Below are positions 1 through 47,510 of a stretch of DNA of 47,510 nucleotides, piece by piece. Each line of letters starts with the position of its first letter. Position 1 is the stretch's first letter. The notes under the pieces are model-generated. The model had not been told where the DNA came from, did no database searches, and worked only from the letters and a program-made list of their open reading frames with translations. The stretch comes from an uncultured Granulosicoccaceae bacterium (GTDB lineage: Bacteria; Pseudomonadota; Gammaproteobacteria; CALCKW01), in contig CALAMQ010000111.1 of NCBI GenBank assembly GCA_937925815.1, positions 1-47,510 on the forward strand, read 5' to 3'. The translations under genes and the position numbers were made by a program.

Positions 1-249
1 CGCGACACCGGCACTGACGGCATGGCGGGCGTGCTCGCAAGCGTTGACTGCGCCGCCACCTCCATCGGCTTCCCGATCCGCAACATGCACACCATCTCAG
101 AAAGTGGCCACACAGGTGATGTGCTCGCGGCGATTCACGTCATTGCAAACACGTTGCTGTCACTCGACAAAGAAGGTGAACTCAAAGACGCGTTCAAGAC
201 CGGCCATGCACGGCTCGATCACGCAACCGACCTCAGCCACGGGGGCTGA
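1..249 (+). CDS. M42 family metallopeptidase, C-terminal fragment
   Basis: The reading frame is open from the first base and ends at TGA 247-249, so only the last 82 codons are present. The segment has the pattern that ends M42 (glutamyl aminopeptidase/endoglucanase-like) enzymes: a glycine-rich start, then 'GFPIRNMHTISESGHTGDV', where a conserved Arg-x-x-His-x-x-x-E stretch precedes the last helix. These are cytoplasmic two-metal aminopeptidases or deacylases. The next gene starts 3 bases downstream, so the two are probably co-transcribed. The metal ligands that would settle the family lie upstream of the window, so the call rests on the C-terminal pattern only. Confidence 0.6.
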   Translation, partial: RDTGTDGMAGVLASVDCAATSIGFPIRNMHTISESGHTGDVLAAIHVIANTLLSLDKEGELKDAFKTGHARLDHATDLSHGG

Positions 250-252
250 GCG

Positions 253-1269
253 GTGCCCGCCGTCACATTGAGCCTTGAAGACTGCCACAATATGGCAAGT
301 CAGGCCCTGCAAGCCCAAGGCTTTTCCGAGGATCAAGCCAACGCCATTGCAGACACCATCACAGCGGCAGAACGCGACGGATGCACTTCGCACGGCCTCT
401 TCCGCGTGCCGTTTTATGTCAACGCCCTTGCCAACCCAGGCACCAACCCAAAAGCCGTGCCTGTGCTGTCCCACCCAGCACCAGCACTTGTGCGGGTGGA
501 TGCCGCAACGGGATTTTGCCCACTGGCATTAAAAGTGGGACTGCCCGCGCTGACAGAAACAGCGCGTAAACAGGGTATTGCAGCACTGGCAATCAACAAC
601 GCCTACAACATCGCCGCCCTCTGGCCAGAGGTTGAGCACCTGGCTGAAAACGGATTGGTGGCGATGGCGTTCACCGCCGCCAACGCGTTTGTTGCGCCAG
701 CCGGCGGCACCAAACCGCTCTTTGGCACCAACCCGATGGCCTTTGCCTGGCCACGTGCAGAGCAACCGCCGCTGGTGTTTGATCAAGCCTCAAGTGTTGC
801 CGCGCGCGGCGAGATCCAACTTCACCTGCGCGACGGCAAGCCGATTCCCGAGGGCTGGGCCATCGACGCCAACGGCCAACCCACCACCGACCCTGAAGCC
901 GCACTCGCCGGCGCGCAACTGCCGTTTGGCGGGCACAAAGGGGCGTCGATTGCGCTCATGGTTGAGCTGCTCGCAGGCGCGTTGATCGGCGACCTCTTCA
1001 GCTTCGAATCCACCGAGCGAGACGTCGCCAACACCGGCGCCCCTTTTGGTGGCGAGTTCTTGCTTGCAATCGACCCGAGCCGCTTTGGCAACGGCAGCCT
1101 CGCCGATCGCCAAGCCCACGCAGAGCGGTTGTTTGCACAGATTCTCGAACAACCCGGCACCCGGCTGCCGAGCGGACGACGCCAGCGCACGCGTGAGACC
1201 ACCCGAGTCGACGGCATCACGATACCGACCGCGTTGCACACGCAGCTAGAGGCTTACATCGCCAACTGA
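253..1269 (+). CDS. Ldh-family NAD(P)H-dependent oxidoreductase, DpkA-like imino-acid reductase
   Basis: A 338-residue protein of the malate/L-lactate dehydrogenase (Ldh_2) family, which is unrelated to Rossmann-fold dehydrogenases. The family signature 'TSHGLFRVPFYVNAL' lies near residues 45-59, with the catalytic His in Ser46-His47-Gly48. The nucleotide-binding part 'GTKPLFGTNPMAFAWP' is near 152-167 and 'LPFGGHKGASIALMVE' near 223-238. The last motif is typical of the delta1-piperideine-2-carboxylate/delta1-pyrroline-2-carboxylate reductase branch (DpkA), which reduces cyclic imino acids to L-pipecolate or L-proline in D-lysine or hydroxyproline breakdown. A GTG start 3 bases after the previous stop suggests an operon. 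Substrate is inferred from the family; a malate, lactate or ureidoglycolate dehydrogenase role cannot be excluded. Confidence 0.8.
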   Translation: MPAVTLSLEDCHNMASQALQAQGFSEDQANAIADTITAAERDGCTSHGLFRVPFYVNALANPGTNPKAVPVLSHPAPALVRVDAATGFCPLALKVGLPALTETARKQGIAALAINNAYNIAALWPEVEHLAENGLVAMAFTAANAFVAPAGGTKPLFGTNPMAFAWPRAEQPPLVFDQASSVAARGEIQLHLRDGKPIPEGWAIDANGQPTTDPEAALAGAQLPFGGHKGASIALMVELLAGALIGDLFSFESTERDVANTGAPFGGEFLLAIDPSRFGNGSLADRQAHAERLFAQILEQPGTRLPSGRRQRTRETTRVDGITIPTALHTQLEAYIAN

Positions 1270-1310
1270 ATGCCTGTTCACGGGCCCACCAATTGGCTGT
1301 GCGCCCGGAT

Positions 1311-2147
1311 CTAAGCGCTCTCGCTTTGGGTGGTCGCAACAACCGCGACCACGATCAACGCCCCGCCAAGCACGGTGAGCGTCGCCGGGATTTCGCCCAG
1401 CACCCACCAGGCAAGCAAGGGCGCTATTGGTGTCTCCAGTGCGCTGAGCACACTGGTGTGTGCCGGGTGCAGGCCACGCGCACCGATCATCAACGCAATC
1501 GACGCAAACAGAAACACCGCTGCAAAAGCCGCGAGAATCGCCACCGTCTGCCACGGCACGGACGCGATTGTCGCGTGGCCACTGAACGCGGCAACCAGCA
1601 ACGCCGATGCAAGCCAGGTTGGGCCTGCCGCCGGTGTCTTGGGCCATGCACGGTAAATGCAAATGACAACCGCCATGCAGACAGTCATGACCATAGCCAA
1701 GGCGTCACCGAACAACCCGCCGGTGGTGAGCGAGCCCGACACCACCAAAACCGCCCCAGTAAGGCTCACGACACTGCCAATCAAAACGCCGCGTGTCGGC
1801 GGTGTCTGCATCCATCGCCAAGCAATCGCTCCGGCGACAAAGGGCGCCGTTGCATAGATTACCGCCACGTTCGCGATCGACGTGTGCAGGAACGCCGGAA
1901 TGAAAGCCGCTGTGCCAAGTGCTGAGACCACCCCAGCAACGCAACCGGGCCGGCCCATGCGCAACTCAACCCCTATGCGGCCACGCAGACCAAGCCAAAG
2001 GCCGAGAAAGGCCACCGAAAACAAGCTGCGCCACCAGACCACACTCGGTCCATCCAACTCGGCTAATCGCACGAACACACCGGCCGTGCTGAACGCCACC
2101 ACCGACGCCAGCAACCAAGCCACCGACACCCCAACACCCGTACGCAT
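1311..2147 (-). CDS. EamA/DMT-superfamily transporter
   Basis: A 278-residue, very hydrophobic protein with about ten membrane helices in two EamA repeats. The first helix holds 'LLASVVAFSTAGVFVRLAEL' and the second repeat ends in 'LGEIPATLTVLGGALIVVA', the usual last-helix signature of drug/metabolite exporters of the inner membrane. Substrates in this family include amino acids, purines and small metabolites and cannot be read from sequence. It converges on the Ldh-family gene and is divergent from the WYL regulator, with a strong palindrome in the shared 107-base gap, so that regulator may control it. Confidence 0.85.
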   Translation of the reverse strand: MRTGVGVSVAWLLASVVAFSTAGVFVRLAELDGPSVVWWRSLFSVAFLGLWLGLRGRIGVELRMGRPGCVAGVVSALGTAAFIPAFLHTSIANVAVIYATAPFVAGAIAWRWMQTPPTRGVLIGSVVSLTGAVLVVSGSLTTGGLFGDALAMVMTVCMAVVICIYRAWPKTPAAGPTWLASALLVAAFSGHATIASVPWQTVAILAAFAAVFLFASIALMIGARGLHPAHTSVLSALETPIAPLLAWWVLGEIPATLTVLGGALIVVAVVATTQSESA

Positions 2148-2184
2148 GTCGCTGTTTCCCCGCCGAAAACGGCAGCCTGCCTGA

Positions 2185-2214
2185 GCGCCCCTGACAGCGT
2201 GTTGTCAGGGGTGC
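2185..2214. promoter_or_regulatory. 30-bp palindrome between EamA exporter and WYL regulator
   Basis: Arms GCGCCCCTGACA (2185-2196) and TGTCAGGGGTGC (2203-2214) match at 11 of 12 positions around a 6-base spacer; the inner nine pairs are perfect. It sits in the divergent gap, 41 bases before the GTG of the WYL regulator. A dimeric HTH protein would fit such a site, so it is a likely operator of the adjacent regulator. As RNA it could also fold into a hairpin, but no U tract follows on either strand. Confidence 0.6.
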
Positions 2215-2254
2215 AATGCTAGGGTGTACATCACTGTGATGGAGGGCGTTCGCC

Positions 2255-2941
2255 GTGGGCTCGGTTGACCGACTGTTCAGTATCATCCAACTGCTGCGGC
2301 GACGGCGCGGCCCCGTCACGGCAAACCACATCGCCGAGTCACTTGGTGTCTCCGTGCGCACCGTATACCGCGACATCCAACGCCTGCAACGCAGCGGCAC
2401 CCCCATCGCAAGCGAACCCGGCGTTGGTTACCGCCTGCTGCCAAGCTACGACCTCGCCCCAGTGCAGCTCACACGCGAAGAACAACAGGCACTGGATCTC
2501 GCGCTGCAACTCCTCGCGCGCACCGGCGACTGCGGCCTCGTGCGCACCGCAGACCGGCTGCGCCAGAAACTCCCTTGTGGGGACATCCTCACCGACCCAA
2601 CCTTGCACACATCGACATGGGCCCCGCTCTACCCGGCTACCGCGTCCCCCTGCGCGCTGCGCGAGGCGATTGACGACGAATGCGAGATTGACATTGAGTA
2701 CACCGACGAAAATGGCCACTCGAGCACACGGCGCCTTCGACCCGTTGCTGTGATCTATTACACCGACGTCACAGTGCTGGCCGCCTGGTGCCAATTGCGC
2801 AACGACTTCCGACACTTCCGCCTCGACCGCATCACCGCGCTGCAGCGCTGCAACACCCGCTTCTCAGGCGAGGGGTCAGGCTTGCGCGCCCGCTGGCACG
2901 CAAGCCAACGCAACAACCCCCGGCGGGTGGGGTCACTCTAA
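2255..2941 (+). CDS. YafY-type HTH-WYL transcriptional regulator
   Basis: A 228-residue cytoplasmic DNA-binding protein. Residues 1-60 form an HTH_11/DeoR-like winged helix ('LGVSVRTVYRDIQRL' is the recognition helix). Residues about 130-200 form a WYL-type ligand-binding domain, with 'YYTDVTVLAAWCQLRNDFRHF' in two pieces matching the family pattern of 'W-C-x-x-R-x-x-x-R-x-F' followed by 'RLDRI'. WYL domains sense small ligands or nucleic acid. The GTG start is supported by GGAGGG at 2241-2246, 8 bases upstream; an ATG at 2239 is out of frame. A palindrome at 2185-2214 lies just upstream, suggesting autoregulation and control of the divergent exporter. Confidence 0.85.
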   Translation: MGSVDRLFSIIQLLRRRRGPVTANHIAESLGVSVRTVYRDIQRLQRSGTPIASEPGVGYRLLPSYDLAPVQLTREEQQALDLALQLLARTGDCGLVRTADRLRQKLPCGDILTDPTLHTSTWAPLYPATASPCALREAIDDECEIDIEYTDENGHSSTRRLRPVAVIYYTDVTVLAAWCQLRNDFRHFRLDRITALQRCNTRFSGEGSGLRARWHASQRNNPRRVGSL

Positions 2942-3046
2942 GGCCGGCACTTCCCCTCCTCAACGACCGATAGGTGAGCTTGCCTGTCCAGAGTTTGGCC
3001 ATGCACTCGCTTTCGTTGCGGGCGCACGGTACGCGCCGCCGTGTTG

Positions 3047-3114
3047 ATTTTAATATTTGTAAAACTCAACGCCGTATGGGTACACTGATCGCCAAGTTTT
3101 ACCAATATTAAAAT
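3047..3114. promoter_or_regulatory. Twin palindromic operators and promoter of the XRE-cupin regulator and importer-hydantoinase operon
   Basis: Two 20-base elements (3047-3066 and 3095-3114) are inverted repeats of each other with 19 of 20 matches. Each is itself a palindrome of the form TTTTA-N7-TAAAA (3048-3064 and 3097-3113), so these look like two binding sites with centres 49 bp apart. A possible promoter lies between and within them: -35 TTGTAA at 3057-3062 and -10 TACACT at 3081-3086, spacer 18. Repressor bound at both sites would cover the -35 and the start region. The ATG of the XRE-cupin gene follows 5 bases after the second site. No clear Shine-Dalgarno is seen. Confidence 0.7.
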
Positions 3115-3119
3115 TCTAC

Positions 3120-3773
3120 ATGACCTCAACACCCGCCCCAACACCCGATTCCCGCCCAAACAACCTGGGCAAACAACTGCGGGAACGCCGCACAGAACTC
3201 GGCCTGACCCTCAAGGACGTCGCTGAACGCGCCGGCTTATCGGTTGGTTTCATTTCATTGATCGAGCGAGACCGCACCGTACCCTCATTGTCTTCGCTGG
3301 TCTCGGTCGCCCGGGTACTCGGCCTGCCGCTTGGCAACTTGCTGGAACGGCCCAGCAATGACTCCCCCCTGACCCGAAGCCAACAACGGCCGGTCTTCAG
3401 CATCGGCGATGGCGACCTGAGTTATGAACGGCTGTCGACCCATTTCCCAGGCAACGTGCTGCGAAGCGTATTGGTGCACGAGCCACCCGGCCACCGCGCT
3501 GAACCCATCAGCCACGACGGCGAAGAGATGGTGTTCGTGATCGCGGGGACGATCACAGTCGAGATTGATCACCAGGTTCACGTCTTGGGCGAAGGCGATT
3601 CTGTCCACTTCGAATCCACGCGAACCCACTCCACTTGGAACCATGGAACGACGACCGCCACAGTACTGTGGGTCGGCACCATGGATGTTTTTGGCGAAGG
3701 CAAAGACCAGGACACCGCGGACCCACTGCACCGCGGCGAACGCAACACCAACGCCCCACACAACGGGGACTGA
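3120..3773 (+). CDS. XRE-family regulator with C-terminal cupin domain
   Basis: A 217-residue regulator. Residues 15-75 are an XRE/Cro-type helix-turn-helix ('LGLTLKDVAERAGLSVGFIS', then 'PSLSSLVSVARVLGLPL'). Residues 115-185 form a cupin sensor domain with 'HDGEEMVFVIAGTITVEID' and 'GDSVHFESTRTHSTWN', the usual small barrel. Such MerR-unrelated XRE-cupin proteins (PuuR-like) commonly repress catabolic or polyamine genes until a ligand binds. The gene begins just after twin palindromes at 3047-3114 and is only 16 bases ahead of the ABC binding-protein gene, so it probably controls itself and the whole operon to 16335. The ligand is presumably an imported amide or its breakdown product (inference). 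Confidence 0.88.
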   Translation: MTSTPAPTPDSRPNNLGKQLRERRTELGLTLKDVAERAGLSVGFISLIERDRTVPSLSSLVSVARVLGLPLGNLLERPSNDSPLTRSQQRPVFSIGDGDLSYERLSTHFPGNVLRSVLVHEPPGHRAEPISHDGEEMVFVIAGTITVEIDHQVHVLGEGDSVHFESTRTHSTWNHGTTTATVLWVGTMDVFGEGKDQDTADPLHRGERNTNAPHNGD

Positions 3774-3789
3774 CTCGGAGATGAATCCC

Positions 3790-5379
3790 ATGCAACGACA
3801 CAAGAAACTGGTACTCGGCGGCGTCGCCGCGGCGGTCATGGCCGTGACCCATGCGGTCTCGGCAGGTGGCGTATTGCGCCTCGACGAAGTCGCAGTCGGC
3901 GAGCTCGATCCCGGCAAAGCCTCGGATTACGCTGATTCGATTCTCATGTTTAACGTCTACGACACCCTAGTGCTACCCGAGCAGGGTGGACCAGGTCTGG
4001 TGCCGCACCTCGCAAAGAGCTGGGAAGCCGACGGCAACAGCTACACCTTCACGTTGCGCGATGACGTGCAATTTCAAAGCGGCAACCCGCTGACAGCCGA
4101 CGACGTCGTGTTTTCACTCGAACGCATGCAGAATCTTGGGCAGGGCTTGTCTTATCTGTTCGCTGGCGTTGAATCCGCTGAAGCCGTAGACGGCAGTACC
4201 GTGCGATTCAATCTCAGCACGCCCTACGCACCCTTTGTCGCGTCTTTGCTAAGGCTCCCCATTGTCGACAAAGCACTCGTCATGGCAAACCTGGGTGAAG
4301 GCGAAGGCGAGATGGGTGACTGGGGGCAGGCTTTCCTAAGCCAGAACGCCGCCGGCACTGGTGCCTACACGGTCAGCTCGCACAACCCGCAAGAAGAAAC
4401 CGTGATGGCCAAGCACGACGGTTACTTCCTCGACATTGCCGACGCCGCACCCGATACCGTTCGCCTGCGTTACGGGCTCGAGCCCGCCACGGTCCGCACC
4501 TTGATCGCACAGGGCGAGCACGACATTTCATCCCAGTGGCTGCCGCCAGAAGTGCTCAAAGCGCTCGCCGGTGACGGCGCACAACTGCTGACCGAAGGTG
4601 GCACCGGTGCGTTTTACGTCAAAATGAACACCACCAAGCCACCGCTTGATGACGCTAACTGCCGCCTGGCTCTGAGCCACGCGTTTGACTACGACGCCGC
4701 GGTGAAAATGATCGCGGTCACCGACGACATCAGCCAGGGCAGCGCGGCGAGCGGCGCGGTGCCGGTCGGCATGCTCGGTGCCAACTCAGCCGACAACATC
4801 CTCAAGCAGGATATGGACGCGGCCAAGGCGGCGCTCGAACAGTGCCAATACAACCCAGCCGACCACGAACTCGAGTTGTCTTGGATTGCCGAGGTGCCAA
4901 TCGAAGAGCGCTTTGCACTCTTGATGCAGGCGAACTTCACCGCACTGGGTTTCAACGCCAGCATCAAGAAACTGCCGTGGGCACTCTTTGCCGAGCAAGT
5001 CTCCAAACCTGAGAACACGCCACACATCTCGCAGCTGTTCGTCAACGCCGTCACCGGCGACCCCGACACACTGCTGTATGGCATGTACCACTCGGGTTCA
5101 GCCGGCACCTGGCAGTCTCCTGAGTACCTGAACGACGGCGAAGTCGACTCGCTCCTGGATCAGGGCCGCACGGCGGCTGACCCCGCAGCACGTGCCAGTG
5201 CCTACAGTGCGTTGAACGAACGGCTGATGGCTATCGCACCGACCATCTACGGCTATGACCGTCAGTCGGTGTTTGCGGCCAGCACCCGCGTCAAAGCGCC
5301 TGCGCTGTCCGACCCCGCGCAGGCTTTCGGACTCGACGGCATGGGATTTAGCTTCCGTTTGATGGAAGTTGCCGAGTAA
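3790..5379 (+). CDS. Peptide/opine-type ABC transporter substrate-binding protein (SBP_bac_5)
   Basis: A 529-residue periplasmic binding protein of the DppA/OppA class. It starts with a signal peptide (charged 'MQRHKK', hydrophobic core to 'AVSAGG'). It has family patterns such as 'LVPHLAKSWEADGNSYTFTL' and 'DDVQFQSGNPLTADDVVFSL' near the N-terminus. ATG 3790 is preferred over ATG 3781 because CGGAG at 3776-3780 is then 9 bases upstream rather than touching the start codon. It is followed by two permeases and two ATPases, giving a complete importer. Being in one operon with HyuA/HyuB suggests a cyclic amide, hydantoin or modified peptide as ligand; this is inference, since this class binds varied ligands. 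Confidence 0.92.
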   Translation: MQRHKKLVLGGVAAAVMAVTHAVSAGGVLRLDEVAVGELDPGKASDYADSILMFNVYDTLVLPEQGGPGLVPHLAKSWEADGNSYTFTLRDDVQFQSGNPLTADDVVFSLERMQNLGQGLSYLFAGVESAEAVDGSTVRFNLSTPYAPFVASLLRLPIVDKALVMANLGEGEGEMGDWGQAFLSQNAAGTGAYTVSSHNPQEETVMAKHDGYFLDIADAAPDTVRLRYGLEPATVRTLIAQGEHDISSQWLPPEVLKALAGDGAQLLTEGGTGAFYVKMNTTKPPLDDANCRLALSHAFDYDAAVKMIAVTDDISQGSAASGAVPVGMLGANSADNILKQDMDAAKAALEQCQYNPADHELELSWIAEVPIEERFALLMQANFTALGFNASIKKLPWALFAEQVSKPENTPHISQLFVNAVTGDPDTLLYGMYHSGSAGTWQSPEYLNDGEVDSLLDQGRTAADPAARASAYSALNERLMAIAPTIYGYDRQSVFAASTRVKAPALSDPAQAFGLDGMGFSFRLMEVAE

Positions 5380-5391
5380 GCGAAGCGAACT

Positions 5392-5430
5392 GGGCCAGCG
5401 CTGTATTTTCCGCAGCCTGGCCCCTCTTTT
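5392..5430 (+). terminator. Stem-loop with U-rich tail between binding-protein and permease genes
   Basis: GGGCCAG-c-GCTG (5392-5403) pairs with CAGC-CTGGCCC (5413-5423), an 11-bp stem with one bulged base and a 9-base loop, followed by CTCTTTTCT. It lies in the 107-base gap between the binding-protein and first permease genes. It looks like a partial terminator or 3' stabilising hairpin that would leave the binding protein more abundant than the membrane parts. A similar element occurs in the second importer operon at 18714-18765. Confidence 0.6.
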
Positions 5431-5486
5431 CTAACAATCCACCCCGCACCAACACAGTGCCGGGGTGCCTCTGAGAGGGATATTGC

Positions 5487-6512
5487 GTGATCGCGTTGAC
5501 GCGCCTGATTGCCAAACGGCTTGCCACCGCGTCTCTGGTTCTGATCGGTGTGTCGATGCTGATCTTCGCCATTGCGCGAGTCATTCCGGGCGACCCCGCG
5601 CGCATCGCGCTCGGCCCCAACGCAACTGATGAACAACTTGCGAAGCTTCGTGCCGAGCTGCGGCTCGACGACTCTTTGCCCGCACAGTACGCGCACTTTG
5701 TCTCCGAACTCCTGCAGGGTGACCTCGGTATCTCGCTCTACACCAACCGCCCAGTGACCACCGACATTGCGCAGTTCCTGCCAGCAACGCTCGAACTCGT
5801 GTTGGTCGCTGGCACCATGATGGTACTGATCGGCTTGCCACTTGGCATGCTCTCAGCCCGTTACGAGGGCAAGTGGGTCGACAACCTGATCCGCATCGTG
5901 TCCTTGCTCGGCGTCTCCGCACCAAGCTTCGTGTGGGCCGTGATATTGATGCTGCTGTTTGCCTTCTACCTGCCGTTCTTCCCGATCGCTGGTCGCATCA
6001 GCGAACAATACGCAATCGACCCGGTCACGGGATTCTTGTTGATTGACACCTTGCTCGCAGGAAAACCCTGGGCCTGGCTCGACGCGGCTTGGCATATTGC
6101 GCTGCCTGCTTTTGCGCTCGCGTTATCAGGCATTGGCCAGGCCGCACGCTTGACCCGCGCCAATATGGTAGAGACCTACAACACGCCCTATATCGAGATG
6201 GCACGAAGCTACGGGTTCAGTGAGTCGCGTATCGCGCGGCGCTACGCTTTTAAACCCTCACTGATCCCATCGCTGACCATCATCGGTCTCGACTTTGCCG
6301 CGATGCTCGGCAACGCCTTTCTAGTGGAAGCCGTGTTCGCCTGGCCCGGACTCTCCCGCTACGGAGTGGCCGTGATCCTGCGCAAAGACCTCAATGCCAT
6401 CCTCGGCACTGTGCTTGTGATCTCGGCAACCTTTCTCATCATCAACATCATCGTCGACTTGCTGATCGCCTGGCTCAATCCGCGCATTCGACATGCAGAG
6501 CAAAAGCCGTGA
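5487..6512 (+). CDS. ABC transporter permease, DppB-like
   Basis: A 341-residue inner-membrane permease with about six helices. The N-terminus 'RLIAKRLATASLVLIGVSML' and the following 'RVIPGDPARIALGPNAT' are the hallmark of the DppB/OppB subfamily. The cytoplasmic EAA loop that docks the ATPases is near residues 230-250 ('ARSYGFSESRIARRYAFKPS'). The GTG start has GAGAGGG about 9 bases upstream at 5472-5478. Its stop overlaps the next permease start by 4 bases (GTGA), so the two subunits are translationally coupled. It should pair with the DppC-like protein in one heterodimeric channel. Confidence 0.92.
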   Translation: MIALTRLIAKRLATASLVLIGVSMLIFAIARVIPGDPARIALGPNATDEQLAKLRAELRLDDSLPAQYAHFVSELLQGDLGISLYTNRPVTTDIAQFLPATLELVLVAGTMMVLIGLPLGMLSARYEGKWVDNLIRIVSLLGVSAPSFVWAVILMLLFAFYLPFFPIAGRISEQYAIDPVTGFLLIDTLLAGKPWAWLDAAWHIALPAFALALSGIGQAARLTRANMVETYNTPYIEMARSYGFSESRIARRYAFKPSLIPSLTIIGLDFAAMLGNAFLVEAVFAWPGLSRYGVAVILRKDLNAILGTVLVISATFLIINIIVDLLIAWLNPRIRHAEQKP

Positions 6513-7342
6513 AACGCATCATCGCCATCTTGCTGTTGAACCCCATGTCTCTGCTCGGTGTGGTGCTGGTGTCCGCCGTCATCTGCGGAGCGGTCTTTGC
6601 CGACTGGATAGCGCCCTTTCCGGAACACCGGGGCGCGGTTGTCGATTTCTCGAATTTCAACCAGCCGCCGAACTGGCCTTACATCATGGGCACCGACCTC
6701 GTCGGCCGTGACATCTTCAGCCGCATCCTCTACGCCTACCGAATCTCACTGTTGCTTGGCGTGGTGGTGCTAGTGATTGCTGTGCCAATCGGGGTGATCA
6801 GCGGCCTCGCCGCAGGCTACCTCAAGGGCTGGCCGAGCTTTGTGATCATGCGCATCACAGATGTCTTCCTCTCCATCCCACCACTGGTGCTCGCAATGTC
6901 CATGATGGGGCTGCTCGAGCCGACGCTGATCAACGGCATGCTCGCGGTCACTGCGATGTGGTGGCCGTGGTACACGCGTCTCGTCTACAACGTCACGCGT
7001 GCGGAAAAGCAAGAGGGCTATGTCCTCGCCGCCGAAACCCTCGGCGCGTCGACGCCGCACATCTTGTTTCGCGAAATCCTGCCAAACTGCCTGCCGCCAA
7101 TCCTGACCAAGATGACGCTCGACTTTGGCTTCGTGATCCTGATCGCATCCTCCTTGTCATTCCTCGGGCTGGGTGTTCAACCTCCAACCCCAGACCTCGG
7201 CTCAATGGTGGCTGACGGCGCAAAGTACTTGCCCGATTCCTGGTGGCTTACGGTCTTTCCCGGACTTGCAATATTGGTGGCGGTATTCGGCTTCAACCTC
7301 ATCGGCGACGCGCTGCGCGACATTCTCGGTGCCGAATCGTGA
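6509..7342 (+). CDS. ABC transporter permease, DppC-like
   Basis: A 277-residue inner-membrane permease, partner of the preceding DppB-like protein. Features typical of the DppC/OppC subfamily are 'HIMGTDLVGRD'-type sequence near residues 50-62 (here 'YIMGTDLVGRDIFSRILYAY') and the EAA loop 'AAETLGASTPHILFREILPN' near 175-194. The C-terminal 'FPGLAILVAVFGFNLIGDAL' is also a family hallmark. About six membrane helices are visible. GTG start at 6509 overlaps the previous stop; its own stop overlaps the GTG of the ATPase gene, so the chain of coupling continues. Confidence 0.92.
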   Translation: MKRIIAILLLNPMSLLGVVLVSAVICGAVFADWIAPFPEHRGAVVDFSNFNQPPNWPYIMGTDLVGRDIFSRILYAYRISLLLGVVVLVIAVPIGVISGLAAGYLKGWPSFVIMRITDVFLSIPPLVLAMSMMGLLEPTLINGMLAVTAMWWPWYTRLVYNVTRAEKQEGYVLAAETLGASTPHILFREILPNCLPPILTKMTLDFGFVILIASSLSFLGLGVQPPTPDLGSMVADGAKYLPDSWWLTVFPGLAILVAVFGFNLIGDALRDILGAES

Positions 7343-8220
7343 ACACGCCAACACTCGCCATCGACAACCTCAATCTCAGCTTCAAGGGCCTCTTATCCCG
7401 CACCCAGGTACTCCACAGCGTGTCATTGAACGTTGAGAAAGGTGAGAGAGTCGCCTTGGTTGGGGAGTCAGGCTCGGGCAAATCTGTGCTCGCACGCCTC
7501 GTGCTCGGACTGCTGCAAGATCAGCGCGGTGTCGAGGTGAGCGGTCGCATTGGCTTTGCCGGCACCGAACTCGATCAGCTCTCGCGCGCTGCCCGCCGAG
7601 CCCTGCGCGGCCGCGACATGTCGATGATATTTCAAGACCCAACGTCCTCTTTGAACCCCATGTTCACCATCGGCAATCAATTCCACGAGGTATTGCAGCG
7701 CCGCACACCCGACCTCGGCACCGGTCAGGCACAGGACACCGCACGCAGCTGGCTCGACCGGGTATCCATTCCCGACACCGATCGCGTGCTCGCGTCCTAC
7801 CCCTTCCAACTCTCCGGTGGCATGAACCAACGCGTGATGATCGCCATGGCACTGGCCAACAACCCGACACTCTTGCTCGCCGACGAGCCAGGCACTGCAC
7901 TTGATGTCACCGTCCAGGCTCAGACGCTGGAGTTGATGCGCGCACTTGCGGAGGACGTCGGCACAGCGGTGTTGTTCATCTCGCACAACCTCGGGGTGGT
8001 TCGCGAGTTTGCCGACCGGGTCTACGTCATCCACCGCGGCCGGATCGTCGAGAGCGGTTCGACAACCGCCGTATTTGACAACCCCGGACACCCATACACT
8101 CAAGCGTTGCTCGCCGCCATTCCACGCATCACCGGCGACGGCATTCCCGACTTGCCCGAACAGATTGATCTCAGTCACCCAGCCGTGCACCACAACACCG
8201 GACCCGCAGGCCATGACTGA
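7339..8220 (+). CDS. ABC transporter ATP-binding protein, DppD-like
   Basis: A 293-residue cytoplasmic ATPase. Walker A 'GESGSGKS' is near residue 42, the Q-loop '[16 protein letters not shown]' near 100, the signature '[15 protein letters not shown]' near 160, and Walker B '[14 protein letters not shown]' near 180. The C-terminal '[12 protein letters not shown]' is the oligopeptide-importer (OppD/DppD) tail. GTG 7339 overlaps the preceding stop (GTGA) and is chosen over longer upstream readings because homology to the family begins here. The invariant DEPT of most members reads DEPG in this protein, a mild departure just after the catalytic Glu. It pairs with the next gene product. Confidence 0.92.
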
Positions 8221-9031
8221 CCCCATTCTCAGCACGCACGCCCTTGGCAAAACCTTCCAAGTGGGTAAACAGCCTGTGCGCGCGCTGGCGGACATTGATT
8301 TATCTCTCCGGCGTGGCGAGTGCCTGGCAGTTGTCGGCGAATCCGGCAGCGGCAAGAGCACCCTCGCCAACCTGATTCTCGGCGTGCACGCACCAACACA
8401 CGGCGAAGTCAGACTCGACAATACGCCGCTGCCAGCGGCGCGCGCGCTCGCACACCGAAAGCGCATTCAACTGGTGCAGCAGAATCCCCTCTCTGCGCTC
8501 AACCCGAAACGCAGCGTGCGTGCATCGTTGCGTCTTGCACTCGATATCCACGGCATTGGCACGCCGCAAAGCCGCCGCGACCGTATCGACGCGTTGTTGA
8601 CCGATGTCGGACTCGACCCGGCGCTCGCCGACCGCAGACCCGCCGCTCTCAGCGGCGGCCAACGGCAACGGGTTGCGATTGCCCGCGCACTCGCCCCGCA
8701 AGCCGACATCATCGTCCTGGACGAGCCCACTTCCGCGCTCGATGTGCTCGTTCAAGCCCGGGTACTCGCCTTGCTCAACTCACTTCGGGTGCAGCACGGC
8801 TTGAGCTATCTCTTCATCACGCACGACCTCGCCGTGGTGCGCAATGTTGCAGACCGCGTGGCCGTGTTTGAAAACGGTCAGCTGGTTGAATTGCAGGCCA
8901 CAGCAGACCTCTTTTCCCGCCCCCAGGCAGACTGCACTCAACGGCTGCTTGCGGCAGTGCCGGTGGTGAGCCAGGCAGAACTCACTCTGCGGGATGCGCT
9001 TTCAAACAGGAGTAGCCATGACGAACTGTGA
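8213..9031 (+). CDS. ABC transporter ATP-binding protein, DppF-like
   Basis: A 272-residue ATPase, the second nucleotide-binding subunit of the importer. Walker A 'GESGSGKST', Q-loop 'LVQQNPLSALNPKRSV', signature 'LSGGQRQRVAIARALA', Walker B 'IIVLDEPTSALDVLVQA' and switch His in 'FITHDLAVV' are all intact. ATG 8213 lies inside the end of the previous gene (8-base overlap) and starts at the usual family position; longer upstream readings belong to the previous gene's shadow. It ends at 9031, 14 bases past the start of the GAF gene, so the operon continues without a gap. Confidence 0.92.
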   Translation: MTDPILSTHALGKTFQVGKQPVRALADIDLSLRRGECLAVVGESGSGKSTLANLILGVHAPTHGEVRLDNTPLPAARALAHRKRIQLVQQNPLSALNPKRSVRASLRLALDIHGIGTPQSRRDRIDALLTDVGLDPALADRRPAALSGGQRQRVAIARALAPQADIIVLDEPTSALDVLVQARVLALLNSLRVQHGLSYLFITHDLAVVRNVADRVAVFENGQLVELQATADLFSRPQADCTQRLLAAVPVVSQAELTLRDALSNRSSHDEL

Positions 9032-9539
9032 CCCTTTGGCTGATGCCATCGCATCCACCCAAAGCCAACCCAACACCAGCTGGCGCGCGCTCGATGCACT
9101 CGCTCAACGCACGGTTGGGGCAAAGCTCTTCACCGCCATGACCTTCGACGCCCGTACGGGTCTTGCCAGCCGCGTCTACACCAACGACCCCGACAGCTAC
9201 CCCGTTGCCGGCACCAAACCCATCGAACCAAATGCTTGGACGGCGCAGGTTATCGATCAGGGCCAGACCTTTGTCGCCAACGACATTGCCGCCATCGCCA
9301 ATGTGTTCAGCGACCACGAACTGATTCAATCACTCGGCTGCGAATCGGTGGTGAATGTACCGGTGTTTGCAAACGGCGAAATGCTCGGGTCCATCAACCT
9401 CTTGCACGAGGCAGGCTATTACACCCCTGCGCGGGTTGCCGACGCCCAGACGCTGACCTTGTCGGCCTGCGCCTGTTTTTTGTTTGCCCGCCTGTTGGCC
9501 CACACAGCCACTATTGACTCGATTGGAGACTCTCAATGA
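9018..9539 (+). CDS. GAF-domain protein of the hydantoinase operon
   Basis: A 173-residue soluble protein made almost wholly of one GAF fold: N-terminal helix, 'LFTAMTFDARTGLASRVYTN' strands near residues 38-57, 'VANDIAAIANVFSDHELI' near 93-110 and 'SVVNVPVFANGEMLGSINLL' near 116-136. No catalytic or output domain is attached. GAF domains bind small ligands; stand-alone GAF proteins recur beside hydantoinase/ABC-importer genes, but their job there is not established. ATG 9018 has AGGAG at 9008-9012 in front; its stop overlaps hyuA (ATGA), so production is coupled to HyuA. It might sense or carry the substrate (inference). Confidence 0.82.
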   Translation: MTNCDPLADAIASTQSQPNTSWRALDALAQRTVGAKLFTAMTFDARTGLASRVYTNDPDSYPVAGTKPIEPNAWTAQVIDQGQTFVANDIAAIANVFSDHELIQSLGCESVVNVPVFANGEMLGSINLLHEAGYYTPARVADAQTLTLSACACFLFARLLAHTATIDSIGDSQ

Positions 9540-11617
9540 CCACCCCCACACTGCGCGTTGCAACCGACGTCGGCGGCACATTCACCGATCTGGTCTGCTT
9601 TGAGACCGACGCCGAGACTGGCCAATCCCGCATCACAACTGCCAAGTCCGACACCACGCCACCCAATTTCGAGCAAGGCGTACTCAATGTGCTGAAAAAG
9701 GGCGGCGTGAACGCGGCCGACATCGGCTTCATTGCCCACGGCACAACGGTTGTGATCAACGCCCTGACCGAGCGCAAAGGCGTGAAGGTTGGCCTGATCA
9801 CCACCGAGGGATTCCGAGACACACTCGAGATCGCGCGTGGCAACCGGCCGGATTTCTTCAACCTGCACTACCAAAAGCCCGCGCCTTTCGTGCCGCGGCA
9901 CCTGCGCCGCGAGTTGCCGGGCCGCATGAGCTACAAAGGCGAGGAAGCAACTCCACTCGATTTATCCGGGCTTGCCGGCATCCTTGAGGATTTTCAGTCA
10001 GAGGGCGTCGAAGCGATTGCCATCTGCTTCCTGCACAGCTACGCCAATACCGCACACGAAGTCGCCACGCTCCATGCCGTCAAGGCGGCCTGGCCAGACG
10101 TCGCGGTGGTGTCCAGCCACCAGATCACGCGCGAGTGGCGCGAGTACGAACGCAGCAACACCACCGTACTGTCGGCGTATGTACAACCCGCGGCAGAGCG
10201 CTACCTAAACCGCCTCGATACCGGACTGCGCGAGCAGGGATTCACTGGCCGCCCGTACATCATGCAATCCAATTGCGGCGTCGATTCCCTGAGCGCTGTC
10301 GCACGCACCCCGATCACCATGGTGGAGTCCGGCCCGGCATCGGGATTCTGGGGCGCCGCTGAACTTGGCAAATTGATTGGCGAACCCAACGTTCTCGCGC
10401 TCGACATCGGCGGCACCACCGCCAAGTGTTCGCTGATTGAAAACGGCCAGGTCCGCATCATGACCGACTACTGGATCGAGCGCGACGCGAAATCCGCGGG
10501 CTACCCGATCATGGTGCCAGTGGTCGATCTGGTCGAGATCGGCAACGGCGGCGGTTCCATCGCCTGGGTCGACGACTTCGGCAAGTTACACGTTGGCCCA
10601 CAGTCAGCCGGAGCACTGCCCGGCCCAGCCGCTTATGGCAAGGGCGGCACCAAAGCGACCACCACCGACGCCAACCTCTGGCTCGGGCGCATCAATCGCG
10701 ACTACTTCTGCGGCGGCGACCTCGCCGCCGACATGGCAGCCTGCGAGGCCGCGCTCAAGGCGGTTGGCGATAAGCTCGGGGTCAGCGTCGACGACGCCGC
10801 GCGCGGCATCGTGCGCATCGCCAACAACAACATGGTCAACGCCCTGAAGCTCGTCTCGCTGAACCGTGGCTTCGACCCACGCGACTTCACCTTGATAGCC
10901 TTTGGCGGTGGCGGCGCCATGCACGCAGTGGCTCTCGCGCAGGAGCTTGGGGTCAAGAAAGTGGTCGTGCCAGCCGCCGCATCGGTGTTCTCTGCATGGG
11001 GCATGATGATGTCGGACTTGCGGCGAGACTATTTCGTCACTCAGCTGGCAGACGTCTCCACAGGCTCCGCCGATCTGATTGAATCCGTGTTCGCATCCGC
11101 TGAAGACAGCGCGGCGAGCCAGTTCATTGATGAGGGAATCGAGCGCAACCAGGTGCAGTTCACGCGCTATGGCAAATTCCGCTACCAAAACCAGGAACAC
11201 ACCACAGAGGTGGAGCTGAGCGGCCCCGTGACAGACGCCAACCTCGCCGAGATCGCGGCGCGTTTCCACGACACCTACGAACGCGAGTACACCTATCGCC
11301 TGGATGCCCCCGTAGAGATGGTCGGCATCCACTTGGTTGCCACCGCCGCCGTTGGCAAGCTCGAAATGCAAGCTCGTGACACCACAACCACTGACGCCTC
11401 AACCGCCATCAAGTCAGAACGCGACATCGACTACGCCCTCGAAGGTTGCCACACAGCGCAGTGTTTTGATGGCGACAAGCTCGAGCCCGGCATGACACTG
11501 ACCGGACCTGCGATAGTCGAAGACGCTGGAACCACAATTGTCATTCACCCGGGAGATGCCGTGTCGGTTGATGGCTATGGCAACCTCCACATCGTTCTGG
11601 CTGGAGCAGCACAATGA
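9536..11617 (+). CDS. hyuA: Hydantoinase/oxoprolinase family protein, subunit A
   Basis: A 693-residue protein of the ATP-dependent hydantoinase/5-oxoprolinase A family. The ASKHA-type phosphate-binding loop 'ATDVGGTFTDLVCFE' is at residues 8-22, and the second ATPase motif 'LALDIGGTTAKCSLIENG' near 285-302. The 'GNGGGSIAWVD' loop and 'ARGIVRIANNNMVNAL' helix are also family hallmarks. With HyuB it opens five-membered cyclic amides (5-oxoproline, N-methylhydantoin, D- or L-hydantoins) at the cost of ATP; related pairs also form acetone carboxylase-like enzymes. Length is normal for the A subunit. ATGA overlaps link it to the GAF gene before and hyuB after. The exact substrate cannot be read from sequence. 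Confidence 0.92.
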   Translation: MTTPTLRVATDVGGTFTDLVCFETDAETGQSRITTAKSDTTPPNFEQGVLNVLKKGGVNAADIGFIAHGTTVVINALTERKGVKVGLITTEGFRDTLEIARGNRPDFFNLHYQKPAPFVPRHLRRELPGRMSYKGEEATPLDLSGLAGILEDFQSEGVEAIAICFLHSYANTAHEVATLHAVKAAWPDVAVVSSHQITREWREYERSNTTVLSAYVQPAAERYLNRLDTGLREQGFTGRPYIMQSNCGVDSLSAVARTPITMVESGPASGFWGAAELGKLIGEPNVLALDIGGTTAKCSLIENGQVRIMTDYWIERDAKSAGYPIMVPVVDLVEIGNGGGSIAWVDDFGKLHVGPQSAGALPGPAAYGKGGTKATTTDANLWLGRINRDYFCGGDLAADMAACEAALKAVGDKLGVSVDDAARGIVRIANNNMVNALKLVSLNRGFDPRDFTLIAFGGGGAMHAVALAQELGVKKVVVPAAASVFSAWGMMMSDLRRDYFVTQLADVSTGSADLIESVFASAEDSAASQFIDEGIERNQVQFTRYGKFRYQNQEHTTEVELSGPVTDANLAEIAARFHDTYEREYTYRLDAPVEMVGIHLVATAAVGKLEMQARDTTTTDASTAIKSERDIDYALEGCHTAQCFDGDKLEPGMTLTGPAIVEDAGTTIVIHPGDAVSVDGYGNLHIVLAGAAQ

Positions 11618-13266
11618 CCGACCACGATCCAATCACACTCGAAATCATCCAGAACTCGCTGCAGGCCACCGCCGACGAGATGTTCGCCGCGATGCGCAAA
11701 ACCGCCATGAGCTCGATCATCTACGAAGTGCTCGACATGGGCACCGGCATCCTCGACAGCAAGGGCGAGATCGCCTCGAGCGGCGCCGGCATCCCGGCGT
11801 TTATCGGTGTGCTCGACAAAATGGTCAAGGTGCTGCTCGAAAAATACGACCCCAGTGATATCGAAGCGGGCGATGTGTTCGTCACCAACGACCCCTACTA
11901 CGGCGGTGTCACCCACCTCAACGACATCATCATCGCCATGCCGGTCTTTGCCGACGGCCGCGTGATCGCATGGACAGCCAACATTGCCCACAACTCCGAC
12001 GTCGGCGGCATGGCACCGGGCTCACTGACAGGTGAGGCAACCGAGATTTTCCAGGAAGGCCTGCGGCTGCCCGCGGTCAAGCTCATCTCTCGCGGTGAGA
12101 CCGTGCGGTCGGTGATGGACATCATCACGGTCAATTCCCGCATGCCCGATGTGCTCAAGGGTGATGTTTGGGCGGGCATCGCCTCTGCGCGTATTGGTGC
12201 ACGGCGTCTCGTAGACCTCGCGACCAAGTACGGCACCGACACCTTTGAATACGCCATGCACGATTTCATGGACTTCGGCGAACGCTGTTCGCGCGCCGAG
12301 CTCGCCAAGCTGCCAAGTGGCAGTTGGTCGCTCGAAGAGGAACAAGACGACGGCAGCTTCTACCGCGTCACGGTGTCAATCGCGGCAGACACCTTCACCA
12401 TTGACCTCAGGGACAACCCGCCACAACTGAGCAATCCGGTCAACGCGGTGCGCGACGGCGTGATGGTCGCAGCGCAAATGCTGTTCAAATCAATCACCGA
12501 CCCCTACTCACCCTGCAATGGCGGCAGTTTCCGCCCAATCGAACTCATTACCGAACCCGGCACCGTGTTTGATGCCCAGGAGCCGGCGCCCATCGGCTTT
12601 TACTATGAGGTCGAGCTCCGGGTCTACGACCTGATCTGGCGTTGCCTCGCGAAAGTGATTCCCGAGCGACTCGCGTCCGGGCACTTCGGCTCCGTGTGTG
12701 GCACCTTCATCGGTGGCATTCACCCAGACACAGGACGGCAATACACCATCATCGAACCGCAGCTTGGCGGCTGGGGTGGGCGCAATGGCGCCGACGGCAA
12801 CAGCGCGATGTTCTGCGGTTTTCACGGCGAGACTTACAACTGCCCAGCGGAAATCAACGAGGCCCGCAACGGTCTCTGGGTCGACCAAATGGCGCTCAAC
12901 ACGGCCCCCGGTGGCGAGGGCAAATACACCGGTGGTCGCGGCATCGTCATGGATTACCGCATCCGCAATGACAATTGTTTCCTGACCATGGGCTACACAC
13001 GATCGAAATTCGGCCCCTGGTCGCTCGAAGACGGCGCCGAGGGATCGCCCAATTTCTGCGAGGTCTACCCTGTTGACGGCGAGATGCAAACCTACAGCTT
13101 TGTCTCCGGGCTGACCGTCAACACCGACGACGTGGTTCGGGTCATTACCGGCAATGGCGGCGGCTTCGGTGACCCGACCCAACGCGACCCTGAGCGCGTT
13201 GCAGCCGACATTAAAAATGGACTGGTGACGGCAGAACACGCGGCCGAGATCTACAAGCACTCATGA
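11614..13266 (+). CDS. hyuB: Hydantoinase/oxoprolinase family protein, subunit B
   Basis: A 550-residue HyuB-family subunit. Typical stretches are 'ITLEIIQNSLQATADEMF' at the N-terminus, 'GDVFVTNDPYYGGVTHLND' near residues 88-106, 'EIFQEGLRLPAVKL' near 145-158 and the C-terminal glycine-rich 'GNGGGFGDPTQRDPERVAAD'. It partners HyuA in ATP-dependent opening of cyclic amides; HyuB carries the hydrolytic part. The start overlaps the hyuA stop by 4 bases. A second, diverged HyuB gene follows 12 bases downstream. This copy keeps the full C-terminal tail, so it is the more likely dedicated partner of HyuA. Confidence 0.92.
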   Translation: MTDHDPITLEIIQNSLQATADEMFAAMRKTAMSSIIYEVLDMGTGILDSKGEIASSGAGIPAFIGVLDKMVKVLLEKYDPSDIEAGDVFVTNDPYYGGVTHLNDIIIAMPVFADGRVIAWTANIAHNSDVGGMAPGSLTGEATEIFQEGLRLPAVKLISRGETVRSVMDIITVNSRMPDVLKGDVWAGIASARIGARRLVDLATKYGTDTFEYAMHDFMDFGERCSRAELAKLPSGSWSLEEEQDDGSFYRVTVSIAADTFTIDLRDNPPQLSNPVNAVRDGVMVAAQMLFKSITDPYSPCNGGSFRPIELITEPGTVFDAQEPAPIGFYYEVELRVYDLIWRCLAKVIPERLASGHFGSVCGTFIGGIHPDTGRQYTIIEPQLGGWGGRNGADGNSAMFCGFHGETYNCPAEINEARNGLWVDQMALNTAPGGEGKYTGGRGIVMDYRIRNDNCFLTMGYTRSKFGPWSLEDGAEGSPNFCEVYPVDGEMQTYSFVSGLTVNTDDVVRVITGNGGGFGDPTQRDPERVAADIKNGLVTAEHAAEIYKHS

Positions 13267-13278
13267 GCTGAACACGGC

Positions 13279-14850
13279 ATGGCGAGCGCTCCGCACGACC
13301 CCATCACCTTGCAGGTAATCCACGCGAGCCTGCAGGCGGCGGCAACAGAGATGTTTGCGGTGCTGCGGCGCACCGCCATGAGCCCGATCATCTACGAAGT
13401 GCTAGACGCAGGCACCGCCATCACCACTGCGCGCGGTGAGCTGGTGTGTTCCGGCGCCGGCATCCCGACCTTCGTCGGCGCGCTCGACAAGGCCGTCGCC
13501 CATCTCGCCTCGTCGCATGCCGACACCACACTACCGGGCGACGTCTTCATCACCAACGACCCGTCTTACGGCGGTGTCACGCACCTCAACGACGTGGTGA
13601 TCGCCGAGCCCATCCACATCGACGGCGTCGTGATCGCCTGGGCCGCGTCGGTTGCGCACTGGAGCGACATCGGCGGATTGACAGCGGGCTCGATGGCGGT
13701 CGACGCGCGCGAGATTTTTCAGGAGGGCTTGCGGCTGCCCGCCGTGAAGCTGATTGACGCTGGCACACCCATCCAGGGCGTGTTCGATATCGTGCGCGCC
13801 AACTCACGCCAACCCGACACCACACTCGGCGACCTCTGGGCGCAAATCGCCGCGGGCCGACGGGCTGCCAAACGCATCACAGCCGTCGCCAAGGCTTATG
13901 GTCTCGACGCCTGGCAGATGGCGCTGGACGCGGCTTTTGATGCCGATGAATCGCGCGCGCGGACAGGCCTGGCGACACTTCCGCAAGGGCGCTACAGCCT
14001 GAGCGCAGTCCAAGACGACCAGTCAACCTGGACCGTCCACGTGCACATCAAATCCGACCGCTTCACCGTGGACCTGCGCGACGGACCGGACCAGATCGAC
14101 TCGCCATACAACACCAGCCGCGACAGCGCGACCATCGCCGCACAGATGTTGTTTAAGGCTTTGTGCGACCCCACACGGCACGCGAGCGCGGGGTCATTTC
14201 GCCCACTGGAGATTCTGACCCGACCGGGCAGCCTGTTCGACCCCACGGAAACAGCGCCGCACGGGTTCTATTTCGAGACCCGAATCCGGTTGCTCGACCT
14301 GTTATGGCAATGCCTGGCACCGGCGTTGCCCAACGCCCTGCCAGCGGGACACTTCGGCACCATCGGCGCGACAGTGATCGCGGGCAAGCACCCCGACACC
14401 GGGCGGCGCAGCACGCTGGTGGAACCACAGATGGGCGGATGGGGCGCCACCCACGAACGCGACGGTCAGAGCGCGCTCTTCTCAACCAACCACGGTGACA
14501 CCTTCAACTGCCCCGCCGAAATCACCGAGGCCCGCCACGGCATTGATGTGCGTTGGCGACAGTTGTCAGCGAAGGCATGCGGGCCGGGCTTGCATCATGG
14601 TGGACGCGGCCTGGACACCTGCTACGCCGCGCGCGCGCCGGTGACTGTTGCAGTCGGGTTCAGCCGCAACAGAGAGCCGGTCTGGGGCACCCAAGGTGGC
14701 GGCGCAGGCGACTGTAACACCGTCACCCTCACACGCACCTCCGGTGACACCGAACAGGTCGCCTTCGCAAGCGGCCTCGAACTCAACGCCGGTGACAGCA
14801 TTCGCGTCGAAACCGCGAGCGGCGGCGGCTGGGGAAAACCGGCAGACTGA
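13279..14850 (+). CDS. hyuB: Second hydantoinase/oxoprolinase subunit B paralogue, short C-terminus
   Basis: A 523-residue HyuB-family protein, clearly homologous along its length to the preceding gene product (shared blocks include 'MFA..RRTAMS.IIYEVLD', 'TNDPSYGGVTHLND' and 'EIFQEGLRLPAVKLI') but with many substitutions, roughly half of positions by eye. It ends at 'SGGGWGKPAD' and lacks the 25-30 residue tail that follows the glycine-rich loop in the first copy and in the family generally. Start ATG 13279 is 12 bases after the previous stop, with no clear Shine-Dalgarno. Either a second HyuAB complex shares one HyuA, or the two B subunits form a mixed complex; both are inference. Confidence 0.88.
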   Translation: MASAPHDPITLQVIHASLQAAATEMFAVLRRTAMSPIIYEVLDAGTAITTARGELVCSGAGIPTFVGALDKAVAHLASSHADTTLPGDVFITNDPSYGGVTHLNDVVIAEPIHIDGVVIAWAASVAHWSDIGGLTAGSMAVDAREIFQEGLRLPAVKLIDAGTPIQGVFDIVRANSRQPDTTLGDLWAQIAAGRRAAKRITAVAKAYGLDAWQMALDAAFDADESRARTGLATLPQGRYSLSAVQDDQSTWTVHVHIKSDRFTVDLRDGPDQIDSPYNTSRDSATIAAQMLFKALCDPTRHASAGSFRPLEILTRPGSLFDPTETAPHGFYFETRIRLLDLLWQCLAPALPNALPAGHFGTIGATVIAGKHPDTGRRSTLVEPQMGGWGATHERDGQSALFSTNHGDTFNCPAEITEARHGIDVRWRQLSAKACGPGLHHGGRGLDTCYAARAPVTVAVGFSRNREPVWGTQGGGAGDCNTVTLTRTSGDTEQVAFASGLELNAGDSIRVETASGGGWGKPAD

Positions 14851-14889
14851 GCCGCTCGGCTTGGTGTCGCCGGCACGACGGCATACCAT

Positions 14890-16335
14890 GTGGACACTCA
14901 CACAACCGCACCGGTGCGACACGTGACCCGCGACATCCCCGCAGCCGTCGCTGCCTTGCAGGCCCATTTCGGTGAGCGCGCGAGCAGCGGCCTTTCCCAA
15001 CGCGAGCAACACGCCCACACCACCACTTGGATCGCACCACAGCTGCCTGACTTGGTGGTCTTTGCCGAATCCACAGAGGATGTTCAACACGCGGTTCAGA
15101 TCTGTGCTGAACAACGCTGTCCCATCATCCCGTTTGGGGTTGGCACGTCATTGGAGGGGCAGCTCAATGCCCCTGAGGGCGGCATCAGCATCGACTTCAG
15201 TCGCATGGACGCGGTGCTGGACATCAACGCCGAAGACCTCACCGTCACCGTGCAACCGGGCATCACCCGCGAGGCGTTGAATGTTGCCTTGCGCGACACG
15301 GGGTTGTTCTTTCCAATCGACCCCGGCGCCAACGCCAGCATTGGCGGCATGACCGCCACCCGCGCGAGCGGCACCAACGCCGTGCGTTACGGCACCATGC
15401 GCGAAAACGTCATGGCGCTAGAGATTGTCAATGCGCAGGGGCAGATCGTGCGCACCGGCACCCGCGCGAAGAAAAGTTCAGCGGGCTACGACCTCACGCA
15501 CTTGATGGTGGGCTCCGAAGGCACACTTGGTATCACCACCGCTATCACCTTGCGCTTGCAAGGCGTCCCCGAACGCATCGTCTCGGGCAGCGCCACTTTC
15601 CCAAGCATTGATGCCGCCTGTAAAACCGTGATCGACACCATTCAGCTAGGCTTGCCTGTCGCACGCATCGAACTGCTCGACCCCATGCAAGTGCAAGCCT
15701 GTAACCAATACTCGCAGCTAACCTTGCCAGAGGCCCCACTGTTGCTGGTTGAATTTCACGGCAGTGACGCCACCGTCGACGAGCAGCTCGTGCAGTTTGG
15801 TGAGCTCGCAGCCGACCACGGCTGCAATCAGATTGATACCGCGGATTCCCTGGAGGAGCGCAACCGCCTGTGGCAGGCGCGGCACGACGCCTACTGGGCA
15901 GCGCGCGCGCTGAAGCCTGGCTGCACAGCGCACTCAACCGACGCCTGCGTGCCGATCTCGCGCCTCGCCGAGTGCATCAGCGAGACCCGCGAAGACCTCG
16001 ACGCCAACTGCCTCACCGCCCCGATCCTCGGGCACGTTGGCGACGGAAACTTCCACGTGTTGCTGTTGCTCGACGAGTCCGACGCGGATGAAATCTCCCG
16101 CGCCAAAGGCGTAGTGGAGCGGCTCGCAGCGCGCGCAATTAACATGGGCGGCACCTGCACAGGTGAACACGGCATCGGCCAGGGCAAACAGCGCTACTTA
16201 CGCGACGAACTCGGCGACGCGGTACCGATGATGGCCGCGATCAAACGCGCGCTCGACCCGGACAACATTCTCAACCCCGGCAAGATATTCGCGCTGGACA
16301 CCGGCGGCACTCAAGCATCAGGTGGCACTGATTGA
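14890..16335 (+). CDS. FAD-linked 2-hydroxyacid dehydrogenase (D-lactate dehydrogenase/GlcD type)
   Basis: A 481-residue flavoprotein of the FAD_binding_4 plus FAD-oxidase_C family. The FAD-binding PP-loop is near residues 75-90 ('PIIPFGVGTSLEGQ'), followed by 'DPGANASIGGMTATRASGTN', the mark of the LDHD subgroup. The C-terminal half has 'GHVGDGNFHVLLLL', 'GTCTGEHGIGQGKQRYL' and 'LDPDNILNPGKIF', which bind FAD/metal and substrate. Such enzymes oxidise D-2-hydroxyacids (lactate, glycolate, 2-hydroxyglutarate) and pass electrons to quinone or cytochrome. GTG 14890 is used; a nearby ATG is out of frame. It is last in the hydantoinase operon, and its final 25 bases overlap the convergent racemase gene. 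Confidence 0.9.
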   Translation: MDTHTTAPVRHVTRDIPAAVAALQAHFGERASSGLSQREQHAHTTTWIAPQLPDLVVFAESTEDVQHAVQICAEQRCPIIPFGVGTSLEGQLNAPEGGISIDFSRMDAVLDINAEDLTVTVQPGITREALNVALRDTGLFFPIDPGANASIGGMTATRASGTNAVRYGTMRENVMALEIVNAQGQIVRTGTRAKKSSAGYDLTHLMVGSEGTLGITTAITLRLQGVPERIVSGSATFPSIDAACKTVIDTIQLGLPVARIELLDPMQVQACNQYSQLTLPEAPLLLVEFHGSDATVDEQLVQFGELAADHGCNQIDTADSLEERNRLWQARHDAYWAARALKPGCTAHSTDACVPISRLAECISETREDLDANCLTAPILGHVGDGNFHVLLLLDESDADEISRAKGVVERLAARAINMGGTCTGEHGIGQGKQRYLRDELGDAVPMMAAIKRALDPDNILNPGKIFALDTGGTQASGGTD

Positions 16336-16988
16336 GTGCTTTTGACCACGGCTTCAGCGAGCAGCACAGCCGCTTTGACACCATCAATCACCGGCATGTT
16401 GTAGCGCACCTCGAGTTGGGTCGCGATATTCGCCATGCCCGCGCACCCAAGCACAATGGCGTCACATCGGTGTTCATCGCGCGCCTGCTCAACACAGGCA
16501 CAAATGCGATCAAATGACACCACCGGGTCCGCGTCTATCTCTAACACGCCCACCCCCGCTGCATAGACGTCCGCGCACCGACTCTCGAAACCGTAGCGTG
16601 CAATGTTGTCGCGAATAACCGGTACCGACACCTCAAGCGTTGTCACCACACAAAACCGGCGTGCTCGCAGCATGGCGAGTTGGAACGCGCACTCACCAAT
16701 ACCGAAAATCGGTACTGCAAAACGTTCGCGCAGCACCTCAAGGCCGGTGTCGTCAAAGCACGCCACCACAACAGCATCGACACGTTCACTGGCAAGGGCG
16801 GCATCGAGCTCGGCGATAACATGCGGCACTGCCGCTTCGCCATCGAGTGGCCCTTGAATCGCTGCCGGGCTGCCGGCGGGTTCCCGCGCCAGCACATCCG
16901 TCCTGGGCGATGCGACAGCACTCGCCTCATGCGCAATCAGCGCGGTCATCGACGCTGTGCTGTTCGGGTTGATGAACAGGATTTTCAT
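16311..16988 (-). CDS. hyuE: Hydantoin racemase (Asp/Glu racemase superfamily)
   Basis: A 225-residue racemase. The two catalytic cysteines of the family are in place: Cys77 in 'VVACFDDTGLEVLRERF' and Cys182 in 'IVLGCAGMANI'; characterised hydantoin racemases use the equivalent pair near 76 and 181. 'MKILFINPNSTASMTALI' is the standard N-terminus and 'PIFGIGECAFQLA' a further hallmark. It interconverts D- and L-5-substituted hydantoins so that a stereospecific hydantoinase can use both. Its ATG overlaps the stop of the upstream permease gene (ATGA), making it the last gene of the polyamine-type importer operon. An allantoin or aspartate racemase role is a weaker alternative. Confidence 0.86.
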   Translation of the reverse strand: MKILFINPNSTASMTALIAHEASAVASPRTDVLAREPAGSPAAIQGPLDGEAAVPHVIAELDAALASERVDAVVVACFDDTGLEVLRERFAVPIFGIGECAFQLAMLRARRFCVVTTLEVSVPVIRDNIARYGFESRCADVYAAGVGVLEIDADPVVSFDRICACVEQARDEHRCDAIVLGCAGMANIATQLEVRYNMPVIDGVKAAVLLAEAVVKSTQSVPPDA

Positions 16989-17824
16989 GACTGTGCCGAA
17001 CCGGATGAGGCTTGGGCCAACAACCGCCGGCGCTGCAACCGCGCGGCGACCAAGAACACCGCGATCACCAATAGAGAGAACAGTGTGGTCACAGTACCCA
17101 GCGCGTAGAGCACCGGTGTGGTGACATTGGTTGTCATGCCGAAAATCTCAAGCGGCAAGGTATTGTAAGAACCGGAGGTCAACAGCGTTCGTGCGAATTC
17201 ATCGTAAGACAGGGTGAATCCAAACAGCGCAACGCCGATCAAACTTGGCGCGATCAACGGCAACACCACAAAACGCAAGGTTTGCCACCAGCTTGCGCCG
17301 CAGTCTCGCGCAGCCTCTTCGTAAGCACCGTCGAAGCGATTAAACACAGCAAACATGATCAACAACCCAAACGGCAGCGTCCACGTCAACTGCGAACCAA
17401 AGCCACTGGTCGCCCAGTGCACCTCCCAATCGAGCACATTGAAAACAAGACCCACACCGAGCGAAACTAAAATCGACGGAATCACCAGGCTTGCGATAAC
17501 CAGGTAAAACAGCGCAGCGGAACCGGCAAAGCGCTGCCTGAAAGCGAGTCCGCCCATAACCGACACCACCACCGTGGTGACCATCACCATCGCGCCCAGG
17601 GTCAAAGAGCGCCTAAAGGCTGCCCAGAAATCGCCCACTGCCTGCTCTTCAAAGAGATCAAAAAACCAGTGCAGTGACACGCCGTTCATCGGAAAAGTCA
17701 GCCCGCCTCGCGGGCCTTGGAAAGACAGGATGCCGATGGTAATCACCGGGCCGTAAAGGAAGAGCACAAAGGCGCCAAAGAAGGCCGCAAGCACGTAAAA
17801 GGAACGGGAGCGTGGCACGGTCAC
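16985..17824 (-). CDS. ABC transporter permease, PotC-like
   Basis: A 279-residue inner-membrane permease with six predicted helices. It begins 'YVLAAFFGAFVLFLYGPVIT', typical of PotC/PotI subunits. The EAA loop is near residues 180-200 ('EEAARDCGASWWQTLRFVVL', then 'PLIAPSLIG'). 'FTLSYDEFARTLLTSG' is the family pattern that in polyamine importers reads 'SLDDFVITYFTSG'. GTG 17824 overlaps the PotB-like stop; its own stop overlaps the racemase start. It forms the channel with the PotB-like protein. The coupled racemase suggests a hydantoin or related amide rather than a polyamine as substrate (inference). Confidence 0.9.
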   Translation of the reverse strand: MTVPRSRSFYVLAAFFGAFVLFLYGPVITIGILSFQGPRGGLTFPMNGVSLHWFFDLFEEQAVGDFWAAFRRSLTLGAMVMVTTVVVSVMGGLAFRQRFAGSAALFYLVIASLVIPSILVSLGVGLVFNVLDWEVHWATSGFGSQLTWTLPFGLLIMFAVFNRFDGAYEEAARDCGASWWQTLRFVVLPLIAPSLIGVALFGFTLSYDEFARTLLTSGSYNTLPLEIFGMTTNVTTPVLYALGTVTTLFSLLVIAVFLVAARLQRRRLLAQASSGSAQS

Positions 17825-18678
17825 AGCTCCTTGCGGATATCGACGTATCGCAACATCACTGAGACGATCAACAGCACCGTTGCAAGCAGTATCACCGCGT
17901 TAGCCGCCGCAGCCGGGTATTGCAACAACGCGATTTCATTGGCAATCACGCGCCCAACGGACGCACTCTGCCCGCCTGACATAAACCGCACAGTGATGAA
18001 ATCCCCCATCACCAAGGTCACGATAAAAATCGACCCAATCATCAGCCCGGGTTTTGACAGCGGCAACACGAAATGGACTAGCGTTTGCCAGCCGCTCGCC
18101 CCCGCGTCACGCGCCGCTTCGATCAATGACCGGTCAATCCGCATCATGGTATTGAACACCGGCACCACCATGAACAACGTGTAGAGGTGCACAAAAGCCA
18201 AGATCACAGCAAAGTCCGAGAACAACAACCACTCCAGTGGCACATCGATCAGACCCGCATCCAGGAGCACCGAATTGGCGATACCGTTTCGCCCGAGAAA
18301 CGGAATCCACGAAATCATGCGGATGATATTTGAGTTCCAAAACGGAATCGTGCACAACAAAAACAAGGCTATTTGCCAAGTTTGGCTGCGCACGTGAAAA
18401 GCCAGAAAGTAGGCCACGGTGAACCCAATGGCAGTGCAGAAAACCCACGTGATCACGGTGTATTGCAAGGTACGCAGATACGTCGCCCAAGTTACTGGGG
18501 AGGTGAAAATGTAGGCGTAGTTGTCAAAGATAAAAGCGGGGAAGAAATTCCATTCGTTGTAGTCCCAAAAGCTCACCACCAAGATCAGGCAGATGGGCAC
18601 AACCAGGAACAGCGCCAACACACAAACCAACGGCAACACAAGTAGACCGCTAGTCCGGTTGACAGCAAAATCACGCAT
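17821..18678 (-). CDS. ABC transporter permease, PotB-like
   Basis: A 285-residue inner-membrane permease with six helices. The N-terminal helix 'GLLVLPLVCVLALFLVVPIC' and the EAA loop 'EAARDAGASGWQTLVHFVLP' near residues 187-206 fit the PotB/PotH subfamily. 'MGDFITVRFMSGG' near 222-234 matches the pattern that follows the loop in this group. The next permease start overlaps its stop by 4 bases. A 117-base gap containing a terminator-like hairpin separates it from the upstream binding-protein gene, so it probably receives only part of the message. Confidence 0.9.
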   Translation of the reverse strand: MRDFAVNRTSGLLVLPLVCVLALFLVVPICLILVVSFWDYNEWNFFPAFIFDNYAYIFTSPVTWATYLRTLQYTVITWVFCTAIGFTVAYFLAFHVRSQTWQIALFLLCTIPFWNSNIIRMISWIPFLGRNGIANSVLLDAGLIDVPLEWLLFSDFAVILAFVHLYTLFMVVPVFNTMMRIDRSLIEAARDAGASGWQTLVHFVLPLSKPGLMIGSIFIVTLVMGDFITVRFMSGGQSASVGRVIANEIALLQYPAAAANAVILLATVLLIVSVMLRYVDIRKEL

Positions 18679-18713
18679 ACCGATTCAGCTTCAGGTCAGA
18701 GGGTTAAGGCCAG

Positions 18714-18765
18714 AAAAAGGGCGCACGACCCCCAGCCACGAGGAGGGAGACACCGGGGGCCGTGC
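18714..18765 (-). terminator. Terminator-like hairpin between binding-protein and PotB-like genes
   Basis: On the minus strand GCACGGCCCCC (from 18765) pairs with GGGGGTCGTGC (to 18723), with 10 of 11 positions matching and a 21-base loop, followed by GCCCTTTTTCTG (T run at 18718-18714). It sits between the binding-protein gene and the permeases. It probably acts as an attenuator that favours the binding protein, in parallel with the hairpin at 5392-5430 in the other importer operon. Confidence 0.6.
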
Positions 18766-18795
18766 TAAAACAGACCTTCTACTGATTATTTTTTA

Positions 18796-20106
18796 TTAAG
18801 CGGCGATAAACTCGTTCCACTTGCGGACCATGTATTTATTTTCGTCCATTACCGCGTTCCAGCACGCGACGGCACCCATTCGATCATAGAATGAACCACC
18901 ATCACGGACCGACCCGGCTTTTTCCATCACATCACCAAATGGATTGGTGATATCCCCTTCTGCTGCTTTGCCTTCAAACCAAAAACCCCACTCGTCATCT
19001 GACATGAAATTCTTCGATGTCTCTGGCACGGCGGAGTAGTAACCCTGACGCATGAGAAAACCGCCCACCCAACCGTCGAGGTACCAATTGATGTACTCGT
19101 ATGCCGCGTCGAGTTCCAAACCGGACAGGTTGGCCGACAAGCCCAAACCACCACCCCACGAGCGGTAGCCCTCTTTGAGCGGCTGGTAAACACACGGGAT
19201 ACCTTTTGACCGCACGGCGGTGATGGCAGGCGACCACATCGACTGAATCACCACCTCGCCTGAGGCCATGAGGTTCACACTCTCATCGAATGACTTCCAA
19301 AAAGCGCGGAACTGACCGGCTTTCTTCGCCTCGGTGAAGATCGCCATGGTCTTGTCGACCTCCTCCTTGGTCATGTTGCCTTTGTCGCCATACTGGACCT
19401 CGCCCATGGCCTCACAGACCATCGCTGCGTCCATGATGCCAATCGAGGAAATATCGAGGATTGACGCCTTGCCTTTGAACTCAGGGTTGAGCAGTTCTGT
19501 CCAGCTGCTGATGGGGCGGCCAATCAAGTCGGGGCGAATGCCAAGCGTGTCAGCGTTGTAAATGGTCGGGATCAATGTCATCCAACCGGTCTCGGAGTCG
19601 GCAAAGGTCTTGCCGTTGGGCCCTTCAACGAAACCCACCGAGTGCGGTGCGGTGCCCTGAGCAATAACGGATTCCGGTGTGAGTTTGCCGCTTTTAAAGG
19701 TGCCAACAATTTTGTCGTAATTCTTGATTTTCGACGTATCCATCGCCTGCAGGTTGCCCGCACCCCAGACTTTTTTGCAGATCCAGTATTCGATGTCAGC
19801 AATGTCGAAGGACTTGGGCTGGGTTGCCGCGCGCTGCGTGACCGTATCGGAGTCAAGCGCTGTCATTTCAAGCGTAAACCCTAGGTCTTCTTTGACTTTC
19901 GCGGCCACTTCATTGAGGTTCGACACACCAGTACCGAACTGTCGCAGCGTCACGTTCTTGATATTTTGCGCCCAGATCATCGGAAAACCTGTGATGGCGC
20001 CGGAGCCTACGGCCGCACCAGCTACCGCCGCTGAACCTTTGAGTAAAGAGCGTCGCGTGATACCACCTGCTGGCGTTTTGAGGTCATTTTTTTTGTTATC
20101 TGTCAT
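18796..20106 (-). CDS. Polyamine-type ABC transporter substrate-binding protein, Tat-exported
   Basis: A 436-residue periplasmic binding protein (SBP_bac_8/PotD-like). Residues 18-45 hold a twin-arginine signal ('GITRRSLLKGSAAVAGAAVG') followed by a hydrophobic stretch, so it is likely exported folded by Tat. The mature part has the PotD-type pattern with 'SSWTELLNPEFKGKASILD' near 213-231 and 'SGEVVIQSMWSPAI' near 297-310. Minus-strand GGAGG lies 7 bases before the ATG. It is the second gene of the importer operon, 33 bases after the ATPase. The ligand is unknown; the coupled hydantoin racemase suggests a ureide or hydantoin. Confidence 0.9.
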   Translation of the reverse strand: MTDNKKNDLKTPAGGITRRSLLKGSAAVAGAAVGSGAITGFPMIWAQNIKNVTLRQFGTGVSNLNEVAAKVKEDLGFTLEMTALDSDTVTQRAATQPKSFDIADIEYWICKKVWGAGNLQAMDTSKIKNYDKIVGTFKSGKLTPESVIAQGTAPHSVGFVEGPNGKTFADSETGWMTLIPTIYNADTLGIRPDLIGRPISSWTELLNPEFKGKASILDISSIGIMDAAMVCEAMGEVQYGDKGNMTKEEVDKTMAIFTEAKKAGQFRAFWKSFDESVNLMASGEVVIQSMWSPAITAVRSKGIPCVYQPLKEGYRSWGGGLGLSANLSGLELDAAYEYINWYLDGWVGGFLMRQGYYSAVPETSKNFMSDDEWGFWFEGKAAEGDITNPFGDVMEKAGSVRDGGSFYDRMGAVACWNAVMDENKYMVRKWNEFIAA

Positions 20107-20139
20107 GATTTTTCCTCCAATTTATTATTCGATGAAGAT

Positions 20140-21123
20140 TTAAGCCGCCAACGTGTGTGCGTCTTCTTCGCGCCACATCAGGCACACCGACTCTCCAACC
20201 ACCAAGGGTTGATCAAAAAAACGTTCGTCGCTGAGCTGCACAACCACAGCATCAACGTCATCGTCCAGCTGAGATTTCACCAAGACAGAGGCGCCTTGAA
20301 ATTCAATGTCGACGACGGTTGCAAACAGACCATCGCGCGCTTGTCTGCTGATTGACATTCGATCGCTGCGAATCGACACACGCCGATCACCAAGCGAGAG
20401 CACGTTGTGGCCGCCGATAAATTTTGCGACGAATTCGCTGCGCGGCTTGTTGAAGACGTCAAAGGCTGTCGATGACTGCTGAATTTCACCGTCGTTCATC
20501 ACCACCACTTGGTCTGCGAGCGCAAGCGCTTCATCTTGGCTGTGGGTGACGTGCACAAACGTGATGCCGAGGTCGCGTTGCAGCTGCCGAAGTTCGCTGC
20601 GAATCTGCACGCGCAAAAATGGATCTAAGGCTGACAAAGGTTCATCTAAGAGCAACACCCGCGGCGTGGTGATCATCGCGCGCGCTAGCGCCACGCGTTG
20701 TTGCTGCCCACCCGAGAGCTGCGCTGGAAAGCGGTTTGAAAGCGAACCCAATTGCACCCGCTCTAACATGTCGTCTGCTTGTGTCAGCCGATCTGCTTGA
20801 TCAACGCCACGCATCCGCAACGGAAAAGCCACGTTGTCTCGCACACTCAGGTGCGGGAACAGTGCATAGCTTTGAAACATCATCGCCGTGCCGCGTTGCG
20901 CGGGGTTCAAGGTCGTGATGTTCTGACCGGCGAGAACGATGTCGCCGTCACTTACCGTCTCGTGTCCAGCCACCATGCGCAGCAAGGTCGACTTTCCACA
21001 GCCCGATGGGCCAAGAATGCAAACGTACGCGCCCTCATTCACCCCTAGGTTCACCCCTCGCACAGCGGGCGTGTCAGCGTATTGCTTGCTGACGTTGACC
21101 AGTTCTAGGTGGGGTGCTGCCAC
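20140..21123 (-). CDS. Polyamine-type ABC transporter ATP-binding protein, PotA-like
   Basis: A 327-residue ATPase. Walker A 'GPSGCGKST' is near residue 38, Q-loop 'MMFQSYALFPHLSVRDNVAF' near 80-99, signature 'LSGGQQQRVALARAM' near 137, Walker B 'VLLLDEPLSALDPF' near 156 and switch 'VTHSQDEAL' near 190. The region after residue 240 is a TOBE-like regulatory domain. Length is slightly under the usual 350-380 for PotA. It is the first gene of the importer operon and is divergent from the LysR gene, with a 110-base gap that should hold both promoters. No confident operator was found there beyond short repeats CTGTTCT/AGAACAG. Confidence 0.9.
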   Translation of the reverse strand: MAAPHLELVNVSKQYADTPAVRGVNLGVNEGAYVCILGPSGCGKSTLLRMVAGHETVSDGDIVLAGQNITTLNPAQRGTAMMFQSYALFPHLSVRDNVAFPLRMRGVDQADRLTQADDMLERVQLGSLSNRFPAQLSGGQQQRVALARAMITTPRVLLLDEPLSALDPFLRVQIRSELRQLQRDLGITFVHVTHSQDEALALADQVVVMNDGEIQQSSTAFDVFNKPRSEFVAKFIGGHNVLSLGDRRVSIRSDRMSISRQARDGLFATVVDIEFQGASVLVKSQLDDDVDAVVVQLSDERFFDQPLVVGESVCLMWREEDAHTLAA

Positions 21124-21233
21124 GGTGCAGGCCTGTTCTGACGAGGTGGCTGGCAGTGTGCCGACACATCGCAGTGCTGAGAACAGTTAATTTTGCACTT
21201 GACCGATGCGTTTTTTGCAGCACTATTGGAGCC

Positions 21234-22151
21234 ATGAAACACCTCGAATTGCTTAAGAGTGTTGAGCAGGTCGCCCGCCTTGGCTCTATCCGCGCAGCCG
21301 CCGAGGCACTGGCAATCACATCGACAGCCTTGAATCGCCAGATCATTGGCCTCGAGTCAGATCTCGGACAGCCGTTGTTCGAGCGCTTGCCACGCGGCGT
21401 GAGACTCAACACGGCTGGCGAGATGTTCCTGCTGTACGCCAGGCAACAATTGACAGACTTCGAGCGGCTTAAGGTTCAGCTCGCAGACCTGTCCGGGGTG
21501 CGGCGAGGCCACATCACCATCGCATCGACCCGGGCGGCGTTACCCTATTTCTTGCCAGCAGAAATCAACCACTACATCGAGCAACACCCGCTGGTGTCGT
21601 TTGCGGTGAACCCCTGCGACATCGACACAGCGCACAACCAACTGATTGCACTTGAAGCCGACATCGCACTGATTTTCGAGCCACCGCTGCGGCGTGAATT
21701 TCAAATTATCGACAGCTTGGATCAGGAGATTGTCGCGGTCTTCCCATCCGACCACGCCCTCGCTGAGCAACGAGGCGACGTCAAACTCACCGAGTGCTTG
21801 AGCCACCCGCTTGCCCTGCCAGTGCAATCAACGGGCGTGCGAAAACTGCTCGAACACGCAGCCCAGCGGGCAGCACTGCCCATGAACGTGGCAGTCGAGT
21901 CTGAGGATGCGCAGTTTTTGCTCAACACGGTCAGGGACGGCCGACTGGTGACTTTCGATATCCCATTGAGCCTCTCGCGCAAAGCGCTTGCAGACAACGG
22001 ACTCAGCGCACGCACGGTTCGCCGCCAAGACATCAGTGCCGGTCGGCTCTACATTGGACAACTCGTCAACCGCACGCTGTCGATAGCAGCAATGAAATTT
22101 GCCAATCAACTGACATCCACACTGCAGAGTCACACCGGCCTGTGTGATTGA
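21234..22151 (+). CDS. LysR-family transcriptional regulator
   Basis: A 305-residue LysR-type regulator. The winged HTH is residues 1-60 ('LGSIRAAAEALAITSTALNR', then 'FERLPRGVRLNTAGE'), and a periplasmic-binding-like effector domain fills 90-300 ('RGHITIASTRAALPYFLP' opens it). ATG 21234 is chosen because LysR homology begins there; the reading frame is open further upstream but that stretch lies in the divergent promoter. GGAG at 21228-21231 is close to the start. It is divergent from the PotA-like gene, the standard layout for control of that operon (importer plus hydantoin racemase). It converges on the DUF1989 gene 8 bases away. Confidence 0.88.
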   Translation: MKHLELLKSVEQVARLGSIRAAAEALAITSTALNRQIIGLESDLGQPLFERLPRGVRLNTAGEMFLLYARQQLTDFERLKVQLADLSGVRRGHITIASTRAALPYFLPAEINHYIEQHPLVSFAVNPCDIDTAHNQLIALEADIALIFEPPLRREFQIIDSLDQEIVAVFPSDHALAEQRGDVKLTECLSHPLALPVQSTGVRKLLEHAAQRAALPMNVAVESEDAQFLLNTVRDGRLVTFDIPLSLSRKALADNGLSARTVRRQDISAGRLYIGQLVNRTLSIAAMKFANQLTSTLQSHTGLCD

Positions 22152-22159
22152 GAAAAATA

Positions 22160-23011
22160 TTAACGCAAGCCGTGTCCGCCACTGTATCGTCCGTTCAAGC
22201 GTTCATCTGGCACCAGAGAAAGTGGCAATTCTGCTGCGAGAATCTCAACCACAAGAGGAAAGCACGGCGTAGCATCGTCTGAATGACTGCTGCCGCAATT
22301 GCCTCCAGGGCAGGCAGAGAGGCCACCGAGCAAGGCCTTGTGTGCGTAGAAGCTGATACTGTCCCCTGCACGGGCAGGTGTGGCTTTCATAAAGTATTGG
22401 TGCGTGTCGGGCGTGAAGCCCGTGCACATGAACACATTGATCACATCGTGCACATGCAACTCAGCGTCCTCGGCGGCAAGCCCGAGGTGGGATGCGAGCG
22501 CGCGCGTGAGGTTGCTGTGACAGCAGTTGTCATAGTCTTCGCCACGCAAGCGAAAGTTTGTGTACGGGTCGCAACGTGTGCCGATCACGTCATGCACGCT
22601 GCCGCCGTATTCATCAATGCCGTACCAGGCCAGCGAATCATCCACCACCGTTGCAAGTGGATTAAGGTACGGCAAATTGCTCCAAAGGTGGTCACCAACA
22701 GTGACGTGACTGGCTTGCAGTTGGCGCGTTTTGCCACTGTAAAAGCGCTCGTTGATATCGTCTCTCGCCCACAGATTCAAATCCCCGACCTGGTGCCCTT
22801 CGGGGTTGAGAATGCGGAAAAAGGCACCGGCCGGCACCTCAAAACAGGCTGCATCGCGAGCCGGCACGATAACCCGCTCCACCGTCTTTGCGCGCGCAAA
22901 GCTCGCCTGCATCGCCCCGACATCGATTGGTGGCAACTTGTCACTCTCGTAGCAAATGACCGGTCTCACGGACAGACGCTCGGCGGCGTCAGCGGGTTTG
23001 TCTTGCGGCAT
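22160..23011 (-). CDS. DUF1989 protein, urea-carboxylase-associated / carboxyguanidine deiminase family
   Basis: A 283-residue protein with the DUF1989 pattern: 'GTRCDPYTNFRL' (Cys147), 'DNCCHSNLTRAL' (Cys163-Cys164-His165), 'VFMCTGFTPDTHQYFMKATP' (Cys196) and 'LSACPGGNCGSS' (Cys234). Members once called urea-carboxylase-associated proteins were later shown to form carboxyguanidine deiminase (CgdAB) next to guanidine carboxylase. Here there is no carboxylase and only one such gene, so its substrate is probably different. It is divergent from pxpABC with 91 bases between, and PxpB/PxpC are homologous to domains of urea/guanidine carboxylase, so the association recurs. A deiminase acting on a guanidino or ureido compound is a reasonable but untested inference. 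Confidence 0.8.
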   Translation of the reverse strand: MPQDKPADAAERLSVRPVICYESDKLPPIDVGAMQASFARAKTVERVIVPARDAACFEVPAGAFFRILNPEGHQVGDLNLWARDDINERFYSGKTRQLQASHVTVGDHLWSNLPYLNPLATVVDDSLAWYGIDEYGGSVHDVIGTRCDPYTNFRLRGEDYDNCCHSNLTRALASHLGLAAEDAELHVHDVINVFMCTGFTPDTHQYFMKATPARAGDSISFYAHKALLGGLSACPGGNCGSSHSDDATPCFPLVVEILAAELPLSLVPDERLNGRYSGGHGLR

Positions 23012-23102
23012 ATCTGGGGCTCAACGTGGACTGGGTACTGGGAGTTTGCCAAAGATCACGACAAGTCCATAGACTGCGCATTGAACTGACTGGACGCACG
23101 CC

Positions 23103-23867
23103 ATGCACAGAGCCTCAATTGACCTCAACGCCGACCTCGGCGAGGGCTTTGGCCCCTGGTCACTGACCAACGACAGCGGGCTGATGTCGGTGATCACAAG
23201 CGCCAATATGGCTTGCGGGTTTCACGCGGGCGACCCCAATCACATGGCCGAAGTCTGTCGCCTCGCGCTCGCCAACGGGGTGAGCCTCGGCGCGCACCCC
23301 GGCTACGATGACAAACCGTATTTCGGCCGGCGCGCACTCGCCATGCCGCTCGCTGATCTCACTCGCATGGTGGCGTACCAGATTGGCGCGGCACAAGCCG
23401 TGGCAGCGCTCGCCGGGACCCGCATACGCTATGTCAAAGTCCATGGCGCCCTCTCGAACCAATCGGCTGAGAACCCTGACATGGCAGGCGCCATTGCCGC
23501 TGCTATCAAGGGTGTTGATGCAAGCCTGGTGTGGCTTGTGATCAGCGGCAGCGCCCACCTCGAGGCCGCACATAAGGCTGAGCTCATCCACCGCCAAGAG
23601 GCATTTATCGACCGCGCCTACGCACCCAACGGACAACTCGCGCCGCGCAGCCAACCAGGCAGCGTTCACAGCGACATCGACACCATGCTCGAACAGGTGG
23701 AGCAGATCGTCACAACAGGCACAGTCACGGCCATCGACGGCAGCGAGCTACCACTCGAAGCCGACAGCCTGTGCCTGCACGGCGATGGCGCCGGTGCACT
23801 CATCACCGCGCAGCGCGTGCGGCAACACATCGAATCCTTAGGCTTTGAGGTCAACGCATTTTGCTAA
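23103..23867 (+). CDS. pxpA: 5-oxoprolinase subunit PxpA (LamB/YcsF family)
   Basis: A 254-residue cytoplasmic protein with all main LamB/YcsF stretches: 'IDLNADLGEGFGPW' at the N-terminus, 'ITSANMACGFHAGDPNHM' near residues 31-48, 'GVSLGAHPGYDDKPYFGRR' near 59-77 and 'RIRYVKVHGALSNQSAENP' near 107-125. The Asp, His and Glu residues in these loops are the presumed catalytic set. With PxpB and PxpC it opens 5-oxoproline to glutamate using ATP. It is the first gene of a tight pxpABC operon and is divergent from the DUF1989 gene. Length matches the family. Confidence 0.93.
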   Translation: MHRASIDLNADLGEGFGPWSLTNDSGLMSVITSANMACGFHAGDPNHMAEVCRLALANGVSLGAHPGYDDKPYFGRRALAMPLADLTRMVAYQIGAAQAVAALAGTRIRYVKVHGALSNQSAENPDMAGAIAAAIKGVDASLVWLVISGSAHLEAAHKAELIHRQEAFIDRAYAPNGQLAPRSQPGSVHSDIDTMLEQVEQIVTTGTVTAIDGSELPLEADSLCLHGDGAGALITAQRVRQHIESLGFEVNAFC

Positions 23868-24577
23868 GCACCTGGCATGCAATTCCACTCGCTGACAGCG
23901 CGGTGCACATTGAAATCGGCCGTAGCCCGAGCCCTGACATTCAAGCGCGTACCCGCGCGCTCGCACGTGCGATCTCCGAGGCAAAACTGCCAGGCGTGAT
24001 TGACCACTTGCCGAGCTACGCAGCCGTGTTGCTGCGCTATGACCCAGACAAAACCGACTACGCCAGTGTGGTTGAGCGCGTGGCGACGCTGATAGAAAGC
24101 AGCTCAAGTGCCGACGCCCACGCACAACACTGGCGCGTGCCGGCCTGCTACGACCCGCGCGTCGCCCAAGACATTGCTGAGGCCGCTGATTTATTGGGAC
24201 TGAGTACCGATGCATTGGTCGCCGCGCACACCGGCGCCCGGTTTGAAATCGCGCTCTACGGATTCGCACCGGGCTGGGCGTACCTCAACGGCTGTCCTGA
24301 CGCGCTCAGTTTGCCCCGCCGCAAACAACCGCGCCCACCGACACCGGACGACGCGCTCATGATTGCCGGCGGCCAGGCCATGTTGACCGCCCGCTCCATG
24401 CCAACAGGCTGGTACGTGATCGGTCGCAGCGCGCAGCCACCGCTGGCCCTCGAAGCTGACCCACCAGTGTGCTTTGACGTCGGTGACACCCTGCAATTTG
24501 AGGCCGTCTCATTTGATGACTGGTGCGCGCTCTACGCGCGCGCTCAAGCGGGTGAGCGTGTGGCGACACCAGCATGA
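23861..24577 (+). CDS. pxpB: 5-oxoprolinase subunit PxpB (KipI/AHS1 family)
   Basis: A 238-residue protein of the KipI/allophanate-hydrolase-subunit-1 family. The conserved core 'YGFAPGWAYLNGCPDAL' near residues 129-145 and 'LPRRKQPRPPTPDDALMIAG' near 147-166 fit PxpB; the N-terminal half holds 'VIDHLPSYAAVLLRYDP'. It works with PxpC in the ATP-dependent 5-oxoprolinase. A TTG start at 23861, 7 bases inside pxpA, is used because homology reaches back to this point; no in-frame ATG is close. Its stop overlaps pxpC (ATGA). Confidence 0.9.
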   Translation: MLSTWHAIPLADSAVHIEIGRSPSPDIQARTRALARAISEAKLPGVIDHLPSYAAVLLRYDPDKTDYASVVERVATLIESSSSADAHAQHWRVPACYDPRVAQDIAEAADLLGLSTDALVAAHTGARFEIALYGFAPGWAYLNGCPDALSLPRRKQPRPPTPDDALMIAGGQAMLTARSMPTGWYVIGRSAQPPLALEADPPVCFDVGDTLQFEAVSFDDWCALYARAQAGERVATPA

Positions 24578-25557
24578 CGTTAATCATTAACAAAGCCGGC
24601 CCCTTGACCACGCTGCAAGACCTCGGGCGCAGCGGTTACCTGCGCTACGGCGTCAACCAGTCTGGTGTGATGGACACGGTGGCCGCGCGCTTGTGTTGGG
24701 GGTTGCTTGAACAGACTCCGGGCGAGACCCCGCTGATAGAAGTGCCGCTGGGCGGACTGCAAATCCAACTGGCGTGCACGGCGAGCGTGGCGGTGGTGAG
24801 CACCGGGTTCTCCGTGTTGCATAACGGCGAACCGCACGGCGCGAGCGTGCGTCTCACGCTGCAAGCAGGCGATCGACTCGACATCAAAGCCGGTGCAAGC
24901 GGACAATTTGCCTACCTCGGATTACACGCCGACTGGGCCATCGCACCGGTGCTCGGTGCGTTTGCGACCCACCTGCGCTCCGGTGTTGGCCCAAGCGGCG
25001 CGCTCAAAGCGGGTGACCGTTTTGCCATCACACCGCGCGCGACGCTGCCCGAGCGCACCAAGCTGCCAGCCCTCGACCACGGCGAGAACACATTGCGCGC
25101 CGTAGCCGGACCACAACAAGATTTTTTTGATGAGGCCGCCGTCGCGCAATTCTACGACCAAGCATGGACGCTCGACGCCGCGAGTGACCGCATGGCGAGC
25201 GCGTTGCGCGGCGACCCGCTCAACCACCTAAAAGGCTTTGACATCTTGTCCGATGGCATCGCCTTTGGCGCAGTGCAAGTCCCCGGCAGCGGCCAACCTT
25301 TCGTGCTCATGGCCGACCGCGGCACCACCGGCGGCTACCCGAAAATCGCCACAGTGATCTCATCTGACCTGCCACGCATAGCGCAAGCCAGGCCCGGCAC
25401 AGTGATGCGTTTCAACGCCTGCACACTGGAACACGCTAACGCTGCAAGGCACGCACAAACCGAGTCCATGAAAGCTTGGCTCTCGGCAACGGATACCGTC
25501 GACACCCAGACACTGATGTCCCACAACCTCATCAGCGGCGTCACCGACGGCACCTAG
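24574..25557 (+). CDS. pxpC: 5-oxoprolinase subunit PxpC (KipA/AHS2 family)
   Basis: A 327-residue protein of the biotin-dependent carboxyltransferase-like KipA/AHS2 family. 'GPLTTLQDLGRSGYLRYGVN' and 'SGVMDTVAARL' near residues 9-40 are hallmarks, as are 'GVGPSGALKAGDRF' near 137-150 and 'ADRGTTGGYPKIATVISSDL' near 248-267. It forms 5-oxoprolinase with PxpA and PxpB. Its TAG stop (25555-25557) is part of the CTAG duplicated by the MITE that begins at the next base, so the element inserted exactly at the end of the gene without changing the protein. Confidence 0.92.
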   Translation: MTLIINKAGPLTTLQDLGRSGYLRYGVNQSGVMDTVAARLCWGLLEQTPGETPLIEVPLGGLQIQLACTASVAVVSTGFSVLHNGEPHGASVRLTLQAGDRLDIKAGASGQFAYLGLHADWAIAPVLGAFATHLRSGVGPSGALKAGDRFAITPRATLPERTKLPALDHGENTLRAVAGPQQDFFDEAAVAQFYDQAWTLDAASDRMASALRGDPLNHLKGFDILSDGIAFGAVQVPGSGQPFVLMADRGTTGGYPKIATVISSDLPRIAQARPGTVMRFNACTLEHANAARHAQTESMKAWLSATDTVDTQTLMSHNLISGVTDGT

Positions 25558-25741
25558 GGAGGCTCCGAAAAAGTCCCAGCTGAGTGCGAGACAAGGCGAA
25601 GCCAGCCGTGTGACGGACCATCCAAAAAAGCGGACCGGGCCGGCGAACCGGGTTACACGCAGTAAATGAGCATTTTGATTGGCCGTCACACGGTTGGCTT
25701 CAACGCAGTATCGCGACTGATGGGGCTTGTTCGGAGGTTCC
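25558..25741. mobile_element. 184-bp IS5-group MITE with CTAG target duplication
   Basis: The element is a large imperfect inverted repeat. Left end GGAGGCTCCGAAAAAGTCCC and the complement of the right end GGAACCTCCGAACAAGCCCC match at 16 of 20 positions. Inner arms ending in GCCGTGTGACGG (left) match at 18 of 19. Between the arms the DNA has no coding capacity. CTAG flanks both sides (25554-25557 and 25742-25745), matching the YTAR duplications of the IS5 group, whose ends also begin GGA and contain GCGAACAAGTCCC-like sequence. It has no transposase and must have been moved in trans. Only one copy is seen in the window. Confidence 0.82.
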
Positions 25742-25760
25742 CTAGATACGCACGGCCCAC

Positions 25761-26144
25761 TCAGGCGTAGCTCACCACCTCCACCTCGAGTCCGTTTGGC
25801 ATATTGAAATAAAAGCGCCTGCCAGGCTCATAGTCCGCATGACTGTGTGTGGTGAGACCCTCTGCTTTTACGCGTCGCTCGACGTCGTCAAGTTCGTCAA
25901 CGGCCACGCAAATGTGGTTCAGCCCAAGCGCGGCAAAGTAGGAATCTGCCGCCGGTGTTGGCACCTGAGGCGGGGTATACAGCGCGATATAACTCGCCGC
26001 CTCACCGACATGCATGGAGTAGCCTTTGTGAATTGAATCCCCCTCCCAGCGCACCGTCCAGCCGAACACAGTGCACAACAATTGTGCGGTGAGTTGTATG
26101 TCAGGCACAGTGACATTGAGGTGTTCAAGGGTTGCAGGTTTCAT
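25761..26144 (-). CDS. VOC-family (glyoxalase/dioxygenase-like) protein, probable SoxR target
   Basis: A 127-residue single VOC-fold protein: 'LEHLNVTVPDIQLTAQLLC' opens the first beta-alpha-beta-beta-beta unit, 'GLNHICVAVDELDDVERRVK' the second, and 'RRFYFNMPNGLEVEVVSY' ends it with the typical metal-ligand Glu near residue 123. Candidate metal ligands are His8, His75 and Glu123. Such proteins act as lyases, dioxygenases or resistance proteins that bind quinones or antibiotics. The gene is divergent from soxR and its promoter has a SoxR box in a 19-bp spacer, so it is probably induced by redox-cycling compounds. The substrate is unknown. Confidence 0.83.
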   Translation of the reverse strand: MKPATLEHLNVTVPDIQLTAQLLCTVFGWTVRWEGDSIHKGYSMHVGEAASYIALYTPPQVPTPAADSYFAALGLNHICVAVDELDDVERRVKAEGLTTHSHADYEPGRRFYFNMPNGLEVEVVSYA

Positions 26145-26175
26145 AGTCTGGCTCTTTGCTTGAGTTGACGCGGCC

Positions 26176-26206
26176 AGTCTACAATCTCAAGTGAACTTGA
26201 GATCAA
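26176..26206 (-). promoter_or_regulatory. SoxR-type promoter of the VOC gene
   Basis: Reading the minus strand: -35 TTGATC (26206-26201), a 19-base spacer, and -10 TAGACT (26181-26176). The spacer overlaps the near-perfect palindrome at 26184-26203 (ATCTCAAGTg/AACTTGAGAT, 9 of 10 pairs). This copies the layout of the E. coli soxS promoter, where the box CCTCAAGTTAACTTGAGG lies in an over-long 19-bp spacer that oxidised SoxR realigns. The VOC start codon is about 30 bases beyond the -10. The site also lies upstream of soxR, so it may affect soxR as well. Confidence 0.85.
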
Positions 26207-26218
26207 GCAGAATCTCAC

Positions 26219-26677
26219 ATGCCAGAGCCCTTGATAGGAATCGGCCAGCTCGCCAAGCGAAGCGGTATCGCCGTGTCAGCACTTCGCTACTACGCGGACG
26301 CAGGGCTGCTTGACACTGTGCGCAGCGAGGGTGGCAACAGGCTCTTCCCGCGCTCGGCGCTGCGCCGAGTAAGCTTCATTCGCATTGCGCAGCGGCTCGG
26401 CCACCCGCTCAACGACATTCGCGACGCCCTGGCCCGATTGCCCGACAACCGCACACCAACCCAATCAGACTGGAGCAAGCTCGCCCAACACATGCGCGGC
26501 GACCTCGACCAACGCATCGCCGAACTCACACGCCTTCGCGATTCACTGGACAGCTGCATTGGCTGTGGCTGTTTGTCGCTCAAAAAATGTCGGCTCTACA
26601 ACCCAGAAGACGCCGCCGCATCTGACGGACCTGGGCCCCGTTTCCTGTTGGACAAGCTCGATGACAGCTCACTGTAG
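26219..26677 (+). CDS. soxR: Redox-sensitive MerR-family activator SoxR
   Basis: A 152-residue MerR-type regulator with 'IGQLAKRSGIAVSALRYYAD' as the winged HTH and a dimerisation helix at 80-112. The [2Fe-2S] cluster motif Cys113-x2-Cys116-x-Cys118-x5-Cys124 ('CIGCGCLSLKKC') is complete, which identifies SoxR rather than another MerR protein. Oxidation or nitrosylation of the cluster, for example by redox-cycling dyes, switches on target promoters. The ATG is 12 bases past the palindrome's outer base region, with no obvious Shine-Dalgarno. No soxS is present; as in most non-enteric bacteria the target is probably the neighbouring gene itself. Confidence 0.93.
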   Translation: MPEPLIGIGQLAKRSGIAVSALRYYADAGLLDTVRSEGGNRLFPRSALRRVSFIRIAQRLGHPLNDIRDALARLPDNRTPTQSDWSKLAQHMRGDLDQRIAELTRLRDSLDSCIGCGCLSLKKCRLYNPEDAAASDGPGPRFLLDKLDDSSL

Positions 26678-26776
26678 GTGGCACAACATCTGCGTCATCG
26701 ATCACAAACAGCAACACAAAAAACCCCCTACAATAGCGGGCTTGATCCCGCCACGCGCTTTAACCACGAGGACACC

Positions 26777-27697
26777 ATGAGCACACAGATTTTCGGCCAC
26801 AAATCCCCCGACACGGATTCAACCGGATCACCGATCGTCTGGAGCTGGTACCTCAATGAAGTCAAGGGGGTCGCCGCATCACCCGTGCTGCTGGGCGAGC
26901 CAAACACGGAAGCGGCCTTCGTGCTCGAGCGCTGGCAGCTCGAAAAACCCGCGATCATCTCAGACGTCGCCGACGATGCCGATTGCGTCATCGTCGACAC
27001 CAATAACCCAGCCGAACTCCCGGCCAACATCAACAACGCCAACGTCACCGCCATCATTGACCACCACAAGCTCGTGGGCGGTCTGGAAACGCGTGGCCCG
27101 ATCGACATCACCGTGCGGCCCCTTGCCTGCACGGCGACCATCATGATTGACCTCATGGGTGACGACGCCGCGAAAATGCCAGACAACATCAAGGGCGCGG
27201 CCTTGTCGTGCATCTTGTCTGACACGCTTGCATTTCGCTCGCCGACAACAACCGATCACGACATCGCCGTCTGCAAACAACTCGCCGCTGACCTCAACGT
27301 CGATATCGACGCGTACAGTGACGAGATGTTTGCCGCAAAGTCTGATGTGTCACGTTTCACCGACGCGGAATTGCTCCGCATGGACTCCAAGGAGTACACC
27401 GTCGGTGAGACCGCCTTCCGTGTTTCCGTGCTCGAAACCACCTCACCCGACACCGTGCTCGCGCGCAAAGACAGCCTGATGCAAAGCATGACCACAGTCG
27501 CCGCCGAAGACGGCGCAGATCAGGTCCTGCTCTTTGTGATCGACATCATCAAGGAAGAGGCCACCCTGCTGGTACCAAACGACGCCGTCAAAGCAGTGGC
27601 TGAGAAATCCTTTGGTGCAAGCGTCAGCGGCGACACCGTGGTCCTGCCCGGCATCATGAGCCGCAAGAAGCAAATCATCCCAAACCTCAGCGTGTGA
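26777..27697 (+). CDS. ppaC: Manganese-dependent (family II) inorganic pyrophosphatase
   Basis: A 306-residue DHH-family enzyme. The metal-binding motif 'FGHKSPDTDS' supplies His8, Asp12 and Asp14; 'VIVDTNNPAEL' supplies Asp74; 'IIDHHKLVGG' supplies Asp95-His96-His97. The C-terminal DHHA2 domain holds 'SRKKQIIP', the usual substrate-binding Arg-Lys-Lys. It hydrolyses cytoplasmic pyrophosphate with Mn2+ or Co2+. ATG 26777 has ACGAGG just upstream and begins at the conserved N-terminus; the frame is open earlier but without homology. Length matches the single-domain class with no CBS insert. Confidence 0.93.
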   Translation: MSTQIFGHKSPDTDSTGSPIVWSWYLNEVKGVAASPVLLGEPNTEAAFVLERWQLEKPAIISDVADDADCVIVDTNNPAELPANINNANVTAIIDHHKLVGGLETRGPIDITVRPLACTATIMIDLMGDDAAKMPDNIKGAALSCILSDTLAFRSPTTTDHDIAVCKQLAADLNVDIDAYSDEMFAAKSDVSRFTDAELLRMDSKEYTVGETAFRVSVLETTSPDTVLARKDSLMQSMTTVAAEDGADQVLLFVIDIIKEEATLLVPNDAVKAVAEKSFGASVSGDTVVLPGIMSRKKQIIPNLSV

Positions 27698-27737
27698 TCC
27701 GCCTCCCTGCTAGCGGTCCACGGCCAGCACCGTTCCG

Positions 27738-28637
27738 GTGAGCCAAGAACTGCCAGCAGGGCGCACCGCATTGTGCGTGCTCACAGCCATGCTGATTCTC
27801 GGTGTGGCTGACAACCTGATCAGGCTGATTGCCGAAGACATCGGCCTACATCAATTCCACTTCATCAGATCCCTATTTGCTCTAACCATCCTGCTCGCTT
27901 ACGCGCGTTGGCGCGCTGAACCGCTGAGTTGGTCAAACCGCACCGCTGTGATCTGGCGCGGCGTCTTGGTCGGTGCCGCGATGTACCTCTACTTCGCGTC
28001 ACTCGCCTTTTTGCCCATCGGCAGTGTGGTCGCCGGCCTCTTCACCGCCCCCGTGTTCGTGCTGCTGATCAATGTGTTGATGTATGGCCACCGCCTACAG
28101 ACCGCCCACGTCGCGGCGGTCGGCTTTGGTTTTATCGGCATGGTGTGCATCACACTCTCCGACCAAGGCCAGGTCAGCCTGGTGCACGCGGTGCCTGTTT
28201 TGGCCGGTCTCTGTTATGCCGCCTCCAACGTCTTGGCGCGGGAGTGTTGCCAAGGTGAATCGACAGTCGTGTTGTCCATGGCGGTGTTCGCCATTCTCGG
28301 CGTTCTCGGCGCCATTGCCATGCTCATCCTTGCACACACCTCTGTGGCCGAGCTCCGGGACACCACTGAATTTCTCACCGTAAGCTGGCAACCGTTGACG
28401 CCCCGCGCAATCGCATTGACCGCGTTTCATGCGCTCTGCGCCAGTTGCGCAATCGGGCTGCTGACTTTCGCTTACCAACACGGCCTCTCGACCCGCGTCG
28501 CGGTTCTGGAGTATGTGTTGCTGGTGTTCGCGTCGCTGTTTGCCTGGCTGCTCTGGAATGAATTGCCAACCCAGCGCGCTCTACTCGGCATGGCGATGAT
28601 TGCGCTCTCGGGCATTGTGATCACCCGTCGCGCCTGA
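27738..28637 (+). CDS. EamA/DMT-superfamily transporter
   Basis: A 299-residue inner-membrane protein with about ten helices in two EamA repeats. 'QFHFIRSLFALTILLAYARW' ends helix 2, and 'GLLTFAYQHGLSTRVAVLEY' with 'LLWNELPTQRALLGMAMIAL' mark helices 8-10. It is more like the riboflavin/S-adenosylmethionine-type exporter group than the first DMT protein in the window, but substrate cannot be set from sequence. GTG 27738 follows the pyrophosphatase stop by 40 bases; co-transcription is possible. Confidence 0.85.
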   Translation: MSQELPAGRTALCVLTAMLILGVADNLIRLIAEDIGLHQFHFIRSLFALTILLAYARWRAEPLSWSNRTAVIWRGVLVGAAMYLYFASLAFLPIGSVVAGLFTAPVFVLLINVLMYGHRLQTAHVAAVGFGFIGMVCITLSDQGQVSLVHAVPVLAGLCYAASNVLARECCQGESTVVLSMAVFAILGVLGAIAMLILAHTSVAELRDTTEFLTVSWQPLTPRAIALTAFHALCASCAIGLLTFAYQHGLSTRVAVLEYVLLVFASLFAWLLWNELPTQRALLGMAMIALSGIVITRRA

Positions 28638-28705
28638 GCACTCCTGCCAAGGGTTGTCAGGGACTGTGCAGCACACTGCCATGCCAAGCACAGGCACGAC
28701 ACACC

Positions 28706-29167
28706 ATGACAGACTCAAATCCAAACACCGTGTTCCAGACCGGCTTCAAGTCGCGCGCACTGCACTTCAGCCCCTTCTGGCGCATTCGCATCAGCCTACC
28801 CGAAGCGGACTTCGACCGCGTGTTCAATGCCATCGTTGCCATCACACCCTTGCAATACGGTAAAACCGATCACAACGCCAGCCGCAGCGCGCCCGGTTTT
28901 GAATACTATCGCCCCATGGCGGACACCCCAACAGGTGCCGAGTCCGACACGCGAAAACGCCCGGGGATTGTCGATTTGGTCTGCTGCATCGAGCCAGACC
29001 ATGAACTGCTCGAGCGCATTGTTGATACGCTCTACGAATTCAGCAGCTACTACGAACCACCGATATCCATCGAACCAATCCTGCGCTCGGCAACCATCGG
29101 GCTAGACGACAGCGACAACCCCCACCGCTGGTGGAACACCACCGGAGATTGGAAGGCAAACGGCTGA
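28706..29167 (+). CDS. Small NIF3/PII-like domain protein, function unknown
   Basis: A 153-residue soluble protein. Its central pattern 'YGKTDHNASRSAPGFEYYRP' and the later 'ERIVDTLYEFSSYYEPPISI' resemble the PII/CutA-like insert domain of NIF3-family proteins, which reads roughly G-x-Y-D-H-C-x-F-x-T-x-G-x-x-x-F-R-P and then H-P-Y-E-E-P. The usual stand-alone form is about 105 residues; this one has about 25 extra at the N-terminus and a Trp-rich tail. NIF3 metal-binding parts are absent. A ligand- or metal-binding role is possible but not shown. It ends just before the convergent uxuB gene. Confidence 0.55.
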   Translation: MTDSNPNTVFQTGFKSRALHFSPFWRIRISLPEADFDRVFNAIVAITPLQYGKTDHNASRSAPGFEYYRPMADTPTGAESDTRKRPGIVDLVCCIEPDHELLERIVDTLYEFSSYYEPPISIEPILRSATIGLDDSDNPHRWWNTTGDWKANG

Positions 29168-30481
29168 TCACGTACCGCGATCGGCCGGCCAGGCGGCAAG
29201 CACCTGATCACCGAAAGCGAGCAGATCACCTTGGTCACTCGCAAGGCTGAGCAGCGCCTCGACTTGCGCTGCGCGGTTGGCCTGTCCCGCCGCGCCGTGG
29301 ATCGCATCTGACGCTGGGTCGGAAATCGCGTCCCCAGCTGCGACGTCTGCAAGCGTCTGCGCCGCCCACGCCGCCAACGCGCAAATGCAGGCTGGGCTGT
29401 CCTGGCCGCGTGCGGCGCGTTCGGTCAACACCGGCACCACGCGCACACCGAGCTTCACGCTGCTGTCCATCGCAATCTGCGCCAGCGCGTGTTGCAAGGC
29501 TGGATTCGCGTAACGTGTCAAAAGCGCCGCGCGGTAGTCGTCGATGCCATCGCGGGCGGCGTCTGGCAAGGTGGCAACGGCTTCGTCCATCAACGCCTCC
29601 ACTGCCGAGCGGATCACCGGGTCGGCAATGGCCTCGTGCACGAACGCGTGGCCACGCCAGCGGCCGAGGTGCGCCATGAGCGTGTGGGTGCCATTGAGAA
29701 GCCGCAATTTTCGCAACTCAAACGGCGCGACGTTTTCGACAACGCGCGCGCCTGCCGACACCCAGTCCGGTACCTCACCAACAAAACTGTCCTCAATCAC
29801 CCATTCACTGAAGGTTTCTGTTTCAACCGGCCACGCAAGCGCGGCCCCGCCGAGCGCCTCACACTCAGATATCAGCGCGTCGGTGGTTGCGGGCGTGATG
29901 CGGTCAACCATGCTGTTGGGAAAGCGTGCAATGTCATCGAGTGGCAACATCAATCCTGACAACTCAGCAAAACGCACCACTGCCGCGTGCAGCGTCCGAC
30001 CGTTGTCTCGCAAGTTGTCACAGCTCAGCACCGTGATTGCGGGGGCACCAGCCGCTGCTCGGCGCGCTAACCCGTGCGCGAGATAGCCCACAGCGCTGCG
30101 CGGCCTTGCCGATCCGAGGTCATGCGCGATGTCCGGGTGGCTTTGATCCAGTTCACCGCGCGAATTGAGGGCATAGCCCTTCTCCGTCACCGTCAACGTG
30201 ATCACCCCGGTGTCGGCGGACGCAATCGCATCCAGTACCGCATCAGGTGATTCGGTTGCCACCAGCACACCACTTAGAACCGAGAGCTCTTCAAGCTGCA
30301 CACCGCTTGCGTCTTTGATCGCCAGCGAGTAGCGCCAGTCTTGCGATTTCAGCGTATCGCGCACGGCGGCGCTGCGCAACGACACCCCGAGCACGGTCCA
30401 ATCGCCCCCGGCGTTGGCGGTGTACCAGGCCTGATGAGCACGGTGGAAATTTCCAATCCCCAAGTGCAGGTGGGTCTTCAC
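29168..30481 (-). CDS. uxuB: D-mannonate oxidoreductase (fructuronate reductase), mannitol dehydrogenase family
   Basis: A 437-residue NAD-dependent polyol dehydrogenase. 'LHLGIGNFHRAHQAWYT' is the N-terminal nucleotide-binding start, 'SCDNLRDNG' near residue 152 and 'FPNSMVDRITPATTD' near 187-201 are family motifs, and 'ELRKLRLLNGTHTLMAHLG' near 254-272 holds the catalytic Lys and the Asn-x-x-His pair. It reduces D-fructuronate to D-mannonate in uronate breakdown. The family also contains mannitol and tagaturonate reductases; coupling to uxaC (GTGA overlap) and the divergent uxuA make UxuB the best choice. It lacks some length of enteric UxuB (about 486). Confidence 0.87.
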   Translation of the reverse strand: MKTHLHLGIGNFHRAHQAWYTANAGGDWTVLGVSLRSAAVRDTLKSQDWRYSLAIKDASGVQLEELSVLSGVLVATESPDAVLDAIASADTGVITLTVTEKGYALNSRGELDQSHPDIAHDLGSARPRSAVGYLAHGLARRAAAGAPAITVLSCDNLRDNGRTLHAAVVRFAELSGLMLPLDDIARFPNSMVDRITPATTDALISECEALGGAALAWPVETETFSEWVIEDSFVGEVPDWVSAGARVVENVAPFELRKLRLLNGTHTLMAHLGRWRGHAFVHEAIADPVIRSAVEALMDEAVATLPDAARDGIDDYRAALLTRYANPALQHALAQIAMDSSVKLGVRVVPVLTERAARGQDSPACICALAAWAAQTLADVAAGDAISDPASDAIHGAAGQANRAAQVEALLSLASDQGDLLAFGDQVLAAWPADRGT

Positions 30482-31881
30482 AGCGACACCCCAGCGGACG
30501 CGAGAGTTGGCCCGAGCCGGTAACTCTCAACCGCCAAGTCCAACGAGAGCTTGCGGGCCAACATTTCGGCATCGCTGCGACCAAAGTACCCGCGTGCCAT
30601 TTGCTGACCGAGGTGGATTGCAACACACCGCCGCCAGAGGTCATGCCGTGCGGGTATGGACATAAAAGCGCGAGTGTCGTCATTAAAACCCGCGAGCTTG
30701 CCGTAGCCGGCGGTTTCAACCACGCCGTCGAGGTAACGCGCGATACCGTTAGGGCTGTCGTGAAACCACCACGGCGGCCCGAGTCGAAGCGCTGGCCAGT
30801 GCCCCGCCATGGGTGCGAGTTCTCGCGCATAGCTCGACTCATCGAGCGTGAACGCAATCACCCTAGCGCTCGGGTCATTGCCAACCGTGTTGAGCAGGCC
30901 ATCAAGGCCGCGCACCCAATCGGTGCGGTGCGGAATATCCGCCCCCATGTCCGGTCCGTAAGTCTCGGTGAGCTGGCGGTTGGTCGAGCGCGACGCGCCC
31001 GCGTGAATTTGCATCACCAAACCGTCGTCTCGCGACATCAGCGCCATCTCAACCAACATGTGGCCGTGCAAGCGGTGCCTAGTGGCATTGTCCGCGGTGC
31101 CGCTGCGAACCGCATCAAACAGCCTCGTCGCCTCGCTCTCTGACAGGCGCTCAGTTTGCAGCACCGGCACATCGTGATCGGTTGCCGTCGCACCGTGCGA
31201 GGCGAAGTAATCACGCCGCGCGCGCAAAGCCTCAGACCAGGCGCGAACACTGTTGATATCGGTGTCCGTAATCAACGCGAGCACGTCGAGATCCGAATCA
31301 AATCGGGCGTGCGCCGGGTTGATCACCGAGTCGGGTCTAAAGGTTGGCACCATCCGCCAGGGACGGCTTTCACTTGCAACCGTTCGGTGGTGTGACAAAT
31401 CATCGAGTGCGCCATCAGTTGTTGCCAATAGCACAATGCCAAAGCGCTCCATCAGCGCGTTGGGCCTAAAGGCCGGGTCACGCAGAGCGGTGTCGATTGC
31501 ATCGTAGACGGTGTCGGCTGTGGTCTCTGACAGTGCCTCGTCAATGCCGAAAACCGAACCCAGCGTATGACCCAGCCACAGCGCGCTCGGAGTGCCAAGA
31601 AAGGCCGGCCAGTGGCTCGCAAAGCGGCGAAACACCTGACGCGGATCTGATTCCGCCCCGGGGCCGATACCGAGAGACGCCAGCGAGAAACCGTGGCTAT
31701 ATAGCAGTCTGAAGACATAGTGGTCGGGCGTGACCAGCAACGCTGCGGGGTCGGGGAAAGGCTGATTTTGCGCAAACCAACTCGGGTCGCAGTGGCCGTG
31801 GGGCGAGACAATCGGCAGGTTCGCAACAGATTCGTAGATCGGCGTTGCGCCTGCATCGAGACTGAGGTTTGGGGTCGCCAT
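30478..31881 (-). CDS. uxaC: Glucuronate/galacturonate isomerase
   Basis: A 467-residue uronate isomerase of the amidohydrolase superfamily. The metal-binding 'IVSPHGHCDPSWF' (His28, His30) is at the N-terminus, 'MQIHAGASRSTNRQL' near residues 295-309 and 'RVIAFTLDESSYARELAPMA' near 347-366 are UxaC hallmarks, and 'LAGFNDDTRAFMSIPARHDL' near 401-420 ends the barrel. It converts D-glucuronate to D-fructuronate (and galacturonate to tagaturonate). It is first of a two-gene operon with uxuB and is divergent from uxuA across 82 bases. No uronate importer, regulator, kinase or aldolase lies nearby. Confidence 0.94.
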   Translation of the reverse strand: MATPNLSLDAGATPIYESVANLPIVSPHGHCDPSWFAQNQPFPDPAALLVTPDHYVFRLLYSHGFSLASLGIGPGAESDPRQVFRRFASHWPAFLGTPSALWLGHTLGSVFGIDEALSETTADTVYDAIDTALRDPAFRPNALMERFGIVLLATTDGALDDLSHHRTVASESRPWRMVPTFRPDSVINPAHARFDSDLDVLALITDTDINSVRAWSEALRARRDYFASHGATATDHDVPVLQTERLSESEATRLFDAVRSGTADNATRHRLHGHMLVEMALMSRDDGLVMQIHAGASRSTNRQLTETYGPDMGADIPHRTDWVRGLDGLLNTVGNDPSARVIAFTLDESSYARELAPMAGHWPALRLGPPWWFHDSPNGIARYLDGVVETAGYGKLAGFNDDTRAFMSIPARHDLWRRCVAIHLGQQMARGYFGRSDAEMLARKLSLDLAVESYRLGPTLASAGVSL

Positions 31882-31963
31882 TGCACTAGTTCCAACGTTG
31901 CTATGCTCGCGGCAGGACGGGTAGTCTATCAGCCCTCGAAATCACCACCATAGGACCTGGGCA

Positions 31964-33169
31964 ATGGAGCAAACGTGGCGCTGGTTCGGTGCAGAAAACG
32001 ACCCGGTCAAGGTTGAGCACATGCTGCAAGCCGGTGTCGAATCCGTTGTCACCGCGCTGTACGAGCTGCCCAATGGCGCAATCTGGACACAGGACGCCAT
32101 CCGCGCACGCCAGCAGAGCCTGCACACACGCGAGGACGGTGGAAAGGGTGGATTGCGGTGGTCAGTGGTGGAGAGTTTGCCAGTATCAGACGCGATTAAG
32201 CGCCAAGACAAAGACTTCGCCGTCCACGTCGCAAACTACCGTAAGAGCTTAGAGAACCTCGCCGCCTGCGGCATTGAGACCGTTTGCTACAACCTCATGC
32301 CAGTGCTCGACTGGACCCGGACCGAACTGCGCCGGCGACTGCCACACGGTGGTACCACTATGGCCTTTGACCTCGTGGATTTTGCCGTGTTCGACATCCA
32401 CTTGTTGGCGCGCGCTGGGGCAAAGGACGACTACGACGACGCGATTTGTGAAGCGGCAGGGACGCGCTTGCGTGTACTGAACGATGCACAACGTGCGGCG
32501 CTGGTTCGCAATGTGGTTGCGGGCCTGCCCGGCGCCAACGACAACTTGAGTCTGGACGACGTCCGAGAGATGCTCGAGCTGTGGCAACCGATCTCCGATT
32601 CAACCTTGCGCGCACACGCAACGGACTTTCTCGCCGAAGTGGTGCCCACCGCCGAACGCCTTGACATACGCTTGTGTTGCCACCCAGACGACCCACCGTT
32701 CCCACTATTGGGTCTGCCACGTATTGTCTCTAATGCCGAGGACTACGCCGCCCTCGTTGAGGCCGTGCCCTCACCCGCCAACGGCATCACCTTCTGCACA
32801 GGCTCACTCGGTGTGGACCCGGGCTTTGACCCCGCCAGTTTCATCGAAAGACTGGGTGCTCACATTCATTTTGTCCACTTGCGCACCACGCGCCGCGACG
32901 GACCGTCCGGTGCCGGCAAGGTGTCGTTTCACGAGGACGAACACCTCGGCGGCGACACGGATCTCGTGCAGACCGTCCGCGCCCTGCTGGCAGAAGAAGC
33001 ACGGCGAAAAGCCAGCGGCCGAGCTGATCACAATATTCCCTTTAGACCGGACCACGGCCAAGACCTCATCGACGACCTCACTCGCAGCGGCATGCCAGGC
33101 TACCCGCTGATTGGCCGCCTGCGCGGACTAGCGGAATTGCGGGGCGTGATCGCAGCCTTCACAGCCTGA
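31964..33169 (+). CDS. uxuA: Mannonate dehydratase
   Basis: A 401-residue TIM-barrel enzyme. 'MEQTWRWFGAENDPVKVEHM' and 'CYNLMPVLDWTRTEL' near residues 107-121 are standard UxuA motifs, and 'DIRLCCHPDDPPFPLLGLPR' near 235-254 contains the Cys/His metal ligands. 'ITFCTGSLG' and 'HFVHLRTT' follow in order. It dehydrates D-mannonate to 2-keto-3-deoxy-D-gluconate. Start ATG 31964 is preceded by AGGA. With uxaC and uxuB it completes the route from glucuronate to KDG; the final kinase and aldolase are not in the window. Confidence 0.94.
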   Translation: MEQTWRWFGAENDPVKVEHMLQAGVESVVTALYELPNGAIWTQDAIRARQQSLHTREDGGKGGLRWSVVESLPVSDAIKRQDKDFAVHVANYRKSLENLAACGIETVCYNLMPVLDWTRTELRRRLPHGGTTMAFDLVDFAVFDIHLLARAGAKDDYDDAICEAAGTRLRVLNDAQRAALVRNVVAGLPGANDNLSLDDVREMLELWQPISDSTLRAHATDFLAEVVPTAERLDIRLCCHPDDPPFPLLGLPRIVSNAEDYAALVEAVPSPANGITFCTGSLGVDPGFDPASFIERLGAHIHFVHLRTTRRDGPSGAGKVSFHEDEHLGGDTDLVQTVRALLAEEARRKASGRADHNIPFRPDHGQDLIDDLTRSGMPGYPLIGRLRGLAELRGVIAAFTA

Positions 33170-33176
33170 CCCGCGT

Positions 33177-34820
33177 TCACGCCGCGACTGCGTCCTCGCC
33201 AGATAACGCCGGTGGACCTGATACTGGCAGCGTGATCGAGAACCTTGTGCCGACACCGAGCTCACTGTCAACGCGGATATCGCCACCGTGGTCTGTGACA
33301 ATGCCGTAGACAATCGCAAGCCCAAGCCCCGTGCCCTGCCCAACAGGTTTGGTGGTGAAGAAGGGGTCAAAGAGTTTGTCGAGGTTATCGGCGCTGATAC
33401 CGCATCCGGTGTCACTGATGTCAATTTGCACGACACCGGCGTTCTCTGCTGTCTTCACAGAAATCTCGCCGCGGTCCTCAATAGCGTGGCCTGCATTGAC
33501 CACCAGATTCACGATCACCTGCGCGAGCTGGCCTCGGTTGCACATCACATCCGGCAACTCACTGAGCTCGAGCTTGAGCTCACACTTGTATTTCAACTCA
33601 TTGGATGCCACTTTCAACGCCGATTCAATGCACTGATTGATATCCACAGCCTCGCGCTCAACACCGTCGACGTGAGAGAAATTTTTCATGCCCTGCACAA
33701 TTTCCCGCACGCGGCTGGCACCCTCAATCGAATCACTGAGTAGCGCTCGCGCGTCTTCGTTCACAAACCCAATATCCTCATCTTTTTCGAAAGCGCGCAG
33801 GGCCTCCAGCGCAACATCCCGCTCAGTCGACTCAGGCTCCGCTACAACTTTGGCATAGCCATCGACAAGTCGCTGATACACCAGCACGTATTCTTGCAAG
33901 GTCTCGAGGTTACTGTTGATAAAACCAACCGGGTTGTTAATTTCGTGCGCAACCCCAGCTGCAAGCTGACCTACCGACGCCATCTTCTCAGATTGAAGCA
34001 ATTGGGCTTGAGCTGATTTGATCGTCTCGTTGGCAGCCGTGAGCTCAGTGTTTTTTTCCTGCAAGCTGGTCGTGCGCCGGACAACCCGATCCTCCAAGGT
34101 GCGGTTGAGCTCTTGCAACTCTTGCTCATACTGGTCACGCCGAGCGTGCGATGCCTGCAGATTGCTCACCATCGCGTTGAACGCCAGCGCCACATCCGCA
34201 ACCTCATCGCGCCCCCGAACTGGCACGGAAACGTCAAGGCGTCCCTCAGAAATTGCGCGCGCTCCTCGGTGTACTGCCTTGAGCTGATGCGTGAGATAGG
34301 CACCGAGACAGTATGAGAAAAGCGCCACCAAGAGCATTTCAGCAAGCGCAATGCCGCCTGCGAGCTTTCGCGCTTCGGCTATCGCAGCGGCGATGCTGTC
34401 TGTACTGATACCAATTTCAACGCGGCCATAAACCACCCCACCCTCTTCAATCACTGCATACACATCAAAAACGCCATCGCGAACATCATCCAGCGACTCA
34501 TCCTGTGAGAAAACCGCTGCAAGTTTCGACGCCTCTCCAGATGCGGCGAATTCAGTACCGTCAGCCCCAAGAACACGGGCGTAGACCATCCCCGGATTCT
34601 TCAACGCCTCAGCCGCGAACGACTCAAGGGAAGCGAGATCGAATGAGAGCACTGCATCTTTTGTGGTTGTTGCAAACAAAGCAGCAGCAGTCTCAGCGCG
34701 CTGCGTCAACGCGTCTTCGCTGTTGCTGCGCATGAAGTTCAGCACCGTGGTGACCAGCAGCGCGAGTAACACCGCTTCAATCGCGGCCACACCGAGAATG
34801 GTTTTGAGCCGAAGTGACAT
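33177..34820 (-). CDS. Membrane sensor histidine kinase with HAMP domain
   Basis: A 547-residue sensor. Membrane helices lie at about 8-30 and 155-176, with a periplasmic domain between. A HAMP linker is near 177-228, then a long coiled coil (225-285). The HisKA dimerisation helix carries the phosphorylated His292 in 'AAGVAHEINNPVGFI'. An ATPase domain fills about 415-530, with the N box 'QVIVNLVVNAGHAI', 'DTGCGIS' and 'GTGLGLAIVYG'. No receiver is attached. A PhnD-like binding protein is encoded 125 bases upstream on the same strand, so this kinase probably senses that protein's loaded state, like two-component systems that use a periplasmic receptor. The likely partner is the REC-HD-GYP protein at 36004. 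Confidence 0.9.
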   Translation of the reverse strand: MSLRLKTILGVAAIEAVLLALLVTTVLNFMRSNSEDALTQRAETAAALFATTTKDAVLSFDLASLESFAAEALKNPGMVYARVLGADGTEFAASGEASKLAAVFSQDESLDDVRDGVFDVYAVIEEGGVVYGRVEIGISTDSIAAAIAEARKLAGGIALAEMLLVALFSYCLGAYLTHQLKAVHRGARAISEGRLDVSVPVRGRDEVADVALAFNAMVSNLQASHARRDQYEQELQELNRTLEDRVVRRTTSLQEKNTELTAANETIKSAQAQLLQSEKMASVGQLAAGVAHEINNPVGFINSNLETLQEYVLVYQRLVDGYAKVVAEPESTERDVALEALRAFEKDEDIGFVNEDARALLSDSIEGASRVREIVQGMKNFSHVDGVEREAVDINQCIESALKVASNELKYKCELKLELSELPDVMCNRGQLAQVIVNLVVNAGHAIEDRGEISVKTAENAGVVQIDISDTGCGISADNLDKLFDPFFTTKPVGQGTGLGLAIVYGIVTDHGGDIRVDSELGVGTRFSITLPVSGPPALSGEDAVAA

Positions 34821-34945
34821 ACCGCCCTACTCCGCTGCCTGCATAGATGCCCAGTGGCTCAAGGTGCCGAGGGCGGGTATGTGGTGCCAGCCGGGCGCGT
34901 CATGCCCAGCCCCCTTAACCTCAAATTTTGCTAGACAGTCCGATA

Positions 34946-35764
34946 CTATTTGACGAGATCAGCCAGCAACTCTATGCCAAGCCCGCGCACATCGTCCCAA
35001 TCGCTGTCTTGCGCAGTCTGCATGCCTTTGAAGTTAATGCTGTCGAGCAGTGCTTTGCCCTCTGGGTCTTCATTCATTTCCAACATCGCATTGAGAATCT
35101 CAGACACGACAGGCGCCGGAACTCTTGGGTGGGAAGCAAAAGCGTGTGGCGTATAGGTTTTAGTTGTCCAGAGCACTCGCAATTCTGCGCGCACTGACGG
35201 ATCAGTGTTATTGAAAGTTCGCATGACACCTCCACCCGCAGGGAAAAGCCCGCGCGCAACGCCGAGGTAAACTGAATCATGTGATGACACGTACTGTGGC
35301 GTGATTCCAATACCCTCAGACCGCATGTGTGAGCGCGGCAGCACACTCGCTGCAAACGCCGCTGGCGACGGAAACGCGAGTTTTTCGCCCTCGAGTTCAC
35401 TCATATCGATAAGCGGGCTTTCTTTGCGAACCACAACAATTCCCTTGATCCGTTTGTTTTTCTGCCGAGCAAACGCACTGTAGCCCGGTGAATGACTGAA
35501 TACGGTGTAGTGATACGGATTCATGTATGCCAAGTCGTATTGGCCCTCGGCCAAACGCGCTTCAAAAGTTGGAATATCTTTGGCAGTTGTAAACCGCACA
35601 TCGTGCCCGGTCTTCTCGCTGAGATAGGCCACTATCGGAGTCCACAGGCGCGCCAGTTTGCTGGCGGATTGCTGTGGCACGACACTGAGGGTCACTGTTT
35701 CAGCGCTGGCGGTGCCAAACAGACAGATAAGCATCAGCGTGCTTGCGCAGACAATTTTCTTCAA
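34946..35764 (-). CDS. PhnD-like periplasmic phosphate/phosphonate-type binding protein, likely sensor accessory
   Basis: A 272-residue protein with a signal peptide ending 'FGTASA' and a PhnD-type fold: 'VTLSVVPQQSASKLARLW' at the start, 'AEGQYDLAYMNPYHYTVF' near residues 72-89 and 'LEGEKLAFPSPAAFAASVLP' near 123-142. No permease or ATPase genes are near; instead it precedes a histidine-kinase gene, so a receptor role is more likely than import. The start is TTG with GAGG 8 bases upstream; a nearby ATG is out of frame. Related proteins serve kinases that respond to phosphate-like or other oxyanions. The ligand here is unknown. Confidence 0.82.
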   Translation of the reverse strand: MKKIVCASTLMLICLFGTASAETVTLSVVPQQSASKLARLWTPIVAYLSEKTGHDVRFTTAKDIPTFEARLAEGQYDLAYMNPYHYTVFSHSPGYSAFARQKNKRIKGIVVVRKESPLIDMSELEGEKLAFPSPAAFAASVLPRSHMRSEGIGITPQYVSSHDSVYLGVARGLFPAGGGVMRTFNNTDPSVRAELRVLWTTKTYTPHAFASHPRVPAPVVSEILNAMLEMNEDPEGKALLDSINFKGMQTAQDSDWDDVRGLGIELLADLVK

Positions 35765-35893
35765 AACGCATACCTCAGATGGATTGGCCCAACTGACTTA
35801 TCGTCAAGCGCGATGAAATCTTGAGTGACATATTGGCCAGAAAATGACAAATGAGCATTGCGGTTCCATTTCAGTTTTAAAGCCATCTGCCGC

Positions 35894-35912
35894 TTAGAAA
35901 GTCAATTTCTAA
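35894..35912. promoter_or_regulatory. Palindrome in the PhnD-like / response-regulator divergent gap
   Basis: TTAGAAA (35894-35900) and TTTCTAA (35906-35912) are perfect inverted repeats around a 5-base spacer. The site lies between the divergent PhnD-like gene (start 35764) and the REC-HD-GYP gene (start 36004), where both promoters must be. It could be an operator for a DNA-binding protein. Neither response regulator in the area has a DNA-binding domain, so the binding protein is not obvious. Confidence 0.4.
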
Positions 35913-36003
35913 CGACAATATGGAACATTGCCGTATAGAGAGCTTCGACTCTGAAAGCCGCATTGGATGCTGACATCTCGATTCATCTATGAGGACTCGC
36001 ACA

Positions 36004-37347
36004 ATGCAAGCAGCCGAAACCCTACCTGAGGCAACTCAATCCCCAACGATTTTGTGTGTTGATGACGAGACCAGTATTCTTTCATCACTTCAGCGAGCAC
36101 TACGCAAACAGCCCTACACTGTACTCACCGCCAACAGCGGCAGCGAAGCCCTCTCGATTCTCGAAACACAAGACGTCGACCTTGTCATATCAGACATGCG
36201 GATGCCGAACATGAACGGCGCTGAGCTGCTGTCTCAGGTCAACTCACGCTGGCCAAGTACACTTCGGATATTGCTCACAGGCTACGCCGACATGGAATCA
36301 ACCGTGTCCGCAATCAACGACGGCCACATTTTCAGATACCTGCAAAAGCCCTGGAATAATGACGAAATTGCAGTTGAGATCGACAATGCGCTGTCTCACA
36401 AAAAACTGATTGATGAGAACGCCGCGTTAACGGAATTAACCGCAAAGCAAAACGAAGAACTCTTAGAGTTCAATGCCATGCTCGAATCCAAGGTCGAGGC
36501 GCGAACTCAAGAACTAGCCGAAGTCAACGATCAACTCGTGCAGACGCATGACGCATTGCAAACCAGCTACGAAAGCGCAATCCGCGTATTCGCGCAGCTG
36601 GTCGAGCTTCGCGAAGGCAGCAGCCACCACCACAGCCACCAAGTTGCTGACACAAGCCGACTGATTGGCGAGCACCTCTCGCTGGACGCGACTGCAATGC
36701 GCGACTTGCAAAATGCGGCGTTACTCCACGATATCGGTCAAATTGGATTTACCGACGAAATGGTCTCGACGCCAATCGAGGCGATGACTGTCGAGCAACA
36801 GAAAACCCATCACACGCATCCGGGCATCGGACAAGCCGCATTGCTGTCAATTCCTGCGCTTGAGAAAACGGGCCGCCTCATTCGAGCCCATCACGAGCGC
36901 ATCGATGGCAAGGGATTTCCTGATGGTTTGATCGGCGACGCCATACCCATTGAGTCACGCATTATCGCCGTGGCAGCTGATTTCGATGACCTGCAACACG
37001 GCCTGTTGCTCAACCGGCAGCTTTCAACATCAGAGGCGCTCGATCATTTGCGAGCCAGGGCCGGAACCCACTATGACGAGGCAGTGATTGACGCCCTACT
37101 CGCACTGATCAGTCAACCAGCGGACGAACACACCGAAGCACTTCAAAATTACTCCGTTCACCTCAATGACTTGCAGTCGGGCATGAAGACCGCGAAGAAC
37201 ATCACCGCACGAAACGGCATGCTACTGCTGGGCGCAGGCCAAGTGCTGAACGACTCTCTCATCGAACGCATTCAGCAATGCCTTGATGATACAGGTGGAT
37301 CAAAACTGATCACTGTCGTCAAGCCAGACAACCTGAACACACTCTGA
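36004..37347 (+). CDS. Response regulator with HD-GYP-type output domain (RpfG-like)
   Basis: A 447-residue cytoplasmic protein. The receiver domain (residues 14-130) has acidic Asp20/Asp21, phospho-acceptor Asp64 in 'LVISDMRMPNMNG' and Lys115. A coiled coil (about 135-190) leads to an HD-GYP domain with 'LLHDIGQIGF' (His242-Asp243). The second signature reads 'HHERIDGKGFPDGL', so the GYP Tyr is Phe305. HD-GYP domains cleave cyclic di-GMP. A 60-residue tail follows. ATG 36004 is preferred over ATG 35989 because GAGGA at 35991-35995 is then 8 bases upstream. It is divergent from the PhnD-like/kinase pair, its likely signalling partners. Confidence 0.88.
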   Translation: MQAAETLPEATQSPTILCVDDETSILSSLQRALRKQPYTVLTANSGSEALSILETQDVDLVISDMRMPNMNGAELLSQVNSRWPSTLRILLTGYADMESTVSAINDGHIFRYLQKPWNNDEIAVEIDNALSHKKLIDENAALTELTAKQNEELLEFNAMLESKVEARTQELAEVNDQLVQTHDALQTSYESAIRVFAQLVELREGSSHHHSHQVADTSRLIGEHLSLDATAMRDLQNAALLHDIGQIGFTDEMVSTPIEAMTVEQQKTHHTHPGIGQAALLSIPALEKTGRLIRAHHERIDGKGFPDGLIGDAIPIESRIIAVAADFDDLQHGLLLNRQLSTSEALDHLRARAGTHYDEAVIDALLALISQPADEHTEALQNYSVHLNDLQSGMKTAKNITARNGMLLLGAGQVLNDSLIERIQQCLDDTGGSKLITVVKPDNLNTL

Positions 37348-37367
37348 CGAACCGCCGCACTCAAAAA

Positions 37368-38180
37368 TCAGGCAACTTTCTTGATGTCTTGGTTTACGCC
37401 GCTACGTTCAACTAATTTAGCTGACTCGGCCACGCCCTCTTGCTTGGATGCCGAGGCAAAGTAGGATTCAACATCGACAGGAATACCAACGAAACGTGCT
37501 GCTCCATTGAGGCTGCCAAGATTTTTAGCGCTCACATTGCTTTTGGCATTCAACCCCGTAAAACAGATAAGGCGCTCGACCAACGCCGCATGCGGGCTCG
37601 AGGCGATGACAGAAAACCGCATCACACCCACTCGACCGTGAAGCGAATCCACAACGTTGACATAATCTGAGAGCAACGCGGTGTCGCCACCGGCCAGTGC
37701 CAACCAAAAGGGGTTCTCCCTGGCCTGCGAAGCCGTCTGGGGCGAATTGCCAAATCGGCCTATGTCGGCCAAAGTAAATTCTTCCCCGCTGGCTTCCGTG
37801 TAAGCCGAATTGCGGTGGATCAATGACCCTGCCCAATCTTTGATGTACTCAGGCTTCAAGGCGGAATCGTACTGAACGTTCATCAGGGTTTTTGACTCGC
37901 ACACAATCTTGATTTTGCCACCACTTGGCCCTTGACCAGGCAGATACAAAACCGAATCCCCTGTGTCCACGGAGCTGGACCAGCAATGCAAATCGTCCCA
38001 ATTCTCATCACCCACCAAAGACACAACCTGTTCCATGATTTCACGCATGGAGACAGGTCGTAATCCATCACTCTTCATCGCTTGAATTTGGCCCGCACAC
38101 TGACCAACTCGCAGCGGTACTCGCGCCGGCTCCGCGGTTGAGAACCGGAACGGTATCGAGTTCAAGACATGTTCCGTCAT
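37368..38180 (-). CDS. Hypothetical protein, unrecognised
   Basis: A 270-residue protein not recognised from sequence. It has no signal peptide or membrane helix and has a mixed alpha/beta look. Visible stretches include '[20 protein letters not shown]' near residues 23-42, '[20 protein letters not shown]' near 61-80, and a Ser/Lys-rich C-terminus ending 'DIKKVA'. The ATG has no strong ribosome binding site. It converges on the REC-HD-GYP gene with 20 bases between them and is divergent from ettA. Its place inside a signalling block may mean a related role, but nothing in the sequence shows it. The single long frame with even codon use suggests it is real. Confidence 0.6.
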
Positions 38181-38484
38181 ATCGCCACTCTTTCATTGCA
38201 CGCACGCACCGCTAGTGCCATTTCAAACAAACCATCAGTCTGGTCGGACGCGAGCCAGACACTCCACACCACTCGCGCACACACTAAAACGACAGGCTGC
38301 ATCGATTCTTAAGCATTCAAACGCAACTGTGTTGCACCGTGTTGCCCGTCAGCCCGAGGGTACCTTTGTACTCCTGCGCCAGCACCCTGGAGCGCTCTGG
38401 CCACATCCAAATCACCGGAGCGTGATACCGATTGAAAATAAGCGGATAATGGTCACCATTCACACGAATGCTGAACGCACTGAC
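38181..38484. other. 304-bp gap before ettA, no gene seen
   Basis: The region between the divergent hypothetical gene and ettA shows no convincing gene. The ettA frame stays open back to 38215, but this part has no homology to EttA and the conserved N-terminus begins at 38485. A GGATAAT-like -10 box at 38440-38446 has no good -35 partner. Promoters for both flanking genes presumably lie here. No riboswitch or small RNA could be recognised. Confidence 0.4.
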
Positions 38485-40149
38485 ATGGCCCAATACATCT
38501 ACACGATGAACGGCGTGGGAAAAGTTGTCCCACCCAAGAAAGAGATCCTCAAGGACATCTACCTCAACTTCTTCCCCGGCGCTAAAATCGGGGTGCTCGG
38601 TTACAACGGTGCTGGCAAGTCCACGCTGTTGCGCATCATGGCTGGGGTTGACACCGACATCATCGGCGAGGCGAGGCCTCAGCCAGGGATCAAGATTGGC
38701 TTCCTGCAGCAGGAGCCTCAGCTCGACGACAGCAAGACCGTGCGTGACACCGTTGAGGAAGCGCTCGGGGAGATCAAGCAGGCACAGAGTCGATTGGACG
38801 AGGTCTACGCAGCCTACGCAGAGCCGGACGCCGATTTCGACGCCCTGGCAGCCGAGCAGGCAAAGCTTGAAAACATCATTGAAGCCGCGGACGCACACAA
38901 CCTCGAGCGCAAACTCGACGTCGCTGGCGACGCGCTTCGCTTGCCACCGTGGGACGCGATTGTTGGCAAACTCTCAGGTGGTGAGCGACGCCGCGTCGCC
39001 TTGTGTCGGCTGTTGCTGTCCGCACCCGACATGCTCATTCTCGACGAACCCACCAACCACCTCGACGCCGAGTCGGTAGCGTGGCTTGAGCAGTTTCTCG
39101 GCGAGTTCACCGGCACTGTGGTTGCGGTCACGCACGACCGCTACTTCCTCGACAACGTCGCCGGTTGGATTCTGGAACTTGACCGTGGACGCGGTATCCC
39201 GTGGGAGGGCAACTACTCGAGCTGGCTGGACCAAAAAGACGCCCGACTGTCACAAGAAGCCAAGTCCGAAGCTGGCAGACAAAAAGCAATCAAAGCTGAA
39301 CTTGAGTGGGTGCGTGCCAATCCCAAAGGTCGGCGCAGCAAAAGCAAAGCCCGACTCGCGCGTTTTGAAGAATTGCAGAGCAAAGACGTTCAAAGCCGAT
39401 CAGAGACACAGGAGATCTACATCCCACCGGGCCAGCGCCTGGGCGATTTGGTGATAGAGGCCGATGGCGTTTCAAAATCGTTTGGCGACAAGCTGCTCTA
39501 CGAGAACCTCTCTTTCTCCCTGCCCAAAGGCGGCATCGTAGGCATCATTGGTCCAAACGGCGCCGGCAAGACCACCCTGTTCCGCATGATGACCGGGCAA
39601 GAGCAACCAGACAGTGGCAGTTTCCGCCTCGGCGAAACCGTCGATGTCGCCTACGTCGACCAGAGCAGGGACGCCCTCGACGCCAAGAAAAGCGTCTTCG
39701 ATGAAATCTCTGATGGGCAAGACACCATTCGGGTTGGCACTTATGAAACCCCAGCGCGGGGCTACGTGAGCCGTTTTAACTTCAAGGGTGGCGATCAACA
39801 AAAGAAGGTCGGCGATCTCTCCGGCGGGGAACGCAACCGCGTTCACCTCGCCAAACTTCTCAAACGTGGCGGCAACGTGTTGCTGCTCGATGAGCCAACC
39901 AACGACCTGGATGTAGAGACACTGCGCGCACTCGAAGAGGCACTGTTGAGCTTCCCCGGTTGCGCCGTGGTGATTTCGCACGACCGCTGGTTTCTAGACC
40001 GCATCGCAACGCACATTCTCGCCTTTGAAGGCGGCAGTGAAGTGACTTTCTTCGACGGCAACTACAGCGAATATGAAGAGGACTACAAGCGCCGTCACGG
40101 TGATGACGCAGGTCCCAAGCGCATCCGATACAAGCGCATCGACGCCTAA
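38485..40149 (+). CDS. ettA: Energy-dependent translational throttle protein EttA (ABC-F)
   Basis: A 554-residue ABC-F protein, almost the exact length of E. coli EttA (555). It starts '[20 protein letters not shown]', as the family does. First ATPase: Walker A 'GYNGAGKST' near residue 39 and signature '[15 protein letters not shown]'. Second: Walker A 'GPNGAGKTT' and signature '[15 protein letters not shown]', with '[20 protein letters not shown]' as Walker B. The linker between them holds the basic helix '[19 protein letters not shown]' that contacts tRNA. It binds the ribosomal E site and gates the first elongation step by ADP/ATP ratio. ATG 38449 would add 12 residues and is disfavoured. 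Confidence 0.95.
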
Positions 40150-40168
40150 CGGCAAACGGAGTCAAAAC

Positions 40169-40189
40169 CGGGGCTGCTTCGCAGCCCCG
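40169..40189 (-). terminator. Hairpin terminator between ettA and the REC-HDOD gene
   Basis: CGGGGCTGC (40169-40177) and GCAGCCCCG (40181-40189) pair perfectly around the loop TTC. On the minus strand the stem is followed by GTTTTGAC (T run 40167-40164), which fits an intrinsic terminator for the minus-strand response-regulator gene ending at 40193. On the plus strand no T run follows, although the hairpin could still stabilise the ettA 3' end. Confidence 0.75.
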
Positions 40190-40192
40190 CAC

Positions 40193-41368
40193 TCACGCCA
40201 CCTGACTTGCGTCAGAATTCTCGCACTCAACAACTTCTCCAAGCCATGCTCGTGTCAGTGCAGCGTCATTGGTCAGGTGCATAAACACCGCTCTCAACCC
40301 CTCAATACTCGCTTCGCGTTGTGTGGGGTCACACTCGACATACTGCTCGCACGCAATCCATGCCGCCTGTAGGCAGTGCTGAGGTGCGAGAAGTGTGTCG
40401 TTGGGCGCAGTGGTCAAATCCAGGGGCTCACGGTGCCCGATAACCGCTTCAATTATACCGTCAGGCAGGGACCAGACGCTGAGCATATAGCCTGCGAGCG
40501 TCGGTGGAGACACACAGCCAGCGCCAGTGTCGTGCTGCCCACTGTCCAACACAATCATGTCGCCGATAGTACACATCAATCCCGCCAGTTGGCTGTGATC
40601 GATAGCCTGCTTCCCGAAGGAGGCCAGCTTTGCAAAACGGTGAGCGAGAGAGCTGATGATCTTTGCCTGACAGTTGAGACGTTCGAGTTCGCTGGCGTCA
40701 GCGCTGCTCAACTGTTTGACCACAGACTCGGTCAACACAATATTCTTTATCGTGTCCGCACCGAGCATGGACACCGCTTGGGGAATTGAGTCCACATTGC
40801 CAAAAAAACCAAAGAATGATGAGTTGACGATTTTCAACACCGTGGTCGACAGCCCCACATCCTGCTCTATCAATTCAGCAATATCTGCAAGACTGAATTC
40901 GTCGCTGCCAACCAATTGGGTAATGCGCTGATAGACCTCGGGCAATGACGGCATGGCACCAATTGCGCCCACATAGGCATGTAACGCCGGGTCGTCGAGC
41001 TGCTCTCGAAGCGCGAGACTGCGCACGACAGCATCACGAACCACATCCAATTCAACCGGCTTTGAAATATAGCGGTGAATTGCATGCAGTGATTCAAGAA
41101 TCAACTGCGAATCTGCATAACCTGACAACGCCAACCTGACCGTACTCGGGCTGCAAGCCTGTACAGCCTGCAGCAGTTCAGCACCACTCATGCCCGGCAT
41201 GCGCATGTCGCTGACCACGGCAGACACAGAGTGACATTTTATAAACTCCAATGCCTCACGCGGTTCCGAGAAAAAATGCATTTCCCACTCCGAGCGCATG
41301 CGTCTTAAGTTGCGACGCAATCCCTCGAGAATCGACTTTTCATCATCAACAAAAACTACGGTGTACAC
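40193..41368 (-). CDS. Response regulator with HDOD output domain
   Basis: A 391-residue protein. The receiver domain starts 'YTVVFVDDEKSILEGLRRN' with acidic Asp8/Asp9, phospho-acceptor Asp54 in 'VVSDMRMPGMSGAELL', and a Lys in 'YISKPVEL'. An HDOD domain covers about 120-320 ('AMPSLPEVYQRITQLVGSDE', 'IVNSSFFGFFGNVDSIPQAV', 'NIVLTESVVKQLSS'). HDOD domains lack the catalytic HD pair and act as regulatory modules in cyclic-di-GMP or chemotaxis-like signalling. GTG 41368 is chosen because AAGGA lies 8 bases upstream; a TTG 18 bases earlier keeps the same frame. It is in tandem, 207 bases downstream of the Cache-PAS kinase gene, its likely partner. Confidence 0.87.
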   Translation of the reverse strand: MYTVVFVDDEKSILEGLRRNLRRMRSEWEMHFFSEPREALEFIKCHSVSAVVSDMRMPGMSGAELLQAVQACSPSTVRLALSGYADSQLILESLHAIHRYISKPVELDVVRDAVVRSLALREQLDDPALHAYVGAIGAMPSLPEVYQRITQLVGSDEFSLADIAELIEQDVGLSTTVLKIVNSSFFGFFGNVDSIPQAVSMLGADTIKNIVLTESVVKQLSSADASELERLNCQAKIISSLAHRFAKLASFGKQAIDHSQLAGLMCTIGDMIVLDSGQHDTGAGCVSPPTLAGYMLSVWSLPDGIIEAVIGHREPLDLTTAPNDTLLAPQHCLQAAWIACEQYVECDPTQREASIEGLRAVFMHLTNDAALTRAWLGEVVECENSDASQVA

Positions 41369-41575
41369 AATTGCAATCCTTTGCAAAGCGGGCGCCTGTC
41401 AAACAAAATTCCAAAACCAAGAGACAGACATTAATTCAAGAGATCTGAGACACCTAGACGGTTTGATATTTGAAAAATCTGACCAGTTCAAATGCCAGTC
41501 TCAGAGACACAAGCACGAACTGGGCACTAGCCGTATCGACACAAACTTAGCACCAATCGCCACCCCCGCAGCGGA

Positions 41576-43483
41576 CTAGGCCGCACGATGACGCGACTGC
41601 CCAGCAGACACCGTGGCGGGGAGTTCGATGCGCATCAATGTGCCCTCACCCAACACACTGTCAACCGCGATGGCACCACCATGCGCCGTAACGATCTTAT
41701 GCGCCGTGGACAACCCCTGACCAGACCCTTGCCCTGTATCACGGGTAGAAAAGAAGGGATCAAATGCACGTGCCGCAATGTCTTTGTCCATTCCTACGCC
41801 GTTGTCTTCTACCACAATGTGCAAATTGTCAGAGATAGTTCGTGTGCTAACCCGGATCAGACCAGCGTGATCAGGCTGCAAAGCCTTACGAGAGGCAATG
41901 GCCTGACTTGCATTCACTATCACATTTAACACAGCTTGATTGATATCAGAGGCGATGCACTCTATGTGTGGCGCGCTGGCATCCAAGTCGACTTCCAATT
42001 CTGCTGAAAAGTGCCATTCATTGCGAGAGACAGCAATGGTTTTCTCAATGCATGCGTTGATGTTCACGCGCTGCATTGACTCACTCGGGTGAGCGTAATG
42101 TCTCATCGCCTGCACGATGCGAGTGACGCGCTTTATGCCGTCTACAGACTCTGATAAGGCTCTGGGCAATTCCAGCATCACAAAATCAAAATCCGCTGCC
42201 GCAAGGGTATTCTGCACAGACTCTTTTAGCTCTTCGTCGTCGGACTGCTCGACCTTGATCTTGATCGACTCGACCGCTGCGAGCAAGTCGCCGACAGACT
42301 CTTCGACAAAAAATAAATTGTCGCCAACAAATTGAGCAGGCGTGTTGATCTCATGCGCAACCCCCGCCGCGAGCTGACCCACCGACTCCAGTTTGCTCGC
42401 CTGCAACAGCTCAGCTTCCAACCGTTTTATGCGGCTTAAGTCACGCACGATGACAGTAAACAGTCTCTGTCCATCGGACAGTTCTACAGCAGTCATGGAC
42501 AAGCGCAGCGGTACGGTCGATGAACCACGAATACCTTTAACTTCGACGCCGTCGGTTTCTGCGAGTATCGCCTCTAGGTCAACTTTCTCTGAAAATAATT
42601 CGTGAAAGGCCGATCCAACCAGTGATTCAATCGGTTGACCAAACACCTTTCTCGCAGCTTCACTGCAAAAACGGATTGACCCATCGTGGTTGACCAACAC
42701 AATCGGATCCGGTGCGGTCTCAGTGACTGTCTTGAAAAAGACCAAGCTGTTTGACAGCTCTTTCTCACGCTCTACAAGCTGGGAATTATTGGCTTCTAGG
42801 TCGCCAATTAACTGAGTTGCCGCGCGTCGTAAGTACCAAAAAATTGGCGCCATGATTAAAATAATCAGAACGTAGAGCGCAATTTCTTCGCGTACCATCA
42901 GATCGTGTGCCGACCGAATCTGGCTGCTGTTGAGCTGTGCGCCTACTACAATCGACCACGGCTTGAATCGCTTTGCGTAAACGATCGAGTGCAACTCGCT
43001 TGGCGTGGGCAGAATATTATTCTGATTGGAATAAGTGTTGTACACCACCGCTTCACCGACGGAGAAGGTTTGCGCCAGCAGGCTATCAAAATCAAAGGTG
43101 ACACCTTCGGCCACGTCTCGTAACAACGGCGATCCCACGTTGTTTGGATCGGCACTGTTTACAAAGGCGATACCGGCAAGATTGACAACGAAGAAATGGC
43201 CGTCTTCACCAAACTGCATGCTCTGGATATCTTCAAACACCAGCGACCGCGCCTCATGCAGGCTGTAGTCGCCACGCTGCCAACGTTGGTGATGCGTCTC
43301 GATGCTGTGGTGAGCCATCTCTGTGGCCCGTTTGACCTTATCGACACTCAGCTCGATCAAATCGCGATCGAGATCACGCACGATCATCACTTCAACTGCC
43401 CCAATAGCCAGGAACCCAAGCAACAACAGCGCGGGCAAGTACAGTTTAATGAATCGAAGGTTGACGACCGGAAAGCGTCCCAC
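41576..43483 (-). CDS. Cache-PAS sensor histidine kinase
   Basis: A 635-residue membrane kinase. Helices lie at about 13-35 and 200-217. Between them is an sCache-like periplasmic domain with 'FGEDGHFFVVNLAGIAFVNS' near 91-110. A PAS domain covers 248-355 ('TAPDPIVLVNHDGSIRFCSE'). The phosphorylated His377 is in 'LAAGVAHEINTPAQFV'; the ATPase domain has 'VLNVIVNASQAI', 'VEDNGVGMD' and 'GQGSGQGLSTA'. GTG 43483 is preferred: AAAGGG lies 9 bases upstream. The frame continues to 43549 without extra homology. With the downstream HDOD regulator it forms a second two-component pair, similar in build to the kinase at 33177-34820. Confidence 0.88.
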   Translation of the reverse strand: MGRFPVVNLRFIKLYLPALLLLGFLAIGAVEVMIVRDLDRDLIELSVDKVKRATEMAHHSIETHHQRWQRGDYSLHEARSLVFEDIQSMQFGEDGHFFVVNLAGIAFVNSADPNNVGSPLLRDVAEGVTFDFDSLLAQTFSVGEAVVYNTYSNQNNILPTPSELHSIVYAKRFKPWSIVVGAQLNSSQIRSAHDLMVREEIALYVLIILIMAPIFWYLRRAATQLIGDLEANNSQLVEREKELSNSLVFFKTVTETAPDPIVLVNHDGSIRFCSEAARKVFGQPIESLVGSAFHELFSEKVDLEAILAETDGVEVKGIRGSSTVPLRLSMTAVELSDGQRLFTVIVRDLSRIKRLEAELLQASKLESVGQLAAGVAHEINTPAQFVGDNLFFVEESVGDLLAAVESIKIKVEQSDDEELKESVQNTLAAADFDFVMLELPRALSESVDGIKRVTRIVQAMRHYAHPSESMQRVNINACIEKTIAVSRNEWHFSAELEVDLDASAPHIECIASDINQAVLNVIVNASQAIASRKALQPDHAGLIRVSTRTISDNLHIVVEDNGVGMDKDIAARAFDPFFSTRDTGQGSGQGLSTAHKIVTAHGGAIAVDSVLGEGTLMRIELPATVSAGQSRHRAA

Positions 43484-43609
43484 TGGCAAAATCCCTTTGT
43501 TCAGTGACCCCTCGAACAAAGCCAGAGATGTGCCAGCTTGATCGCACACACATTACGTGTGCTCGAACCAACCCCGGTGCTGACGCGAGTCAGCTTGTAC
43601 GGCGCACAA

Positions 43610-44488
43610 TCACACCAAATCGAAACTTTGCTGGTAGCGGTGGAACGCGATACGGTTGCGTAGATAGCTGTGGTCAGCCTCTTTCAAGTGACATTGCACG
43701 CAGACGCTGCGCAACTGAGCGAAGTGCCCAAAGCCGACATCATGTCCGGCATAGTGCACCTGCATCAGGCGTTTGTTTTCACCTTGTGACAGATCCGGGT
43801 GGCCACAGCTCTGGTCCTGGCACCGATAATCAGTGAGCGCGAGCAATGCCTTCTCAATTCGCTCCCAATCCGTTCGAAGCGATTCAGGGACCGAACGGCA
43901 ACTGATTTTCGGCGCTGTCGACCCCAACGGCACGCGCTCAAAAGGCTTGCCGAGTATATCGCCGGGTAGCAAACTAGACCCGTCCAAACGCCCACGACGC
44001 CCTCGGTGCTCATTGAGTTTGGCAACGCAAGCTGGGCACGGTTTCAAACGCTGGTCATCCACTTCCAGAACCGTTGCCGCACCGCGCACGAAACGCACGG
44101 GAAAACGTCCCTCAGCCTGCTGGCTGACGGCGTGTTCGCCAGGCCAATTGCGCAGCGCCGCTTCGACCAGGAGCGGGCACTCAACCAAGTGGTAGTGGTG
44201 GAGCGCCTCGACAACGGCGTCGCCGTTGAACCCGCCGTGATGAGCATGTTGGTCGAACAATGCACCGAGTACATCGCCTTCAATGTCATTGTCTACACGG
44301 TAGATCGCGACCTGCGTCAGTGCACCGCCCGGCGTCAACCGGTAAATACCGGTCTCACCAAAAATCAGTTCGTTTGGGTCGATATCTTCCGATCGATTTG
44401 ATAATTGTTGTGCGAGCACGCTCAGGCCCGGCGCGCCGCCGATCAAAGAGGCCGCGTACTCTAGACGTGAGAAGCGCGTCAGCCTCAC
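43610..44488 (-). CDS. Cys-rich protein with degenerate HNH-like module, third gene of a ZorAB-like operon
   Basis: A 292-residue protein not matched with certainty to a family. A CxxC (Cys151, Cys154) lies mid-protein. The last 90 residues resemble HNH nucleases: 'YRCQDQSCG' (Cys223, Cys228), 'LMQVHYAGHDVGFGHFAQLR' (His245) and 'SVCVQCHLKEADHSYL' (Cys263, Cys266, His267). The general HNH order is C-C, V-H-H, N-L-x-x-L-C-x-x-C-H. Here the middle Asn position reads Gln258, so the nuclease may be inactive or changed while the zinc site is kept. GTG start overlaps the OmpA-domain gene stop by 4 bases (GTGA). In type II Zorya the third gene, zorE, encodes an HNH nuclease, so this is a candidate effector (inference). 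Confidence 0.6.
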   Translation of the reverse strand: MRLTRFSRLEYAASLIGGAPGLSVLAQQLSNRSEDIDPNELIFGETGIYRLTPGGALTQVAIYRVDNDIEGDVLGALFDQHAHHGGFNGDAVVEALHHYHLVECPLLVEAALRNWPGEHAVSQQAEGRFPVRFVRGAATVLEVDDQRLKPCPACVAKLNEHRGRRGRLDGSSLLPGDILGKPFERVPLGSTAPKISCRSVPESLRTDWERIEKALLALTDYRCQDQSCGHPDLSQGENKRLMQVHYAGHDVGFGHFAQLRSVCVQCHLKEADHSYLRNRIAFHRYQQSFDLV

Positions 44489-45186
44489 GCAGCCTCTCCC
44501 GACTCTTGCAGGATGCGGTAGATTTTGTCTTCTGTACGCGTGAGCACACGAAACTCCACGCGTCGCGAACGCTCAGAGTCTTCGCGCCCGTCAGCCTGCA
44601 ACACTGGCACTGCGTAGGACAGCCCATTAGCGCGAAGCACCGACACCAACCATTCTCGTGTGCTCTGCTCCGTTGCCTGTAACGTGAAGACGTAATCAAG
44701 CACTGAAAAGGAGCGATCTTGCGAGAGCTTCGCGTTCTTGATGTAGACCTCTCCTGGATCACTTGCACCTTGCCAATCAGACGAAGTGTGACCCTCGATG
44801 CGTATCTCTGAGACTTCAGTTTGAAATTCTTCGCGCGCCAAAATCGAGATATAACGCGGGAAAAAATCATCGAGAATATTGCGAAAGGCCGGTTTTATCG
44901 AGGCGCTGTTCACATCAAACAACACGTCCGGCTCACGAAACCGCACCGTGTTGTCCGGCAGAATTTCCGCATCCCAACGCGGCAAGTCATCGGAGAATTC
45001 TTCGATCAACGCGCGGTTGAGCGCCGTGCGGGATTCATCGTAGGCCACCGCAATGTCTGAGATGGCCTGCTTTTCCTGCTGGGTCTGCCACATGAAGCCG
45101 ATCGCCATGAGCATGAACACCATCATCAACCCCGCCATCATGTCGGAGATGGACATCCACTCGCTGTCTCCACCCAGGCGCGCCAC
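44485..45186 (-). CDS. OmpA-domain stator-like protein (ZorB/MotB-like)
   Basis: A 233-residue protein. A short cytoplasmic N-terminus leads into one helix (about 13-33) bearing Asp15 in 'MSISDMMAGLMMVFM', the position of the ion-carrying Asp of MotB, ExbD and ZorB. A linker then leads to an OmpA-type peptidoglycan-binding domain: 'LFDVNSASIKPAF' near 89-101, 'IRIEGHTSSDWQ' near 128-139, 'NAKLSQDRSFSVLDYVF' near 151-167 and 'DSERSRRVEFRVL' near 203-215. The GTG start is 3 bases after the upstream stop, with a GGAGG inside the previous gene. The partner channel is encoded just upstream. Confidence 0.85.
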   Translation of the reverse strand: MARLGGDSEWMSISDMMAGLMMVFMLMAIGFMWQTQQEKQAISDIAVAYDESRTALNRALIEEFSDDLPRWDAEILPDNTVRFREPDVLFDVNSASIKPAFRNILDDFFPRYISILAREEFQTEVSEIRIEGHTSSDWQGASDPGEVYIKNAKLSQDRSFSVLDYVFTLQATEQSTREWLVSVLRANGLSYAVPVLQADGREDSERSRRVEFRVLTRTEDKIYRILQESGEAA

Positions 45187-45189
45187 CGA

Positions 45190-46197
45190 TCAGTCCTCCA
45201 CCACGAGTTGGCGATAGTGGTTTAGAAATTGGCGGTAATCTTCAGCAAAGCGACTGGTGAGCCCGGTGAGTGTGTTCTCCAATTGACCCAGTGATTGCGG
45301 CACCTGTCGCTCGAGCTCACGGGTCAGACGCGCGACCGTCTCGCTCTGCGCTTGCAGACCGTTTTGCAAGTTGCCAAAGGCTTCATCGAGCTGCCCAAAG
45401 GCGGCGCTGGCGCTGTCGCTCAAACGCGCGTACTCGGCTGTTTGTGTCTGCAGCATGGAAAGCTGGTTGTGGCTCGTGGCAATGATCTCGGCCAGGCCGT
45501 TATAGACCGCTTGGGTTTCGCTGTTGCGCTCCGCAACGAGACTCATGGTGTGTGCCGAGGCATCGAGCGAATTTTGCACCTGCTGCATCAATACCGTGTC
45601 GCGCGAGATCACTTCGCGGTAGTTTTCCTGCCACTGCAGCAGCGCGTTTACGCCCTGGTTGAGTTCACGGAAATTGTCGCCAAACTGCGCGGTGAGGTTG
45701 TTGTTGAAATCGGATACAACACGCTCAAGCGCCGCCACAATTTCCTGCGTGGCGCCCTCGCTCACGCTCGCGAGCGCGGCATTCATTGCTTCGAGGGTTT
45801 GTTCCTGAGAATCGCGCAACAACCGGGTCTCGCTGGCAAGCGTGGGCAGGCTGTCGAGCTTGTCCCGGATCTGCACTAGCAATTCAGACTCATCTGACGC
45901 CCCCGTGCGCAGCCGCTGCCAAATGCTCAGCAGCACCGACAGCCCCATGCCCACAATCGAGGTCAAAAAGGCGATCTTCATCCCCTCGAGCAGCATCGGC
46001 ACGCTCGCGCCGATATCACTGGTGTCAAAGCCCTGCAGGCCGATGAACACGCCTACAAAGGTGCCGAGCACCCCCAAGGTGACAATGATCGAACGGCAAT
46101 CGCGGTGGTGGCGACGGCTGAAAGAAGTGAGAAAATCCACGACAAACAGCGCGCCCATCACGGCACAGAAGGCGAGCGTGACTGAATTGAGTTCCAT
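45190..46197 (-). CDS. MotA/TolQ/ExbB-like proton-channel protein with long helical tail (ZorA-like)
   Basis: A 335-residue membrane protein. Three helices are visible at about 5-24, 37-55 and 72-94. 'VTLGVLGTFVGVFIGLQGFD' and 'MLLEGMKIAFLTSIVGMGLS' match the MotA/ExbB/ZorA core, including Thr79 and Ser80 facing the ion path. From about 105 to 330 the protein is Gln/Leu/Ala-rich and almost wholly helical, a long cytoplasmic coiled-coil tail as in ZorA but shorter. It is first of a three-gene operon with an OmpA-domain protein and a HNH-like protein. It is divergent from the IalB-like gene, with 220 bases between. Flagellar MotA is unlikely because its motor-binding loop is missing. Confidence 0.85.
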   Translation of the reverse strand: MELNSVTLAFCAVMGALFVVDFLTSFSRRHHRDCRSIIVTLGVLGTFVGVFIGLQGFDTSDIGASVPMLLEGMKIAFLTSIVGMGLSVLLSIWQRLRTGASDESELLVQIRDKLDSLPTLASETRLLRDSQEQTLEAMNAALASVSEGATQEIVAALERVVSDFNNNLTAQFGDNFRELNQGVNALLQWQENYREVISRDTVLMQQVQNSLDASAHTMSLVAERNSETQAVYNGLAEIIATSHNQLSMLQTQTAEYARLSDSASAAFGQLDEAFGNLQNGLQAQSETVARLTRELERQVPQSLGQLENTLTGLTSRFAEDYRQFLNHYRQLVVED

Positions 46198-46417
46198 AGT
46201 GATTCCGAGTTAGGCGGCGGCCCCAATTCCGCGGGCACTGGCGCCGTGACGTGAGCGACGCGCCCGCCTGAGGGGCGCCGCATCCAATACGAAGATCATG
46301 CTACCGCTCGTGCTTAGCGCAGGCAATGCGGCAGGGCGCGTCAACGGTTTTTAGCAACGCAAGTCGCCGCGAATCCTGAGCTACGCTTTGGTATCAAATT
46401 CGCAGAAGAGCCTCATC

Positions 46418-46924
46418 ATGGTCAGACTCACCAAGCCCCTTCTCGCACTCTCTCTAGGCACCATGCTGTCCAGCGCACACGCGGTTGACGACGGCCAAGC
46501 GTTTCGCGACTGGACCGCTCGCTGCTCGGGCGCCGGCGGTGACGGCGCCCAGGTTTGCGTACTCGAACAGATCGTGTTCAGCGACGACGGCGAAAGACCG
46601 ATGCTGCGGGCCGCAGCCGGCTACCTCGAACAACCCGGTGGCCGTGCGGAACCTGCCATCCTGACCACCGTGCCACTGATGGTTGCGCTGCAACCCGGAT
46701 TGACGGTGAGCATCGACGGCGGCGACGCCTTCGTCGCAGACTTCCACCATTGCACACCTGAAGGCTGCGTCGCCGGGTTGCCACTCGACGAACGCGTAAT
46801 GGGCGCGTTCCGCTCGGGCGCAGACGCCGAGATCCAAGTGGCGACCATCGACGGCGCCACCATTACAATGACAATGTCATTACGCGGCTTCTCAGCCGGT
46901 TTCGACGCCCTCCCCCCCAAGTAA
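46418..46924 (+). CDS. Invasion-associated locus B (IalB)-family secreted protein
   Basis: A 168-residue protein with a clear signal peptide (cleavage after 'MLSSAHA'). The mature part follows the IalB pattern: 'FRDWTARCSG' near residues 28-37, 'VCVLEQIVF', 'VPLMVALQPGLTVSIDGG', 'HHCTPEGCVAGLPLDERVM' with paired cysteines, and 'ITMTMSLRGFSAGFDAL' at the end. IalB proteins are periplasmic or surface proteins of unclear function, named for Bartonella invasion but widespread in free-living marine bacteria. ATG 46418 is used over ATG 46388 because the signal peptide starts there and AGAAGAG lies upstream at 46404-46410. Confidence 0.85.
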   Translation: MVRLTKPLLALSLGTMLSSAHAVDDGQAFRDWTARCSGAGGDGAQVCVLEQIVFSDDGERPMLRAAAGYLEQPGGRAEPAILTTVPLMVALQPGLTVSIDGGDAFVADFHHCTPEGCVAGLPLDERVMGAFRSGADAEIQVATIDGATITMTMSLRGFSAGFDALPPK

Positions 46925-46964
46925 ACACGGGTTAGCGCCGGCGCACGACGCCGACAACACAGCT

Positions 46965-46982
46965 GCCGTGTCACGACACGGC
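46965..46982. terminator. Hairpin after the IalB-like gene
   Basis: GCCGTGTC (46965-46972) and GACACGGC (46975-46982) form a perfect 8-bp inverted repeat with a 2-base spacer. It is 40 bases after the stop of the IalB-like gene. No T run follows, so it is a weak terminator candidate or a message-stabilising structure. Confidence 0.4.
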
Positions 46983-47030
46983 AAGCCTTTGCCGCCGCGG
47001 GCCCCGAGGCGGCACGGCGATTGCTGCGCC

Positions 47031-47073
47031 CTCTCTGTCAGCGCGAAAGCGCCAAAAACACAGTGACAGGGAG
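47031..47073 (+). promoter_or_regulatory. Leader structure that pairs the fimV-like ribosome binding site
   Basis: CTCTCTGTCA (47031-47040) can pair with TGACAGGGAG (47064-47073), ten pairs including one G-U. The second arm contains the AGGGAG ribosome binding site of the GTG start at 47082. Between the arms, GCGC-GAAA-GCGC (47041-47052) can form a second hairpin with a GNRA loop. The fold would hide the ribosome binding site, so translation could depend on temperature, a ligand or an antisense RNA. No known riboswitch class was recognised. Confidence 0.5.
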
Positions 47074-47081
47074 CATATCTC

Positions 47082-47510
47082 GTGAACACGCCTCTCGCAG
47101 CGGCCAGACGCCTTGCCGTCGCCACCACCACAACTGCGCTCACCCTGGCGGCGTCCGGCATCAGTCCGGCCGCGCACGCACTGGGCCTTGGCAATATCGA
47201 AGTCCTGAGCGGCCTCAACCAACCGCTGAGGGCGGTGGTGCCGTTGTTGCTCGAAGACGGCGAGGCTGCACAACAGTTAGACCTGGCCATTGCCCGCGAT
47301 GACGAGGCGAGCAAATTCGGTGCACTGCCCAACCTGCTTGGCCAGAACGTCGAAGTCGTGCTCTCGCTGCAGGGCTCGCGCATGGAGGCCCTGATCACCA
47401 CCAAATATCCGGTCAAAGAGCCCCACCTAGACGTTGTATTGCACGCCAAGCTGGGCGAGACAAAGCACCTTCGAATCTACCCTGTGCTGCTCGACTTGCC
47501 GCTTTCATTC
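47082..47510 (+). CDS. fimV: FimV-like protein, N-terminal part (cut by window end)
   Basis: The first 143 residues of a longer protein. A signal peptide precedes 'AHALGLGNIEVLSGLNQPLR', the hallmark start of mature FimV proteins, where 'LGLGxIxxxSxLNQPLxAxI' is strongly conserved. FimV/TspA proteins are large inner-membrane proteins with LysM and acidic TPR parts that help type IV pilus assembly and cell polarity in gammaproteobacteria; those parts lie beyond the window. GTG 47082 has AGGGAG 8 bases upstream. The ribosome binding site can be paired in a leader stem (47031-47073). Confidence 0.82.
   Translation, partial: MNTPLAAARRLAVATTTTALTLAASGISPAAHALGLGNIEVLSGLNQPLRAVVPLLLEDGEAAQQLDLAIARDDEASKFGALPNLLGQNVEVVLSLQGSRMEALITTKYPVKEPHLDVVLHAKLGETKHLRIYPVLLDLPLSF

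Follow-up and report, generated by a model that had tools for sequence, protein, structure and literature searches.

Putative paired operators of an XRE-cupin regulator at the promoter of an ABC importer-oxoprolinase operon

Introduction

XRE-cupin proteins that have been characterized so far are local repressors that act on palindromes in core promoters (PMC7901475; DbuR, PMC12724383). Among them are PsdR of Pseudomonas aeruginosa, which represses mdpA and dppA3, further repressors of the same species such as PauR and ErfA, and DbuR of Pseudomonas putida. The P. aeruginosa study describes three consensus sequences as mutually quite different (PMC7901475). We analysed a stretch of 47,510 nucleotides from an uncultured Granulosicoccaceae bacterium, termed the window here, that encodes an XRE-cupin regulator at the head of a run of transport and catabolic genes (Table 1). 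Our literature searches on the operon or the motif returned nothing direct, and a layout of two sites around a single promoter was likewise not found described in them.

Table 1. Positions in the window of the sites, the candidate promoter and the genes of the co-oriented run
Feature	Position	Strand	Remarks
Left operator (putative)	3048..3064	.	core TTTTAATATTTGTAAAA, within 20-base element 3047-3066 ATTTTAATATTTGTAAAACT; sister species identical
Candidate promoter TTGTAA-18-TACACT	3057..3086	+	weak, 8/12; hexamers shared with sister species L015
Right operator (putative)	3097..3113	.	core TTTTACCAATATTAAAA, within 20-base element 3095-3114 AGTTTTACCAATATTAAAAT; conserved in sister species
XRE-cupin regulator, 217 aa	3120..3773	+	HTH_3 residues 20-71, Cupin_2 118-185
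Family-5 solute-binding protein, dipeptide/oligopeptide-type ABC transporter	3781..5379	+	after regulator in 55/72 loci, 68-97% identity
ABC permease, DppB type	5487..6512	+	conserved with regulator
ABC permease, DppC type	6509..7342	+	conserved with regulator
ABC ATPase, DppD type	7243..8220	+	mechanical ORF; true start probably inside
ABC ATPase, DppF type	7946..9031	+	mechanical ORF; true start probably inside
GAF-domain protein	8994..9539	+	adjoins HydA also in L013, L043, L079
Hydantoinase/oxoprolinase subunit A	9536..11617	+	under NCBIfam caprolactamase alpha cut-off
Hydantoinase/oxoprolinase subunit B, copy 1	11614..13266	+	
Hydantoinase/oxoprolinase subunit B, copy 2	13279..14850	+	
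FAD-linked oxidase (GlcD-like)	14890..16335	+	ends co-oriented run

Results

The first-pass annotation had described two 20-base elements as inverted copies of each other, and this holds to the base: the left element is identical to the reverse complement of the right one at 19 of 20 positions. The pattern TTTTA-N7-TAAAA reported inside each element is borne out as well, both cores being perfect, and each core agrees with its own reverse complement at 12 of 17 positions, made up of the TTTTA/TAAAA arms and one pair within the N7. The centres of the two cores lie exactly 49 bp apart, as had been claimed. Six bases separate the end of the right core from the regulator ATG, and this distance is kept in the sister species. 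Nowhere else does the window hold a site scoring 9/10 or more. Under a first-order Markov model, a perfect site is expected 0.003 times in the window and 0.22 times over the 3.56 Mb of the genome; the genome has three, namely the two of the window and one upstream of a paralogue of the regulator. The reversed pattern, used as control, occurs six times in the genome, hence a single site could be due to chance. The pair is not, since the pair pattern is present once in this genome and its reversed control is absent. Taken singly, the sites would be weak evidence, unlike the pair and its position. When one mismatch is allowed, the genome holds 32 places versus 54 for the reversed control, so that no wider regulon can be claimed past the second site of the paralogue.

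The protein encoded next to the sites combines an N-terminal XRE-type helix-turn-helix domain (Pfam HTH_3, 9.4e-13) with a C-terminal cupin domain (Cupin_2, 1.2e-16), the arrangement that defines XRE-cupin proteins. Its HTH helices are predicted with high confidence, the recognition helix at about residues 42-49, and in its cupin domain H132, E136 and H170 do not vary across 38 homologues. The matches of a Foldseek search include 1y9q, an HTH_3-family regulator, with a low overall TM-score; in general the fold search returned cupin and HTH resemblances at low TM-scores and gave no clue to the ligand. With 72.5 bits against an equivalog cut-off of 211, the protein does not qualify as PuuR (NCBIfam NF007408). 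A palindromic site is found in the core promoter beside the regulator's own gene, the symmetry of the site agrees with a dimer, and perfect sites in the genome occur only at the regulator gene and its paralogue, which at the level of sequence is the picture of a local regulon.

Conservation was assessed in 72 homologue loci that came from a protein-only search, blind to the motif, and that belong mostly to Rhodobacterales and Rhizobiales with some Granulosicoccaceae; sites were sought from 300 bases upstream to 80 bases into the matched region. A perfect site is present in 62 of the 72 homologues and a site of at least 9/10 in 68. Among 3230 control tiles drawn from these loci, the counts are 0 and 14, respectively. 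Paired sites, 45-53 bp apart with a mode of 49-51, occur in 44 of the 72 homologues and in 22 of 31 clusters formed at 70% identity, and in none of the control tiles. The other 28 homologues have one recognisable site or none, and in some of them the right site alone remains, over the start region. Two sites are therefore not obligatory. The first-pass annotation had named a lack of conservation upstream of orthologues as grounds for giving up the motif; what we find is a motif conserved there in Alphaproteobacteria and Granulosicoccaceae. Within the genus, four genomes encode six XRE-cupin homologues, the window's protein included, the other five being 51-94% identical to it, and all six have two upstream sites with spacings of 49, 49, 50, 52, 50 and 49 bp. 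The consensus of the family is TTTTA(G/C)-N5-(C/G)TAAAA, and the A6 form of the window is a lineage variant of it.

A reciprocal search covered 29 whole genomes with such a regulator and found 24 pairs in 23 genomes, with no pair for the reversed control. Many of these genomes had been picked for having the pair, and the informative point is that the pair occurs nowhere else in them: every one of the 24 lies directly upstream of a regulator gene, including both copies in the genome with two pairs. In a sample of 398 genomes from the phylum, the pair pattern was found in the window's genome and two others only, where the matches look like chance hits in A/T-rich stretches. In a set of 397 genomes, all from one further order, an independent group of homologues with a GFISQ helix carries sites or close variants, and the more distant XRE-cupins of the same genomes (about 38-42% identity, helix SVGYLSQVERD) have neither a perfect site nor a pair. 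Two diverged homologues show variant double operators; counted from the matched start, the pair lies at -165/-120 in L124 and at -169/-120 in L125. The variants read TTATAG-N5-CTATAA and GTTTAG-N5-CTAAA(A/C), with spacings of 45 and 49 bp. In L039 (4105-5555) one double operator is common to two divergent regulator copies, the left of which leads into the same ABC operon. L059, on a contig labelled Acidimicrobiales (Actinomycetota), matches the proteobacterial loci in regulator, double operator and ABC genes and represents either horizontal transfer or a misbinned contig.

The plausible promoter that had been noted between the sites is weak in the window: TTGTAA-18-TACACT is not among the promoters listed by a consensus promoter scan of the window. 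What supports it is that the sister species keeps both hexamers while the remaining spacer has diverged, and that orthologues have a clear TTGAC. Its -35 overlaps the left operator, and the right operator follows directly after the predicted start at about 3093. TTGAC is found in the spacer of 43 of the 44 pairs at homologue loci; in 34 of the 44 it starts 4-6 nt past the left site, and likewise in 34 of the 44 it starts 27-29 nt ahead of the right site. The window's lineage is without TTGAC, and the window and its sister species have the weaker hexamers instead. These distances place the two sites of orthologues astride a sigma-70-like core promoter: the left one ends shortly ahead of the -35, and the right one covers the last part of the -10 together with the start point. 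In many homologues the start codon lies within the right site. Additional operator copies, 17 bp from the first, are seen in L051 (-76, -59 and -26 relative to the matched start) and L053 (-136 and -119), and in L051 the -35 TTGAC falls inside the additional copy.

Residue 47 in the recognition helix is Q nearly everywhere, and operator base 6 is then G or C. It is L in the window's protein, the sister species, L072 and L079, and in these loci one half-site reads TTTTAA (TCTTAA in L072). On the tree, L47 requires two separate changes, so this is a small but independent protein-DNA covariation, resting on two evolutionary events.

A common direction, narrow gaps and a conserved gene order all support the 13-kb operon proposed earlier. 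Eleven genes run in the same direction from 3120 to 16335, with gaps of at most 39 bases save one of 107, and the overlaps at the ATPase genes are an artefact of mechanical ORF starts. Genes for GAF-HydA, HydA or HydB come straight after the regulator in four further loci of the 72. Both the importer genes and the hydantoinase/oxoprolinase genes downstream are thus conserved along with the regulator. The enzymes score 526.7, 237.1 and 179.8 bits in the NCBIfam caprolactamase (CapA/CapB) test, below its equivalog cut-off of 1000 bits, and are by sequence comparison related to CapA/CapB below the equivalog level. Convergent to the operon, the segment 16311-21123 (-) encodes an Asp/Glu/hydantoin racemase and a second ABC transporter with two permeases, an SBP_bac_8 binding protein and an ATPase; these genes possibly have a related role in hydantoin or amino-acid metabolism.

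The regulator has only one close paralogue in the window's genome, which is preceded by a perfect site and, at a distance of 49 bp from it, a second site with one mismatch. In two species of the genus, such a paralogue directly precedes putA, here a bifunctional proline dehydrogenase/aldehyde dehydrogenase fusion, and has its own double operator (paralogue L010:8863-9516 (-) with putA L010:5303-8962 (-); paralogue L012:4598-5332 (-) with putA L012:1026-4601 (-)). The paralogous XRE-cupin is a candidate putA regulator. For the effector of the subfamily, this position suggests a pyrrolidine- or lactam-like compound.

Discussion

The two palindromes are almost certainly landing sites of the adjacent XRE-cupin regulator. 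The first-pass annotation had ascribed the motif to this protein, and the assignment is now backed by the conserved site at homologues, by a pair that occurs nowhere else in the genomes searched and by the covariation with the recognition helix. With considerable confidence we read them as paired operators of an autoregulated, effector-relieved repressor that would occlude the promoter of its own operon. One dimer would bind per 17-bp site, as suggested by the site symmetry and by the characterized XRE-cupins. With the left site on the -35 or immediately before it, and the right site on the -10 or start point or immediately after, dimers bound at both would enclose the core promoter and deny RNA polymerase access to it. 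As the operon contains the regulator gene, the loop would be autoregulatory. An imported substrate or its product would then bind the cupin domain and release repression; this effector is probably a lactam, oxoproline or a proline-like compound. Dimer binding, promoter occlusion, autorepression and release by a cupin ligand are inferred by analogy to described systems (PMC7901475, PMC12724383, PMC10965056).

The same protein might use the same sites as an activator or in a dual manner, with effector-bound protein at the left site recruiting polymerase and repression exerted from the right site. The left site does end 4-6 nt ahead of TTGAC in most orthologues, an activator-like position, the weak promoter of the window could need help, and the XRE-family protein NceR is reported to activate ompA (PMC10470515). 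However, all targets of the studied P. aeruginosa XRE-cupins rise in the mutants (PMC7901475), and in homologues with the right site only, the site over the start region is an unexpected place for an activator. We regard activation as improbable. Far less credible is that the inverted copies act not as protein sites but as a hairpin in RNA or DNA, be it an attenuator, a terminator or a cruciform. In the window's genome the two 20-base elements could pair at 19 positions, but the inverted relation is not itself conserved across homologues: core identity is 3.73/7 in inverted comparison versus 3.47 (sd 0.16) with shuffled partners, and no compensatory changes between left and right arms were seen preserved across relatives. 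In orthologues the left site is upstream of the -35 and hence untranscribed, and the conserved unit is each 17-bp palindrome, even where it stands alone; the hairpin was rejected on these grounds. Ownership of the sites by another regulator such as the WYL-type protein at 2255-2941, with an incidental XRE-cupin neighbour, is equally improbable. In its favour, the WYL gene is adjacent in the window and sister species. It is rejected, as a homologue of the WYL gene was undetected in the other 71 fetched loci, most of which keep the site with the XRE-cupin gene, the paralogue before putA also carries the site, and changes at operator base 6 go along with changes in the recognition helix of the XRE-cupin protein.

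A more specific form of the repressor reading would be a widespread subfamily with a roughly 50-bp paired operator that cages the core promoter, in which two dimers cooperate through a cupin-mediated higher-order complex and residue 47 sets operator specificity by reading base 6. We consider this a speculative and rather unlikely extension. If true, cooperating dimers would let one effector give a sharp on-off switch. The variable spacing speaks against dimers touching in strict helical phase, and it follows no strict multiple of 10.5, so that looping is not claimed; the lack of a fixed spacing and the 28 homologues with at most one recognisable site argue against strict cooperativity.

The arrangement recurs across dozens of bacteria from sea and soil, so that the switch is a well-supported but ordinary one: its mechanism is textbook, and local XRE-cupin repressors such as PsdR, PauR and DbuR are already known. 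An XRE-cupin subfamily that has so far gone uncharacterised, and that is met repeatedly in marine Rhodobacterales, Rhizobiales and Granulosicoccaceae, gains an operator motif assigned with confidence, a target operon and a residue that may determine specificity. Thus, the effector, and with it the substrate of a widespread ABC importer-oxoprolinase operon, becomes directly testable.

A computed collection of XRE motifs with 223 clusters likewise treats palindromes upstream of XRE genes as autoregulatory sites and may contain the motif of the window (PMC12565409). PauR, ErfA and the other P. aeruginosa XRE-cupin repressors use palindromic sites, occlude core promoters and have mostly local regulons (PMC7901475), as is proposed for the regulator described here. 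DbuR is similar in being an XRE-cupin repressor with a palindrome over the -10 and an adjacent amino-acid catabolic operon (PMC12724383), but it uses a single 20-bp palindrome of another sequence, AATTCTCATATATTAGAATT, in a divergent gene arrangement. PsdR resembles the regulator described here in its local control of genes for a peptide-type transporter and a catabolic enzyme, and its site TTAAG-N5-CTTAA is also an A/T-rich palindrome with 5-base arms (PMC10965056). Neither core of the window matches that site, and the architecture alone is similar: the arms differ, being TTTTAG-N5-CTAAAA in the family and TTTTA-N7-TAAAA in the window, and while PsdR has its gene between its two sites (PMC7901475), those of the window flank one promoter.
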